A stretch of 47,837 nucleotides of DNA from a virus: the IMG/VR virus record IMGVR_UViG_3300031841_003775, positions 1-47,837 of that record; one strand, 5' to 3'. Positions 1 to 47,837 of the stretch are shown in pieces. The position numbers were made by a program, and so were the translations under genes. Numbering within the stretch: position 1 is the first letter of the stretch; every line of letters starts with the position of its first letter. A model generated the notes under the pieces. That model was not told the origin of the DNA. It worked only from the letters and a program-made list of their open reading frames with translations, and made no database searches.

Positions 1-91
1 ACGGTGTAAGCTATGAAAGTTCAAGATTTAGTTAAACTGAATCTTGACGAACTAGAAACTGAGCTCGCGAAGGGCTCTTTTTCTAAGTCGT
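1..91. repeat. Terminal direct repeat (left copy)
   Basis: Bases 1-91 are identical to 47747-47837. The repeat covers the end of the capsid gene and the first 26 codons of the next gene, so it is an overlap of a closed circle and not a transposon or att repeat. It makes the unique genome 47,746 bp. An exact overlap this short is typical of an assembler closing a circular or circularly permuted contig; true terminal redundancy cannot be excluded from sequence alone. Confidence 0.95.
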
Positions 92-366
92 TTTTAGATT
101 CATTGCTCAAGGCTGAAAAGTCGGATAAATCACCACGCAAGGGGGCGCTTGAGCTGATCGAGGGTGCTATTGCTGCGCTTGATGGTGAGCAGGATGTTCC
201 AGTGGCTAAAACTAGCGACTACGCTGTAGCCAAAGGTCAATCAATCGGTTTCCGTGCTGGTATTAAGACAGCAGGCGATGTGGTTGATGTTAATTGGCCA
301 GAGTTTAAGTCTAACGATAAGCTTTTAGCGTCAATGCTAGAGCGCGGCTTAGTGGTTAAACAATAA
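13..366 (+). CDS. Head-completion / FI-like protein (position-based)
   Basis: This 117-residue soluble protein directly follows the major capsid gene across the circular join, the place of lambda FI. Its N-terminal half is charged and helical (residues 1-60, KVQDLVKLNLDELETELAK). The C-terminal half looks like a small beta domain. The stop overlaps the next ATG (TAATG), so the genes are translationally coupled. I do not recognise the family by sequence; a packaging or head-tail connector role is inferred from position only. Confidence 0.7.
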   Translation: MKVQDLVKLNLDELETELAKGSFSKSFLDSLLKAEKSDKSPRKGALELIEGAIAALDGEQDVPVAKTSDYAVAKGQSIGFRAGIKTAGDVVDVNWPEFKSNDKLLASMLERGLVVKQ

Positions 367-749
367 TGAGTTTACTTCAGCGGCTACAAAAAGACTCACA
401 GCGGATCATGAACTCTTCAAAGTTTGGGTTTAGTACGGATATTGTCCTAATTGATCCTAATGATGTTGAGTATCCGTTGAAGTCTGTTCTAACTGTTATC
501 CACAATTTAATCGATCCAGATACGGGGCAACCTGTGTCTGGTTATCTTGCTACTGCGTCCATTAACCGTCTAGACCTTAACGCGCTCGGCATTACATTGC
601 CAGAGGGCGTGTCTGACGAGTTGCAAAGACCGTGGACAGTACGCGAGACTAATATTGATGGCGTAGTAGTGACTTATAAAATCACCCGAGCTGCGCCTGA
701 TGAGGCTAACGGCAACATACTTTGTGATTTGGGGTCTTATGGCTACTAG
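366..749 (+). CDS. Head-tail connector / neck protein candidate
   Basis: The product has 127 residues with no signal or membrane segment. It starts as a short helix (SLLQRLQKDSQRIM) followed by beta-rich sequence with the phrase DIVLIDPNDVEYPLKSV, resembling the small beta-barrel stopper/adaptor proteins (lambda FII type) that close the portal and bind the tail. It lies between the capsid and tail-terminator genes and overlaps both neighbours. Function is inferred from length, fold impression and order. Confidence 0.6.
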   Translation: MSLLQRLQKDSQRIMNSSKFGFSTDIVLIDPNDVEYPLKSVLTVIHNLIDPDTGQPVSGYLATASINRLDLNALGITLPEGVSDELQRPWTVRETNIDGVVVTYKITRAAPDEANGNILCDLGSYGY

Positions 750-1407
750 TGTTATATCTGGACTAATTGACCTTAGTGAAAACACAATTCAGATTGTGAT
801 TGATAAAGTTGGCGAAATACTGATCAACGAGTCAGCGAATCAGCAAGCGTTAGCATTGGCCGGAGGTGAAGATCCAGAATTGTACGCGTTGCGCGTGTTC
901 GCCGATAGGTTTAACCCATTCGACAACATGAAAGACAACACAACACCTGTCATTAGCATTAAGGAATCTGATGATTCTAAGCAGATGGGTGTGAGTGCAA
1001 ACCACGGCAAGCAACAAAAGCTACTGACTCTTAATATTGATTGTTTTGGCATTGGTCGAGCAGAGCAAACTGCAGATGGACACCGCCCCGCCGACTTAGA
1101 CGCATCACAAGACTGTCGCCGCGTTGCCAACCTAGTCAATAAGATTCTAAAAGCCGACATTAATCAAAATTTGCAGCTCGATCGCAAGTTGGTAAATTCT
1201 GTTAATATTACAGGTGAGCAGTATTTCGAGCCTGACTTTGATTCACGTCAATTGGGCCCTGTCGTTGTAAAGCGCATTTCTTTGCAGTGCAACGTGATCG
1301 ACACACCAGTGATTAATAACGGTGTAGAGCTAGAGGGCATTTTAATTGATGTAGAGCGAGGCGATAGCGGCGAGATTTACACAACGTGCGAATACGATTA
1401 CACATAA
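739..1407 (+). CDS. Tail terminator / Mu gp37-like position
   Basis: A 222-residue protein. The ATG at 739 is chosen because it has a GGGGT motif just upstream and overlaps the previous gene by 11 bases; an in-frame ATG at 700 would bury far more of that gene. The sequence is soluble and alternates helix (LVNKILKADINQ) with beta strands (KLLTLNIDCFGIG, VVVKRISLQCNVID). It precedes the sheath, where Mu encodes gp37 and lambda gpU-type terminators. The role in ending tail-tube polymerisation is inferred from position. Confidence 0.55.
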   Translation: MATSVISGLIDLSENTIQIVIDKVGEILINESANQQALALAGGEDPELYALRVFADRFNPFDNMKDNTTPVISIKESDDSKQMGVSANHGKQQKLLTLNIDCFGIGRAEQTADGHRPADLDASQDCRRVANLVNKILKADINQNLQLDRKLVNSVNITGEQYFEPDFDSRQLGPVVVKRISLQCNVIDTPVINNGVELEGILIDVERGDSGEIYTTCEYDYT

Positions 1408-1415
1408 GGACTACC

Positions 1416-1658
1416 ATGAAAGACCAACACAAAAAAATTAAAGGTTATCGCGACTTAACTCAAGATGAAATCAATCTTATGAATGAAATCAAAGAGCATG
1501 GCGCGCAACTTGAGGCTCTTATTCAAAAGCTTGGTGCTACTAATGTTGCAACTGGCGGTCACTGCATCGATCCACGATGGCTATCCATTGGTGAAACAGA
1601 CTTGCAAACAGGCATCATGGCTTTAGTTCGCAGTGTTGCTCGCCCAGAATCTTTTTAG
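1416..1658 (+). CDS. acb2: Acb2-like anti-CBASS cyclic-oligonucleotide sponge
   Basis: A compact 80-residue helical protein starting at the ATG at 1416, after AAGGA. It opens with HKKIKGYRDLTQDEINLMN and ends with DLQTGIMALVRSVARPESF, the two conserved blocks of the Acb2 (T4 Vs.4) family. Acb2 hexamers sequester cGAMP and related signals and so prevent CBASS effectors from being activated. Tyr11 and Lys26, which I recall as ligand-binding positions in PaMx33 Acb2, fall at the same numbers here. The gene is slotted between tail-terminator and sheath genes, with GGAGAGG for the sheath directly after its stop, so it would be made with late proteins. Family call is confident; activity and ligand preference are inferred. 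Confidence 0.82.
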   Translation: MKDQHKKIKGYRDLTQDEINLMNEIKEHGAQLEALIQKLGATNVATGGHCIDPRWLSIGETDLQTGIMALVRSVARPESF

Positions 1659-1670
1659 GAGAGGTAAAAC

Positions 1671-3131
1671 ATGGGATTACCAAATTCATTGCGAGCAAGT
1701 GCCGTCGGCATCGATACGCAATACAAAAACTTTAACGTCGGCGCGGTTTACCTTCTGCAACAGCGAATTGCTATTTTTGCACAGGGCAGTGACGCGGCGA
1801 CATACTCAACAGACAAATTTGAAATCACATCATCACTAGATGTTGCAGAGGCGATGGGCTTTGGCTCTCCGGCTCACTTGATTGCAAAGCAGATTTTCCC
1901 AGACAGTGGTGAAGGCGCTCTTGGTGCTGGCGTTACTGTTTACCCGTTACCTAATGAAGCTTCTGGTGTTGCAGCTTCGGCAGACATTACGCCAACAGGT
2001 ACGCAAACGGTCGCGGCTCAATACTTTGTCCGTGTAGGTGGTGTGACTTCTAATGCGTTTACTGCGCTGAAAGATGAAACGCCAACTGAAATCGTACCAA
2101 AGATGATCACCGCTATTAACGGCAATCTTGATATGCCAGTTATCGCGACTGATGGCACTGGTAAGGTAACACTGACAGCGAAACACAAAGGTACAACTGG
2201 CAATGACTTAGTGGTTGAGCTTATCGGCACACCACAAGGCGTAACGTTCGCAGTTGGCACAATGACGGGCGGCTTAGTCGATCCATCAACAGCAGCCGCT
2301 ACAGCGCAAATGGGTAACGTATGGGAAACCATGATTGTTAACCAACTTGGCACTGTTGCACACGATGAGCTGAGCGCGTTTAACGAAGGCCGCTGGGGCC
2401 AATTAGTACGTAAGCCTCTATTTGCTTTGTATGGCACTAACGAGACTGACGAAACGGTATTAAAGGCTTACACAGAAAACCGCAAGTTAGACCGCACCAA
2501 TGCAGTCATCCCTTGCCCGGGTACGCCAACCGCACCATGGATTATTGCAGGTCGCGCAGCGGCTCGAATCGCATCACAAGCAAACCAAGATCCGGCAACT
2601 GAATACCGTGGCATGACGCTTGATACTGTTGTTAACGGCAAAGATGGCGAGCAATGGAACTACGATGAGCGTGATTTAGCTTGGAAAGCGGGTGTTTCTT
2701 CTACGATTATCGAAGATGGTGCAATTAAGTTAGACAATACGCTGACGTTCTATCATCCAGATGGCAAGCCTGATCCAGAGTACGGAAAAGTGATTTACAT
2801 CGTTAAGCTGCAAAACATCATTTACAACTTGGATTTGATTTTTAATCAGCCTGAATGGAAGAAAGCGCCTCTTATTCCTGATTTACAAGTAAGCACTAAC
2901 CCTAACGCACGCAAGCCGAGTGACGCAGTGGCAGCGCTTGCAGTGTTGACGGATAACTTGGCGAATCAGGCGATCATCTCTGACCCTGACTTTACCAAAG
3001 CAAACACAGTAGCGGCGATTGATGGCTCGAATCCAAACAGAGTTAACACCACGTACCCTGTTAAGCTGTCGGGCAACTGGGACATTCACAGCCTAGACTT
3101 GTTGTTTGGCTTTTACCTAGGAGGCGCATAA
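1671..3131 (+). CDS. Tail sheath protein (Mu gpL-like)
   Basis: At 486 residues this is the usual size of a Mu gpL-type contractile sheath. It begins LPNSLRASAVGIDTQYKNF, has an inserted beta domain (about residues 85-210, with the V-x-G-x-T pattern and GNDLVVELIGTP), and ends with the conserved sheath C-terminal region containing a DLQVSTNPNARKPSDAV stretch and DLLFGFYLGGA. A strong GGAGAGG ribosome-binding site precedes the ATG. It surrounds the tube encoded by the next gene and contracts during DNA injection. Confidence 0.92.
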   Translation: MGLPNSLRASAVGIDTQYKNFNVGAVYLLQQRIAIFAQGSDAATYSTDKFEITSSLDVAEAMGFGSPAHLIAKQIFPDSGEGALGAGVTVYPLPNEASGVAASADITPTGTQTVAAQYFVRVGGVTSNAFTALKDETPTEIVPKMITAINGNLDMPVIATDGTGKVTLTAKHKGTTGNDLVVELIGTPQGVTFAVGTMTGGLVDPSTAAATAQMGNVWETMIVNQLGTVAHDELSAFNEGRWGQLVRKPLFALYGTNETDETVLKAYTENRKLDRTNAVIPCPGTPTAPWIIAGRAAARIASQANQDPATEYRGMTLDTVVNGKDGEQWNYDERDLAWKAGVSSTIIEDGAIKLDNTLTFYHPDGKPDPEYGKVIYIVKLQNIIYNLDLIFNQPEWKKAPLIPDLQVSTNPNARKPSDAVAALAVLTDNLANQAIISDPDFTKANTVAAIDGSNPNRVNTTYPVKLSGNWDIHSLDLLFGFYLGGA

Positions 3132-3132
3132 T

Positions 3133-3510
3133 ATGCCGGGTTCATTAGTAGAATTTGCGATCAACGGTCGCAGCTTTAAATGCGCAGCCGATGCAGACGG
3201 TAATACGATGCTAGGCGGCAAGAGTAACGAGTTTAGCGCGAATGGTGACGGCATTAGTGGTCGCTTAATCCAAACGGTTACCGGTTGGAAGTTTAGTGGC
3301 GTTAACTTTGCCATTGATGACGACAATGACGATTTGGAGTTTATCCAAAATATTGCTGACGCGGGTAACTTTGTGCCAATGAAGGGGGTTTATTCAGATG
3401 GTACAGTGCGAGCAGGTCAAGGTAACATTACGGGCGATATTGAAGTTAGCTCGATGAATGGCACTGCGCCATTGACGCTTGAAGGGCCCGGGAAATTTGC
3501 CAAGCAGTAG
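3133..3510 (+). CDS. Tail tube protein (Mu gpM-like)
   Basis: A 125-residue beta-rich protein directly after the sheath, the order seen in Mu-type tails. It starts MPGSLVEFAINGRSFKC and contains the tube-family ending in which a GNITGDIEVSSMNGTAPLTLEG strand pair is followed by a short basic tail. Hexamers of this protein stack to form the inner DNA channel. A terminator follows at once, so sheath and tube end this transcription unit. Confidence 0.88.
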   Translation: MPGSLVEFAINGRSFKCAADADGNTMLGGKSNEFSANGDGISGRLIQTVTGWKFSGVNFAIDDDNDDLEFIQNIADAGNFVPMKGVYSDGTVRAGQGNITGDIEVSSMNGTAPLTLEGPGKFAKQ

Positions 3511-3517
3511 AAAATAT

Positions 3518-3544
3518 AAACCCCTCGATTGAGGGGTTTTTTGT
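3518..3544. terminator. Bidirectional intrinsic terminator
   Basis: AAACCCCTC (3518-3526) pairs perfectly with GAGGGGTTT (3531-3539) around a GATT loop and is followed by T residues. On the other strand the A-rich flank also gives a U-tract. It lies between the tube gene and the convergent leftward island. Confidence 0.88.
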
Positions 3545-3835
3545 TTACATTCCTAACTTAATTTCCCCAGCATCATCACCACTATCTTGATCTGAGAATT
3601 TAACCGTATTTTCGCGCTTTCCATCGTCAATCCAAGTAATCTCATCTGGGAATTGGGCGATATCTGTGATTGGCATTTCCATTGCTTCAGCAGTTACCTT
3701 CAGCAATGTCATTACGCCTTTTATCTGCTTAACGGCAATGCTCATTTCTTCAAACACTTCATCCCACTTATCTTCTGGGATGTTGTTGATAATGTCTTTA
3801 AGTGTTGCAGTGTTTAGTTTGTATTCTTTGCTCAT
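3545..3835 (-). CDS. Hypothetical acidic protein of the leftward island
   Basis: A 96-residue soluble acidic protein; the start has GCGAAGAG just upstream. It is helical over residues 1-60 (LKDIINNIPEDKWDEVFEEMS...) and ends in an Asp/Glu-rich tail (SDQDSGDDAGEIKLGM). It is the last gene of a leftward five-gene island interrupting the tail operon and overlaps the preceding gene by ATGA. Family not recognised. Confidence 0.65.
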   Translation of the reverse strand: MSKEYKLNTATLKDIINNIPEDKWDEVFEEMSIAVKQIKGVMTLLKVTAEAMEMPITDIAQFPDEITWIDDGKRENTVKFSDQDSGDDAGEIKLGM

Positions 3836-4026
3836 CTCTTCGCTTCCTGTTTAAGTTTCTCGTAAAACCCCACTAAACCATCCCTAATTTCTTTGGTGAC
3901 TTGCGCGGCTCTGATTTTCTCGTTAACGATAACCGGATTGCCGGCGCACACATCACACAAACCAAGATAGTCGGTTTGCGCAGGTATCCAGCAATCGCGG
4001 CACTTGTTTATTTTTGGTCTTGGCAT
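3832..4026 (-). CDS. Small zinc-ribbon protein
   Basis: 64 residues. The N-terminal half holds two Cys pairs (KCRDC at 8-12 and LCDVC near 28-32), a likely four-cysteine zinc ribbon, followed by a basic helix (AAQVTKEIRDGLVGFYEKLKQ). Such small zinc proteins are common in phage accessory clusters. The role is unknown; the gene overlaps both neighbours. Confidence 0.65.
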   Translation of the reverse strand: MPRPKINKCRDCWIPAQTDYLGLCDVCAGNPVIVNEKIRAAQVTKEIRDGLVGFYEKLKQEAKR

Positions 4027-4163
4027 TTAGATTTCCACTGGGCCAAAACGAAGTCTTCATAAGTGTCAGCAGTGATGGGCGTTTCATCTAGAAAGCCAAC
4101 CTCCCACGCTTCGATTAGTCGCTCTTTGTTTTGGTTGATCCATTTGTCGTATTGGTTAAACAT
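4008..4163 (-). CDS. Small hypothetical protein
   Basis: 51 residues from the ATG at 4163, preceded by GGGGGAGTGGG. A longer reading frame upstream would overlap the neighbouring gene by about 100 bases and has no better start. The product is acidic and aromatic (MFNQYDKWINQNKERLIEAW). Its 3' end overlaps the zinc-ribbon gene. No family recognised. Confidence 0.6.
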   Translation of the reverse strand: MFNQYDKWINQNKERLIEAWEVGFLDETPITADTYEDFVLAQWKSKCQDQK

Positions 4164-4341
4164 CCCACTCCCCCACAAATCTATTACAGTGCTGACAGCG
4201 ACACTCCGCCCAATGGCGTTGTTTGTCTGTGCATTCGCTCTGTGCTGCCTTTTGCCAAAACACAACCGCCATAGGGTAGTCTTTGGCTCGCTCGGCCTGT
4301 GCGGCCTTGTGTGCGTTCCTTGCGTACTCCGGTGTTTGCAT
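4156..4341 (-). CDS. Small Cys/His hypothetical protein
   Basis: 61 residues from the ATG at 4341 with AGAAGGG nine bases upstream (a TTG two codons earlier is the alternative). Residues 1-35 look like one or two TPR-like helices (YARNAHKAAQAERAKDYPMA), and the C-terminus carries C-x5-HWAECRCQHC, a probable zinc site. It overlaps its downstream neighbour by 8 bases. Function unknown. Confidence 0.6.
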   Translation of the reverse strand: MQTPEYARNAHKAAQAERAKDYPMAVVFWQKAAQSECTDKQRHWAECRCQHCNRFVGEWDV

Positions 4342-4343
4342 GG

Positions 4344-4559
4344 TCAATCGCCCTTCTTGTAACTACCCTGACGGCGGTCAGCCACAAACGGGACAAGCTT
4401 CCCGTCAATTTCAACAAGTAAGACTTTATCTTTCTTGGCGATGTAGTTACGCAGTGTGCCTCGGTTAATACCAATCTTTAGCGCAGCTTGTGAAATGTTG
4501 CCACGGGTGCTAATTAGCACTTCATCAATGGTGGTAGTTGGTGTGTCTGTGAATTTCAT
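4344..4559 (-). CDS. NinH-like Fis-type HTH protein
   Basis: 71 residues with a helix-turn-helix of the Fis/NinH type at about 15-42 (EVLISTRGNISQAALKIGIN followed by RGTLRNYIAKKD). NinH of lambdoid phages has the same layout: an HTH then a short beta tail. It is the first gene of the leftward island, transcribed divergently from the tail chaperone gene, so it may regulate that region. The DNA-binding call is good; the target is unknown. Confidence 0.72.
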   Translation of the reverse strand: MKFTDTPTTTIDEVLISTRGNISQAALKIGINRGTLRNYIAKKDKVLLVEIDGKLVPFVADRRQGSYKKGD

Positions 4560-4622
4560 TTAATCATCCTGCTTGTTAAGTTGAATTAATCTTAATCAGC
4601 ACATTGAATAAAATCAAGTCAT

Positions 4623-4651
4623 TTGTTTAATTATTTTGAAGTGGTTATACT
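4623..4651 (+). promoter_or_regulatory. Sigma-70-type promoter for chaperone/tape-measure unit
   Basis: TTGTTT (4623-4628), 17-bp spacer, TATACT (4646-4651). It lies in the AT-rich gap between divergent genes and upstream of the chaperone gene, which needs a new start because a terminator precedes the leftward island. Confidence 0.65.
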
Positions 4652-4656
4652 TAACG

Positions 4657-4703
4657 TGCTCCCCGGCTCTGTCCTGTGCCTTTAGCCGTTGTGGTGGGGA
4701 GCA
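4657..4703 (+). promoter_or_regulatory. Hairpin in the 5' leader of the tail chaperone gene
   Basis: TGCTCCCC (4657-4664) pairs with GGGGAGCA (4696-4703), with an inner GGCT/AGCC pair (4665-4668/4684-4687). It starts about six bases after the -10 box and ends 21 bases before the ATG, so it forms the transcript's 5' end, as a stabiliser or a translation control element. The GGTGGGGAGC arm recurs in the frameshift region at 5171-5180. Confidence 0.55.
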
Positions 4704-4724
4704 TTAAACTCAGGACTAATACCC

Positions 4725-5150
4725 ATGACTAAATCAAACGTACAAATCCCACTAGAAGCCGCAGAGGCTGAACTCACCAACCTATTTGAAGCAATGGACA
4801 TCGACACAGACGTTGATTCAATGCTTGAAGATGACGCGAAAGACTTCAAAGACAAGCTTCGTACGCTCGCTAAACCTATCTCACTAGGTCGCGCTATTGT
4901 TGATGGTGATAGCTACGTGCTAACACTAAAGAAGCCACTCGACAAAGAAGGCAGCGAAAAAACTATCACTATCAGCGAACCAGGTGGGCTTGCTTGGGAA
5001 ATGATGGATAAAGGCGGCAAAAACCAAGATATGAAAAAGCTAATGATGTTTATTAGCGGCATGGTTGGTGTCCCATACGTGCAAGTTTGTAAGCTTCCAA
5101 ACTCAGATCTAAAAATCCTTAAAGAGTTTGCATTGCTTTTTTTGGCTTAA
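4725..5150 (+). CDS. Tail assembly chaperone (Mu gp41 / P2 gpE-like)
   Basis: 141 residues from the ATG at 4725, preceded by CAGGA. The protein is acidic and helical with a C-terminal region (GGLAWEMMDKGGKNQDMKKL) typical of the gp41/gpE chaperones that wrap the tape measure during tail assembly. Its last codons carry the slippery heptamer TTTTTTG (5138-5144), giving a longer fusion protein in the -1 frame. It sits directly upstream of the tape measure gene, the invariant position. Confidence 0.85.
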   Translation: MTKSNVQIPLEAAEAELTNLFEAMDIDTDVDSMLEDDAKDFKDKLRTLAKPISLGRAIVDGDSYVLTLKKPLDKEGSEKTITISEPGGLAWEMMDKGGKNQDMKKLMMFISGMVGVPYVQVCKLPNSDLKILKEFALLFLA

Positions 5151-5194
5151 CAACGGTTAGAGTCGTCAACGGTGGGGAGCTTCAGAGGCTCCCT
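5138..5194 (+). promoter_or_regulatory. -1 ribosomal frameshift site with downstream hairpin
   Basis: The heptamer T TTT TTG (5138-5144) is in the correct phase for P/A-site slippage within seven consecutive T. A hairpin GGGAGC (5175-5180)/GCTCCC (5188-5193) lies about 30 bases downstream, farther than the usual 5-9 bases, so its stimulatory role is uncertain. Confidence 0.78.
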
Positions 5195-5383
5195 ATTCGT
5201 TTGCACTTCGGTAAATACGTAGACCCCAACACCCGTGCTAATATATACACAACAATGTATGCACAAGTGGCTAGGGATTTTGCAAACACACCTAGACCGA
5301 CTGAAATAACCGTTCAAGAATTGCGCTTCTACTACGATCTACTTGTGCCAGAATTAATGAGCTTTCAAAAACGAAAGGAATAA
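5144..5383 (+). CDS. Frameshift extension of the tail chaperone (gpG-T style)
   Basis: After a -1 slip at TTTTTTG the frame continues GGC TTA ACA without a stop to 5383, adding about 79 residues with the core HFGKYVDPNTRANIYTTMYA. It has no ATG of its own; the only independent start would be TTG at 5201 without a good ribosome-binding site. The chaperone/frameshift-fusion pair is conserved in tailed phages (lambda G/GT, P2 E/E'). The extension is thought to recruit tube subunits. The short-form stop lies six bases past the slip site. Confidence 0.8.
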   Translation, partial: GLTTVRVVNGGELQRLPIRLHFGKYVDPNTRANIYTTMYAQVARDFANTPRPTEITVQELRFYYDLLVPELMSFQKRKE

Positions 5384-5386
5384 GTA

Positions 5387-7018
5387 ATGGCCTCGAAGTA
5401 TACGATCAGCACGGTTTTTAAGGGGGTGGATCGCATGACCCGCCCCGTTAGAAAAATGGGTGCATCAATAAGTAAAATGACTGAGTCAGCAGAGGTTGGG
5501 CTACGCAAGGTAGATGCTGCCACATCTAAAGTAACTGAATCCATGTTTGGCGTTGGCAAAAAAGCCGCACTTGGCATTGCTGGCTTAACCTCCGCACTAG
5601 TGGTGGGTGCTGGCGCAGTTAACCAAATGAAACTTGAATCCGACAATATGACGCGGGCTATGGGTGCTAACGTAGAAACTGTGGAGGCGGTCACAAATGG
5701 CATTAAAGGTATTGGGTTAAATGCGGAGAATGTCACAGATTTGTATGAGGAAATGAACAATAAACTTGGTGAGTCAGCAGGGATCGAAGAGATAACCAAA
5801 GTTACAGAGTCGCTTGGCATTCTTGGCTTGCAGTTTAATGAGATCAAGAAACTATCCCCAGACGAACAATTCAAAGCGATAGCTGATGCAGCGCTCAAAA
5901 TGGAAGATGCCACACAGGCAGCGGCAGCTATGGATATACTACTTTCTGGGGAGTCAAATAAAATTATTTCCACACTTCGCCTGCAAGGTAAGTCGATGGA
6001 AGATATCACCAAAAACTACCAAATGATGAACTTCAGAACAGACCAATCGCGCAAGGGCTCGGAAGATATGGCGAAAGCCCAATCTAAAACCGCCAAGATA
6101 ATTGGATCGCTCACGCAAGAGGTGTCTGGCTTGCTTGGTAAGGCGTTGGCACCAATGATTGATAAGTTCAACGAGTGGATGATTAACAATAAAGAGTTGA
6201 TCAGCCAGAACCTAGACAAACTATTTAATTCTATTGGTAACTCTATTGGTGATGTAGGTCAGCACATGGAAACGTTGATCGGGTGGATTGGTGATTTGAG
6301 TGCTAACTTTAGCGAGTTTATTAAGTGGGCTAAGTGGGTTGGTATTTTCGTGGCGTCACTGACAGTGCTGTCCGTTGCCCTAAAAACCATAACCGTGCTT
6401 GTTACGGCGTTTAACTTAGCAATGGCAGCTAACCCAATAGTTCTAGCTATAGGTGCGGTTGCAGCACTAGCGGCAGGAATAGCATATTTAACTTACAAGT
6501 ATTGGGATGCGATAAAGCCTTTTGTGGAATTTGGTGTTGCATTGGCAAAAGGAGCAGCATTAATAGCCGGAACTATAATTGCCGTGAAATCATTATCAGC
6601 CGTAGTTGTTGGTCTTGGGGCGATACTTGCAGCAACCCCAATAGGTCTAGTTGTCGCTGGGTTTGCTGCTGGTGCAGCTGCGATCATCACATATTGGGAG
6701 CCTTTGACTGAGTTCTTCTCCAATTTGTTTAATGGTATTGCTGATATGTATAGCAACGTTATTGGCGGAATTGCTGATGGCATTAGTGGAGTTGGTGAGA
6801 GCGTTAGCGGCTTCTTTGGCTTTGGTGATGACGACGAAGACATCAAACGCTCTATGAGTATTGACGCCAATACAGTGGTAACACCTCAAGAGAGAATTAG
6901 CCGATCTATCAGCGAGAATAAAGAAACGTTCGATATTAATGTGTATGGACAAGGTGGGGCTAAAGTTCAAAGTGATAGTTACTCAAGTAGATTAAACCTA
7001 ATCAATACTGGCAACTAA
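5387..7018 (+). CDS. Tape measure protein
   Basis: 543 residues, short for this family and predicting a tail of roughly 80 nm. The N-terminus (residues 1-60) is basic and helical with repeated KM motifs. Residues about 90-240 resemble the conserved tape-measure core (NMTRAMGANVETVEAVTNG, SKIISTLRLQG type). There are hydrophobic helices at about 310-345, 350-370 and 385-430 that may enter the host membrane at injection. A Gly-rich region leads to the C-terminus. It follows the chaperone pair by a few bases. Confidence 0.9.
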   Translation: MASKYTISTVFKGVDRMTRPVRKMGASISKMTESAEVGLRKVDAATSKVTESMFGVGKKAALGIAGLTSALVVGAGAVNQMKLESDNMTRAMGANVETVEAVTNGIKGIGLNAENVTDLYEEMNNKLGESAGIEEITKVTESLGILGLQFNEIKKLSPDEQFKAIADAALKMEDATQAAAAMDILLSGESNKIISTLRLQGKSMEDITKNYQMMNFRTDQSRKGSEDMAKAQSKTAKIIGSLTQEVSGLLGKALAPMIDKFNEWMINNKELISQNLDKLFNSIGNSIGDVGQHMETLIGWIGDLSANFSEFIKWAKWVGIFVASLTVLSVALKTITVLVTAFNLAMAANPIVLAIGAVAALAAGIAYLTYKYWDAIKPFVEFGVALAKGAALIAGTIIAVKSLSAVVVGLGAILAATPIGLVVAGFAAGAAAIITYWEPLTEFFSNLFNGIADMYSNVIGGIADGISGVGESVSGFFGFGDDDEDIKRSMSIDANTVVTPQERISRSISENKETFDINVYGQGGAKVQSDSYSSRLNLINTGN

Positions 7019-7034
7019 TCGAAAAAAGGAATTG

Positions 7035-7061
7035 AAAGCGGTGTTTATCATCGCTTTTTTT
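7035..7061 (+). terminator. Intrinsic terminator after tape measure
   Basis: AAAGCGGTG (7035-7043) pairs with CATCGCTTT (7049-7057, one G-U) around TTTAT and runs into a T-tract to 7061. Confidence 0.82.
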
Positions 7062-7070
7062 CTGTTTACT

Positions 7071-7098
7071 TTGATACGCAATATCGTATCATTATCTT
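7071..7098 (+). promoter_or_regulatory. Promoter with embedded inverted repeat
   Basis: TTGATA (7071-7076), 16-bp spacer, TATCTT (7093-7098). A perfect inverted repeat TGATACG (7072-7078)/CGTATCA (7085-7091) overlaps the -35 and spacer and could be an operator. It would drive the small-protein island 7136-8359. Confidence 0.5.
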
Positions 7099-7135
7099 AT
7101 CCAAACGGGATAATTAATTAACTGGAGCTACAAAA

Positions 7136-7330
7136 ATGAAATCTACCACATCAAACATTTTTTACATTATCATCTTTGCTTTATTTATTGCGGGCGTCGG
7201 TGGTTGGTGCGCAAACATCTACAAGATTGTTACTACTGGTTTTGAGCTTGCGTCTTGGGGCGGGATGGAAGTAATGCGAGTAATTGGTATTTTCATCGCT
7301 CCATTGGGAGCTCTACTAGGTTTCTTTTAA
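7136..7330 (+). CDS. Small two-helix membrane protein
   Basis: 64 residues with two hydrophobic segments (about 9-27 FYIIIFALFIAGVGGW and 46-64 ending ALLGFF). It is the first gene of an accessory island with its own promoter and terminator, translated from GGAGCTACAAAA-ATG. The size would suit a holin-like or superinfection protein, but nothing specific supports either; the lysis genes are elsewhere. Confidence 0.65.
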   Translation: MKSTTSNIFYIIIFALFIAGVGGWCANIYKIVTTGFELASWGGMEVMRVIGIFIAPLGALLGFF

Positions 7331-7467
7331 TGCCTATCGAACAAAAGAAATGCAAGTGCGGCTGCGGTCGCACTTTCTTAGGCACAGCAAGGCGCATGTT
7401 TGCAACTGATTACTGTCGCTGCAAATGGAATCGAAAACAAAAGAAAGGGCAGGACAATGAAAACTAA
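7330..7467 (+). CDS. Small zinc-finger-like protein
   Basis: 45 residues from an ATG overlapping the previous stop (TAATG). It contains CKCGCGRTF and a later CRCKW, together a likely C4 zinc knuckle, with a very basic tail (NRKQKKGQ). Probably nucleic-acid binding; family not recognised. Confidence 0.62.
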   Translation: MPIEQKKCKCGCGRTFLGTARRMFATDYCRCKWNRKQKKGQDNEN

Positions 7468-7621
7468 ACTACTTAAATTCGCACTGGCGGCATTCTTATC
7501 ATTCTTACCGCTACCATTTATCTTTGAATGGTCGTTTATCTTCGGCAATGTATACATTCTTGTCGCAACAATGATCTGTGGCGCAACCTGGGGCCAACTA
7601 AACAAGGACGCCACCAAATGA
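7457..7621 (+). CDS. Small membrane protein
   Basis: 54 residues from the ATG at 7457, preceded by GGGCAGGACA. It has two hydrophobic stretches (about 6-22 and 27-46, LPLPFIFEWSFIFGNVYILV). It overlaps the zinc-finger gene by 11 bases and the next ATG by 4. Unknown function. Confidence 0.58.
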   Translation: MKTKLLKFALAAFLSFLPLPFIFEWSFIFGNVYILVATMICGATWGQLNKDATK

Positions 7622-7722
7622 AAACCCATAACAGAAATTACATAAGCCCTTGGATCGTCGGGTTAACGACACCGGTTATTGTTTTGGGTCTTATGTTTGC
7701 GGGGTGGGTTTATGAATTATGA
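7618..7722 (+). CDS. Tiny single-pass membrane protein
   Basis: 34 residues from an ATG overlapping the previous stop (ATGA). There is one hydrophobic helix (PWIVGLTTPVIVLGLMFAGW). The coupling to both neighbours supports it being real despite its size. Confidence 0.5.
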   Translation: MKTHNRNYISPWIVGLTTPVIVLGLMFAGWVYEL

Positions 7723-8062
7723 AGGTATGAGCAGATTTGAGATTAATAAGTGGGTATGGAGACTTACTAAGACGGGTAAAACTATGCACTGTCATGGGCC
7801 TACCATATACAAAGAAGCCACTCGATATAATGAGTTCAACCCGTGCGGAAATGCATCCGACGCATGGCCAGTAATCTTATCAACAGGAATGAGCGTTGAG
7901 TTAGCGCATCCTGACCTTTGCGGTATTGGAACTTGTACAATCTACAATCCAAGGGGTAAAGATTGGCAGTGTGACTTTGATAATAACGACGATGCTTTAT
8001 GGGCGGCTATGGTTTGTTTTCTAAAGATGAAGGATGAGCAGGATGAGCAAAACAATCTCTAA
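7712..8062 (+). CDS. NinX-like (DUF2591) phage protein
   Basis: 116 residues from the ATG at 7712. The layout resembles the DUF2591/NinX family: an N-terminal YEGMSRFEINKWVWRL helix, then FNPCGNASDAWPVILSTGMS, a short CGIGTCTIYN block and a C-terminal region with DALWAAMVCFL. The biochemical role of this family is unknown. It lies between tiny membrane-protein genes in the accessory island. Confidence 0.68.
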   Translation: MNYEGMSRFEINKWVWRLTKTGKTMHCHGPTIYKEATRYNEFNPCGNASDAWPVILSTGMSVELAHPDLCGIGTCTIYNPRGKDWQCDFDNNDDALWAAMVCFLKMKDEQDEQNNL

Positions 8063-8147
8063 AAAGAAATTCTTTGCCATAGTGCTAACAGGTATCGCGC
8101 TTTGGTCTTATGTTGTTTATCGCGGATTTAGTGAGGGGTGGATGTGA
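8043..8147 (+). CDS. Tiny basic single-pass membrane protein
   Basis: 34 residues: a basic N-terminus (SKTISKKKF) then one hydrophobic helix (FAIVLTGIALWSYVVY). It starts within the end of the DUF2591 gene after AGGATGAGCAGG and its stop overlaps the next ATG (TGATG). Found by reading between the larger genes. Confidence 0.52.
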   Translation: MSKTISKKKFFAIVLTGIALWSYVVYRGFSEGWM

Positions 8148-8359
8148 TGGAAATATACCAATACATAATTGTATTTTACTGTGTATTTACTTACGGGTGG
8201 ATGAACTCTGAAAGAAAGCGGCTATTTAAGTTCATGGTCAACGATTTACACAACGCACCACTAGGTACAACCGAGACACATTGCAAAATCTTCTCGTGGG
8301 TTTTCCATGCACTAGCTCCCTTGTGGTTTGTGTATTGGGTATTCAAGAAAGTCAATTAA
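8147..8359 (+). CDS. Small two-helix membrane protein
   Basis: 70 residues from the ATG at 8147. There is a hydrophobic segment at about 4-19 (YQYIIVFYCVFTYGW), a basic loop (SERKRLFKF) and a second segment at 49-65 (WVFHALAPLWFVYWVF). It is the last gene of the island and is followed at once by a terminator. Function unknown. Confidence 0.6.
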   Translation: MEIYQYIIVFYCVFTYGWMNSERKRLFKFMVNDLHNAPLGTTETHCKIFSWVFHALAPLWFVYWVFKKVN

Positions 8360-8362
8360 CAC

Positions 8363-8385
8363 AACCCCTCACCAGAGGGGTTTTC
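8363..8385 (+). terminator. Intrinsic terminator
   Basis: AACCCCTC (8363-8370) pairs with GAGGGGTT (8375-8382) around ACCA and is followed by TTTTCC. It closes the small-protein island. Confidence 0.85.
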
Positions 8386-8391
8386 CTTTCA

Positions 8392-8400
8392 TGCTACAAT
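8392..8400 (+). promoter_or_regulatory. Extended -10 promoter TGCTACAAT
   Basis: TG-C-TACAAT lies 35 bases upstream of the gpN-like gene, just after a terminator. The same TGnTAnAAT form recurs at 11422, 39344, 40293 and on the minus strand at 22450-22442. Confidence 0.6.
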
Positions 8401-8434
8401 ATTGGCATAAACAGCAATTAAAGAGGCTTCTTAA

Positions 8435-9685
8435 ATGGCATGGCAAGACAGGTTAGTACCATGTACCTACACCTCACCAAGTGGCGCAGAATTTACGCTG
8501 CAATATGAGGATGTAAGGCGCAAGATCAAAAAGAAAACAACCGTATTTGAGTTTGTCTCAAGCGATGATGTGTACGTGCAAGATAACTTTGCTGGTGCGA
8601 AAACTATCCCAATGACAATCTATTTTTCAGGGGAAGACCACGACACGCAGGCAAATGAGTTTTTCGAAGCGCTATCAGAGAAAGGTGCAGGTAAGCTACA
8701 GCATCCAGCCTACGGGCTGTCAACAGTTAATGCGACTGATGATATAGAGCAAGTCGATAGATTAAAAACTGGGGCTAACCAGAGCGCCTTTACTATCACT
8801 TTCATTGAGACAATTACCGATCTTTACCCTAGCGCACAGGTTAACCGCAACGAGTCAGCACAAGCGGCTAGTGCCAACTTTGATAATGTGAAAAGTGAAG
8901 AGTTTGCCGATGGTATTACTTTAGACTCAGTAGCTGAAGAGCAATCATTGATCAATGAGGTGAACGATTTTGTTGGCAACGTTGAAGAAGGATTACAGGA
9001 ATTAGTTGATAACGCAGAAGACGCGCAGAAGTTCATTAATGATGTATCGACTTCGATCACTAATGGCATTGACGTTTTAATTGGTACGCCTTTAACGCTG
9101 GCATTTCAATGCACACAACTGGTTAAGTCGGCCACCAATACTGTCGCACTTATTGGTGCAAAACTAGATTCTTATGGTGATTTGCTAGACGACATTATAG
9201 GCCCAGACAATACAACCACCACACCGACATATAACAACGTCGGTCAAAACTCAGTACAAACACAAGATCTCTTTGCATCAAGCAACGTGTCAGCGATTGC
9301 CGATAGCATCCTGGCGACGGAGTTTGAAACGCGTGATGAAGCATTAACCGCCGCTATATCAGTGCAGGATTCATTCTTCGAGTATGTGGAATGGAAAGAG
9401 CGCAACTTTGCATCGGTATCTATTGAAGATGAGGGCGCAGGCTATGAGGCGCTACTTGACCACGTAACAAAGACCGTTGACAGTGTGATTGATTCAGCTT
9501 CAACACTACAGCGCTTTAGAAATGTGGTACTCGAGCGCGATATGCTAGTGCTAGACTTTGCCTATCAGTATTTTGGCACCAGTGACAGCGATACGATTGA
9601 GAAAGTTATTTTGCTGAATGGGTTGGATAATAGTGATATTTTTACGATTGAGAAGGGTAAGCTCATGAAGTACTTGGTGAATTAA
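8435..9685 (+). CDS. Tail/DNA circulation protein (Mu gpN/gp43-like)
   Basis: 416 residues. The N-terminal about 110 residues match the DNA_circ_N type: WQDRLVPCTYTSPSGAEF, then KKKTTVFEFVSSDDVYVQD and a FSGEDHDTQANEFFEALSEKG helix. A long helical middle (130-250) and a C-terminal domain with VVLERDMLVLDFAYQYFG follow. In Mu this protein joins the tail tube to the baseplate hub. It is followed one base later by the gpP-like gene. Confidence 0.87.
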   Translation: MAWQDRLVPCTYTSPSGAEFTLQYEDVRRKIKKKTTVFEFVSSDDVYVQDNFAGAKTIPMTIYFSGEDHDTQANEFFEALSEKGAGKLQHPAYGLSTVNATDDIEQVDRLKTGANQSAFTITFIETITDLYPSAQVNRNESAQAASANFDNVKSEEFADGITLDSVAEEQSLINEVNDFVGNVEEGLQELVDNAEDAQKFINDVSTSITNGIDVLIGTPLTLAFQCTQLVKSATNTVALIGAKLDSYGDLLDDIIGPDNTTTTPTYNNVGQNSVQTQDLFASSNVSAIADSILATEFETRDEALTAAISVQDSFFEYVEWKERNFASVSIEDEGAGYEALLDHVTKTVDSVIDSASTLQRFRNVVLERDMLVLDFAYQYFGTSDSDTIEKVILLNGLDNSDIFTIEKGKLMKYLVN

Positions 9686-9686
9686 T

Positions 9687-10898
9687 ATGACAACCTACAC
9701 CGCCAAACAAGGCGAAACTTTTGAAGATGTAAGCCGCAAGGAATACGGCACAGAAGAAAGCACAGCCAAGCTACGCAAGGCCAACCCGTCAGCGGGTGCA
9801 GAGCTTGATGCGGGAACAAAGCTATTTATTCCTAAAACACCAACTAAGACAAAGATTAACCCGACACTTGATGAAGTTACGGTTTTAATTGGATCGACTG
9901 AATTTAAAAACTTTCTAGAAGTGGTGATTAGTCAGCGGTTTGATAGCTTTGATACCTGCGACATTATTGCACCGTTTGAGCCAGAAAATACGCAGTTCAG
10001 AGAACTATTCAAACCGTTTAGCTACCAATCAATAGAAGTCTTTATTGGTGAAGAATTGGTGTTTAGTGGGACTCAAATGGGCGTTAACCCATCCGTGACA
10101 GCACAAAGCCGCACTGTCACGCTGTCGGGCTACTCTCGTTGTGCAGTGATTAATGATACTTGCGTGCCTATTTCCGCTTATCCCGTCGAGGTTAGAGGCT
10201 TTAAATTAGATCGCATTGCTAAGACTATCACGGAGGTATTCCCGTTTGACGTTGTTGTTGATGCTGATGTGGGCGCATCGTTTAACGTGGCCACCATCAA
10301 GCCTGACAAGCGAGTGGCACCCTACCTAACTGAGCTGGCCAAGCAGCGCGACATTGTCATCACTAACAACTTGGAAGGTAATTTGCTTTTAACTAAAGCG
10401 AGCGAATCTGAAAGCGTGGCGTTTTTGAAAGATAACCAACCGCCATTATTGTCAGTGGTGCCGCAATTCAGTGAGCAAAGTTATTACAGCGATTACACGG
10501 CGATATTGCCCGTTATTATTCGCCAGAATCCAACCAGTTACACGGCAAAGAATCGCAAGCTTACGAACTCGCTACGAGTAGATAACTACATGGCGACCGA
10601 TTCATTTAATGGCGATGAAAAAACCGTTGCTGTAAGCCGCAGGGCGCGAGGTTTGGCTAATTCAATTCGTTATTCGTGCGAACTGGCAACGTTACGCGAT
10701 CCGCAAGGTGACTTGTACGCGGTTAATACGTTTGTGAACATTCAAGCGCCAACCGCGATGGTTTATCGTGATACTAAGATGTTCGTGCGAGGCGTTACAA
10801 TGTCACTAACCCCAAATGCAAGAACATGCGCTTTAGAGTTGACGCTACCAGAAGCTTACAATGGTGAAGATGTGGAGGTTTTACCGTGGGAAGAATAA
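9687..10898 (+). CDS. Baseplate hub protein (Mu gpP/gp44-like) with LysM domain
   Basis: 403 residues. Residues 1-50 form a LysM-like peptidoglycan-binding motif (YTAKQGETFEDVSRKEYG to LFIP). The rest matches the gp44/gpP hub: VTVLIGSTEFKNFLEVVISQ, FSGTQMGVNPSVTAQSRTVT and late RARGLANSIRYSCEL. The trimeric hub carries the spike encoded after the structured-RNA region. The N-terminal LysM is an addition relative to Mu gpP and may touch the cell wall or simply fold into the hub. An intrinsic terminator follows. Confidence 0.87.
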   Translation: MTTYTAKQGETFEDVSRKEYGTEESTAKLRKANPSAGAELDAGTKLFIPKTPTKTKINPTLDEVTVLIGSTEFKNFLEVVISQRFDSFDTCDIIAPFEPENTQFRELFKPFSYQSIEVFIGEELVFSGTQMGVNPSVTAQSRTVTLSGYSRCAVINDTCVPISAYPVEVRGFKLDRIAKTITEVFPFDVVVDADVGASFNVATIKPDKRVAPYLTELAKQRDIVITNNLEGNLLLTKASESESVAFLKDNQPPLLSVVPQFSEQSYYSDYTAILPVIIRQNPTSYTAKNRKLTNSLRVDNYMATDSFNGDEKTVAVSRRARGLANSIRYSCELATLRDPQGDLYAVNTFVNIQAPTAMVYRDTKMFVRGVTMSLTPNARTCALELTLPEAYNGEDVEVLPWEE

Positions 10899-10909
10899 AT
10901 TTAATCGTA

Positions 10910-10946
10910 AAAATCGATTGATAACTAAATATTAATCGATTTTATT
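10910..10946 (+). terminator. AU-rich intrinsic terminator
   Basis: A perfect 10-bp inverted repeat AAAATCGATT (10910-10919)/AATCGATTTT (10934-10943), 14-base loop, 12 bases after the hub gene stop. It isolates the following non-coding stretch from the gene upstream. Confidence 0.65.
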
Positions 10947-10974
10947 CACTAGATTTATTTTTCGCGATGGTGTT

Positions 10975-11416
10975 TAATTAAGACCTAAGCAAGAGGTAGT
11001 TTCTTTTAATTTAACCCAAGTGGTGATTATCATGAATCTGTCTATGTAATGTAGACCTCGCACCTTTCGCCCTAGAGATAGGGCAATAAAACACTTTGCA
11101 AGTGTTGAGTTTATGGGTAGTGAATCACTTTACGAGCCCCGACCTAGTCGGACAAGCCAAAATAAGTTAGAACCCAAGACTTGTGAGATTCAAGTCAACT
11201 TGCAAAGTGCTTTAGCTTAAAATAAGTAGTTTTCATTGTTGGACGCGGTTATTTTAAATCATTTAAAATAAATGCAAATGATGAATCAAATGGAGAGATG
11301 CGTTTAGTAGCGTAATCACCCGAAGGTGTATCACGACCTAGTAATCAAACGTGCGTTGTAACTCTTGCAACGATTACCAATTAGAGCTTCTAAGCCGTCT
11401 TCGTGACGGCTTTTTT
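10975..11416 (+). ncRNA. Candidate large structured phage RNA (~440 nt)
   Basis: No credible gene fits between 10899 and 11455, yet the stretch is dense in helices. These include GTCTA/TAGAC (11040-11056), GCCCTA-GAGA-TAGGGC with a GNRA tetraloop (11069-11084), and a 12-bp long-range helix (11092-11103 with 11198-11209). That helix encloses TGGGT/ACCCA (11114-11118/11172-11176), CCGAC-CTA-GTCGG (11139-11151) and GACTTG/CAAGTC (11178-11196). Downstream lie a 10-bp AU hairpin (11249-11271), CACC-CGAA-GGTG (11317-11328), a stacked GTAAT/ATTAC plus CGTTG/CAACG hairpin (11341-11377) and a perfect terminator. Size and architecture recall the large phage RNAs GOLLD and ROOL, but I cannot match either consensus. 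The 5' end is approximate; TGTTTAAT (10971-10978) may be its -10 region. Function unknown. Confidence 0.68.
11393..11416 (+). terminator. Perfect intrinsic terminator of the structured RNA
   Basis: AGCCGTC (11393-11399), loop TTCGT, GACGGCT (11405-11411) and a six-T run. It ends the non-coding element 40 bases before the spike gene, whose own promoter follows. Confidence 0.92.
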
Positions 11417-11421
11417 GTGCG

Positions 11422-11430
11422 TGTTACAAT
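11422..11430 (+). promoter_or_regulatory. Extended -10 promoter TGTTACAAT
   Basis: TG-T-TACAAT lies just after the terminator and 25 bases upstream of the spike start. It restarts transcription for the spike gene, the same arrangement as at 8363-8400. Confidence 0.6.
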
Positions 11431-11455
11431 AAAGAAAAACGCAGGATTTATAACT

Positions 11456-12115
11456 ATGGGAAGAATAACAAGAGTATTAAATAACTCGCCAGAAAACAGA
11501 GTTAAGGCAGATCGCAACGGTGGCGATATCAATGAAATGGAACACCTACAGCCACTAGGTGACGATTCAAAGCCACTGCCACAAGATGACGGATGGAGCG
11601 ATCGCACTAGCGAGAATGGCAATGACGTTTACTTTGGTGCGTTTGATTACGACAATAAGATTGCAGTTGCAGGTGAAAAACGCACATACGCCCGTAACGC
11701 TGACGGCGTACCAGTTAACCACGTCTATTTAAAGAAAGACGGCACAATCATTATCGCCAATGACAGCTATAGCAAGACGATTAACCCAGACGGTTCATTT
11801 GTTGAGACTAACGGCAGTTATAGTAAGTCAGTTAACGCGGATGGCTCATGGTCTGAAACTAATGGCGCTTATACTCAATCGGTTGAAGCTAGTGGGGCAA
11901 TGACGCAAACGGGTCAGGTGTTTAACCTAAACGGATTTATCATTAATCCTGACGGATCGGCGACTTCACCAGTTAGCGTTGGCGCACCTACTGTCAATGG
12001 TACAACTTCGTTAACTGTTGCAGGTAAAGAGCAGAATGGACACGTACATGCTGCGGGCGGCTACCTAGACGCAGAAGGCAGACCAATTACTGGTAATAGT
12101 GGATCGCAACCATAA
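11456..12115 (+). CDS. Baseplate spike protein (Mu gp45 / P2 gpV-like)
   Basis: 219 residues from the ATG at 11456 (GCAGGA upstream; an in-frame ATG at 11351 lies inside the structured RNA and is unlikely). The N-terminal OB-like part starts GRITRVLNNSPENRVKADRN. Residues about 100-165 hold three beta repeats ending in PDGSF, ADGSW and SGAM, a triple-stranded beta-helix shaft. The tip carries GHVHAAGG, matching the HxH metal site of gpV-type spikes. The protein pierces the outer membrane. It lacks a lysozyme domain. Confidence 0.85.
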   Translation: MGRITRVLNNSPENRVKADRNGGDINEMEHLQPLGDDSKPLPQDDGWSDRTSENGNDVYFGAFDYDNKIAVAGEKRTYARNADGVPVNHVYLKKDGTIIIANDSYSKTINPDGSFVETNGSYSKSVNADGSWSETNGAYTQSVEASGAMTQTGQVFNLNGFIINPDGSATSPVSVGAPTVNGTTSLTVAGKEQNGHVHAAGGYLDAEGRPITGNSGSQP

Positions 12116-12127
12116 ATAAAATAAATG

Positions 12128-12170
12128 CAATAACTGACTTGATTTTACTCATTAGGTCGGTTATTGTGTT
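12128..12170 (+). terminator. Probable terminator after spike gene
   Basis: CAATAACTGAC (12128-12138) pairs with GTCGGTTATTG (12156-12166, one G-U), 17-base loop, followed by TGTTTG. The U-tract is weak. Confidence 0.5.
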
Positions 12171-12198
12171 TGTAGGTTAATAAACAGGACAATGAAAG

Positions 12199-12969
12199 AT
12201 GAAGACATTCGAAACAGAAAAACATAACATTCCAGAGGGTGCGACTCATTACTTTGATGAGACTAGTGATGAGCATTTTGCGTGGTGGAATGATGACAAT
12301 CAGATGTTACTAGACCCTGAGAATGCAAATGAATGGGTAGTGCCTAACGCATATGATGACGTTAGTAGCCCAATTCCAATCCCACAAACCAACATAGAAA
12401 CACCAGAAGAGAAAGAGGCGCTTGACCTGATCGACACTACGCCGCATCAAGCGGCAAGTTTAACATTGCGAGAATCTAACGCCCATGATGTGCTTAATGA
12501 TGCAGTCGATGGGGTTATGATGAGTGAGGAGATTATTCCTCGCGAACACCTAGTAAAAATGGTTGAGCAGCAAACTATCGCTATGAAGTGTCTGAATGAT
12601 GAGCTGAACGCGCTACGAGATGGCGAACCTGAGTGGAAGAATGGTGATGAAGTTGTCATAAGCTCAAAGAGTAAAAGTCAGTGGTTTGTTGTTGGTGTTA
12701 GCCCTATAAGAAAAACATCGACTGTGTGTGTGTCCAATACAGGTGAGCTAAAATCGTTTCATACCAATCAACTATCCAAGCCAGAAACCCCACAACAACA
12801 CGAAGAGCGCGAGCGATTGGAGGCGGCTTATGATTTGTATCTCATTAGATGCCACGCAGTTAATCACCCAATTGTGTATGAGCTCCACGAGCTCAAGTCA
12901 GCACCTGAAGCTATTGATGGGTGGCTAGCCATCGTAGACAAAACAGGCTACCGCAAGGAGTCAAACTAA
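12199..12969 (+). CDS. Hypothetical accessory protein
   Basis: 256 residues, acidic, no signal or membrane segment. Its N-terminal 60 residues (NIPEGATHYFDETSDEHFAWW) look like a repeated phage motif found in small early proteins. The middle is helical (EHLVKMVEQQTIAMKCLNDE). A beta block GDEVVISSKSKSQWFVVGV and a C-terminal helical segment follow. It heads a four-gene island inserted between spike and gp46 genes. Not recognised as a tail part. Confidence 0.65.
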   Translation: MKTFETEKHNIPEGATHYFDETSDEHFAWWNDDNQMLLDPENANEWVVPNAYDDVSSPIPIPQTNIETPEEKEALDLIDTTPHQAASLTLRESNAHDVLNDAVDGVMMSEEIIPREHLVKMVEQQTIAMKCLNDELNALRDGEPEWKNGDEVVISSKSKSQWFVVGVSPIRKTSTVCVSNTGELKSFHTNQLSKPETPQQHEERERLEAAYDLYLIRCHAVNHPIVYELHELKSAPEAIDGWLAIVDKTGYRKESN

Positions 12970-13196
12970 TGAACAACCTACACACAGTATTGTTAATCAT
13001 GATTGGCACGTACGTATGTGCAGCAAACCCAGAGCCATTCATTACCGAGCTTGGCGAGTATGATTGGTCACTTGGCGTTGTATTGGCTGTCGCAATGTTT
13101 GGTGTGCTGTCACTATTAGACCTAGCGATTGTTGGCGCTAAACATGCTTATGCTATTGGTCGTCACTTATACGCAAAATGGAGACTATCAAAATGA
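12969..13196 (+). CDS. Small two-helix membrane protein
   Basis: 75 residues from an ATG overlapping the previous stop (TAATG). It has hydrophobic segments at about 4-18 and 33-55 (SLGVVLAVAMFGVLSLLDLA) and a basic C-terminus (YAKWRLSK). Unknown function within the accessory island. Confidence 0.62.
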   Translation: MNNLHTVLLIMIGTYVCAANPEPFITELGEYDWSLGVVLAVAMFGVLSLLDLAIVGAKHAYAIGRHLYAKWRLSK

Positions 13197-13381
13197 ACCG
13201 ACAAAACATACTCCAACAAGAAACCATGAAGCGCTTTCACTCCGTACCGAAAGCAAAAACGGACGTTAAGCCATCGCAAAAGATGATCAAGACAATGCAA
13301 CTTCGAAAGCGCATTGAAGTGATCGAAGAGGCGAGAGCGCTAGGGTGTAGTGTTGATGAATTGTATATGGGTGGTGTGTGA
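13193..13381 (+). CDS. Small basic hypothetical protein
   Basis: 62 residues overlapping its neighbours by four bases each (ATGA). It is strongly basic in the first 45 residues (KRFHSVPKAKTDVKPSQK, QLRKRIEVIEEAR), then ends LGCSVDELYMGGV. It may bind nucleic acid; no family recognised. Confidence 0.58.
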   Translation: MNRQNILQQETMKRFHSVPKAKTDVKPSQKMIKTMQLRKRIEVIEEARALGCSVDELYMGGV

Positions 13382-13533
13382 TGGAGGGCAAACCAGAAGC
13401 CAACAATAAACCACCAAGCGAAGCGGAAATGGCACCTAAAGATGATGGCGACAATAAGAGCGCGGCAATAGAGATTGTTCTCAAGAAGCCAATAAACAGC
13501 ATTGCTGTTTCATCTTCCTTTTTGATTAAATGA
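13381..13533 (+). CDS. Small hypothetical protein
   Basis: 50 residues starting at an ATG overlapping the preceding stop (TGATG). The first half is disordered and charged (KPEANNKPPSEAEMAPKDD). The second half has one possible beta pair (AIEIVLKKPINSIAVSSSF). Identity is unknown, but the coupling and the terminator directly after its stop support it. Confidence 0.5.
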   Translation: MEGKPEANNKPPSEAEMAPKDDGDNKSAAIEIVLKKPINSIAVSSSFLIK

Positions 13534-13540
13534 AACACAA

Positions 13541-13565
13541 AGCCCCTCCCTATAGGGGCTTTTCA
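13541..13565 (+). terminator. Intrinsic terminator
   Basis: AAGCCCCT (13541-13548) pairs with AGGGGCTT (13555-13562) around CCCTAT and is followed by TTTT. It closes the accessory island 12199-13533. Confidence 0.86.
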
Positions 13566-13591
13566 TACCCCATAGCCTTTAGTGTATACTT
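13563..13591 (+). promoter_or_regulatory. Promoter for gp46-48 genes
   Basis: TTCATA (13563-13568), 17-bp spacer, TATACT (13586-13591), 30 bases upstream of the gp46-like start. The -35 overlaps the terminator's T-run, so termination and restart are fused. Confidence 0.58.
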
Positions 13592-13620
13592 AACCCATTA
13601 CACAACAACAAGGCGATAAG

Positions 13621-14034
13621 ATGGCAAACCAAGACGGTGACGTTTTACTTTTCCAAACGCTAAACGATGGCAATATCAACATTCAAAACGGCATTGTCCA
13701 AATGACTGAGGGGTTAGAAACGGCGGTTTATATGTCGCTATTCTCGCCTGATGATTGGTTTGGCAATGAGGCTGTCGATACACCCGAGGAAAAGTTATCC
13801 TCACAAACTGAGCAAGTGATCAACAATAAGCCTCAGTCCTCAAAAAACTATCAACTGCTAGTGCAAGCGGTAGAAGCAGATCTAAAGTGGCTTGTCAGCA
13901 ATGGCAACGCTAACAGCATAGACGTGTCTGTTACTTCTGGTGGTCTAAACCGTGTTATGATTAGCATAACTATTGAGCAGGATTCTAGCTCAAATAACAT
14001 CACTTTACCTGTTGAGTGGGGAGCTAATGGCTAG
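13621..14034 (+). CDS. Baseplate wedge protein (Mu gp46 / gp25-like)
   Basis: 137 residues, matching the GP46 family: MANQDGDVLLFQTLNDGNIN, then VYMSLFSPDDWFGNEA and the ending ITIEQDSSSNNITLPVEWGANG. It is the small lysozyme-fold wedge component that contacts sheath and gp47. It overlaps the next gene by eight bases. Confidence 0.87.
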   Translation: MANQDGDVLLFQTLNDGNINIQNGIVQMTEGLETAVYMSLFSPDDWFGNEAVDTPEEKLSSQTEQVINNKPQSSKNYQLLVQAVEADLKWLVSNGNANSIDVSVTSGGLNRVMISITIEQDSSSNNITLPVEWGANG

Positions 14035-15220
14035 AACAATCAAAGAAATATCTAACAGCATCATTGCGCAGTTAGAGTCCGTGCTAAACCAAAAAATACC
14101 ACTGTTGCAAAAGTCATTTATGCGAGCGCACAGCCAAGCTACGGCAAGTGTTTTTGTGATGCTTGAACACTATTCAACATTCATGCTTAAACAGTGGTTT
14201 GTGTCTACGTGCTCCAGTGAAGATATCAAAGTGCTTGGCCTAACGGTTAACCCGCTTAACTTCTGGGGTAACTTGATTGGGCTTGATGGCAGAAAAGCAG
14301 GACAACGCGCAGAGCACACGATTAGCGTAACAGTGGAGCAGTTGGGTGGAACGCTCGATGCTGGCACACAATTACAATCATCACAGAATGGTTTTACTTA
14401 CATCACCACACGAGCTTATATCCTAACCACTAACCCAATTGAGTTAACGGTCAAAGCTGCTGACGATCCAACTTTTAATAACGGTATCGGTGCAAACGGT
14501 AACTTAGCTGATGGTGCTGAGGTGTCTTTTGTTAACCCATTGGCGGAAGTTGGCAAGATAGCAACCGTGACAGGGCAACTTGTGACAGGTGCAGACCCAG
14601 AAACAACCGCGTCATATCGTAAGCGCGTACAGAAAGCGTTTAGACGACGTAAGCAGGGTGGCGCATATATTGACTATCAAATCTGGGGCGAAGAGGTAGA
14701 CGGCATATCTAATGTGTACCCATATACTGGCGCACCGATGGAGGTGGACGTTTACGCTGAAGCGACCGTTGCAAGCAGTGGCGATCCAGACGGGATACCA
14801 ACACCAACGCAGCTGCAAGAAGTGTACGACTCAATTGAATTTGACAGTAACGGCAAAGCATCACGCCGACCTGTAGGTGTGTTTGTGAATGTATTTCCAA
14901 TTACTCGTACTGGATTCACTGTTGCAGTGTCTGGACTTTCTGTGAGCAATCAAGCGCAGATACAAGCGGATATTGAGGAAGGTTTAACGGATTACTTCCT
15001 AGATGCTGAACCTTTCATTACTGGCTTGTCAGTGCCACCACGCACCGACTTGATATCTAAGATTGCGGTCGAAGGTGTGATCAACGATATCGTGAGAGCT
15101 AACAACGGCACATTCATTGGTGCAAGTGTTTACCTATACCAGACTGGTGCAGGTGTCGATCCAAGTTATCAACTAGGCACAGGCGAGAAAGCAAAGCTTG
15201 TTTCTATCTCGTTTGTGTAG
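14027..15220 (+). CDS. Baseplate J-like wedge protein (Mu gp47)
   Basis: 397 residues from the ATG at 14027 inside the end of gp46. The region at about 70-110 has LGLTVNPLNFWGNLIGLDG and the region at about 185-260 carries the conserved DPETTASYRKRVQKAF...GGAYIDYQIWGEEVDGISNVYPYTG core of Baseplate_J proteins. The C-terminal third is alternating beta/helix. It forms the wedge ring with gp46 and gp48. Confidence 0.92.
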   Translation: MARTIKEISNSIIAQLESVLNQKIPLLQKSFMRAHSQATASVFVMLEHYSTFMLKQWFVSTCSSEDIKVLGLTVNPLNFWGNLIGLDGRKAGQRAEHTISVTVEQLGGTLDAGTQLQSSQNGFTYITTRAYILTTNPIELTVKAADDPTFNNGIGANGNLADGAEVSFVNPLAEVGKIATVTGQLVTGADPETTASYRKRVQKAFRRRKQGGAYIDYQIWGEEVDGISNVYPYTGAPMEVDVYAEATVASSGDPDGIPTPTQLQEVYDSIEFDSNGKASRRPVGVFVNVFPITRTGFTVAVSGLSVSNQAQIQADIEEGLTDYFLDAEPFITGLSVPPRTDLISKIAVEGVINDIVRANNGTFIGASVYLYQTGAGVDPSYQLGTGEKAKLVSISFV

Positions 15221-15229
15221 GGTGATGAT

Positions 15230-15997
15230 ATGAGTCTAAACCTATGGAAAGCGGCATTACCACAAAGCCGCATATTCAGCTTGATTATCACTAAGACACT
15301 GCGTTTGTTTTATCAAGGCCTAACGTATCCGCAATATTACCGCGACTTATTTGACACCACATACAAACAGTTAGACCCGCAAGTGACAGACAATTTGTTG
15401 AGATGGGAAGACCAGTTTTACTTGCCATCCTCTGGACTAACAGAGCAAGAGCGTAGAGATAGACTTGAAGCAACTTGGAAAATGACAGGCGGCCAAAGTC
15501 CTGCATATTTGCAAAGCATACTACGCGGATATGGGTTTGACGTTTACGTGCATGACTGGTGGATGCCTGACGAGCAAATACTCGACCTAACTATGGGTAG
15601 TGATGACGCTTTCATGGGTGGTGAGAATGCCTTTATGGGAGCGCAAACGGTTGAATACCCTGTACCGTGGAACCCGAATGACTTGTTAGTTAGCCCATAC
15701 TATCCGCTAGTCAATCGCGTGTCGGCTGTCAGATTCCAACCGCTTACTATGGGCGGAGAAAACGCACACATGGGCGGTGGTGACGCATTTATGGGCAATC
15801 TAGTTGAGATTGATGATCCAGAGTTTTATCCAATCCCTGCCGATCCAGTTAAGTGGCGCGGGTTTGTTTACGTTGCAGGTGAAACTATGCCAAACACGGC
15901 AACGGTGCCACTAGCAAGGAAGGACGAATTTGAAGAGTTAATTTTGTCAATCTTTCCCGCTGACAAATGGGTCGGTGTGTTGGTTGATTTTGTTTAA
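15230..15997 (+). CDS. Baseplate wedge protein (Mu gp48 / DUF2313-like)
   Basis: 255 residues. The N-terminal half has LDPQVTDNLLRWEDQFYLP and EQERRDRLEATWKMTGGQSPAYLQSIL, the signature of DUF2313/gp48 (P2 gpI analogue). The middle holds repeated MGG-x-NA/DAFMG motifs around the inserted beta strands. The gene is nine bases after gp47. This is the third wedge component and the fibre attachment point. Confidence 0.86.
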   Translation: MSLNLWKAALPQSRIFSLIITKTLRLFYQGLTYPQYYRDLFDTTYKQLDPQVTDNLLRWEDQFYLPSSGLTEQERRDRLEATWKMTGGQSPAYLQSILRGYGFDVYVHDWWMPDEQILDLTMGSDDAFMGGENAFMGAQTVEYPVPWNPNDLLVSPYYPLVNRVSAVRFQPLTMGGENAHMGGGDAFMGNLVEIDDPEFYPIPADPVKWRGFVYVAGETMPNTATVPLARKDEFEELILSIFPADKWVGVLVDFV

Positions 15998-16027
15998 TCA
16001 ACAGGACAAAAGTAAAGGAGTAAGATA

Positions 16028-16876
16028 ATGGCAGAGCAGATTCAATTCTCAATACCAGATAATGATTGGGTTGAACTTGTCGACATTAAGGATTCTGGAT
16101 TCATTTGGCACCAAGGTGGCGAGGATTCAAGCCCTAGCTCAAACGTTGTCTTTGTGCGATCTGATATCAAGCCGACAATAAGCGCAACGGACACTAGGCG
16201 GTTTCAAGATAATGCAGTCAGCTTTATTCTAGAGTCTGGAAGTGGTGATTTTTATAACGGTGTGAATAAGGTATGGGCCTCTTCAGTCTCTGGTACGCAA
16301 CTAATTAGCGTGACACCCAATGCAGGGGAATTGCCGGGCGGCTTGTTTACCGGATTGCGAGCAATGACTGTCCAGAATTACACTGAGGCTAACGTAAAGA
16401 ATGGCAAGCAGTTTGGCGTGTCATTAGAGATTGAAATCCCTAGTAACGGCACTGTTTATTATTCATTTAAGACACCGAGCGGTGACGATAGAATCTCACT
16501 GAAAAACAGGATCATAACAACGGATGGGGGCATTCGCTACACGCCTCGCTCTGGTGCTGCATTTTCCAACACAGCTACGGTTGTGCCGATAAACAACTTT
16601 AACGCTAACTCAACCAATGTGACTGGCGTTACTGTATTTCTCGTTGGCACAGTAACCAATGAAGGCACTCCATTTGATGTGGTTAGGTCAGCATCCGGCA
16701 CTGGTGGCGGTAATGTGACTCAGGGTATTTTTGCGGGTGATGATATTGAAAGGATTCTACAACCAGATACTGAATACTTGCTGAAGTTTGAAAACCTAGA
16801 CAACCAAGAGCGATTTATTATCTACCAAATCACATGGTATGAAGGTGAATTAGACTTGCCGATTGTAGTTAGTTAA
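16028..16876 (+). CDS. Tail fibre-like / receptor-binding structural protein
   Basis: 282 residues, Gly/Ser/Thr/Asn-rich and almost entirely beta, with no cysteine. It starts AEQIQFSIPDNDWVELVDI and ends with a strand-rich lobe (QERFIIYQITWYEGELDLP). Placement straight after gp48 and before a terminator suggests a fibre or baseplate-decorating protein. I do not recognise a family, so the fibre role is inferred from composition and order. Confidence 0.6.
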   Translation: MAEQIQFSIPDNDWVELVDIKDSGFIWHQGGEDSSPSSNVVFVRSDIKPTISATDTRRFQDNAVSFILESGSGDFYNGVNKVWASSVSGTQLISVTPNAGELPGGLFTGLRAMTVQNYTEANVKNGKQFGVSLEIEIPSNGTVYYSFKTPSGDDRISLKNRIITTDGGIRYTPRSGAAFSNTATVVPINNFNANSTNVTGVTVFLVGTVTNEGTPFDVVRSASGTGGGNVTQGIFAGDDIERILQPDTEYLLKFENLDNQERFIIYQITWYEGELDLPIVVS

Positions 16877-16906
16877 AACAAAGCCCCTTGATTGGGGCTT
16901 TGTTTT
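16875..16906. terminator. Strong bidirectional terminator
   Basis: A perfect 13-bp stem AAAACAAAGCCCC (16875-16887)/GGGGCTTTGTTTT (16894-16906), loop TTGATT, with U-tracts on both strands. It separates the fibre gene from a convergent leftward gene pair. Confidence 0.92.
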
Positions 16907-17009
16907 ATTCTTCCTTACTTCTCAACTTGTTAGCCAACTCAAGATAATTCAAATCACCCGTCTCAATCCATTTTCTCTCGTAAAATTCAGCCATTGTTTC
17001 AGTTGCCAT
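16905..17009 (-). CDS. Tiny hypothetical protein
   Basis: 34 residues (starts MATETMAEFYERKW, ends LANKLRSKEE), amphipathic helical. The ATG overlaps the upstream stop (TGATG) and the stop lies in the bidirectional terminator. The coupling and its exact fit between the terminator and its partner gene support it. Confidence 0.52.
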   Translation of the reverse strand: MATETMAEFYERKWIETGDLNYLELANKLRSKEE

Positions 17010-17182
17010 CACTCACCCTCCAAAACCATATTAATCTTAGCTACAAAAAACTCCGTACCATCGTAGGATTCGAGTTTATTTGAAGCCCTTAAGAGCATTC
17101 GCTCAAGCTCATCTATTCTTTCCGCTTGCGCTTTGTTTTTACGCCGTAGCGTGACTATTTCGCACATTTGGTGGTTTTTCAT
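17009..17182 (-). CDS. Small coiled-coil protein
   Basis: 57 residues from the ATG at 17182, preceded by AGGACGCGATAA. The N-terminal 35 residues form a heptad-like basic helix (VTLRRKNKAQAERIDELERM), reminiscent of phage helper coiled coils. It is divergent from the RHH gene at 17314, so this pair may share regulation with it. Function unknown. Confidence 0.55.
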   Translation of the reverse strand: MKNHQMCEIVTLRRKNKAQAERIDELERMLLRASNKLESYDGTEFFVAKINMVLEGE

Positions 17183-17313
17183 TTATCGCGTCCTGTTTTG
17201 TTTCGATGATTCATTATTGGCTTGTTTTTGGTCATTGTCAACCGAATATATTTATTTGTATTCATTACAATGTAGTGTTAGTGTGTAAACACAAACCAAA
17301 AAAAGGACTCAAA

Positions 17314-17505
17314 ATGGCTATCGATAAGAAACAAGAAAAGCGCGTGATGATTGGCGTGAAAGAATCAACCAAAGACCGATTCGAATATCTGGTTAAGAAG
17401 ATCAATCATGCCAACCTAATCGCTAACGGTGACAAGGCGCGTAAGATTACGCATGACGATGTATTAAACGAGCTAGTAACGGCTTATATGAAGGTGGGCG
17501 TTTGA
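17314..17505 (+). CDS. Ribbon-helix-helix-like regulator candidate
   Basis: 63 residues from the ATG at 17314 (AAGGACTCAAA upstream). The pattern of an N-terminal basic strand (KRVMIGVKESTKDRF) followed by two helices (EYLVKKINH, HDDVLNELVTAYMK) fits a CopG/Arc ribbon-helix-helix DNA binder. The gene is divergent from a small leftward pair across a 131-bp AT-rich gap, a natural operator site. Confidence 0.62.
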   Translation: MAIDKKQEKRVMIGVKESTKDRFEYLVKKINHANLIANGDKARKITHDDVLNELVTAYMKVGV

Positions 17506-17774
17506 TGAGTAACATTAAGATGAGTGAGCGATTTGGTAGCGTTCCAAACTTCGATATCAAAGAGTTTTTCGAAGATGATCAGATGTTTGCAATACCAAAT
17601 GTTCAGTCTTGCTATGACGATATAAACAAGGCTGTAAACAACCACGACCGCCTAGTCGAAGAAAACAAACAACAACGCGAATCATTGGATGCATTTAGAG
17701 AGTTGGTTAAAGCACAAACCAAAACAATCCACGATTTGAATGAAGAGAATAAACGTCTAAGTGAGGGTGAGTGA
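17505..17774 (+). CDS. Hypothetical helical protein
   Basis: 89 residues. The ATG at 17505 overlaps the previous stop (TGATG). The C-terminal two-thirds is a coiled-coil-prone helix (AVNNHDRLVEENKQQRESLD, then DLNEENKRLSEGE). Unknown function. Confidence 0.58.
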   Translation: MSNIKMSERFGSVPNFDIKEFFEDDQMFAIPNVQSCYDDINKAVNNHDRLVEENKQQRESLDAFRELVKAQTKTIHDLNEENKRLSEGE

Positions 17775-17947
17775 TGAGTGAGTTTAAATGTCCAGAGTGC
17801 GGTAGCAAGATGTTTGGCACAACAGATTGCGTTAAGTGGGTAAATCCACGCGGTCACTGTCACGGATTTAAGAGCGACGGAAGTCGATGCGGATTTACTT
17901 GGTGCAGAAAAACACAAGACGATGACGTTTTTGAAAATGACAACTAA
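17774..17947 (+). CDS. Small zinc-ribbon protein
   Basis: 57 residues overlapping its upstream neighbour. CPECGSKMF (6-14) and a later CHGFKSDGSRCGFTWC provide four cysteines with two nearby histidines, a zinc ribbon resembling Ogr/Delta-type small transcription activators or primase fingers. It lacks the longer Ogr signature, so a DNA-binding role is only inferred. Confidence 0.6.
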   Translation: MSEFKCPECGSKMFGTTDCVKWVNPRGHCHGFKSDGSRCGFTWCRKTQDDDVFENDN

Positions 17948-18035
17948 CCAACAACGCATAGCCCTAGCCATACCTGCAACACTTACTTTTGCGATATGGT
18001 TTGATTTTTACTTAAAACTGACAAGTTTGCATTAA
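17937..18035 (+). CDS. Tiny single-pass membrane protein
   Basis: 32 residues starting inside the end of the zinc-ribbon gene. One hydrophobic helix (IALAIPATLTFAIWFDFYL). Supported mainly by its overlap with the preceding gene and by clean termination before the next ribosome-binding site. Confidence 0.42.
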   Translation: MTTNQQRIALAIPATLTFAIWFDFYLKLTSLH

Positions 18036-18062
18036 TAACACCAACACAAACAGGATAAAGAT

Positions 18063-18500
18063 ATGAAACATAAACATTACGAAATGATAGTGGCTAAGGC
18101 TGCGAATATGGATTTGGTTGTACTTATTAAATCCAAAACTACCAATCGATGGGAGGCGATGGAATTGAGCTGCATTCCTTCTTTTTATGAGGAGTCAGAA
18201 TACTTCCTATGCCTACCACAACACAAAGAGGCTTGCTTGCACTGGCTGAATGGTGGGGAAGTTGAAGAAAACTATAATTCACGGTGGGATAAAGTAGAGC
18301 AGCACTCATGGCATGGTCAATCAGTATTTAACTTTGATGATGGCTACATAATCCGCATCAAACCAAAGAAAGAAAAGCGATGGATTGCAACGTGTAAGGG
18401 CTGGAATGCATCGCAAAAAGTTTTTCGGTCAAGGGAGGAGGCTGTTGATTTACTTGGATCTGATTGTTATCAGTTTCATGAGATTGAAGTTGAGGTCTAA
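18063..18500 (+). CDS. Duplicated KHKHYE-family hypothetical protein (copy A)
   Basis: 145 residues, paralogous to the leftward gene at 26666-27112. Shared blocks include KHKHYEMIVAKAANMDLVV, YFLCLPQHKEACLHWLNGG and IRIKPKKEKRWI, with divergent linkers and a common C-terminal FEIEVEV-like end. The domain occurs in many phages without a known function. This copy is in the late arm and the other in the early arm. Confidence 0.72.
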   Translation: MKHKHYEMIVAKAANMDLVVLIKSKTTNRWEAMELSCIPSFYEESEYFLCLPQHKEACLHWLNGGEVEENYNSRWDKVEQHSWHGQSVFNFDDGYIIRIKPKKEKRWIATCKGWNASQKVFRSREEAVDLLGSDCYQFHEIEVEV

Positions 18501-18519
18501 CCACAAAATAACAACAACC

Positions 18520-18561
18520 GCCCTGATTTGATATACTAAAACTAGTTAAATTAATCAGGGC
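18520..18561 (+). promoter_or_regulatory. Inverted repeat with a -10 box in its loop
   Basis: GCCCTGATT (18520-18528) pairs with AATCAGGGC (18553-18561). The 24-base loop contains TATACT (18532-18537), and TTTAAAA follows the right arm. It may work as a terminator for read-through RNA and, when duplex, as a promoter for the gene at 18571. Confidence 0.5.
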
Positions 18562-18570
18562 TTTAAAACC

Positions 18571-18912
18571 ATGTCTACCCCACTACACCAAGTTGCTATT
18601 GCTGTTGTCACTGCGGGCTGCGTAAGCTTTGCCAGTGCCGCATTTTACGCAGGGCAGCAAGATAAACAGATACAAAGTAATACCAGTGATATTGAGAAAA
18701 TGCAGCCACAAGTTGCCAAGATTCCCATTATCGAAAACAACCAAGCAGCAATGGAAAGGCGCTTAGATACCTACGAGAAATTAGTGATCGAAGGGCAGAA
18801 AGAAATTCTCAAAGAGATATCAGCCATTCGCATCGATTCAGCCAAGCAGTCTACAAAGATTGGTGCAATCGAGGTCGATATCAAAGAGATTAACGCGAAG
18901 ATTAACAACTAA
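18571..18912 (+). CDS. Membrane-anchored coiled-coil protein
   Basis: 113 residues: one N-terminal membrane segment (about 8-26, IAVVTAGCVSFASAAFYAG) then a long periplasm- or cytoplasm-facing helix (30-113) rich in E, K, I and Q. The topology resembles XhlA-type lysis helpers or i-spanin-like proteins. The main lysis cluster lies on the other arm, so this may be accessory. A Lys-x-x-Glu-type repeating helix is visible; the role is unproven. Confidence 0.6.
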   Translation: MSTPLHQVAIAVVTAGCVSFASAAFYAGQQDKQIQSNTSDIEKMQPQVAKIPIIENNQAAMERRLDTYEKLVIEGQKEILKEISAIRIDSAKQSTKIGAIEVDIKEINAKINN

Positions 18913-18923
18913 CAGGACAAGTT

Positions 18924-19268
18924 ATGAATATTAAGAAAAAGGCAATGCTAACCGCGCTATTACTTAGTGTTGGCACATGCGCTATTGCCGCACCCAACAT
19001 GCACCTAGCACCAAACTCCGTAGCATGTAAAACACTTACCACACTGAAACATGCAGAGCGTATGCTCATTAATGAGCCAGTGCTCGAGGTGCAGCGCGCA
19101 GAGGTTAATAATTCATGCACCACTACGCAAGAATTAAAGGAAGTGACTGCGTTTGATATCGGCGTCACCGCCAAGGTTGAGTTTTTCGCCCTCGGTCAAC
19201 TTGATGTATACTATGTGAATACACGCGATCTTGTATCGCCACATCAAGACGAACCGTCAACGGAATAG
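18924..19268 (+). CDS. Secreted small protein, superinfection-exclusion candidate
   Basis: 114 residues with a clear signal peptide (MNIKKKAMLTALLLSVGTCA, probable cleavage after AIA at about residue 23). The mature part has two cysteines (VACKTL, NNSCTT), probably one disulphide, and ends in an acidic tail. Periplasmic phage products of this size often block receptor or DNA entry, so exclusion is suggested. No family recognised. Its stop codon lies inside the three-arm RNA element before the tailspike gene. Confidence 0.62.
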   Translation: MNIKKKAMLTALLLSVGTCAIAAPNMHLAPNSVACKTLTTLKHAERMLINEPVLEVQRAEVNNSCTTTQELKEVTAFDIGVTAKVEFFALGQLDVYYVNTRDLVSPHQDEPSTE

Positions 19269-19306
19269 CTCTTTACTGCTATTCCTTGGCTAAACTGAGG
19301 AATAGC
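19262..19306 (+). promoter_or_regulatory. Three-arm alternative hairpin controlling tailspike translation
   Basis: GGAATAGC occurs at 19262-19269 and again at 19299-19306; the complement GCTATTCC at 19278-19285 can pair with either. The second copy contains the tailspike ribosome-binding site (AGGAA), one base before the ATG spacing region. The first contains the upstream gene's stop codon. The two 8-bp hairpins are mutually exclusive, so upstream translation would decide whether the binding site is free. Confidence 0.68.
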
Positions 19307-19307
19307 A

Positions 19308-21623
19308 ATGTCTTTGTCACCGAATGAGAAGTTCCCGGGCGCAACTGAAGCCGATCCGAATTACAAGGATAGTAAGTTTAAGGACAACAATCCTTCAACA
19401 ACCAATAATGGTACTCCGCTTAAAGCCATAGACCGAAATGAGCAACTTGCCCTACAAGAAGCTGTGATGAACGCTGCCGGTTTTGATTACAATGGCGTTG
19501 TCGACACTCCGCAAAACTCCCAAATGTTTGCCGCTTATAAAGCAGCGCTAAGTAATGGCGCGAACCTGCTATCAAACCATAACTTTATTATTGCCTCGCC
19601 AGATGATAGCCAACCTGCACCAAGTGCAACACCAACTTCTTACCCGCCGGGTTATGAAATTTTCTCAGGCGTATTTGCCAATGAAACCACAGGTATTCTA
19701 AACCTAACTTACATTGATGGCCGCGTATCGTTTAGTGGTGGTGATTTTTACATTCCACGCGCAAACTCAAAAGAGCTAGAAAACATCACTGAATTTGTTG
19801 CATCGGTGGCTGACTTTGACGGTAAGCCTCGCACGCGTGGTGTGTCTTATGCCTTGGTTGGTGATGAGTATCGTGTGACGGTTGGTGTTGATGCGCTTGA
19901 GGATGAAAGCGCTACGTTAACTCCGCTTGGCTCTGTCAAGTTTGAGCGGGGTAGCGTGGCGACGGGGCATGAGGTTGATTACTGGGTTGTGGCGTCGGGT
20001 TCCATCGCGCCTAGGTCTTTGGAGGAAAGATTCGCAGAGATCGGCAATCTGGCCGATGAGGGATTATCTAGCGGTGACATTTCTTCTGGAGTTGAAAGCG
20101 CTCTATCGAAAAACAGTAAGTTAATTATTAATGAAGGTTCTTATTCTGTAAGCTCCCCGCCTCTAACCCCTGTCAACTCAAATATAAAGGGTTCTGGCAA
20201 CACTAAAACTGTAATAAACCTAACTTCTAGTTTTATCGATAACGATGGAACGTCCAACTCTGATACATCCTTATCTAACATAGGGTTTATCGGTTCGGGT
20301 AAGTCGGATGGCGTTACAGCAATAAAAAGAGACGGGACAGTAAACTCATCAAGAGAGGAGTTTAAATCTATATCTATAGATGATTGTGAAGTCGGCATCA
20401 AAAATAGCGCAGGATGGAACCAAGATTTTAATCAGTTATTTATTAGAAACTGCGGAAGCGGCTTCTTGGGCGCTGAGTCCCCAATATTGTCAGGCTGGGG
20501 GTCTTCTGGTTATGTGATGACAAACTGTTATTTTGGCGGGAATGATGTCGGCATTGATGACAATAACATGTGGAATGCTACATACATAAACCCCATCATT
20601 GAAAATAACGGTATCGGCTACAAACAAGACACCCGCGGCACTCCAACGGTAATGATAAATCCATGGTTTGAGGATAACGTATCAAACCCAGAATGGAGAA
20701 GACCAACCGTTGTGCTGGGCGGTAGGGATGTTAACTTTGACGATGTGGCATTGTTTTCTGGCGATCCAACAAGGGCGATAGGTCACTTTTATGGATCGCT
20801 TAGGATTTTCCGAAATGCCGCAGGTCTAAATGACAGATTATTTGTTGATGGTGAAGGTGTAAAGGCTTTTAAAGCCGTTTATAGCTCTCTTGGTTGGGCT
20901 TATGAGGAGATTACAAGTTCAATATCAGATAAAATGATGAAAGTATCACAAGGTGATGCTTTCGGGACTGTTAAGACGGGAGCGTTAACATCGACAGACC
21001 CTCTAGTTACATTTGGAGCTAGAGTGCACGAAACTGGGGGTGCAATCGACACAATGCCAACTACCGGAGTTAAGATTGAAGGGTCAATCGCCTCTGGTCG
21101 TGGATTTGTAAGGCCCGTACTTCAGTCTGGAGTTTATTTTGGAGACGGAAATCCGAGCAATGATATAGGAGATAGATGGCGCTTAGAGTGGACGGGTGAA
21201 TTTATCCCTGTTCTTGATTCAACTTACGATATAGGCACTTCCTCCAATAGAGTTAATGACATGTTTATCGTTAACGCACCAACGACGGGATCAGATGCTA
21301 GAATAAAGACTGATGTCCGATCTATGAGTCAAGAACTTCTTGATTTTGCTTTAACTGTTGAAATTAAGCATTGGAAGTTTAAAGATGGGGTAAGGTCGCA
21401 TTCAGGTATTGTTATCACAGAAGAGTTTATAGAATCTTTAAATAAAGTAATGGCTATAGATGACTGTGCAGCGATTTGTCACACTGTATTTAGAGATGAA
21501 GAGGGTAATCCTGTTACTAGCAGGTTACATGGTGTTGAACTGGGCGACTTCTGGCAAGTAAGGCAGGACGAGTGGCAAAACATCCTACTTGAAGCAATGA
21601 GAAGAAAGGTGGTTGCAATGTGA
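19308..21623 (+). CDS. Tailspike / tail fibre with S74 intramolecular chaperone
   Basis: 771 residues. The N-terminal 80 residues (NEKFPGATEADPNYKDSKFK, NGTPLKAIDRNEQLALQEA) look like a particle-binding domain. Residues about 250-480 have the pectate-lyase-like beta-helix pattern (SNIGFIGSGKS, SISIDDCEVGIKNS, VMTNCYFGGNDVGIDD). The C-terminal about 120 residues form an S74 chaperone, with the catalytic Ser-Asp in TTGSDARIK and the HSGIVITEEF block, which cuts itself off after trimerisation. It recognises surface polysaccharide. It is the last gene of the late arm. Confidence 0.87.
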   Translation: MSLSPNEKFPGATEADPNYKDSKFKDNNPSTTNNGTPLKAIDRNEQLALQEAVMNAAGFDYNGVVDTPQNSQMFAAYKAALSNGANLLSNHNFIIASPDDSQPAPSATPTSYPPGYEIFSGVFANETTGILNLTYIDGRVSFSGGDFYIPRANSKELENITEFVASVADFDGKPRTRGVSYALVGDEYRVTVGVDALEDESATLTPLGSVKFERGSVATGHEVDYWVVASGSIAPRSLEERFAEIGNLADEGLSSGDISSGVESALSKNSKLIINEGSYSVSSPPLTPVNSNIKGSGNTKTVINLTSSFIDNDGTSNSDTSLSNIGFIGSGKSDGVTAIKRDGTVNSSREEFKSISIDDCEVGIKNSAGWNQDFNQLFIRNCGSGFLGAESPILSGWGSSGYVMTNCYFGGNDVGIDDNNMWNATYINPIIENNGIGYKQDTRGTPTVMINPWFEDNVSNPEWRRPTVVLGGRDVNFDDVALFSGDPTRAIGHFYGSLRIFRNAAGLNDRLFVDGEGVKAFKAVYSSLGWAYEEITSSISDKMMKVSQGDAFGTVKTGALTSTDPLVTFGARVHETGGAIDTMPTTGVKIEGSIASGRGFVRPVLQSGVYFGDGNPSNDIGDRWRLEWTGEFIPVLDSTYDIGTSSNRVNDMFIVNAPTTGSDARIKTDVRSMSQELLDFALTVEIKHWKFKDGVRSHSGIVITEEFIESLNKVMAIDDCAAICHTVFRDEEGNPVTSRLHGVELGDFWQVRQDEWQNILLEAMRRKVVAM

Positions 21624-21632
21624 TAGTCAGTG

Positions 21633-21660
21633 CTCCCAGAAAACATGTTTTTTCTGGGAG
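21633..21660. terminator. Terminator hairpin at arm convergence
   Basis: A perfect 11-bp stem CTCCCAGAAAA (21633-21643)/TTTTCTGGGAG (21650-21660) with the self-complementary loop ACATGT. It separates the tailspike from the leftward HNH gene. There is little T-tract after it. Confidence 0.55.
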
Positions 21661-21784
21661 TGCGTTCATTTACTCAACCTTAACACCCAACCCAGAAACC
21701 CCATTAACCCAAACCCTAGTTTCAACAATGGAATAACCATAATACGCCGCTTGCATATCAGTAAGCGGCAAAACTTGACGCGTA

Positions 21785-22351
21785 TCAGGTTTTCATATCG
21801 AGTACATCTCCATGATCATCCGTATATCCACAAACTTTCTGTGCAAAAGCTCTGTATCTCTTAGCCTCATCTAGACATCTAAAGCAACCAAGACTACGCT
21901 TCTTGCCGCAAGGCATAGCTATCTGAACAACCCAGTAGGAATACCTCTTATTCCAATAAACTCCAGTTACTCCGCTAGAATTATCAGCCCTCATTCGCAT
22001 GTTTCTGTGGTTTTCTTGATTATCTACAAGCCTAAGGTTTATCAGTCTGTTATCTGTTTTTATTCCATTGATGTGGTCTATGTGCATTTCTGTATCACCA
22101 TTTGCATGGCACCATGCAACTCTGTGAATTCTGTATGCCTTGTAATTTATTCTGCACGTTAGATAACCCTTCCAATGCTCAGAACCAATCAGTTTACCTG
22201 CGTATCTAGTGTTCCACTGAGCTGCGTTTGCTTTGCTCTTGAAGTGACTTTCATTTCTAGCCTTCCACTTCATTACGCCGGTTTCTGGGTTGTAATCAAT
22301 AAACTCTCTTACGAGGTCTTGATCTAGCGGGGATATTTTGACGTTTGACAT
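21785..22351 (-). CDS. HNH homing endonuclease with AP2-like domain
   Basis: 188 residues. The HNH core is around 80-115 (YRIHRVAWCHANGDTEMHID, HINGIKTDNRLINLRLV with N at the end). The C-terminal segment (SSGVTGVYWNKRYSYWVVQI) resembles the AP2 DNA-binding domain common in phage HNH genes. It is a free-standing mobile gene that nicks DNA near its own site. It lies in the convergent gap, with its own promoter and leader. Confidence 0.88.
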   Translation of the reverse strand: MSNVKISPLDQDLVREFIDYNPETGVMKWKARNESHFKSKANAAQWNTRYAGKLIGSEHWKGYLTCRINYKAYRIHRVAWCHANGDTEMHIDHINGIKTDNRLINLRLVDNQENHRNMRMRADNSSGVTGVYWNKRYSYWVVQIAMPCGKKRSLGCFRCLDEAKRYRAFAQKVCGYTDDHGDVLDMKT

Positions 22352-22450
22352 TTTGAACCTCTTCTAGATTTAAAAGAGGCTAGGCTCGCGACCTTTCGGC
22401 TAACTCGGTTACTTTCGCGCTTTGTGCCTTGCTACGTTTTCATTATAGCA
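22352..22450 (-). promoter_or_regulatory. Extended -10 promoter and structured leader of the HNH gene
   Basis: On the minus strand TGC-TATAAT (22450-22442) is a consensus extended -10. The roughly 80-base leader contains AGGC/AGCCT and CGCG/CGCG complements with two GAAAG motifs before the ATG. The layout resembles the leader of the other HNH gene at 39344-39446. Confidence 0.58.
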
Positions 22451-22535
22451 TAATAGCTGATTTGCAACCAAATAGCCCTGCTGCTATGATTAGACCTATC
22501 GCGGTTGCCTGTCGCGTTTGTTTTATCTTTTTCAT
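22443..22535 (-). CDS. Mini lipoprotein / lysis-peptide candidate
   Basis: 30 residues: a basic start (MKKIKQTRQ), a hydrophobic stretch and LFGC at 21-24, a near-canonical lipobox (Phe at -2 is unusual), then a short tail. The ATG follows AGGATGTAACA. Its stop overlaps the HNH promoter -10, suggesting the HNH gene was inserted directly after it. Small but plausible. Confidence 0.4.
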   Translation of the reverse strand: MKKIKQTRQATAIGLIIAAGLFGCKSAIML

Positions 22536-22570
22536 TGTTACATCCTGTTGTTAATTTGATAGTAGTTTGG

Positions 22571-22596
22571 AAGCCCCTTTGTCGAGGGGCTTTTTT
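22571..22596 (+). terminator. Intrinsic terminator
   Basis: AAGCCCCT (22571-22578) pairs with AGGGGCTT (22585-22592), loop TTGTCG, then TTTT. The U-tract is on the plus strand, so it mainly stops late-arm read-through into the lysis genes; as a hairpin it may also slow leftward RNA. Confidence 0.75.
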
Positions 22597-22603
22597 GTGG
22601 GTG

Positions 22604-22786
22604 TTACATAGCCTCCAATTCCGCTTTTAACTCAGCAAGCCTAATAGCTGAATCACCATCCAAACAAATACCCCCATCACTCAGATTGATCACGTTTAGA
22701 TTTACTGGCCAAGTCGGAGAATGATTGCTCTGACTCGCGCACGCTACCACCATTGGCGATAGTATTAGCAGCATCGTTAGCCGCAT
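22604..22786 (-). CDS. Outer-membrane spanin-like lipoprotein (Rz1-like)
   Basis: 60 residues from the ATG at 22786 with a signal peptide ending VVACASQ (lipobox VVAC). The mature chain has a Pro-containing start and a helical C-terminus (GDSAIRLAELKAELEAM). It overlaps the gene at 22677 in another frame, the classic nested Rz/Rz1 arrangement. It would fuse the membranes after endolysin action. Confidence 0.7.
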   Translation of the reverse strand: MRLTMLLILSPMVVACASQSNHSPTWPVNLNVINLSDGGICLDGDSAIRLAELKAELEAM

Positions 22787-22859
22787 CGCGTTTCTTTTTT
22801 CGATTGTAAGCATTAAGCGCCCCGTCGATTATTCGTGATAATGTATTTAGCCATTTCAC
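22677..22859 (-). CDS. Small basic protein of the lysis cassette
   Basis: 60 residues, very basic (YNRKKKRDAANDAANTIANG) with only a weak N-terminal amphipathic helix (MKWLNTLSRIIDGAL). It sits where Rz would be, overlapping the lipoprotein gene by 110 bases, but has no clear membrane anchor. It may be a noncanonical spanin partner; not recognised further. Confidence 0.6.
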   Translation of the reverse strand: MKWLNTLSRIIDGALNAYNRKKKRDAANDAANTIANGGSVRESEQSFSDLASKSKRDQSE

Positions 22860-23053
22860 ATTGGATTCCCTTTATTATCCACTCGCTTATTAGAAGCTAG
22901 TGCCAAGGCGCTCACAACAAGCATGATGGTGTCTGGCACCTTCTCTGTTAGTGATTGTGGCGCTACAGTAACAAAGACTCGACACAGCAAGCACAGCGCC
23001 AATACGTATTGTGCATATTCAGTAGTTAGTAAAAATTCGATTAGTGGTTCCAT
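22856..23053 (-). CDS. Holin candidate
   Basis: 65 residues with two hydrophobic segments (about 14-30, YVLALCLLCRVFVTVA, and 42-54, DTIMLVVSALALA) and a basic C-terminus. It lies between endolysin and spanin-like genes and shares single-base or four-base overlaps with both, the usual holin place. It would open the membrane for the amidase. Class II topology fits; sequence family not recognised. Confidence 0.68.
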   Translation of the reverse strand: MEPLIEFLLTTEYAQYVLALCLLCRVFVTVAPQSLTEKVPDTIMLVVSALALASNKRVDNKGNPM

Positions 23054-23511
23054 TATTTATTCTCCATCCATTTCTTAACATCAAAACAAGGGCATTCTTT
23101 AATGCGCTCGTTGGCTTGTATGATTCCATCGCCATTTAAATCTGGCGACCAATCACGGTGTCCTTTTACGTTTTTATCATCGATGCCAAAGCTATTTTGC
23201 AGATATTCAATGATGTGCTTCAGCGCTTCCTTTTGGCTGTGCGTGTATGTGTCGTCAGGCTTGCCGCTGTCGTTGTTTAAACCTCCCTCAAGGCAAATAC
23301 CTATGTTATTAGTGTTATGACCTTTAACGTGCGCACCGCTTCGATTTAAAGGGCGGCATGGGTGCAAGCGTCCATCGGTTGTAATGTAGAAGTGATAGCC
23401 AATATCAGACCATCCGTTCTCTATAACGTGGCTATGATGCAGTTTTTCAACGCTGTAATTGTGCTTTGGCTTGGTAGCCGAGCAGTGAATTGTGATGTGT
23501 GTGTGGTTCAT
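23053..23511 (-). CDS. Endolysin, N-acetylmuramoyl-L-alanine amidase (T7 lysozyme-like)
   Basis: 152 residues, a complete Amidase_2 domain. HITIHCSATKP at 5-15 carries the first zinc histidine, GYHFYITTDGRLHPCRP the substrate loop, and GHRDWSPDLNGDG with the following KECPCF the second His and Cys ligands and the catalytic Lys region, as in T7 gp3.5. There is no signal peptide, so it needs a holin. It cleaves the amide bond between MurNAc and L-alanine. Confidence 0.93.
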   Translation of the reverse strand: MNHTHITIHCSATKPKHNYSVEKLHHSHVIENGWSDIGYHFYITTDGRLHPCRPLNRSGAHVKGHNTNNIGICLEGGLNNDSGKPDDTYTHSQKEALKHIIEYLQNSFGIDDKNVKGHRDWSPDLNGDGIIQANERIKECPCFDVKKWMENK

Positions 23512-23783
23512 TTTTGCTCCTTGAGTAAATCTTCATAAACAAACGGATTGCTATCAAAGTAAGTATCTTGCTCATCACATACCGTCAAATCCTCACACCC
23601 ACACTTCGCACAGACGTCTTGATCGATATAGTGCAGAACCATTAACTCACCTTCTGGATCTGTCATCATGCGAGTGTATCCCTGATTTATTTTTGTTTTA
23701 CACTCTCCGCATTTATCACAGGAAATATATTCACCATCTTTTAGTGGTCTTACTTTACTGATTCCAACTTTTTTAATTTCCAT
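23508..23783 (-). CDS. Zinc-ribbon hypothetical protein
   Basis: 91 residues with two Cys pairs (ISCDKCGECK at 20-29 and CAKCGCEDLTVC near 57-68), a likely zinc-binding pair. Acidic C-terminus. It overlaps the endolysin gene by four bases. Function unknown. Confidence 0.63.
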   Translation of the reverse strand: MEIKKVGISKVRPLKDGEYISCDKCGECKTKINQGYTRMMTDPEGELMVLHYIDQDVCAKCGCEDLTVCDEQDTYFDSNPFVYEDLLKEQK

Positions 23784-23784
23784 T

Positions 23785-23958
23785 CTATAAAGCCCCCATT
23801 ACCGCGCCAACAATAACCAGTAACACACCGACCAACATTAATGCCTTATCTCCAGTGGTTAGTGGCTTATCGTCCCACTGATGGCTTTTGCGGTGATACT
23901 GTCGTTTACCTGTGCTTTGGTTGTACGCAAACTCTTCTGTGTTTTCGTAGTGGTGCAT
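23785..23958 (-). CDS. Small tail-anchored membrane protein
   Basis: 57 residues with a charged N-terminal part (HHYENTEEFAYNQSTGKRQY) and one C-terminal hydrophobic helix (LMLVGVLLVIVGAVMGAL). It is one base from the zinc-ribbon gene and its ATG overlaps the upstream stop. It may be another lysis-associated membrane protein. Confidence 0.58.
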   Translation of the reverse strand: MHHYENTEEFAYNQSTGKRQYHRKSHQWDDKPLTTGDKALMLVGVLLVIVGAVMGAL

Positions 23959-24098
23959 TATTTAACATCCTCTTTAATTGCAATAACTTGAAATTTCCAG
24001 CCGTAGAAATTACGGTGCGTGAACACTAGCGGCTGCTTGTGGTGAATTAGGTTGTGGAGGTTATCCACAATGCTGTCTCTGAAGTTTTTGAAGATCAT
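23958..24098 (-). CDS. Small hypothetical protein
   Basis: 46 residues (IFKNFRDSIVDNLHNLIHHK, then a beta-like FTHRNFYGWKFQVIAIKEDV). The stop overlaps the next ATG (TAATG). His-rich middle. No family recognised. Confidence 0.55.
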   Translation of the reverse strand: MIFKNFRDSIVDNLHNLIHHKQPLVFTHRNFYGWKFQVIAIKEDVK

Positions 24099-24111
24099 TG
24101 CTGTGCATCCT

Positions 24112-24573
24112 TCATTTTAATTTGCTTGAAAATAAGCCACCAACACAAAAACCAAACCTGCGCCACCATACTTCGGACTTATTGTTTACAAAAAGAACCA
24201 AGCAAAGTTTTTTTGATTTTACTATCTTCCTATTACCACTTATGTCACAACCTGCAATCAGCACGAACCTCGTACTGTCCGAAATGCTTAATAGTAAATC
24301 ACTACCGGTAGCTACCGAGTCAAACATCGCAAGCCACCCGCCAACTGGCAGTGATGCCTTTAAAGCCGCGCTACGGGCTTCGGAATCATTAACCCATTTA
24401 GGCTCCTGGTCAAATTCATGCAGCGCATCGTAAAACTTATTGATAAACCTTTCACCGTCACAGCTAGGGCAGTAATAACAGGGTTGAGGCGGCATCGATG
24501 TAAGAACCCTTGTAGGGTCTACTTTCATGGGTTTGTTACATTTCGTGCAGTTGTTGCTATATCCATAACTCAT
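24112..24573 (-). CDS. Hypothetical zinc-finger protein
   Basis: 153 residues from the ATG at 24573, with AAGGAG six bases upstream. The N-terminus has CTKCNKPMKVD and CYYCPSCDGERF, a good zinc site. The middle (residues 60-80, SEARSAALKASLPVGGW) is common in phage zinc proteins. The C-terminal 50 residues are basic and hydrophobic and look less constrained. It is the first gene downstream of a leftward terminator. Confidence 0.6.
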   Translation of the reverse strand: MSYGYSNNCTKCNKPMKVDPTRVLTSMPPQPCYYCPSCDGERFINKFYDALHEFDQEPKWVNDSEARSAALKASLPVGGWLAMFDSVATGSDLLLSISDSTRFVLIAGCDISGNRKIVKSKKLCLVLFVNNKSEVWWRRFGFCVGGLFSSKLK

Positions 24574-24633
24574 AAACACTCCTTAGTTGTTAAAGTGAAT
24601 CTTACTCCACTTGCGGCACTTAGTAAATATGAA

Positions 24634-24664
24634 AAAAGCGATTAACATCAAATCAACCGCTTTT
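24634..24664 (-). terminator. Leftward intrinsic terminator
   Basis: On the minus strand AAAAGCGGTT (24664-24655) pairs with AATCGCTTTT (24643-24634, one G-U) and is followed by TT. It ends the early/middle operon just after the MazG-like gene. Confidence 0.78.
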
Positions 24665-24669
24665 GTAGA

Positions 24670-25101
24670 TTAAATAAACTTACCCAGCTCTGGTGGCGTG
24701 TAGTGCTTGCCCTTGGTTATCTTCCCATTATCATCAAATACTGGCTTCCCATCTTCGAACTTTGAAAAGTTAGAACGGTTAACTTCTGCAAGTGCGCCTA
24801 GGATGTCCATTCCTAACATGTGACCTACGCCAGTGCTTGTGACTTGTTGATCAACCAATGAATCAAGTAATTCAAATCGGTTTATTTCCGTCATAACATC
24901 CATCGCAACTTCACCGCACTCTTTGAAAAAGTCTGCAAGCTCATGAGTACTCTTAGCCCAAAGCTTCATTGCTGGACCCATAGCATCAAACATTTCTGCT
25001 ATTTCCTCGATATGCACCCCCATCTGGACGCACTTTTGCTTATCTGTCGGCTCTGGTATCGCTTGCTCAAACCATGCCTTTGTCTTTTGTAATTCGTTCA
25101 T
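24670..25101 (-). CDS. MazG-like nucleotide pyrophosphohydrolase
   Basis: 143 residues. The HIEEIAEMFDAMG motif (about 30-42) is the E-E-x-x-E metal site of MazG/PRA-PH proteins, with a helical bundle around it and a later ELADFFKECGEVAMDVMTE. Such phage enzymes hydrolyse nucleoside triphosphates, housekeeping nucleotide pools or altering (p)ppGpp signals. It overlaps the DUF4406 gene by four bases, giving a nucleotide-metabolism pair. Confidence 0.8.
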   Translation of the reverse strand: MNELQKTKAWFEQAIPEPTDKQKCVQMGVHIEEIAEMFDAMGPAMKLWAKSTHELADFFKECGEVAMDVMTEINRFELLDSLVDQQVTSTGVGHMLGMDILGALAEVNRSNFSKFEDGKPVFDDNGKITKGKHYTPPELGKFI

Positions 25102-25379
25102 TGTTCAATAATCTCCAATTCTAGTTTTTCAGCATACGCAAGTTCAGCCATTGCGCCTTTTGATTCTTCATAACCTTTTAGCAGATAAATGGCGTCGGCA
25201 GCGCGGATCATGGCAAAGCAAATATCCATGTACTGACCTTGTGTCAATCCGTCTGGTAAAGTTGCTGGGTTTAATGCAACCAAACCATCCAACAAAAGAC
25301 TGTGCTGTGCGCTGTGAAAGCTGTCACGGTTAAAGTTCTCGTAACCCGTCATTGGCCCTGCGATGTATATTTTTTTCAT
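25098..25379 (-). CDS. DUF4406 / nucleoside 2-deoxyribosyltransferase-like protein
   Basis: 93 residues. KKIYIAGPMTGYENFNRDSF at the start and ICFAMIRAADAIYLLKGYEE with the ending SKGAMAELAYAEKLELE are the DUF4406 signature, a Rossmann-like fold related to nucleoside deoxyribosyltransferases. It probably binds or modifies a nucleotide base. It is coupled to the MazG-like gene. Confidence 0.86.
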   Translation of the reverse strand: MKKIYIAGPMTGYENFNRDSFHSAQHSLLLDGLVALNPATLPDGLTQGQYMDICFAMIRAADAIYLLKGYEESKGAMAELAYAEKLELEIIEQ

Positions 25380-25597
25380 TTACTTCTACCTTTTTCTAAT
25401 TTGATTGCTCTATCTGCTGACGCTTTGATGTCTAATAGGTCTGTCATTGTGTCCTTGTGGCCACGCAAGCCAGCGCACAATACTTTCTTGGCTAAGTGTT
25501 GTAATGCAGGGCATGTAACGTTAAACGCCTCTAAAACTTCGTATACGTCCACCGTGCCTTTGTCGCTTACTTGTATTTTTCTGTCGTACTTGCTCAT
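25376..25597 (-). CDS. Conserved small phage protein
   Basis: 73 residues. The phrase VYEVLEAFNVTCPALQHLAK, then a basic GLRGHKDTMTDLLD block, matches a small phage family usually encoded beside nucleotide or DNA-modification genes. No known function. It overlaps the DUF4406 gene by four bases. Confidence 0.68.
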   Translation of the reverse strand: MSKYDRKIQVSDKGTVDVYEVLEAFNVTCPALQHLAKKVLCAGLRGHKDTMTDLLDIKASADRAIKLEKGRSK

Positions 25598-26146
25598 TTA
25601 CTTCCCCATAATCTCATCACGTTCAAGTAAACATACTTGGCTTTTAAAAGGTGATTTAGGATCGAAGATAAAAACAACCGATCCCTTGTTGTTGCCACTC
25701 ACTGGCTTTTGTGTCTCTGCATTAATGAATGAAATTCGCCCCGAAATGAAGTGACACTCTGAGCAGTTTTTGAATGCTGCTTTAAACCATTTTACCGATG
25801 TGTCTGCTGGGATTAGCATGACCACTGGTACGCGAAAGTCATTCGAAATGTTAACGCACTGATTAACCCATGGCATGATATCGCTGTAGGGTGGGTTGCA
25901 CCAGATTGCCATTCCTTGATTTTCGTAATCAGCGTTATTGAATCTGTATATCTTTTCATCAACAACGTCGCGAGACAGGGCGTCTTCATCTTCACCTATG
26001 AACTGGCTACACAATTTGTTTTCTTCACTTGCTGCCAAATCAAGAGTAAAACCAAAACGCTCATCGTAGTATTCAAATAAAGCTTGTGGAGTCTGCCACA
26101 AGTCGCGTATTTCTGTCGGTGTATTGCTTTTATGCTCTGTGTTCAT
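25598..26146 (-). CDS. Phage DNA N6-adenine methyltransferase (Dam family)
   Basis: 182 residues matching the phage Dam family: DLWQTPQALFEYYDERFGFT, DLAASEENKLC (SAM pocket), and the catalytic NPPY in IWCNPPYSDIMPWVNQC. VVMLIPADTSVKWF and GSVVFIFDP follow. It methylates adenine and may protect phage DNA from host restriction. No restriction partner is present, so it is an orphan methylase. It overlaps the following gene start by 17 bases. Confidence 0.9.
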   Translation of the reverse strand: MNTEHKSNTPTEIRDLWQTPQALFEYYDERFGFTLDLAASEENKLCSQFIGEDEDALSRDVVDEKIYRFNNADYENQGMAIWCNPPYSDIMPWVNQCVNISNDFRVPVVMLIPADTSVKWFKAAFKNCSECHFISGRISFINAETQKPVSGNNKGSVVFIFDPKSPFKSQVCLLERDEIMGK

Positions 26147-26663
26147 TTATCATCTCCGCTTCTTCCCTATCACTCGGCAAACCCCAAGCGCCGACCTTAT
26201 TAAACAACTCCCAAGCCTCTTCTAGCGTTGGTGACTTTTCAGTATTGGCCACCCACGCAGCGGTAATAAAATCAGGTGCCTTACGTGACGCTTTGAACTC
26301 GTCGATCATATCCATATGGAAGTTAGCAGCCAAACCACTAATCTCGTTATGCTTGCAAGGTGTGTTGATTTTTAACACTTCCTCCGTGATGTGGTGCTTG
26401 CCGTTAGACTCACGAGAAATGATGTAGCAAGTAATTACCCATTTTAATTCTGTGCGCCCTAGTAGCTCGGCAAACTCACGGCCAATACTGCATGGCTCCA
26501 GTGTTTTAGTTGTGTATGGGATCACTGAGTTCATTGTTTGCGGCTCCCATAAAAACCACTTGGTACGCATTTGCTTTCGCACTTTTTCAAACTGCAAGCG
26601 CATGAGTCGAGCTCGGGCTTTTGGTGGTACTTGTGCGGGTATTCGGGCGGTTGTGATGAGCAT
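26130..26663 (-). CDS. Hypothetical protein of the middle operon
   Basis: 177 residues, soluble, mixed composition. It has a basic start (IPAQVPPKARARLMRLQFEK) then KTLEPCSIGREFAELLGRTE and a C-terminal helical region. It lies between the methyltransferase and the duplicated KHKHYE gene. Family not recognised. Confidence 0.65.
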   Translation of the reverse strand: MLITTARIPAQVPPKARARLMRLQFEKVRKQMRTKWFLWEPQTMNSVIPYTTKTLEPCSIGREFAELLGRTELKWVITCYIISRESNGKHHITEEVLKINTPCKHNEISGLAANFHMDMIDEFKASRKAPDFITAAWVANTEKSPTLEEAWELFNKVGAWGLPSDREEAEMINEHRA

Positions 26664-26665
26664 GG

Positions 26666-27112
26666 TTACACCTCGACTTCTATTTCGAACCTTTGGAGGG
26701 TCTCGTATTCGCTCAGGTACGACATTCTTATATCTGTGTCGAACTTGAATAGCTCATTAACAAGCTTTCCATTGTGGATTACAATCCAACGCTTCTCTTT
26801 CTTTGGTTTGATTCTGAGCTGATACTCTTCGTTCATAAACATGTTATCGGCCTCAACCCATCCCTCTCCCTCGAAATCACCAACCGAAGTCCAAGAACCT
26901 TCGAAGAAGTCTTGAAGGGCACCACCGTTCAACCAGTGCAAGCAAGACTCTTTGTGTTGCGGTAGGCATAGGAAGTACTTATAATCAGGCCAGCAAATAA
27001 TATCCGCCAATTCTGACACTCTCCAGCCTGATTCGTTTTTACTAAAAATAACCAAATCCATATTCGCAGCCTTAGCCACAATCAAATCGTAGTGCTTATG
27101 TTTATTACTCAT
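26666..27112 (-). CDS. Duplicated KHKHYE-family hypothetical protein (copy B)
   Basis: 148 residues, paralogue of 18063-18500. It shares NKHKHYDLIVAKAANMDLV, YFLCLPQHKESCLHWLNGG and LRIKPKKEKRWI. The central and C-terminal linkers differ, so the copies are diverged and not a recent duplication. It ends FEIEVEV. Function unknown. Confidence 0.73.
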   Translation of the reverse strand: MSNKHKHYDLIVAKAANMDLVIFSKNESGWRVSELADIICWPDYKYFLCLPQHKESCLHWLNGGALQDFFEGSWTSVGDFEGEGWVEADNMFMNEEYQLRIKPKKEKRWIVIHNGKLVNELFKFDTDIRMSYLSEYETLQRFEIEVEV

Positions 27113-27507
27113 TATTCCTTACCCCAGACCAAACCTAAAACCAAATCGCCAAACTCACTTTGTGCAGTGTCACTGTCTAACAACTTCTGGCACATGTCTT
27201 TAATTCTAACTCTAAAGTCCACCACGTAAGCCCGTGTAAGCTCCTCACGTGCTTCTGGTTGATTAACGAAGTAATCAGCCGCGTTAGTGCCTTTTACGCT
27301 TCCTACTGTGTGCTGAAGCATGAAATTTAGGTGCTGAGTTGATACGCCTAACTCTTTTGCTAAAACATGAACCTTGACCATGTGCGTGAATCGCTCTGGA
27401 TCGATTTTGTTAACTTGCACTAAGTGTGCATCGTGTACGTCATAAGCTCGCGCAACTTCTGATAGTGTTTTTGCGCCTAGCTGCTTTGCTATTTGTGATG
27501 GTTTCAT
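27112..27507 (-). CDS. Hypothetical helical protein, possible DNA binder
   Basis: 131 residues. The N-terminal KPSQIAKQLGAKTLSEVARA resembles a short HTH. A helical middle (MVKVHVLAKELGVSTQHLNF) has a second HTH-like spacing. It overlaps both neighbours and sits beside a winged-helix gene, so a regulatory function is possible. Confidence 0.6.
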   Translation of the reverse strand: MKPSQIAKQLGAKTLSEVARAYDVHDAHLVQVNKIDPERFTHMVKVHVLAKELGVSTQHLNFMLQHTVGSVKGTNAADYFVNQPEAREELTRAYVVDFRVRIKDMCQKLLDSDTAQSEFGDLVLGLVWGKE

Positions 27508-27917
27508 TGTTCCGCCTTACCTGTCATTTTATACTCATGCATTCGCATTCCGCGCTTGCTTTGTCTTGTGCTAATCTCCCACCCCTTGCGGCGCAGGCTC
27601 TTGATGTAGTTTTTCATTTGGTAATATTCAATGTCGAGTGTTGCGATTAACTCCTCACCCGGCACCCAGTTTTTAGTGATTAAGTCCAAAAGATACGTGC
27701 TTTTACATTGTCGTTTCATCGGCACTTGGTGGTGCTTTGGCAAGTAGTAATGCCTATTATCACCATGACCAATTGCTTGCACTGGCTGACCGTATCGCTT
27801 CAGCTCGGTTAAACCGTCTTTAATTTGAGTCAGTGTTAATCCTGTTTGCTTTACCACCTCTTGACGCGTTACTGGTTGCTCAATGGCGATCATGACTCTT
27901 GTTCTTACGAAGCTCAT
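27504..27917 (-). CDS. Winged-helix DNA-binding protein
   Basis: 137 residues. Residues 8-40 give a wHTH (AIEQPVTRQEVVKQTGLTLT, QIKDGLTELKRYGQ). A wing-like HGDNRHYYLPK and a second, similar helix set follow (LITKNWVPGEELIATLDIEY, IKSLRRKGWEISTRQSKRG). It may be a middle or late gene regulator. Second gene from the consensus promoter at 28045-28073. Confidence 0.68.
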   Translation of the reverse strand: MSFVRTRVMIAIEQPVTRQEVVKQTGLTLTQIKDGLTELKRYGQPVQAIGHGDNRHYYLPKHHQVPMKRQCKSTYLLDLITKNWVPGEELIATLDIEYYQMKNYIKSLRRKGWEISTRQSKRGMRMHEYKMTGKAEQ

Positions 27918-27920
27918 TGT

Positions 27921-28010
27921 TTACCCCACAATCTCAACACGGTCATTCTGGCTCGGAGTTAATATGTGCATGACTTTGTGGAACTGCTTTAGGGTTAGTT
28001 TGATTTTCAT
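27921..28010 (-). CDS. Small leader protein of the middle operon
   Basis: 29 residues (MKIKLTLKQFHKVMHILTPS followed by a short polar tail). It begins after ACAGGACACAAACCA, the common phage ribosome-binding leader, and ends three bases before the wHTH gene. First cistron after the strong promoter; may be a leader peptide. Confidence 0.48.
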   Translation of the reverse strand: MKIKLTLKQFHKVMHILTPSQNDRVEIVG

Positions 28011-28044
28011 TGGTTTGTGTCCTGTTGTTTGCCTCAATAGCCAC

Positions 28045-28073
28045 ATAGTAGACATTTAATTAATCATCGTCAA
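28045..28073 (-). promoter_or_regulatory. Consensus sigma-70 promoter of the middle operon
   Basis: On the minus strand TTGACG (28073-28068), 17-bp spacer, TACTAT (28050-28045), 35 bases upstream of the first leftward small gene. It sits just after the terminator at 28114-28138 and would start the 28010 to 24670 unit. Confidence 0.8.
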
Positions 28074-28113
28074 CATATTTAATTCATTAGCGTGAATTTA
28101 TTTAAGGCAGGCA

Positions 28114-28138
28114 ATAAAAACCCCTTACTGGAAGGGGT
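28114..28138 (-). terminator. Leftward intrinsic terminator after the resolvase gene
   Basis: Minus-strand ACCCCTT (28138-28132), loop CCAGT, AAGGGGT (28126-28120) then TTTTATT. It separates replication genes from the middle operon. Confidence 0.86.
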
Positions 28139-28155
28139 GTGGGTTATTTCGCTAG

Positions 28156-28596
28156 TTAATTGTTGTTTACGTACCACAAGCCGATTAACACAGCGTCTAC
28201 TCTGCCATCTTTCAAGCCACCTCTTGGTCCTAGAAACATTTCACTGCCGTAAACGCGCTTTACCAATGCAAAGCCTAGCTTCTTTGTGTCTCCGCTGCCG
28301 TATATCTTGCACCATGATTGCCACTGTCTCGGTTTAACTCTCTCAACCTCTGCACCGGATAAAGCGCAAGCTGCCAATATTCGCCCCACGTTCTGACCAA
28401 ATGAGAAAGATGCTATTTTGCTATCGTGTGGCATTACTCCAACCATTTCAACAATTGCCACCTTAACCCCGTAGGTAACAAGCATTGAGTTAATTATCTT
28501 CTCTGGCTCTTTGGAGAGATCGCACACCTCGATCACTTCTTCACCATCTAGTATTGCTATTGCACCTTTAGCGCCTGGATCTATTGCTGCTATCAT
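28156..28596 (-). CDS. RuvC-like Holliday junction resolvase
   Basis: 146 residues of an RNase H-fold nuclease. IAAIDPGAKGAIAIL supplies the first Asp, VKVAIVEMVG the second acidic residue, and DGRVDAVLIGLWYV at the end the last Asp pair. The middle SFGQNVGRILAACALSG matches the RuvC helix. It resolves branched replication or recombination DNA before packaging. The stop/start overlaps the helicase by one base. Confidence 0.84.
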   Translation of the reverse strand: MIAAIDPGAKGAIAILDGEEVIEVCDLSKEPEKIINSMLVTYGVKVAIVEMVGVMPHDSKIASFSFGQNVGRILAACALSGAEVERVKPRQWQSWCKIYGSGDTKKLGFALVKRVYGSEMFLGPRGGLKDGRVDAVLIGLWYVNNN

Positions 28597-30242
28597 TAGA
28601 ATATCTTCCCTATCACATCAAAATACTTGCCATTCTTTCTAACCATTATCTTTGTTGGTTTTGGAATATCACCGCTGAGTGCTTCTGTAATGGTGTTTGG
28701 TGCCGTTAACCCAGCATCTCTATAGTGTCGCTCTGCTTTAGCCCTAAAGCCTCCCACGCTCTCTATACCGATCCATTCTGGATAAGCTGTAATGCCACAA
28801 GTGTAATCAAGCCTTAAACTGTCTGGCTTTCCATTTCTTCCAAGATGTCTACGCGCTGTAACGCCTGTAACCTCAATCCATTCTGGTGTGATATTTCTCG
28901 CCGATACAACATCAAGCCCTTTCGCTGCAGTCTCAGCTATGGCGACTAAGCGTTCGCTGAAAAACTCATGACCGCAGTTTGTACAAGCTGCCTCACTCAT
29001 TGGAGTTGATTGATCGCACGTTGGGCATGTTCTATTAAATGCGTAGTTACATTCTTTGCAGTTTTTAGCTGATGCGCTGCATTTGTTGCCACACTCTGGA
29101 CACGTTTTCTTTCTCGCTGTTCCTTGTTGCTTCTTTGGTGGCTGAATATCTTCAATTGGTCCATGACGCTCAACGTTGCCGCCATAGTCAGCCAGTAGGC
29201 CGTCTTGCTTTGTTTTATGCGTTCTCATTACGCGGCCAACCATCTGCACCCATAAAGAGCTCGACTGAGTTGGGCGCAGGCAAACCATGTAATCTGCGTT
29301 CTTAGCGTTAAAGCCAGTTGTTAAGCACGACACAGAAACAAGCGCTTTGTATTTAAAGTTTTTGAAGTCTTCAATTAGCTGCGCCCGCTCTTTCTTTGGT
29401 GTTTTACCGGTCAGCACTGCACAACTAATGCCGTTATCTTTCAAGCACTGAGCTGCATTTTCTGCATGTTCAATTGAGCAAGCGAACACCAACCAGCTAT
29501 TGCGACCTTTACCAAGTTTGCAAGCCTCATCAATCGCATGCTTCGTGTTGTCCATTGACTCGATAGCATCATGGATAGATTTTGCTGTAAAGTCTCCAGA
29601 AGTACCGACCTTTAACTTGGTAAAGTCTGCGTCCGTATGCGTTTCTACAGTTCGAACGTTACATAATGAACCCTCTTCAATCAGTGTTGTTAATGGGACC
29701 TCGTAGACAACCCTATTAAATATTGAGCCGTCACCCTCCGTGAGTGAACCATTATCAGTCCTCCATGGTGTTGCAGTAAGGCCAATCACTTTTAAATACG
29801 GGTTAATCTTTTTTAGATCATCAATAAACTTTCTGTAGTTACCAATAGATTGGTTGTTAACCAAATGGCACTCATCAATAAAAATCAAGTCAACATGTCC
29901 AACCTGGGCCGCTTTTTTGCACACAGACTGAATGCCTGCAAAAGTAATTTGGTTTCTAAGCTGCTTCTTACCAAGGCCTGCAGAATATATACCCGCATCC
30001 GCTGCAGGCCATTGACCTAACAGCTCTTCATAGTTTTGACCTATAAGCTCTTTAACATGCGCAAGGCACAATATTCTCTGCGTTGTGAACGTGGTACAAA
30101 TCTGCCTAATGAACTCAGCTTGAACCAAACTCTTGCCACTCCCAGTGGGGAGTTTACATAACGGATTACCTTTACTGCCTGATTTGAAATAGTTGATCAC
30201 TGCGTCGATTGCTTCTTGTTGATACCATCTTGGGGTTAGCAT
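28596..30242 (-). CDS. Superfamily 2 DEAD/DEAH helicase with zinc ribbons
   Basis: 548 residues. Walker A is LPTGSGKSL near residue 37, motif II IDECH near 125, motif III GLTATPWR near 155, and the C-terminal RecA lobe has TTGFNAKNADY and QMVGRVMRTHK. Residues about 365-425 carry four zinc pairs (CPECG, CKEC, CPTC, CTNCG). It is an ATP-driven DNA helicase or translocase for replication and recombination. It overlaps the nuclease gene by seven bases. Confidence 0.9.
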   Translation of the reverse strand: MLTPRWYQQEAIDAVINYFKSGSKGNPLCKLPTGSGKSLVQAEFIRQICTTFTTQRILCLAHVKELIGQNYEELLGQWPAADAGIYSAGLGKKQLRNQITFAGIQSVCKKAAQVGHVDLIFIDECHLVNNQSIGNYRKFIDDLKKINPYLKVIGLTATPWRTDNGSLTEGDGSIFNRVVYEVPLTTLIEEGSLCNVRTVETHTDADFTKLKVGTSGDFTAKSIHDAIESMDNTKHAIDEACKLGKGRNSWLVFACSIEHAENAAQCLKDNGISCAVLTGKTPKKERAQLIEDFKNFKYKALVSVSCLTTGFNAKNADYMVCLRPTQSSSLWVQMVGRVMRTHKTKQDGLLADYGGNVERHGPIEDIQPPKKQQGTARKKTCPECGNKCSASAKNCKECNYAFNRTCPTCDQSTPMSEAACTNCGHEFFSERLVAIAETAAKGLDVVSARNITPEWIEVTGVTARRHLGRNGKPDSLRLDYTCGITAYPEWIGIESVGGFRAKAERHYRDAGLTAPNTITEALSGDIPKPTKIMVRKNGKYFDVIGKIF

Positions 30243-31297
30243 AAATCAGCATCCTTAACAATCTCAGCATCAAAACGCGCCATCATTTCAAAAATATTCG
30301 CATCATCAATTAATTCTGGCGGGCATGAGTAAAGGTGATCAGATGTATAACCGTGCTTCTTGTCCACTGCGTTTGTTAGCTCTCGCTCACCATCTGAATA
30401 TCTTACCCATTGCTCTTGGTCGTTTGCGTCGATAACCTCGCCCCAAGGCATAAAGGCCGGATTGTATAAGTGAGAACCGCAACCTTGAGTCTGGGCCTCA
30501 AAAGGTATCTGACTGTTCCACTTGGTGCACACCCAACCACCTTGCTCTCTATCACAAGTGGAGTGGCAGCAATTTCTACACGTTGGCTTAACCATGTAGC
30601 CATCATGGCAAACTTTACTCATAGGGCATGATAAGCACGACTGAGAGTTTTTATTATCGCTAATGCCAACAGGGGGCGCTTCTGCAGTAATAACGCCGCC
30701 AATTCTATTGATGAAAAACTTTGCTTGCTCTCTATCTAGCTTGATTCTTTCTGCGTGAAGTTCAGAGCTGTCATTACAGTTTACGATCACAAATGCTCTG
30801 TCTATGTCCATCAAATACATTTCAGCTTGAGCTGCAGCAAAAGTATATGGAAGCGCTTTTTCTATACCTGCGATCTTTACCTGGCTAAACGTCTTTGAAT
30901 AAACAGACTCAATTTTTAATACGTGCGCTTTGCTTGGCGCTTCTTCAATCCCGCTTTCTATGATCCCATCTAACTCGCCAAATAAATGCCCTGCATACTC
31001 AGATACACTCCAAGGCTTGCCGTTTCGCTGATCTATCTCACTGACCACACAGTCGACTGATGATAGTTCACGGATAATTGTCGCCTTACGCGTTTTGTCC
31101 AGCTCACGGCTTCTTAGGTTAACGCCATCTAGACCTAGATCTTCACAAAAACGGAAGTCATACCAAATCGCTCTAATACACTTATCACCAACCATCTTGG
31201 TTGGTATGCGATCGATGTATTGCTTTGATTGTGTCTCTTCTCGCTTCTCGTAAATCTTGTTTACTGTAGGGCTTAGGATTCGTTGCAGTTTTGCCAT
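30236..31297 (-). CDS. RecB/Cas4-like PD-(D/E)XK nuclease with altered active site
   Basis: 353 residues. GxxD is GELDGII (about 108-114), the QxxxY motif is AQAEMY (about 160), and seven cysteines between 200 and 270 (SCLSCPMSKVC, PTCRNCCHSTC) form a metal or Fe-S cluster region. The expected E-x-K strand (LLEFKT in related phage nucleases) reads HVLKIES: Lys and Glu are exchanged. Related phage proteins trim DNA ends next to a helicase. Whether this version cleaves is uncertain. Confidence 0.75.
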   Translation of the reverse strand: MAKLQRILSPTVNKIYEKREETQSKQYIDRIPTKMVGDKCIRAIWYDFRFCEDLGLDGVNLRSRELDKTRKATIIRELSSVDCVVSEIDQRNGKPWSVSEYAGHLFGELDGIIESGIEEAPSKAHVLKIESVYSKTFSQVKIAGIEKALPYTFAAAQAEMYLMDIDRAFVIVNCNDSSELHAERIKLDREQAKFFINRIGGVITAEAPPVGISDNKNSQSCLSCPMSKVCHDGYMVKPTCRNCCHSTCDREQGGWVCTKWNSQIPFEAQTQGCGSHLYNPAFMPWGEVIDANDQEQWVRYSDGERELTNAVDKKHGYTSDHLYSCPPELIDDANIFEMMARFDAEIVKDADLC

Positions 31298-31326
31298 TGG
31301 TGGTTTCTCCTTCTCTTCTCTTAATG

Positions 31327-31352
31327 AAAAGCACTCGCTATCAAGTGCTTTT
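31327..31352 (-). terminator. Hairpin between exonuclease and RecB-like nuclease genes
   Basis: AAAAGCACT (31327-31335) and AGTGCTTTT (31344-31352), an 8-base loop, symmetric with T-rich tail on both strands. Because genes on both sides are leftward, it may attenuate rather than fully stop transcription. Confidence 0.62.
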
Positions 31353-31362
31353 AGGTAAGAGT

Positions 31363-31911
31363 TTATTTAGTTAGCTTTTGCCAAATAGCAGAAACGTATT
31401 TTGCTTGGTGAATAGCATCTGACAGCGCATCATGCTTTACTCCATCAAATGGCATATCACGCTTAGGGTCAAAGCCGATTTTCTGGCCTAACTCAACAAT
31501 TGTTCTAACGTCACGGTCGTTCCAAAACTTCCACGGTTTTGTTAAACCTTTCTTTTCATATGCGTTATTGACAATGGCATTGTCAAACGTTGCACCATTA
31601 CCCCACACTTGACAGTTACCACCAATAAAATCAGATAGAAGCGTTAGAGCATGAAGTAATGATATTGAAGATTTTTGACCTTGCGTGATTTTGCTTTGCG
31701 CGTCTTTAGATTGAGCCATCCACCAAAGAACGGTTGATGCATCCATATTTAAGCCACTGGCCACACAATCTTCAACATTAATGTGTCGGTTAAACGTTTC
31801 GCCAATGTCACCCGTTTCCGGGTCAAAGTAACAAGCACCGATTGCCAAGATAACGGAGTTTGTTTTATTGCCAAGTGTCTCGATATCCATCATTACGTGT
31901 TTCATTGTCAT
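31363..31911 (-). CDS. DEDDh-type 3'-5' exonuclease
   Basis: 182 residues. DIETLGNK (near 9) gives the first acidic pair (D-x-E), WGNGATFDNAIV (near 106) the second Asp, and VKHDALSDAIHQA (near 152) the His and last Asp. This matches the exoribonuclease/exonuclease VIII-like DnaQ fold seen in many phages. It likely degrades single-stranded ends or processes replication intermediates. Confidence 0.88.
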   Translation of the reverse strand: MTMKHVMMDIETLGNKTNSVILAIGACYFDPETGDIGETFNRHINVEDCVASGLNMDASTVLWWMAQSKDAQSKITQGQKSSISLLHALTLLSDFIGGNCQVWGNGATFDNAIVNNAYEKKGLTKPWKFWNDRDVRTIVELGQKIGFDPKRDMPFDGVKHDALSDAIHQAKYVSAIWQKLTK

Positions 31912-31916
31912 TACCC

Positions 31917-32831
31917 TTAGAAAATAATTTTCGGTGTGTTTGGTACTAGGCCATCGCGTAGTGACTCTGTGATCTTAAATGCCATTTCTTGACTAATACC
32001 CATATCAACAAAATACTGATTGGTTTCAAGCATCACTTTCTTGTAGTGCTCTTCGTCTGCTTTTCGCTTGGCTTCTTCAGCTTCTTTCTTTGCAGCCTCA
32101 TCTGCAATACGCTGCTGCTCTGCTTGCTTAGCGGCTTCAACATCTGCAATGCGCTTTTTCTCTGCTTGCTCTGCGTCAAGCTTTGCTTTTTCTTCTGCAG
32201 CAATGCGATCGCGCTCTGCTTTCTTTGCTCGCTCCTCAGCTTCACGCGTTGCTTGTTCAGCTTCAGCCTTGGCCTTTTCTTCCGCTTCACGCTGCATCTG
32301 TGCTCGCTGCTCGGCTTCTGCCTGCTCTTTTTCCTTAGCGGCTTTTTCTGCTTCCATATCGAACTTATCATTCAAAATTAAAGCGATTTCGTGGTCGGCT
32401 TCTCGCTGAATTTTCATTTCGTGAGCTGCTTTGATCGCTTCTTCTTCATCTTTAATTCGCTTTAGCTCGTTTTCGAAGTCTGTCACCTGTTGGCGAGTTT
32501 CTTTGTAAATGCCATCAAGCCCGGCACCAAGGCGAGTTTTGCTGTCCTTGAGCTTTTCAATCGTCGCTTTTTCTTCTTTGGTCTTAGACTCTATTGAGTC
32601 CTTTTGTTGCTGAATAAGATCATCAATAATTTTATTCAGTGCTGATTTTGATTTCTTGGCCTTGTTTGCATTGGAGATAATCGCCTTGCGTCCAACGCCT
32701 GTTTCCATGTTGCCGCCATCAAGGCTTTTAACCTTTTGCTCAACTTCAATGATTAACTTATCAACCTGGTCCGTTGAAGTAAGTACGGTTAATGCATTTT
32801 CTGGTTTGATTACAACTAGTTCATTATTCAT
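31917..32831 (-). CDS. Long coiled-coil protein of the replication operon
   Basis: 304 residues. The N-terminal 60 residues are mixed, then residues about 80-275 are a continuous helix rich in E, K, A and Q (for example EKAKAEAEQATREAEERAKK). It resembles the DUF1351-type proteins that sit beside phage ssDNA-binding and recombination genes. It may be a structural or recombination helper; no enzyme motif is visible. Confidence 0.72.
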   Translation of the reverse strand: MNNELVVIKPENALTVLTSTDQVDKLIIEVEQKVKSLDGGNMETGVGRKAIISNANKAKKSKSALNKIIDDLIQQQKDSIESKTKEEKATIEKLKDSKTRLGAGLDGIYKETRQQVTDFENELKRIKDEEEAIKAAHEMKIQREADHEIALILNDKFDMEAEKAAKEKEQAEAEQRAQMQREAEEKAKAEAEQATREAEERAKKAERDRIAAEEKAKLDAEQAEKKRIADVEAAKQAEQQRIADEAAKKEAEEAKRKADEEHYKKVMLETNQYFVDMGISQEMAFKITESLRDGLVPNTPKIIF

Positions 32832-32879
32832 TATTCATTGTCCTGTTTTTATAGGGCGACTACTGCCGCCCTTGTTTAT

Positions 32880-33068
32880 TTAGTTGTTGTGAGTCATTTC
32901 GTTTAACTCTTCATGGCTAGGAAGCGAGTTGAAAATTAATTCCATCATAGCTACTTCATTGCCACTCATCCCAAGAATGACGTTCTGAGTTAGTATTTTA
33001 AGAAATGACGCTTCATCTGGTGATAATTCAACGTGTATCACTGGATTGCTTTTTACTTGGCATTTCAT
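32880..33068 (-). CDS. Small hypothetical protein
   Basis: 62 residues from the ATG at 33068. A longer frame upstream overlaps the DUF669 gene entirely and is not credible. The product has a beta start (VIHVELSPDEASFLKIL) and a helix. It follows the ssDNA-binding gene by one base. Function unknown. Confidence 0.6.
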   Translation of the reverse strand: MKCQVKSNPVIHVELSPDEASFLKILTQNVILGMSGNEVAMMELIFNSLPSHEELNEMTHNN

Positions 33069-33069
33069 A

Positions 33070-33594
33070 TTATTGAGCCCATGCCGGTTTAGATGGATCA
33101 GCCACCTGGGTTGTTTGCGTCTGAACTGTTTGAGTTGCAGTGTTGGCAACTGGCGCTGAGTTGCACTTTGCTGCATTCTCTTCAGTAGCAGGTAAGTAAC
33201 CAGCCATTTCGTTTGATGCGTCGTAATTGCCTTGTGCTGCACGAACTTTCACTTTGCCTACAAACGGCTTGTAATGTAACTCTTGCGTGTCTTGTGGCTG
33301 AAGAACACCAACCGAGTGACAGATTGCTGACAAGTCGCGTCGAGCGATATCAACTGCTTGTTGGTTAGCGTTAACCAGGTTCAAGTTGCTAAATACCTTG
33401 CGTCCTTTTTTTGGACCGTCTACAACTTCAATGGTCAGTTTTACGTATTGACCGCCAGACTGAGAATCTTTCATTTCTGAGTCAGTGATCATCATTGGGT
33501 AGAAACCTGCAGGCATCGGCTCGTAAGCTGCGTTTGGTTCTACTTGGTTTGCATCGAATTGTTGACCGCCTAAAAGTGAAGATAGATTTGCCAT
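33070..33594 (-). CDS. DUF669 ssDNA-binding-like protein
   Basis: 174 residues. ANLSSLLGGQQFDANQVEP, then GFYPMMITDSEMKDSQSGGQ and VDGPKKGRKVFSNLNLVNAN, form the DUF669 OB-like domain. The C-terminus is a flexible Thr/Gln-rich tail ending in KPAWAQ. DUF669 is next to Sak4 ATPases in many phages and is thought to coat single strands for annealing. Confidence 0.87.
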   Translation of the reverse strand: MANLSSLLGGQQFDANQVEPNAAYEPMPAGFYPMMITDSEMKDSQSGGQYVKLTIEVVDGPKKGRKVFSNLNLVNANQQAVDIARRDLSAICHSVGVLQPQDTQELHYKPFVGKVKVRAAQGNYDASNEMAGYLPATEENAAKCNSAPVANTATQTVQTQTTQVADPSKPAWAQ

Positions 33595-33652
33595 GATATT
33601 TTTCTCTCTATTTAAATGATTTATTTGTTTACTTACTGTTTACTACTAACTA

Positions 33653-34408
33653 CTACGCTAATGCTTTGATAAAAGGCTTTAATGGGTTTTCATCTTGAAC
33701 AACCGTTAATGCCTTGCTGATTCCGTATCGGTTCTTGCTTACACCGCTTGGATGTGGGTAGGTAACTAATTCAACCGTACCATCTGCAATTGCTCGTTTT
33801 CTGTCACCGTCGCCAGTGGTGAATGTTTTTAGGCGCAATAAGCCAACCAAATCAACGTTGTCAACGTAAGCCGACACGCTGCGCTTATTCATTCGAATGG
33901 TGTAGCGCTGGTATGGGTCTTGGTCTGGCAGTTCTAATGTTTCTGTGTCAGCGTGGGCGATAAACAACACATTCATGTTGAACTTATCACGCAATGTTCC
34001 GCACAACTCGCGCAACTCTCTATGCTTCTGAGCTACTGATGCATGCCCGGCCCCATAACCGCCTAGCGCTTGATTGATCGACTTAGGTCGCTTAGGGTCT
34101 GACTCGATAATTTCGCTTTCAAAAATCTCATTGAGTCGCGTTACTGAGTCAAATACAACTGTTTTGAAATTGTGCTCTTCAGTTGCCAAGGCGTTAAGCG
34201 CTTCCATTAACTCGTTACTTGAGTTAATCAGTGGAAAGGCTGGTATCTCTTTTCCTTCTAGCGCTTGAAGACCATCTTCAATTGGTACGATTACCGGGTT
34301 TGGAAATGATGCCGCTAATGTTGTTTTACCAACACCAGCTTCACCTAATATTGTTCCGATCACTGGCTTTGCTTTTGGCGCTGACAGTGATGATAATGAA
34401 ATTGCCAT
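33653..34408 (-). CDS. Sak4-like RecA-fold ATPase
   Basis: 251 residues of the AAA_24/Sak4 group. Walker A is GEAGVGKTTLA (about 22-32), and the Walker B-like strand is KTVVFDSVTRLNEI (about 82). AVPIEDGLQALEGK and VNVDLVGLLRLKTF complete the fold. Sak4 promotes single-strand annealing recombination together with a DUF669-like SSB, encoded next door. Confidence 0.87.
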   Translation of the reverse strand: MAISLSSLSAPKAKPVIGTILGEAGVGKTTLAASFPNPVIVPIEDGLQALEGKEIPAFPLINSSNELMEALNALATEEHNFKTVVFDSVTRLNEIFESEIIESDPKRPKSINQALGGYGAGHASVAQKHRELRELCGTLRDKFNMNVLFIAHADTETLELPDQDPYQRYTIRMNKRSVSAYVDNVDLVGLLRLKTFTTGDGDRKRAIADGTVELVTYPHPSGVSKNRYGISKALTVVQDENPLKPFIKALA

Positions 34409-34483
34409 CTGTTGTTTCTCCTTCTCTAAACTTCGAAATCAAATTTATAACGTTTAATCGTTTAATGCAAGCTTTTTTATTGT

Positions 34484-36742
34484 TTATTTCTTAACTTTTA
34501 TCAATTGACGAGGTCGGCCACCTGCAGACGCTTCTGTTTCGATGTATAACTCTCCAGTATCAACCAGGGCCTGCACTAATTGATTGCGCTCACTTGACGT
34601 GTAGCTTCTGGTTTTTCTTGATAGGTCCGTCATTGTTACTGCGTCAGATTCATTGCATAGATGCTTGATAGCCTCTAACACTTCATTCATTTTCTTTTCA
34701 TGCTTGCTAGACTTAACGTCATGGCGAACTCTGGTTAATGTCGTCTTGTAGCAGTGATCAACAAAATCAATCGCCCAACTCGTTGCTTCCTTACCAATCG
34801 CTGTAGATGATGGATTAATGGATAGTTGAGCAATGAGAGCAACACGCATTGCATACTCAACCGCACGGCCAACCAATGACTCAAGCCTTTCTTTTTCCAA
34901 TTCATCTTGCAGTGCCAGTGTTTTGTCTTCATATCTATCTAGAAGATCGTAAGACTCACCAGTAAAATCCAAAACAGTCGCGTTGGGTCTTTGCTCGCCA
35001 TCTTCAACAAATGCCAAATTGCCGCCTTTCGCTTCAATTTCACTGATCCACTGTTTAATGGAATTTGGTACATCTTTGGTGCTCTTTCTGTTTCTTCTCA
35101 TTTTCGTGCGTGGTTGTGTTGATTCAACCACCAGCAAGCGACCTAAGAAACCATCATGCACTTGAGCCATATCTAACGATTCAAAGAATGTAGAGCTGGT
35201 GGTCGTACCATACAAGCTTAATGCAGGGCATTTTAGGACCGCATCCCCTTCTTTCTTTTGCTCATCACTTAGGCCGCGCTGTGAGTATCTAAGTTGAGGC
35301 ACTGCAGAATCTAATTTGGTAATGACCTGCATTAGAAAGCTTCTAAGTTTGAGCTGCATCCCACTTTTATCAGCTCCAACCGTCTGAACTGTGATACCTA
35401 GCTCATCGCTGACAACAATTTGTCTTGGTTGTTTTAGTAGGGCCTGATAACAAGCAGAGTCAGAAGTAAACCAACTGCCGCCATTGAGTTTCATTTTATC
35501 GGTGGCATCCAATATCGCTTCAATCGTTTTTGCTCCGTGCTCTTTACCTGCTGTCGATTTAGCCACACCAAGTACGTACAGGCTCGCCATATTGCCTTCG
35601 CTGGTTGCAAACTTTCTAGCGCACAGCGTTGAGCAAAGCGCAATAGCTGATGCAACGGCCAGCTCTGGCTGTGATTTTGGTGCCGTATCTTCGTGAAACC
35701 TTGCTATCTCACCGATTATTCCAGGCGCTCTTTCAAAAACACTGCCTATTTGCTCTTGTGATTCTTTCTGAGGCGCTTTAGGTTTGCTTAGTAGTGCTGA
35801 TAGGTCAACACCTGGATATTGCTCTTCTGGCGCTTTATGGACAGGTATATAGCCACTTTGCTTGGCTAAATCGACAACCGTCCCAATCTTGATGTCAGAC
35901 TTCTTGAAGCTTTTCCAAGTTCTGTCTTGATCCTTTTGTGAATACTTATCAGGGCATGACTTGGACCAGTTATCCCAAACACCTTGCGCAAGTCCATGAG
36001 CTTTTAACCCCATACCAACATGCAGCCATGTATCACGGTCGAACGAGTTAATAAAGCTCAAGCACTCTTGATCAAAATCATTATCAAAGTTAAGTGATGA
36101 GGAAATAGGTTGCTGTGTTACGTGCTCTTTCACCTCTTCTTTCTTGCGCATTAATGCAATTAGCCATTCTGGCGCTGCAGATATTGGTGTTGTAAAGTCG
36201 TTTATCCAATCGTATGAACCTTTCGCATTCTTAGACGGTGAGACAATGACTAAACCACCATCCGAGCGTGTATCAATACCGGGTAGTTTGTTTGTGCCGC
36301 TGTTTACTCTTTCGTCATAAGTGAAAAAGTAATGCAGACCGCCAGAACCCGTTTTTTGTGATGGTGTTAAATCGAACGGGCCGTGTTGTCGGATGATCTG
36401 AGCAAGTTGCTCTAATCCGCCGCCTTTCACATCCACATCAAGAACCCAAACACCCGATTGTGGTCCAGTAGCAATACCGATGTTCGCGTTAGGCCATAGC
36501 TTCCACCAGGTTTCTAACATATCGATGTTATTTGTTGCTTGCTCCTTCCATCCGTTTACTCTTGGGTGTTTACCCGTTGATTTACACTCTAAGTTGCCAC
36601 AAGAGCACACGCCTGCAGATGCATCATGGCAAGGAAATACCATTAGACCTTTTTTCGCGTAGCTCTTAGCAGCTTCAAGTAAGCCATTTTTTTGAGTGGT
36701 TATGTTTTCATAACCACCCAAGAAAGATAAATCTACAGACAT
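34484..36742 (-). CDS. Primase-polymerase / DUF3987 primase-helicase
   Basis: 752 residues. Residues 20-200 are a prim-pol domain: GLMVFPCHD, VWVLDVDVKGG (the D-x-D metal site), GSGGLHYFF and GIDTRSDGGLVIVSPS. A PriCT-like region is at 225-300 and a DUF3987 RecA-like domain at 330-650, with GVAKSTAGKE as Walker A and IVVSDELG as Walker B. A C-terminal winged-helix-like tail ends at KVKK. It primes and unwinds at the phage origin, which probably lies just upstream in the divergent region. Confidence 0.9.
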   Translation of the reverse strand: MSVDLSFLGGYENITTQKNGLLEAAKSYAKKGLMVFPCHDASAGVCSCGNLECKSTGKHPRVNGWKEQATNNIDMLETWWKLWPNANIGIATGPQSGVWVLDVDVKGGGLEQLAQIIRQHGPFDLTPSQKTGSGGLHYFFTYDERVNSGTNKLPGIDTRSDGGLVIVSPSKNAKGSYDWINDFTTPISAAPEWLIALMRKKEEVKEHVTQQPISSSLNFDNDFDQECLSFINSFDRDTWLHVGMGLKAHGLAQGVWDNWSKSCPDKYSQKDQDRTWKSFKKSDIKIGTVVDLAKQSGYIPVHKAPEEQYPGVDLSALLSKPKAPQKESQEQIGSVFERAPGIIGEIARFHEDTAPKSQPELAVASAIALCSTLCARKFATSEGNMASLYVLGVAKSTAGKEHGAKTIEAILDATDKMKLNGGSWFTSDSACYQALLKQPRQIVVSDELGITVQTVGADKSGMQLKLRSFLMQVITKLDSAVPQLRYSQRGLSDEQKKEGDAVLKCPALSLYGTTTSSTFFESLDMAQVHDGFLGRLLVVESTQPRTKMRRNRKSTKDVPNSIKQWISEIEAKGGNLAFVEDGEQRPNATVLDFTGESYDLLDRYEDKTLALQDELEKERLESLVGRAVEYAMRVALIAQLSINPSSTAIGKEATSWAIDFVDHCYKTTLTRVRHDVKSSKHEKKMNEVLEAIKHLCNESDAVTMTDLSRKTRSYTSSERNQLVQALVDTGELYIETEASAGGRPRQLIKVKK

Positions 36743-36753
36743 AAATCGACCTA

Positions 36754-36987
36754 CTAAGCTGTGCGTTTGATGTATAGAGATCCGTTAGAACCAAGGTCCG
36801 TTGAGAATTTCCAACGCTTAGTTGAAGCAAGGGCATGCGCTGCAATGCGAGCCTTTGAAAACATCTCGCTGTGTTCGCTACCAATCTCTACGGTTTGACC
36901 GACTTCCATCGTTTTGAACGGCCAATCTACGCGCTTTGTTTCTTTCATGTTAATTGGGTCGCTGTCGTGCATTTTGAACATAGACAT
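36754..36987 (-). CDS. Small basic hypothetical protein
   Basis: 77 residues from the ATG at 36987, with AAAGGTG upstream (a GTG three codons earlier is the alternative). It has a beta pair (MEVGQTVEIGSEHSEM) and a helix (KARIAAHALASTKRWK). It lies between the RHH regulator and the primase. Possibly an early regulator or replication factor; family not recognised. Confidence 0.65.
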   Translation of the reverse strand: MSMFKMHDSDPINMKETKRVDWPFKTMEVGQTVEIGSEHSEMFSKARIAAHALASTKRWKFSTDLGSNGSLYIKRTA

Positions 36988-37047
36988 TAAAATCACCTTT
37001 TTTTTGTTTTATTAAAGTAGCTAGATATTAAACAATAATAAAATTAA

Positions 37048-37395
37048 TTACAAGTCAATATATCCACCAGCCGTAAGTTCAATCATGTCAGCAATGTATT
37101 CTTCAACTGGCATGTTCTTTTCTTTCGCTGACCTCTTAGCCAGTGTCATGGCGTCTCTAGGTATCTCCACGGTTACAGTTGTCTTTCTCGAATAGTTACT
37201 CTTAGGCTTAACATTAAAAGCTCTCCAACCTTTGTGATGGTTATTTTTACCAGAATGGACGGCTGACATCCTAGGCACAGATAGCCCGTTTTTGTCGCAC
37301 AACTCTTTCAATCCAATAGTGGTTACGACCTCTCCAGATGGGGTAATGAATTTGTACTCTTTTGGCGGTCTGCCTGTTCTTTGTTTGGTTTTCAT
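37048..37395 (-). CDS. Early regulator with AT-hook-like start and Arc/RHH C-terminus
   Basis: 115 residues. The start RTGRPPKEYKF is an AT-hook-like minor-groove motif. The middle carries a GLKELCDKNGLSVPRMSAV HTH-like block. The end (TTVTVEIPRDAMTLAKRSAK, then EYIADMIE) is a ribbon-helix-helix. It is the first leftward gene, directly below a promoter framed by a perfect inverted repeat, so autoregulation is likely. Confidence 0.78.
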   Translation of the reverse strand: MKTKQRTGRPPKEYKFITPSGEVVTTIGLKELCDKNGLSVPRMSAVHSGKNNHHKGWRAFNVKPKSNYSRKTTVTVEIPRDAMTLAKRSAKEKNMPVEEYIADMIELTAGGYIDL

Positions 37396-37421
37396 GGGTA
37401 ATCCTCGTTTTGGGTTGTTTT

Positions 37422-37467
37422 CTTATTTACACTCATGCTACACCAGATTGCTCTAGGTGTAAATAAG
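37422..37467 (-). promoter_or_regulatory. Leftward early promoter inside an inverted-repeat operator
   Basis: CTTATTTACAC (37422-37432) is the exact inverse of GTGTAAATAAG (37457-37467). Between and across them on the minus strand lie TTTACA (37463-37458), 17-bp spacer and TAGCAT (37440-37435). The repeat thus brackets the leftward promoter 27 bases upstream of the RHH gene. Confidence 0.7.
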
Positions 37468-37815
37468 TTAATGGCGTAAAAAACAAATCAAAAAGTGTTA
37501 TCTAAAAACCCATTAAAAACAATAACTTAACTACTTAGTGGGCTTAATTGCTTTTTCGCAAGCCTATACTCTCACTGGGGGTGGGAGGTATAGAAATATA
37601 GAGAGAGAGTATAGGTAAGGGAATTAAGTGATTAAGTATATATTAACTATATTATTACTATTTTAAATACTATAAACCCTTATTCTATAAGGCTTCGCCA
37701 TCTCGATACTTTTTCGCAAACACCATTGCGATTAAGTGCGACTAAGTACTTAGTGTGCAAAGGTGTGTTTTTACTGAATGAATGACTGTTAAATGTAGTT
37801 ATTACGAGTGATGTA

Positions 37816-37844
37816 TTGACTAGACAGTAGTAATGATTTAATGT
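37816..37844 (+). promoter_or_regulatory. Possible rightward promoter
   Basis: TTGACT (37816-37821), 17-bp spacer, TAATGT (37839-37844); a better hexamer TTTAAT at 37837 leaves only 15 bp. It would drive the gene at 37879. Confidence 0.42.
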
Positions 37845-37878
37845 TTAATACACACAAACAAAACAGGACTAAACAGCA

Positions 37879-38361
37879 ATGAATAAAAAACTAATACCAG
37901 CAGGCAAGCTAAAAAACCTAAACGACCTAGTGGTCGGTACGTCGGTTTTATTATCCAATGGCAATGTTGGACATATAACGAGTGTTACTGATGTAGTGAC
38001 CTTTAATCATGGCGATATTGCAGAGGCAAGATTATTGATTGACTTACCTCAAGCTGGCTCAATGATGCATACACACCGAAGGGACGGACGAAGCCATCAT
38101 GATGCGTATGGGGATATCGTTAGCATTTGCCGACCTGAAGACTCGAAAGTGAAATCAATCAAGGTGTGGAGCAATCAACCGCTTGATGTTGAGCTATTGA
38201 AAGCAGGCAATGAACTCGGTTTGGTTTGTAAGTTGATTATCGATACAAACAAGAACGGCAAAAACTGGAAAGGCAACACTAAACCGACCGAGTTGAATGG
38301 TATTAAAGGTATTTGCAAACTTGGTAAGTCAGGAATGTTGAGTGTTAAGGTTTGGCGGTAG
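37879..38361 (+). CDS. Hypothetical protein, first gene of the rightward arm
   Basis: 160 residues, soluble and basic. An N-terminal beta segment (VVGTSVLLSNGNVGHITSV) is followed by a His-rich stretch (MMHTHRRDGRSHHDAYGD). The ending is KGICKLGKSGMLSVKVWR. It starts after AACAGGACTAAACAGCA and is followed by a terminator, so it is a stand-alone early gene. Not recognised. Confidence 0.65.
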   Translation: MNKKLIPAGKLKNLNDLVVGTSVLLSNGNVGHITSVTDVVTFNHGDIAEARLLIDLPQAGSMMHTHRRDGRSHHDAYGDIVSICRPEDSKVKSIKVWSNQPLDVELLKAGNELGLVCKLIIDTNKNGKNWKGNTKPTELNGIKGICKLGKSGMLSVKVWR

Positions 38362-38384
38362 TTATTTTGGTCACATGCTAAACT

Positions 38385-38411
38385 AGCCCTATCACACGAT
38401 AGGGCTTTTTA
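38385..38411 (+). terminator. Intrinsic terminator
   Basis: AGCCCTATC (38385-38393), loop ACAC, GATAGGGCT (38398-38406), then TTTT. It ends the stand-alone gene before the packaging module. Confidence 0.88.
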
Positions 38412-38423
38412 TTTGGAGCTAGC

Positions 38424-39137
38424 ATGGAAATAGATACACGAGAACTTAAACAGCTTGAGTTAAAGCTTGTTAGGGCGAATAAAGTTGGATTCAAAATAGC
38501 CCAACAAAGAACGACCACAGATCTTGCATTTGAGACTAGAACTCAGGCTGTGAATGTTATTAAGAAGGAATTCACACTCAGAAATACATGGACAGCTAGG
38601 GCGGGTCATATACCTGTGGTTAGGGCTTCACGATCAAATCCAAATGCTGAATTCGGTTCAACACTTGATTACATGAGACAGCAAGAGGAGGGATTTGTTA
38701 AGCAGCCAGATAGATTTACAAAAGCTGTAGCAATACCTACCCCTGTTGCTTCTGGGGAGAGAAAGGGCGGAGCTCAAGGAAAGACAATTCGTAGAAAGCC
38801 AGTCAGAAAGCAGAACAGACGATCTCAGTTAAAGATGCCATCAAAGAGAATGAATGAGCTTCCAAGAAGAGAAAGGAATGCAGCACTCATCAAAGAAGCA
38901 ATCAAATCAAAAAGAAAGAACATTGAATTATTCAGGAATGGTGAGAGTAACATCTGGCGTGTAACCGGAACGATGAAGAAATACCGATTGGATAGACTGT
39001 ACAAAACAGAGCACAAGGCCATCATAGTTAAGCCTACACCGTGGCTAGCTCCTGCAACCAAGCAGGCAGTAAAGAAAAGGGATGAGTTTTATATGAAACG
39101 AATGCAATTCCAAGTTGATAGGATGATGAAGCGATGA
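38424..39137 (+). CDS. Basic structural protein candidate (gpZ-like tail completion)
   Basis: 237 residues, extremely basic in the middle (GKTIRRKPVRKQNRRSQLKM). The N-terminus IDTRELKQLELKLVRANKVG and AFETRTQAVNVIKKEF recalls gpZ/HK97 gp10-like tail-completion proteins, with an RNTWTARAGHIPV motif. The position before the terminase is odd for that role but suits circularly arranged late genes. The assignment is tentative. Confidence 0.5.
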   Translation: MEIDTRELKQLELKLVRANKVGFKIAQQRTTTDLAFETRTQAVNVIKKEFTLRNTWTARAGHIPVVRASRSNPNAEFGSTLDYMRQQEEGFVKQPDRFTKAVAIPTPVASGERKGGAQGKTIRRKPVRKQNRRSQLKMPSKRMNELPRRERNAALIKEAIKSKRKNIELFRNGESNIWRVTGTMKKYRLDRLYKTEHKAIIVKPTPWLAPATKQAVKKRDEFYMKRMQFQVDRMMKR

Positions 39138-39289
39138 TGCACACAGAGCGCGTGAGATTGATTGTGGGAGGTGAGGTTATATTCCTATGTCGCAGGGTTA
39201 AGAGAGCAAAAGAGAGTGCTCACAGGCAGGCACAGCTCGAAATAAAAGGTACTGTAGGCTTTTTTAGGAAATGCAGGCCGTTGTGCTGA
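39134..39289 (+). CDS. Small basic hypothetical protein
   Basis: 51 residues starting in an ATGATG that overlaps the previous stop. It starts MHTERVRLIVGGEVIFLCRR, is basic throughout and contains RRVKRAKESAHRQAQLEIKG. It may act with the preceding basic protein. No other family link seen. Confidence 0.52.
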   Translation: MMHTERVRLIVGGEVIFLCRRVKRAKESAHRQAQLEIKGTVGFFRKCRPLC

Positions 39290-39323
39290 GGCGCGAGAGA
39301 ATGAAACAAGGTGAGATTTTCAT

Positions 39324-39446
39324 TTGTCGGATACTAGCCCCACTGGTATAATTAAAGCGTGCCTAGATTTAGCGGTCGAAAGTTGGGATTCGTTACCCCA
39401 ATTGGCACGACCATTTCAGTAACGATTGACCACTAACGAGGTTGTT
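39324..39446 (+). promoter_or_regulatory. Consensus promoter and structured leader of the second HNH gene
   Basis: TTGTCG (39324-39329), 17-bp spacer and TGG-TATAAT (39344-39352), one of the strongest promoters in the window. The leader has CGTGCC/GGCACG flanks and an inner TTGGG/CCCAA hairpin around a CGAAAG motif, then AACGAGG near the ATG. The overall plan resembles the leader of the HNH gene at 21785. Confidence 0.68.
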
Positions 39447-40250
39447 ATGAAAATCATTTCTAGAAAACAAGCAAAAGAGCTTGGTCTAAAATATTACTTT
39501 ACTGGTAAGCCATGTAAGCATGGTCATATAACCGAGAGGTTAACTTGCAATGGTGACTGCGTTGAGTGCAGGCGTGATCGGGTAAAATCCTATTACAAAG
39601 ACAACAAAGAGAAATCAGCCCAGAGAACAAAGAAGTGGCGAGAGTTAAATAAGGATAAGGTTAAAACTTACAATACTGAGTATTACAAATCCAACCAAGA
39701 CAAGATTAAGAAATACAGGGAAGACAACAAAGAAAGGATGAAAGAACAACGGAAGCCTAGAGATCAGTATCACAAAGAGTACTATCAGAAAAATAAAGAT
39801 AGACGAAAGGCTTACTACCAAGAGAACAAGGAGAGAATATCAGAATACAAGAAATCCTATAGCAAGAAAAGCAAGGATAAAATAAACGAATGGCGTGATG
39901 CTAATTGGTTAAAGCTTAAGAAGTCTAAAAGAGAATGGAACAAGCAAAACCCAATGCAAGTATTTGCTAGATCTACCCTACAAAGGATAGAAAATGGAGT
40001 TGATAAGAAACTCCTAAGCATGCGAGAGATTGATGTTGGCTATACTCAAGAGGAGTTCATACAGCATATTGAATCTCAATTTGAGGATGGCATGAGCTGG
40101 GAAAACAGAAGTGATTGGCACGTCGATCATGTTCGACCAGTAAAATCATTCCTAGCTGATGGAGTTACGGATCTAAAAATAATCAACGCCCTCTCAAATC
40201 TACAGCCATTATGGGCTAAAGATAATCTTACTAAGGGATCTAAATACTAA
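39447..40250 (+). CDS. HNH endonuclease with zinc finger and helical repeats
   Basis: 267 residues from the ATG at 39447 (AACGAGG upstream; an in-frame ATG at 39426 lies in the leader). The N-terminus KYYFTGKPCKHGHITERLTC plus GDCVEC forms a zinc site. Residues 50-165 repeat Y(Y)-x2-N-K-(D/E)-(K/R) helices. The HNH core is WHVDHVRPVKSFLADG with Asn in SNLQPLWAKDN. It is a homing-type mobile gene placed beside the terminase; HNH proteins can also help terminase, so both roles remain open. Confidence 0.86.
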   Translation: MKIISRKQAKELGLKYYFTGKPCKHGHITERLTCNGDCVECRRDRVKSYYKDNKEKSAQRTKKWRELNKDKVKTYNTEYYKSNQDKIKKYREDNKERMKEQRKPRDQYHKEYYQKNKDRRKAYYQENKERISEYKKSYSKKSKDKINEWRDANWLKLKKSKREWNKQNPMQVFARSTLQRIENGVDKKLLSMREIDVGYTQEEFIQHIESQFEDGMSWENRSDWHVDHVRPVKSFLADGVTDLKIINALSNLQPLWAKDNLTKGSKY

Positions 40251-40253
40251 TCC

Positions 40254-40286
40254 TGTTTCCGTTTCCACTTTTTGTTTCCGTTTCCA
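40254..40286 (+). repeat. Tandem 14-bp repeat before the small terminase gene
   Basis: TGTTTCCGTTTCCA occurs at 40254-40267 and 40273-40286, giving four TTTCC units. It lies between the HNH gene and the terminase small subunit, where cos/pac recognition sites often lie, and the second copy overlaps the -35 element. Confidence 0.7.
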
Positions 40287-40301
40287 TTTCTCTGTTACAA
40301 T
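40272..40301 (+). promoter_or_regulatory. Late promoter for the packaging/head module
   Basis: TTGTTT (40272-40277), 18-bp spacer, extended TGT-TACAAT (40293-40301), 30 bases upstream of the small terminase ATG. Confidence 0.62.
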
Positions 40302-40331
40302 GATTCCAACGAAGCAAGCAGAGATTTGGTA

Positions 40332-41030
40332 ATGGAACAAAGATTATATTCAGCCGCTAGAGTCGGGGAAGCAACTGGAGTCACGAGACAGTACATCAAC
40401 CGCTACTGCAAAGAGCATTGCCCTGACGCTAAGATCGGAACCAAGATAGATATTAATCACCCTGTCATGCATGCGTTTATGCAAAGTAAGGGTGCTGACA
40501 TGTCAGCTCAATTAAAACCTGCAGAAGAACGAACAAGCCACTTAGCAACCACGCCGGTTAGTCAGCGTGAAAGTAAACTGTCCATATCTAGGCGCGGCAA
40601 CGGAACCCAAAGCGAAAGACCAAAGATAACCGCCACGCAAAACAAAACCGTTGAGCAAGTCGACATGTCAGATCATGGGAATCTAACCCTGAACGAGTTG
40701 GTGGCCTATTTTGGATCTGACGAATCCTATCGCGGATGGTTACAAGCCAAAAAAACTCAAGTAGAAATAGTCGAGAGAGAAATTAAGGTTGAAGAAAAAA
40801 CCGGCGAGGTGGTTAAGCGTGACGCCATGAAAAAGAGTGTCTTTGGTTTTCTTGAGGAAATGAACTCAAGGCTGTTGGTTGACTCTGCAGTCACTATCGC
40901 GACAAAAATCTACGCTCATTGCGAATCTGGAGACACAATAGAGGAAGCAACAAAAACCGTCAGAGGTGAGATCAGCAAGCCTATCCAAAATGCAAAGGCT
41001 CAGATCGTTAGAAACATTGGAGCAGAATAA
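40332..41030 (+). CDS. Terminase small subunit (lambda Nu1-like)
   Basis: 232 residues from the ATG at 40332; the in-frame ATG at 40272 would lie inside the repeat and promoter. The N-terminal wHTH is LYSAARVGEATGVTRQYINR. The middle NLTLNELVAYFGSDESYRGW and the C-terminal helical part match Nu1-type subunits. It recognises the packaging site and hands DNA to the large subunit, with whose start it overlaps by one base. Confidence 0.85.
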   Translation: MEQRLYSAARVGEATGVTRQYINRYCKEHCPDAKIGTKIDINHPVMHAFMQSKGADMSAQLKPAEERTSHLATTPVSQRESKLSISRRGNGTQSERPKITATQNKTVEQVDMSDHGNLTLNELVAYFGSDESYRGWLQAKKTQVEIVEREIKVEEKTGEVVKRDAMKKSVFGFLEEMNSRLLVDSAVTIATKIYAHCESGDTIEEATKTVRGEISKPIQNAKAQIVRNIGAE

Positions 41031-42988
41031 TGAATGATAGCGAATGGCTAATTGATCAGTTTAGTGCGTTAAAAGATACGCACAACGTTTTATCTGTATC
41101 TGAATTCACAGAGTCAACACGGTATTTACCTGCCAGTGTTTCACCAATGCCCGGCTATTACTCTTTTGATGTGACTCCATACTGGCGCGAGGTTGTGGAC
41201 TGTCTTTCTTTATCCTCTCCAATCAGAACGATAGCCGTTAAAAAATCAGCACAAGTCGGAGCAACCGTGGCCTTGGTCGAGTCCGGCCTACTGTACTGTA
41301 TAGCTCACGTGAAGAATGCACCCGCTATGATCTTGACGGTTGATGATACTGTCGCAAAGTTGAGACTTGAACAGAATATAGGTCCGATGTTGCAACATTC
41401 AAACCTTGATCACCTAATTCAAGCGAATGACGCTGAGACTAACGGACGTAAAACAGGTAAAACAAAAGACCGTTTATCATGGTTCGGTGGTGGTTATGGC
41501 TTATTCTTTGGTAGTAACTCGCCGGGTAAACTTCGCTCATTCTCTATTCAGTACCTATTTCTGGATGAAGTTGACGGCTACAAAAAATCAGTTGGCCGTG
41601 ATGGTTCTCCGGTAAAGCTAGCAATAGACCGTACTGCAGGTTATACGCAATCCAAGAAAGTTTGCATGCTGTCAACGCCTCTTGAAAAAGGCAATTCAAT
41701 TATTGACGACAACTACAAGCTTGGTGATCAACGTAAGTATTTTGTTCCATGCAAGAAGTGCGAAATGATGCAGACTCTAGAGTGGTTCAAGCGAGATAAA
41801 GAGACTGGCGCAAACTACGGCCTGATATTTGAGCACGATAATGGAAAGCTTGATATTGATTCAGTTAGGTACGTTTGCAAGTATTGTGGAGAACCACACA
41901 AGAACGCTGATAAAACCAAGATGCTAAACAACGGAGAGTGGCGAGCTACTGCAGAGTGTGAAGATAAAACAAGACGTAGCTATTTCATTAACGCACTTTA
42001 CTCACCAGTGGGGATGAAGAGCTTCGAGGCGTGTGTAAGAGACTGGTTTGAGTGCTGGGACGTAGTAAAGAACGAATCAAGAGATAATGACAAGCTTAGA
42101 ACCTTTTACAACAATGTCCTCGGCGAACCGTTTGAAGTACTGACAGACAGACTTAAATACAGCGGCGTAGCATCACACAGACGCACAGCATATAGACTTG
42201 GTGAAGTGCCAAACAACTTTGCTATGAAGCATTGTGGCAGTGAAATATTAGTACTAACTTGCGCAGTCGATGTTCATAAATCAAACCTTGCCGTTGCCGT
42301 TTACGGATGGGCCGACAGAAACCGATCTTTCTTGGTTGACTCGTTTAGATTGTATGGTGATTGCCACAACCTACAGTCAGAGCCTTGGGTTAAGCTGAAA
42401 GAGATGATCTACAACAAAGTCTACACTGCAGATGATGGGAAAAGGTATCGAATCCAACTAACAGCAATAGATTCCGGTTACGCTCAACATGAAGTACTAG
42501 AATTTTGTTACGACACTGACGGAGTGATCCCAATTAAGGGCCTACACGGCGCGCAAAAGGGGTCTACATTCTCAGAATTTAAGATGACAGAGACAAAGCT
42601 GGGCGTCCCAGTGGCGCATTTGAACACAAATATGTACAAGGATAGATGGTACTCATCACTAAACCGTAAGTGGTCAGAGCCAGAAATGCAGCATGAATAC
42701 TGTATTAACTTCCCGATCGACATGACTCGTGAACAAATGATGGAGTTCAAAGCTGAAACTAAAGTTCCAGTTAAAGATCCAGTTACTGGTGCTATTCAAG
42801 GCTTTAAATGGGAGCGTAAAGGTGACAACGAGAACTGGGATTTACTTGTGTACAATAACGCTACGCTCGACATCCTGGCTTGGGATATCATGATTCGACA
42901 ATCTGGTCGTGACATAGTGAATTGGATTGAATTTTTCGATTACTGCAAAACAGGTAATGACGGCTTGCCCGTTTTCTACGAACAATAA
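41030..42988 (+). CDS. Terminase large subunit (lambda gpA-like)
   Basis: 652 residues. The N-terminal ATPase has the deviant Walker A IAVKKSAQVGATVALVES near 70-85, Walker B FLDEVDG near 180, and the STPLEKGNS coupling motif. A C4 zinc site (CKKCEMM, CKYCGEPHK) follows near 240-290, then the nuclease domain with AVDVHKSNLAVAVYGW. The gpA type implies cos-style packaging of unit-length DNA. An intrinsic terminator follows. Confidence 0.94.
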   Translation: MNDSEWLIDQFSALKDTHNVLSVSEFTESTRYLPASVSPMPGYYSFDVTPYWREVVDCLSLSSPIRTIAVKKSAQVGATVALVESGLLYCIAHVKNAPAMILTVDDTVAKLRLEQNIGPMLQHSNLDHLIQANDAETNGRKTGKTKDRLSWFGGGYGLFFGSNSPGKLRSFSIQYLFLDEVDGYKKSVGRDGSPVKLAIDRTAGYTQSKKVCMLSTPLEKGNSIIDDNYKLGDQRKYFVPCKKCEMMQTLEWFKRDKETGANYGLIFEHDNGKLDIDSVRYVCKYCGEPHKNADKTKMLNNGEWRATAECEDKTRRSYFINALYSPVGMKSFEACVRDWFECWDVVKNESRDNDKLRTFYNNVLGEPFEVLTDRLKYSGVASHRRTAYRLGEVPNNFAMKHCGSEILVLTCAVDVHKSNLAVAVYGWADRNRSFLVDSFRLYGDCHNLQSEPWVKLKEMIYNKVYTADDGKRYRIQLTAIDSGYAQHEVLEFCYDTDGVIPIKGLHGAQKGSTFSEFKMTETKLGVPVAHLNTNMYKDRWYSSLNRKWSEPEMQHEYCINFPIDMTREQMMEFKAETKVPVKDPVTGAIQGFKWERKGDNENWDLLVYNNATLDILAWDIMIRQSGRDIVNWIEFFDYCKTGNDGLPVFYEQ

Positions 42989-42998
42989 CTAAAACCCC

Positions 42999-43031
42999 AA
43001 GGTGTGATAATATTGTGTTATCGCACCTTTT
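42999..43031 (+). terminator. Intrinsic terminator after terminase
   Basis: AAGGTGTGATAA (42999-43010) pairs with TTATCGCACCTT (43018-43029, one G-U), loop TATTGTG, then TT. It may lower terminase RNA relative to capsid RNA. Confidence 0.75.
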
Positions 43032-43052
43032 AACATTTGGAGCACAACATTT

Positions 43053-43310
43053 ATGAGCGATTCATTTTTGTGTGGATTGATTAGCGACATTGAAGCGAAC
43101 ATAACAGCAGCTATGACTGCTAGTTTAGAGTTGAGCACAGATGCTATTGAGAGCTACACGTTTAACACAGGACAGACGGTACAAACGGTCACAAAGGCTA
43201 ATTTAAAAGACCTTCAAGCATACATTGACAGCCTATTGGCACGCCGCGACACATTGCGCCAACGTTGCGGCTTGGATAGTGGTTCATTTAACGCGGGTCC
43301 AGCATGGTGA
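43053..43310 (+). CDS. gpW-like head-tail joining protein
   Basis: 85 residues. The C-terminal VTKANLKDLQAYIDSLLARR matches the gpW fold's second helix, and TGQTVQTVTK the beta hairpin. gpW docks under the portal and builds the head-tail joint. Standard lambda order: large terminase, W, portal. Confidence 0.82.
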   Translation: MSDSFLCGLISDIEANITAAMTASLELSTDAIESYTFNTGQTVQTVTKANLKDLQAYIDSLLARRDTLRQRCGLDSGSFNAGPAW

Positions 43311-43396
43311 TTTATTTATGGGCGACACTAACAATATCAGTGGCGCTTGTCACGATCGCCCTGCTTGTAAAGGATATTAATAACAATGTTCGATAA
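43304..43396 (+). CDS. Tiny membrane protein overlapping W and portal genes
   Basis: 30 residues with one membrane helix (IYLWATLTISVALVTIALLV) and a short polar tail. The ATG overlaps the W gene end and the stop overlaps the portal start, filling the gap exactly. Its ribosome-binding site would lie inside W. It may be only a coupling cistron. Confidence 0.52.
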   Translation: MVIYLWATLTISVALVTIALLVKDINNNVR

Positions 43397-45017
43397 AATA
43401 AAAAGCTTCTTCTCCAGTGAGACGAAAGTACCGACAATCGGAGTTGATCAACTGCCAACCGCAGCTGCCGGTAACTTTGACGCGCCGTATCAGTTTGCAC
43501 AACTCAATGGTGACAAGTACATCGGTGGCTACGGCACAACACAGCTGTTAATGATTGACTACTGGACCCTAAGAAACAGGTCCATTGCTCTCTATGCTGA
43601 AAATATTTACGCATCGGGCCTAATAAACCGATTCATAACCAACATCGTGAACACTGGCTTAACACTGGAAGCAAAACCGGTAGCAAGCATATTAGGTGTC
43701 GACCAAGAAACGTTAAACACTTGGACGGACGATGTAGAAGCGCGTTTTACCATGTACTGCAATAATCCGCAGTTAGTGGACTATTACGGCGAGCAAACTC
43801 TTTCACAATTGCAGGTGCAGCGTGAATTGCAGGCATTGGTTGAAGGTGATGTATTGGTGGTTCACCACTTTGACACGAAAACCAACCTACCAAAGATCCA
43901 ACTGATAAGCTCCAACTGCGTTCAATCACCTTTAGACGGTGATGGCGGTGTGGCTGATGGTCATTACGTTGAGCATGGTGTTGAATTTGACTCAAAAGGC
44001 CGTGAGGTGGCTTATCACGTACTAAAAGACGATGGTAAATACTCACGATTCCCGCGTGTAGGGGCTAAATCTGGCCGTGTTGTGGCTAATTTATACCGCC
44101 CTGGTAAGCGTTTAATGGGTCAATCACGCGGAATGCCGCTAATTGGCAACGTATTACAGTCATTGCGTGAAATAGACCGTTACCGTGATTCCGTGCAGCG
44201 TAAAGCGCTAACAACGTCATTCTTGGCTCTAGCAGTGGAAAAAGACGCAGATACCATCGGAGCGAAGCCACTAGCAAGCGCAGCGAGTCGATCTGCTAAT
44301 ATTTCTAGCGGTGACGGCAAATACAAGCTCAACATGAAAGACTTTAACCCGGGCGTATTCATTGACGACATGCCAGCAGGTCATAAAATCAAGTTGATGG
44401 GTAGTGATGGCACCGATTTGTCGTTTGGTGACTTCGAGGCGTCGATCATAAACGCAGTCGCATGGTCAAAAGGTATGCCACCAGAAATTCTCAAGATGTC
44501 TTTTGGTTCAAACTACGCAGCATCTAAGCAAGCTACGGCTGAGTTTAATATGTTCTTGGATTCAGAGCGCACAGCAACCACCACAACCAACGACCAACCG
44601 CTTTACAAAGAGTGGTTATATGTTGAAACGGTGAAAGGCAACATTAAAGCGCCGGGCATGGTTGAAGCATGGAACGATCCAAATAAATATGCTTTGGTTG
44701 GCGCGTGGACTCAATCGGATTGGTCTGGCTCTGTTAAGCTGAATGCTGACTTTGTGAAAGAGGTTCAAGGCTGGAAGTTAGCGGTTGAAGAAACGTTTGC
44801 GACTAATGAAATGGCGTGTAAAGCTCTGTTTGGTAAGAAGCATAACCTTATCGTTAAACAGCTAGAGCATGAAAATGCTAAAGTAGCAGAAGCGAACAAG
44901 GCTTTGGGTGAATTTGCAGAAAAGCGCACGCAAAGTATAATAACTACAAATGCTGACGATCCCAACGACACTGGCGGCGGGAGTGATGCTCAGGAAAATA
45001 ACGAGGATTCAGAATAA
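43386..45017 (+). CDS. Portal protein (lambda gpB-like)
   Basis: 543 residues of the lambda-type portal family. DYWTLRNRSIALYAENIYAS (about 59-78), VEGDVLVVHHFDTKTNLPKI and MGQSRGMPLIGNVLQSLREI mark the core, and FEASIINAVAWSKGMPPEIL and NYAASKQATAEFNMFLDSER the crown/stem helices. Twelve copies form the DNA entry ring. It overlaps the protease start by one base. Confidence 0.94.
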   Translation: MFDKIKSFFSSETKVPTIGVDQLPTAAAGNFDAPYQFAQLNGDKYIGGYGTTQLLMIDYWTLRNRSIALYAENIYASGLINRFITNIVNTGLTLEAKPVASILGVDQETLNTWTDDVEARFTMYCNNPQLVDYYGEQTLSQLQVQRELQALVEGDVLVVHHFDTKTNLPKIQLISSNCVQSPLDGDGGVADGHYVEHGVEFDSKGREVAYHVLKDDGKYSRFPRVGAKSGRVVANLYRPGKRLMGQSRGMPLIGNVLQSLREIDRYRDSVQRKALTTSFLALAVEKDADTIGAKPLASAASRSANISSGDGKYKLNMKDFNPGVFIDDMPAGHKIKLMGSDGTDLSFGDFEASIINAVAWSKGMPPEILKMSFGSNYAASKQATAEFNMFLDSERTATTTTNDQPLYKEWLYVETVKGNIKAPGMVEAWNDPNKYALVGAWTQSDWSGSVKLNADFVKEVQGWKLAVEETFATNEMACKALFGKKHNLIVKQLEHENAKVAEANKALGEFAEKRTQSIITTNADDPNDTGGGSDAQENNEDSE

Positions 45018-46264
45018 TGCTATTTCTAGCGACTGACGACCTAATGGCTGAAGTTAGGGGCGCAATGAATAAGCCGGTGACGGCAGAATTAAAAGCGCAA
45101 CACGAAGAAGTAAAAAGCAAAATCAAAGCAGCTTGCAATATTGGCGAGCTAACTTGTGGTGTATCATCGCAGCATGCTGAAAATAGCCGAATCCTAAGCG
45201 TTACTGGCTCAAGTGCTGAAATCATGATCACAGGCGCAATGGTTAACGAGCTAAGTTTCTGGGCTTGGATCATGGGCGCGACTTCTTACAAGGAAATCAC
45301 AGCAGCAGCCAAAGCACTGGCGGCAGATGATGAGATACAAGAGGTTAGCTTACGTATTGGGTCCGGTGGTGGTACTGTTGAAGGTATGATCGCATGTGCT
45401 GATGCTCTTAAAGTGCTACGCCAAAGTGGAAAGCTTAAAGTTGCCTATGTTGACGGCTTATGTGCTTCGGCAGCTTACGGTCTAGGCGCACAAGCTGAGA
45501 CTATGGTGGCAATGAGCGCTGGTGAGATTATCGGTAGTGTTGGCGCAATGACCTATCGTGTTAAATACAACGACATGGAAGAGTTAGCCATTCGAGGCGA
45601 AAACTCACAAGATAAAAATGCTGATGCGTTTACCGAGTCTGGATACAAAGTCGTGAAAGAAGAGGTTAACGACTTCGAAGATATGTATTTACAGATGGTT
45701 GCAGAAGGTCGAGGCGTACCAATTGAAACCGTAAAAGCCAATTATGGTAACGGTAAAATCATGAGCGCACGCAACGCTTTAAAATCTGGTATGATTGATT
45801 CAATCGCATCACAAAGTGGCACTGCATTAGCAGGTTCACAAACAAATTTAACCGCTCAGGGCGAAACTGAGCACCAACCAACTGCTAACAGTGAGGAAAT
45901 CATGAATAAAGCAGAACTACAAGCTAAGCACCCTGAGCTATATGCTGAAATCAAAAACGAAGGCATTCAAGCGGGTAAAACTCAAGAGCAAGAGCGTGTA
46001 AGTGCATTTGCTGAACTTGGTGAAGCGGCTGGCGCTAATGAGCTAGCAATGGCATGCATCAAAGACGGTACAGAGCATTCAGCATCAATCAATGCTAAGT
46101 TCATGGCAGCTCAAATGAAAAACCAATCACTAAGCGCTCTAGCGGCTGACAATGTTAATACTGATAACATTAAACCAGAAGCTCCAGAAGCTAAGACTGA
46201 CGACGAAAAGCTTGATGAAGAAACTATCAAGGCGTTTGGTGCGCAAAAAATGGAGACTTTCTAA
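45017..46264 (+). CDS. S49-family head maturation protease with scaffold domain (lambda gpC-like)
   Basis: 415 residues. The ClpP/SppA fold covers about 60-280: the GSGGGTVEGMIACADAL loop, catalytic Ser in DGLCASAAYGLG and GEIIGSVGAMTY. The C-terminal 120 residues are helical and form the scaffold part, also made separately from an internal start. The protease removes itself and the scaffold during head maturation. Confidence 0.92.
   Translation: MLFLATDDLMAEVRGAMNKPVTAELKAQHEEVKSKIKAACNIGELTCGVSSQHAENSRILSVTGSSAEIMITGAMVNELSFWAWIMGATSYKEITAAAKALAADDEIQEVSLRIGSGGGTVEGMIACADALKVLRQSGKLKVAYVDGLCASAAYGLGAQAETMVAMSAGEIIGSVGAMTYRVKYNDMEELAIRGENSQDKNADAFTESGYKVVKEEVNDFEDMYLQMVAEGRGVPIETVKANYGNGKIMSARNALKSGMIDSIASQSGTALAGSQTNLTAQGETEHQPTANSEEIMNKAELQAKHPELYAEIKNEGIQAGKTQEQERVSAFAELGEAAGANELAMACIKDGTEHSASINAKFMAAQMKNQSLSALAADNVNTDNIKPEAPEAKTDDEKLDEETIKAFGAQKMETF
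45902..46264 (+). CDS. Nested scaffold protein (Nu3-like internal start)
   Basis: An in-frame ATG at 45902 with GTGAGGAAATC just upstream would give a 120-residue protein identical to the protease C-terminus. It starts NKAELQAKHPELYAEIKNEG. The lambda C/Nu3 pair uses exactly this plan to make excess scaffold. The strong ribosome-binding site inside coding sequence is the direct evidence. Confidence 0.78.
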   Translation: MNKAELQAKHPELYAEIKNEGIQAGKTQEQERVSAFAELGEAAGANELAMACIKDGTEHSASINAKFMAAQMKNQSLSALAADNVNTDNIKPEAPEAKTDDEKLDEETIKAFGAQKMETF

Positions 46265-46662
46265 TGAGCATGACTGTTACCAACATTAATTTGCATGGCG
46301 TAACCATTGATTGCGCTAACGCTGAGACGCTAACACTGGCGGTTACAGCAGCAGAAACACTGACTGAAGGTCTTATCCTTGGCGAAGTTACGGCTGATGG
46401 CTCTGGCGGTTTCTACGCTCGCGGCGCTTCAAACGGCCTTGAAATTGCTCGTTACGTGCTTCTTTCTGACACAGTAGTGACAGCGGCAGACGTTACAGCG
46501 GGAACTAAAAACGTTCGCGTAATGCAGGGCGGCAAAGTGCGTCAAGATAAGCTTTCAATCAAAGCTGGCGGCACAATTGACTATCGTGAAGTGTCTGGCC
46601 TTAAAGACAACTCAATCCTTGCACTAAACACCACTGATTACTCAGTGCTAGACAATCAATAG
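46264..46662 (+). CDS. Head decoration protein (lambda gpD-like)
   Basis: 132 residues, beta-rich. The ESLTEGLILGEVTADGSG type of motif near 35-50 and YVLLSDTVVTAADVTAGT then VMQGGKVRQDKL match gpD-family proteins, which clamp the expanded capsid. The start overlaps the protease stop by one base. Confidence 0.86.
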   Translation: MSMTVTNINLHGVTIDCANAETLTLAVTAAETLTEGLILGEVTADGSGGFYARGASNGLEIARYVLLSDTVVTAADVTAGTKNVRVMQGGKVRQDKLSIKAGGTIDYREVSGLKDNSILALNTTDYSVLDNQ

Positions 46663-46675
46663 GAGCTAGCAGACT

Positions 46676-47755
46676 ATGACTAACGCAGTTACTAAACACA
46701 TGGCGCGTGCATATGTGCAAGAAGCTCCAACACCAATGGCGCTATCTTCTCTATTTACTTCTGACGCTCGTAACTACTACTCAAGCGAATTTATTGAGTT
46801 CGATATTGAGCGTGAAGGCGAAGAGATCGCACCTGTACTAACAGACATCAAAAACGGCAATACTAAGTTTGCTCTTGATGAGTACACAAACAAAGAGTTC
46901 AAAGCTCCAGTTATCCGTGAAGAGTTTTCGATTAACGCTTTTGACATGATGAAGCGTCAATTAGGTCAAATCTCATTCACCGATCCAAACTTCCGCGCTA
47001 ACGCAATGACTCAGTTTATGAAGCACATGCGCTACGGTGGTAAACGTCAACGTCGCACTATCGAACTGATGGCAGCACAGATTCTGCAAACGGGTACAGT
47101 GACACTTAAAGACGACAAAGGCGGTGACGCTTACACAATCGACTTTAAGCCTAAAGCGACTCACTTCCCGACAGCGGCTACTGCATGGACTGATGCAGCC
47201 AACTGTGATCCTGCAATCGACCTTGAAAACCTTGCTGATGCAATCCACACAGACGGTCAATCAACACCAGATCGCGCAATCATGGGTAAAGCGGCATGGC
47301 AGAACTTCATTCGAAGCGCTAAGGTTCAAGAGCTTCTAAATGGTCGTCGCATTGTTCAAGGTGGTGTTGATCCATCTGAGCCAGCTCCGGGTCTTCGTTA
47401 CATGGGTTACATTGACCTAACAGGCTACCGTCTGGCACTTTACACTTACAAAGGTGAGTACAAAGATGTTGGCGCTTCTGTTAACGCTCGTTACCTAGAA
47501 GACAACAACGTAATTGTTCTTTCTGAGAACATGCGTCTAGATGCTACTTGGGGTGCAATCCCTCAAATCGTACCGCCAGAAACACGCGCTATGAGCTTCT
47601 TGACGGGTCGTTTACCGATGGCTTCTGTTGGTATGGACTTCACGACAAACGCGTGGGTATCGCAAGATGGTGAGTCAATTACTGGTACGCTAGGCTCTCG
47701 CCCGCTACTTATTCCAACCTCAATCGACCGCTTCGGCTGTCTGAAAACGGTGTAA
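46676..47755 (+). CDS. Major capsid protein (lambda gpE-like)
   Basis: 359 residues, typical for gpE-type capsids of the HK97 fold. The N-arm TPMALSSLFTSDARNYYSSE is followed by FIEFDIEREGEEIAPVLTD, EYTNKEFKAPVIREEFSINA and the A-domain RAIMGKAAWQNFIRS...RYMGYIDLTGYRLALYTY. Good GGAGCTAGC ribosome-binding region upstream. The stop occurs again at base 7-9 of the window because of the circular overlap. Confidence 0.95.
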   Translation: MTNAVTKHMARAYVQEAPTPMALSSLFTSDARNYYSSEFIEFDIEREGEEIAPVLTDIKNGNTKFALDEYTNKEFKAPVIREEFSINAFDMMKRQLGQISFTDPNFRANAMTQFMKHMRYGGKRQRRTIELMAAQILQTGTVTLKDDKGGDAYTIDFKPKATHFPTAATAWTDAANCDPAIDLENLADAIHTDGQSTPDRAIMGKAAWQNFIRSAKVQELLNGRRIVQGGVDPSEPAPGLRYMGYIDLTGYRLALYTYKGEYKDVGASVNARYLEDNNVIVLSENMRLDATWGAIPQIVPPETRAMSFLTGRLPMASVGMDFTTNAWVSQDGESITGTLGSRPLLIPTSIDRFGCLKTV

Positions 47756-47837
47756 GCTATGAAAGTTCAAGATTTAGTTAAACTGAATCTTGACGAACTA
47801 GAAACTGAGCTCGCGAAGGGCTCTTTTTCTAAGTCGT
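47747..47837. repeat. Terminal direct repeat (right copy)
   Basis: Exact copy of bases 1-91; join at 47746/47747 to make the circle. Confidence 0.95.
47759..47837 (+). CDS. Partial second copy of the FI-like gene
   Basis: The first 26 codons of the gene at 13-366, present again only because of the terminal overlap. It is not a separate gene. Confidence 0.9.
   Translation, partial: MKVQDLVKLNLDELETELAKGSFSKS

Follow-up and report, generated by a model that had tools for sequence, protein, structure and literature searches.

In the genome of a Vibrio tailed phage (IMGVR_UViG_3300031841_003775; its full 47,837 nt are referred to here as the window), the genes for a DNA circularisation/baseplate hub protein (8435-9685) and a gp44-like hub protein (9687-10898) are followed by ~560 bases, 10899-11455, that contain no credible gene. 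The downstream gene begins with the ATG at 11456. What does the phage encode in this gap? A sequence-only reading of the region had pointed to a gene-free stretch giving rise to a structured RNA, and both the gap and the structure are borne out: the minimum free energy is -118.1 kcal/mol vs -95.8 +/- 6.5 for shuffled sequences (z -3.46; 0/100 as low). All RNA features described below are on the plus strand.

The right end of the RNA is a canonical intrinsic terminator (11392-11416) listed by a terminator scan. A matching terminator had been claimed on the left; what is found there is an AT-rich inverted repeat (10890-10963; 34-nt arms, 76% complementary), unlisted by the scan and a weak or non-classical terminator, which forms the left edge of the cassette and is also present in Vibrio phage MAG7, the closest relative, and in 1.191.O. 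A candidate extended -10 promoter, TG.TTTAAT (10967-10976), is kept in the same two phages and is absent from the consensus promoter scan; it would place the transcription start near 10984. Another extended -10 motif lies directly 3' of the terminator at 11418-11430 (TGTTACAAT; TGCTATAAT in the MAG7 and 1.191.O equivalents, L003 and L004) and probably serves the next gene.

The 5' part contains the GCCCTA-GAGA-TAGGGC hairpin (11069-11084), common to the window, MAG7 and 1.191.O, and a long-range helix, described earlier as 12 bp, that extends to 17-nt arms (11087-11103 with 11198-11214; 94% complementary). The helix closes a self-closed multibranch domain, module M (11087-11214), which gives z -3.9 when folded alone. 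Vibrio phages of 60 kb have related M modules but lack the tag core described below. Vibrio phage 1.250.O has a 1.3-kb gene-free region adjoining the capsid genes (L005 1025-2370), also without the tag core; it contains two tRNA-like genes whose anticodon loops are odd, together with a module resembling window 11087-11214, and is possibly another large phage RNA.

That the RNA is a stand-alone structured cassette, ~430 nt long, is supported on three counts: homologues show covariation, the RNA ends in a terminator of its own, and relatives have it at another gene junction. MAG7 has the homologous RNA one gene further upstream, between a 416-residue gene and the hub gene, and 1.191.O carries a related cassette with different contents at the same junction as MAG7's. 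The 416-residue gene and the hub gene are nearly adjoining in 1.087.A and PS15B-6. Since the junction differs between the window and MAG7, and the genes nearly touch in the latter two phages, the RNA acts as an insertion in its own right, ends included.

The earlier suggestion of kinship to GOLLD, ROOL or introns was not upheld, with no Rfam match to these even at relaxed thresholds; no other Rfam family matched the window RNA above cut-off, and sub-threshold matches at the tag site were to tmRNA families alone. The RNA resembles GOLLD and ROOL in that all are large modular phage RNAs near tRNAs, but it has no covariance-model match to them and its family has a tmRNA-like core. The "virion-associated" reading is unsupported. 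In Shigella phage Ag3, the gene-free region that holds the core also shows a sub-threshold match to the STnc100 sRNA (L033 2174-2283; 33.7 bits, cut-off 47, E=5e-4).

Sensitive blastn matched window positions 11217-11282 in Chaseviridae and Ounavirinae phages. Just 3' of the matched stretch, every homologue has AUAAAU-GCA-AAY-GA or a near variant, that is, a tmRNA-type resume codon and tag. A covariance model, R1, was built from 40 other diverse phage cores, leaving out the window, MAG7 and P1. R1 matches window 11225-11394 end to end (E=1.9e-9), as well as MAG7 (E=2.5e-9) and P1 (E=5e-17). On E. coli ssrA, R1 matches precisely the tag region, at 15.8 bits (E=0.064), and the tmRNA model RF00023 signals at its own tag positions (83/84-140), below cut-off, on the core in 10 of 17 phage records. 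The 3' half, 11225-11394, thus very probably belongs to a widespread phage RNA family with a tRNA-less tmRNA-like core.

At least 509 phage records contain a homologue (match to one core at E up to 1e-4). Carriers include Felix O1, CBA120 and other Ackermannviridae, Chaseviridae, Schitoviridae, several siphophages and P1, where the core lies directly 3' of the annotated dicF-like region. The core is present in 669 of 5,426 E. coli genomes, at 568 plasmid and 149 chromosomal places; the plasmid places are what would be expected of P1-like elements. One chromosomal core that was examined sits unannotated in a lambdoid prophage, with Q on one side and the holin gene on the other, a location of note for the earlier suggestion that the RNA is perhaps lysis-timed. 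Vibrio genomes searched with R1 gave no match, few candidates having been scored. No description of the RNA family was found in the literature (open-licence papers).

The core has the order of parts found in tmRNA: a hairpin at the PK1 position, a frame-setting A, the tag ORF, PK2 and PK3. In the window, the PK1-position hairpin (UUAUUUUAAAU/AUUUAAAAUAA; 11-nt arms, 100% complementary) spans 11249-11271. PK2 spans 11324-11353, with S1 (11324-11327/11336-11339) placed by R1, S2 (11332-11335/11350-11353) read from the sequence, and its covariation shown in the relatives. PK3 spans 11355-11386, consisting of S1 (11355-11358/11368-11371), the loop GAUUACCAA and S2 (11362-11365/11383-11386). R1 puts the first stems of PK2 and PK3 at 11324-11339 and 11355-11371; R1 is a poor fit to the PK1 and P5 pairing of the window itself. 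The sequence-only reading had noted an octamer repeat and a possible tertiary or alternative pairing between its copies. The repeat is real, in fact a 9-mer (CGACCTAGT, at 11140 and 11334), but it lies in the proposed PK2 and is probably coincidental.

An alignment of 40 cores shows the PK1-position hairpin, P5, PK2 and PK3. PK2 and PK3 covary strongly, so that the covariation looked for in homologues is present in many phage families, within the 3' half. In the named structure 91.6% of cells are paired vs 35-48% when the partners are slid by 1-3 columns, a control that keeps relatedness; double changes number 108 vs 32 in shuffled alignments, a control that does not remove it. Pairing reaches 99.4-100% in PK2 S1, PK2 S2 and PK3 S1, where double changes are numerous, and PK3 S2, which is variable in length, is longer with its own than with swapped partners. 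P1 keeps the pseudoknots despite a quite different sequence. The post-tag hairpin was not accepted as a T-loop/D-loop structure: covariation links its loop to a strand further 3', with which it forms PK2.

The tag ORF of the window, ANDESNGEMRLVA (11274-11315), begins with the resume codon GCA and ends with UAA. The sequence-only reading had set its RNA against a conserved reading frame in the interval; a frame of 13 codons is present, but it is a tmRNA-type tag and no gene. The resume-codon context AUAAAU (11268-11273) includes A11270, the equivalent of E. coli tmRNA A86. This A, four bases before the resume codon, is A in 77/77 distinct cores, and the U85-equivalent is U or C; in E. coli tmRNA, A86 is required for frame choice and U85C is harmless (PMC2481249). 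The tags read ANDNVFLAVA in Felix-like phages and ANDSEMRVAA in Chaseviridae, each followed by a stop, and all 22 distinct ten-residue tags read A-N-[DE]...[AV]-A. Among tag ORFs one base apart, 12/16 differences are synonymous vs 23% expected (p=2e-5). An AUG start in another frame was rejected: frames +1 and +2 are interrupted in 32/41 and 36/41 ORFs. Judged from these sequence patterns, the phage tag is likely to be translated. The RNA might instead have another role, such as regulation or stability of adjacent RNA, keeping tmRNA-like parts by descent and leaving the tag unused. The core is found among exchangeable RNA modules and tRNAs, and module M exists without it; this alternative is nevertheless improbable in view of the synonymous bias in the tag ORF and the full conservation of the frame-setting A.

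The other half of a tmRNA is missing. No tRNA-like domain (acceptor stem, T arm) flanks the core in 17 phage records, where tmRNA models hit tag positions or ordinary T arms only; no T arm was found in window 10800-11500, and no acceptor piece is encoded beside the coding piece. The core does not reach any tmRNA Rfam gathering cut-off, and ARAGORN finds no tmRNA at the core, apart from one spurious call in L039, discarded for its unrelated tag. Both miss the core because the tRNA-like domain is absent, and since standard finders search for this domain, the family has been overlooked. The window RNA is a relative of tmRNA without the tRNA-like domain, but lacking this defining feature the core is not classed as tmRNA.

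In principle the RNA could be one part of a split tmRNA, with the acceptor half provided by a tRNA-like element in another part of the phage RNA or genome. Many phages have T-arm elements near the core. About 150-220 bases 5' of the core, Ackermannviridae (L032, L033, L038) have a tRNA-like element that ARAGORN overlooks: its anticodon arm is shortened, it has no CCA, and its acceptor strands covary (GGUGAGG/CCUCGUC, GGCGAGG/CCUCGCC, GGCGAAG/CUUCGCC). No such element is shared across the family, however: there is none in the window or near L013, and Felix-like phages have ordinary tRNAs only. A split tmRNA is therefore quite unlikely.

In place of a tRNA-like domain, the core has a 5' leader, AGUUUUCGU or GUAGUUUUC across the family. 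The window leader, GUAGUUUUC (11226-11234), can pair over 9 bp, in antisense, with GAA AAC UAC, codons 4-6 of the host tmRNA tag ORF. The host tag ORF has ACGAAAACUACG in E. coli, Vibrio and Aeromonas, among others; for Vibrio and Aeromonas the sequences were retrieved with a pattern that already includes most of ACGAAAACUACG. The leaders are complementary to one host tmRNA site beyond chance: against ssrA they form a mean of 9.5 contiguous Watson-Crick bp, with the best match at positions 96-99 in 38/40, and 0/300 shuffled ssrA sequences score as high. In most phages the pairing is 9-12 bp at this single site. The leaders reach a mean of 5.4 bp against their own core and no more than 8 bp against E. 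coli rRNA, from which GAAAAC is wholly absent. Leader-ssrA duplex energies have a mean z of -3.1 vs shuffled leaders. A pattern built on PK2 only recovered 147 cores, all 147 with the tag and a GTTTTC leader. Leader conservation could come partly from shared ancestry.

The leader match varies between groups. Ackermannviridae leaders form 8 Watson-Crick bp with ssrA (10 counting G-U), Chaseviridae with GTAGTTTTCTGAG lose the 3' side of the match and gain on the 5' side, and the L049 and L096 leaders match only weakly. The leader is not predicted to be unusually accessible (0.47; the core averages 0.44). A -35/-10 promoter-like sequence, TTGACA...TATAGT or TAGATT, would start transcription at the leader in Felix-like phages and in several siphophages. 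Chaseviridae leaders ending TTTTCTGAG are unable to pair with their own tag start (UCRUU/AAYGA), so such pairing was rejected as the leader's general role. In a search for a co-changed host and leader pair none was found; the single candidate, an L346 leader variant for a differently tagged host, was a false match within a coding region.

tmRNA ribosome rescue is nearly universal among bacteria, and two-piece tmRNAs use two RNAs of their own. By analogy with the latter, a translated tag without a tRNA half, joined to a host-directed leader, may most simply be read as a message supplied in trans. Computation shows the family, its pseudoknots, the lack of a tRNA-like domain, selection for coding in the tag and the complementarity of the leader; from these we infer expression, in-cell pairing and a message swap, as follows. 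The phage would produce the core as a separate RNA during infection. Its leader would pair with the host tmRNA tag ORF, so that the phage RNA rides on host Ala-tmRNA/SmpB. When this complex rescues a stalled ribosome, the host message would be covered and the ribosome would resume on the phage tag. The outcome would be a two-piece tmRNA for which the host lends the tRNA half. We put the whole mechanism, docking on host tmRNA and the phage tag message in trans, at a probability of roughly 0.45. Counted against docking is that the window leader pairing is limited to 9 bp, and we know of no precedent for a message given in trans to a one-piece tmRNA. We propose, still more tentatively, that these are a new class of trans-acting viral RNA, a tRNA-less message that docks on the host rescue RNA so that rescued ribosomes would end proteins with a phage-chosen tag.

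The main rival of the message swap is antisense inhibition. Here the leader would cover the host tag ORF and the pseudoknots would occupy S1 or the ribosome, shutting down trans-translation and proteolytic tagging in infection. Leader complementarity to host tmRNA fits such a decoy, and phage-borne tmRNA fragments acting as inhibitors have a parallel in mycobacteriophage DS6A: its tmRNA fragment contains little beyond the tRNA-like domain, and tmRNA is strongly inhibited by a molecule resembling it (PMC4131195). A pure inhibitor would have no need of a selected in-frame tag, a conserved resume context and a conserved [AV]-A end, and we consider it unlikely. The DS6A fragment is also the mirror image of the window RNA: both are phage-borne tmRNA parts, but DS6A keeps the tRNA half and the window RNA the message half.

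The phage RNA shares with one-piece tmRNA (ssrA, RF00023) the order PK1 position-message-PK2-PK3, the resume codon GCA, the A at -4 and a tag of the form A-N-[DE]...A. It differs in having no tRNA-like domain, a score below cut-off, an antisense leader instead and exchangeable flanking modules. Permuted two-piece tmRNAs (RF04321, RF01849-51), found also in marine phages such as Melnitz (PMC9004378), likewise have the message half on its own RNA and, of the Rfam families, match best, at about 16-33 bits against a cut-off of 47, but the phage RNA has no acceptor piece, another order of parts, and hosts with one-piece tmRNA.

Phages such as lambda immP22 depend on tmRNA (PMC2862035). A phage RNA that has just the message half and is aimed at host tmRNA would be a new route for phage control of protein quality control in infection; phages may rewrite or block the tag on stalled bacterial proteins. 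Hundreds of phages, P1 among them, carry the family unannotated, and many unannotated 1-2 kb phage gaps would gain a defined component. The idea is directly testable in E. coli and Salmonella because P1 and Felix O1 carry the core.

Phages other than the Felix-like phages and siphophages with a promoter at the leader have exchangeable self-closed modules 5' of the core, of which module M is one. An inner module (GUGAUUAG...AGGCCGAUGCCC...GGCCCAGAC) is shared by L006 (about 1420-1500) and L017 (about 11650-11780); one phage has it on the 5' side of the core and the other on the 3' side, so RNA modules are exchanged between positions. A recurring hairpin module, CACAACAGGUAAG-AGC...GCUCUUUCCGUUGUG or a near variant, adjoins the core in lambdoid prophages, P1 and siphophages (L356 2420-2500 and 2834-2925; L355 1679-1787; L036 1660-1705).
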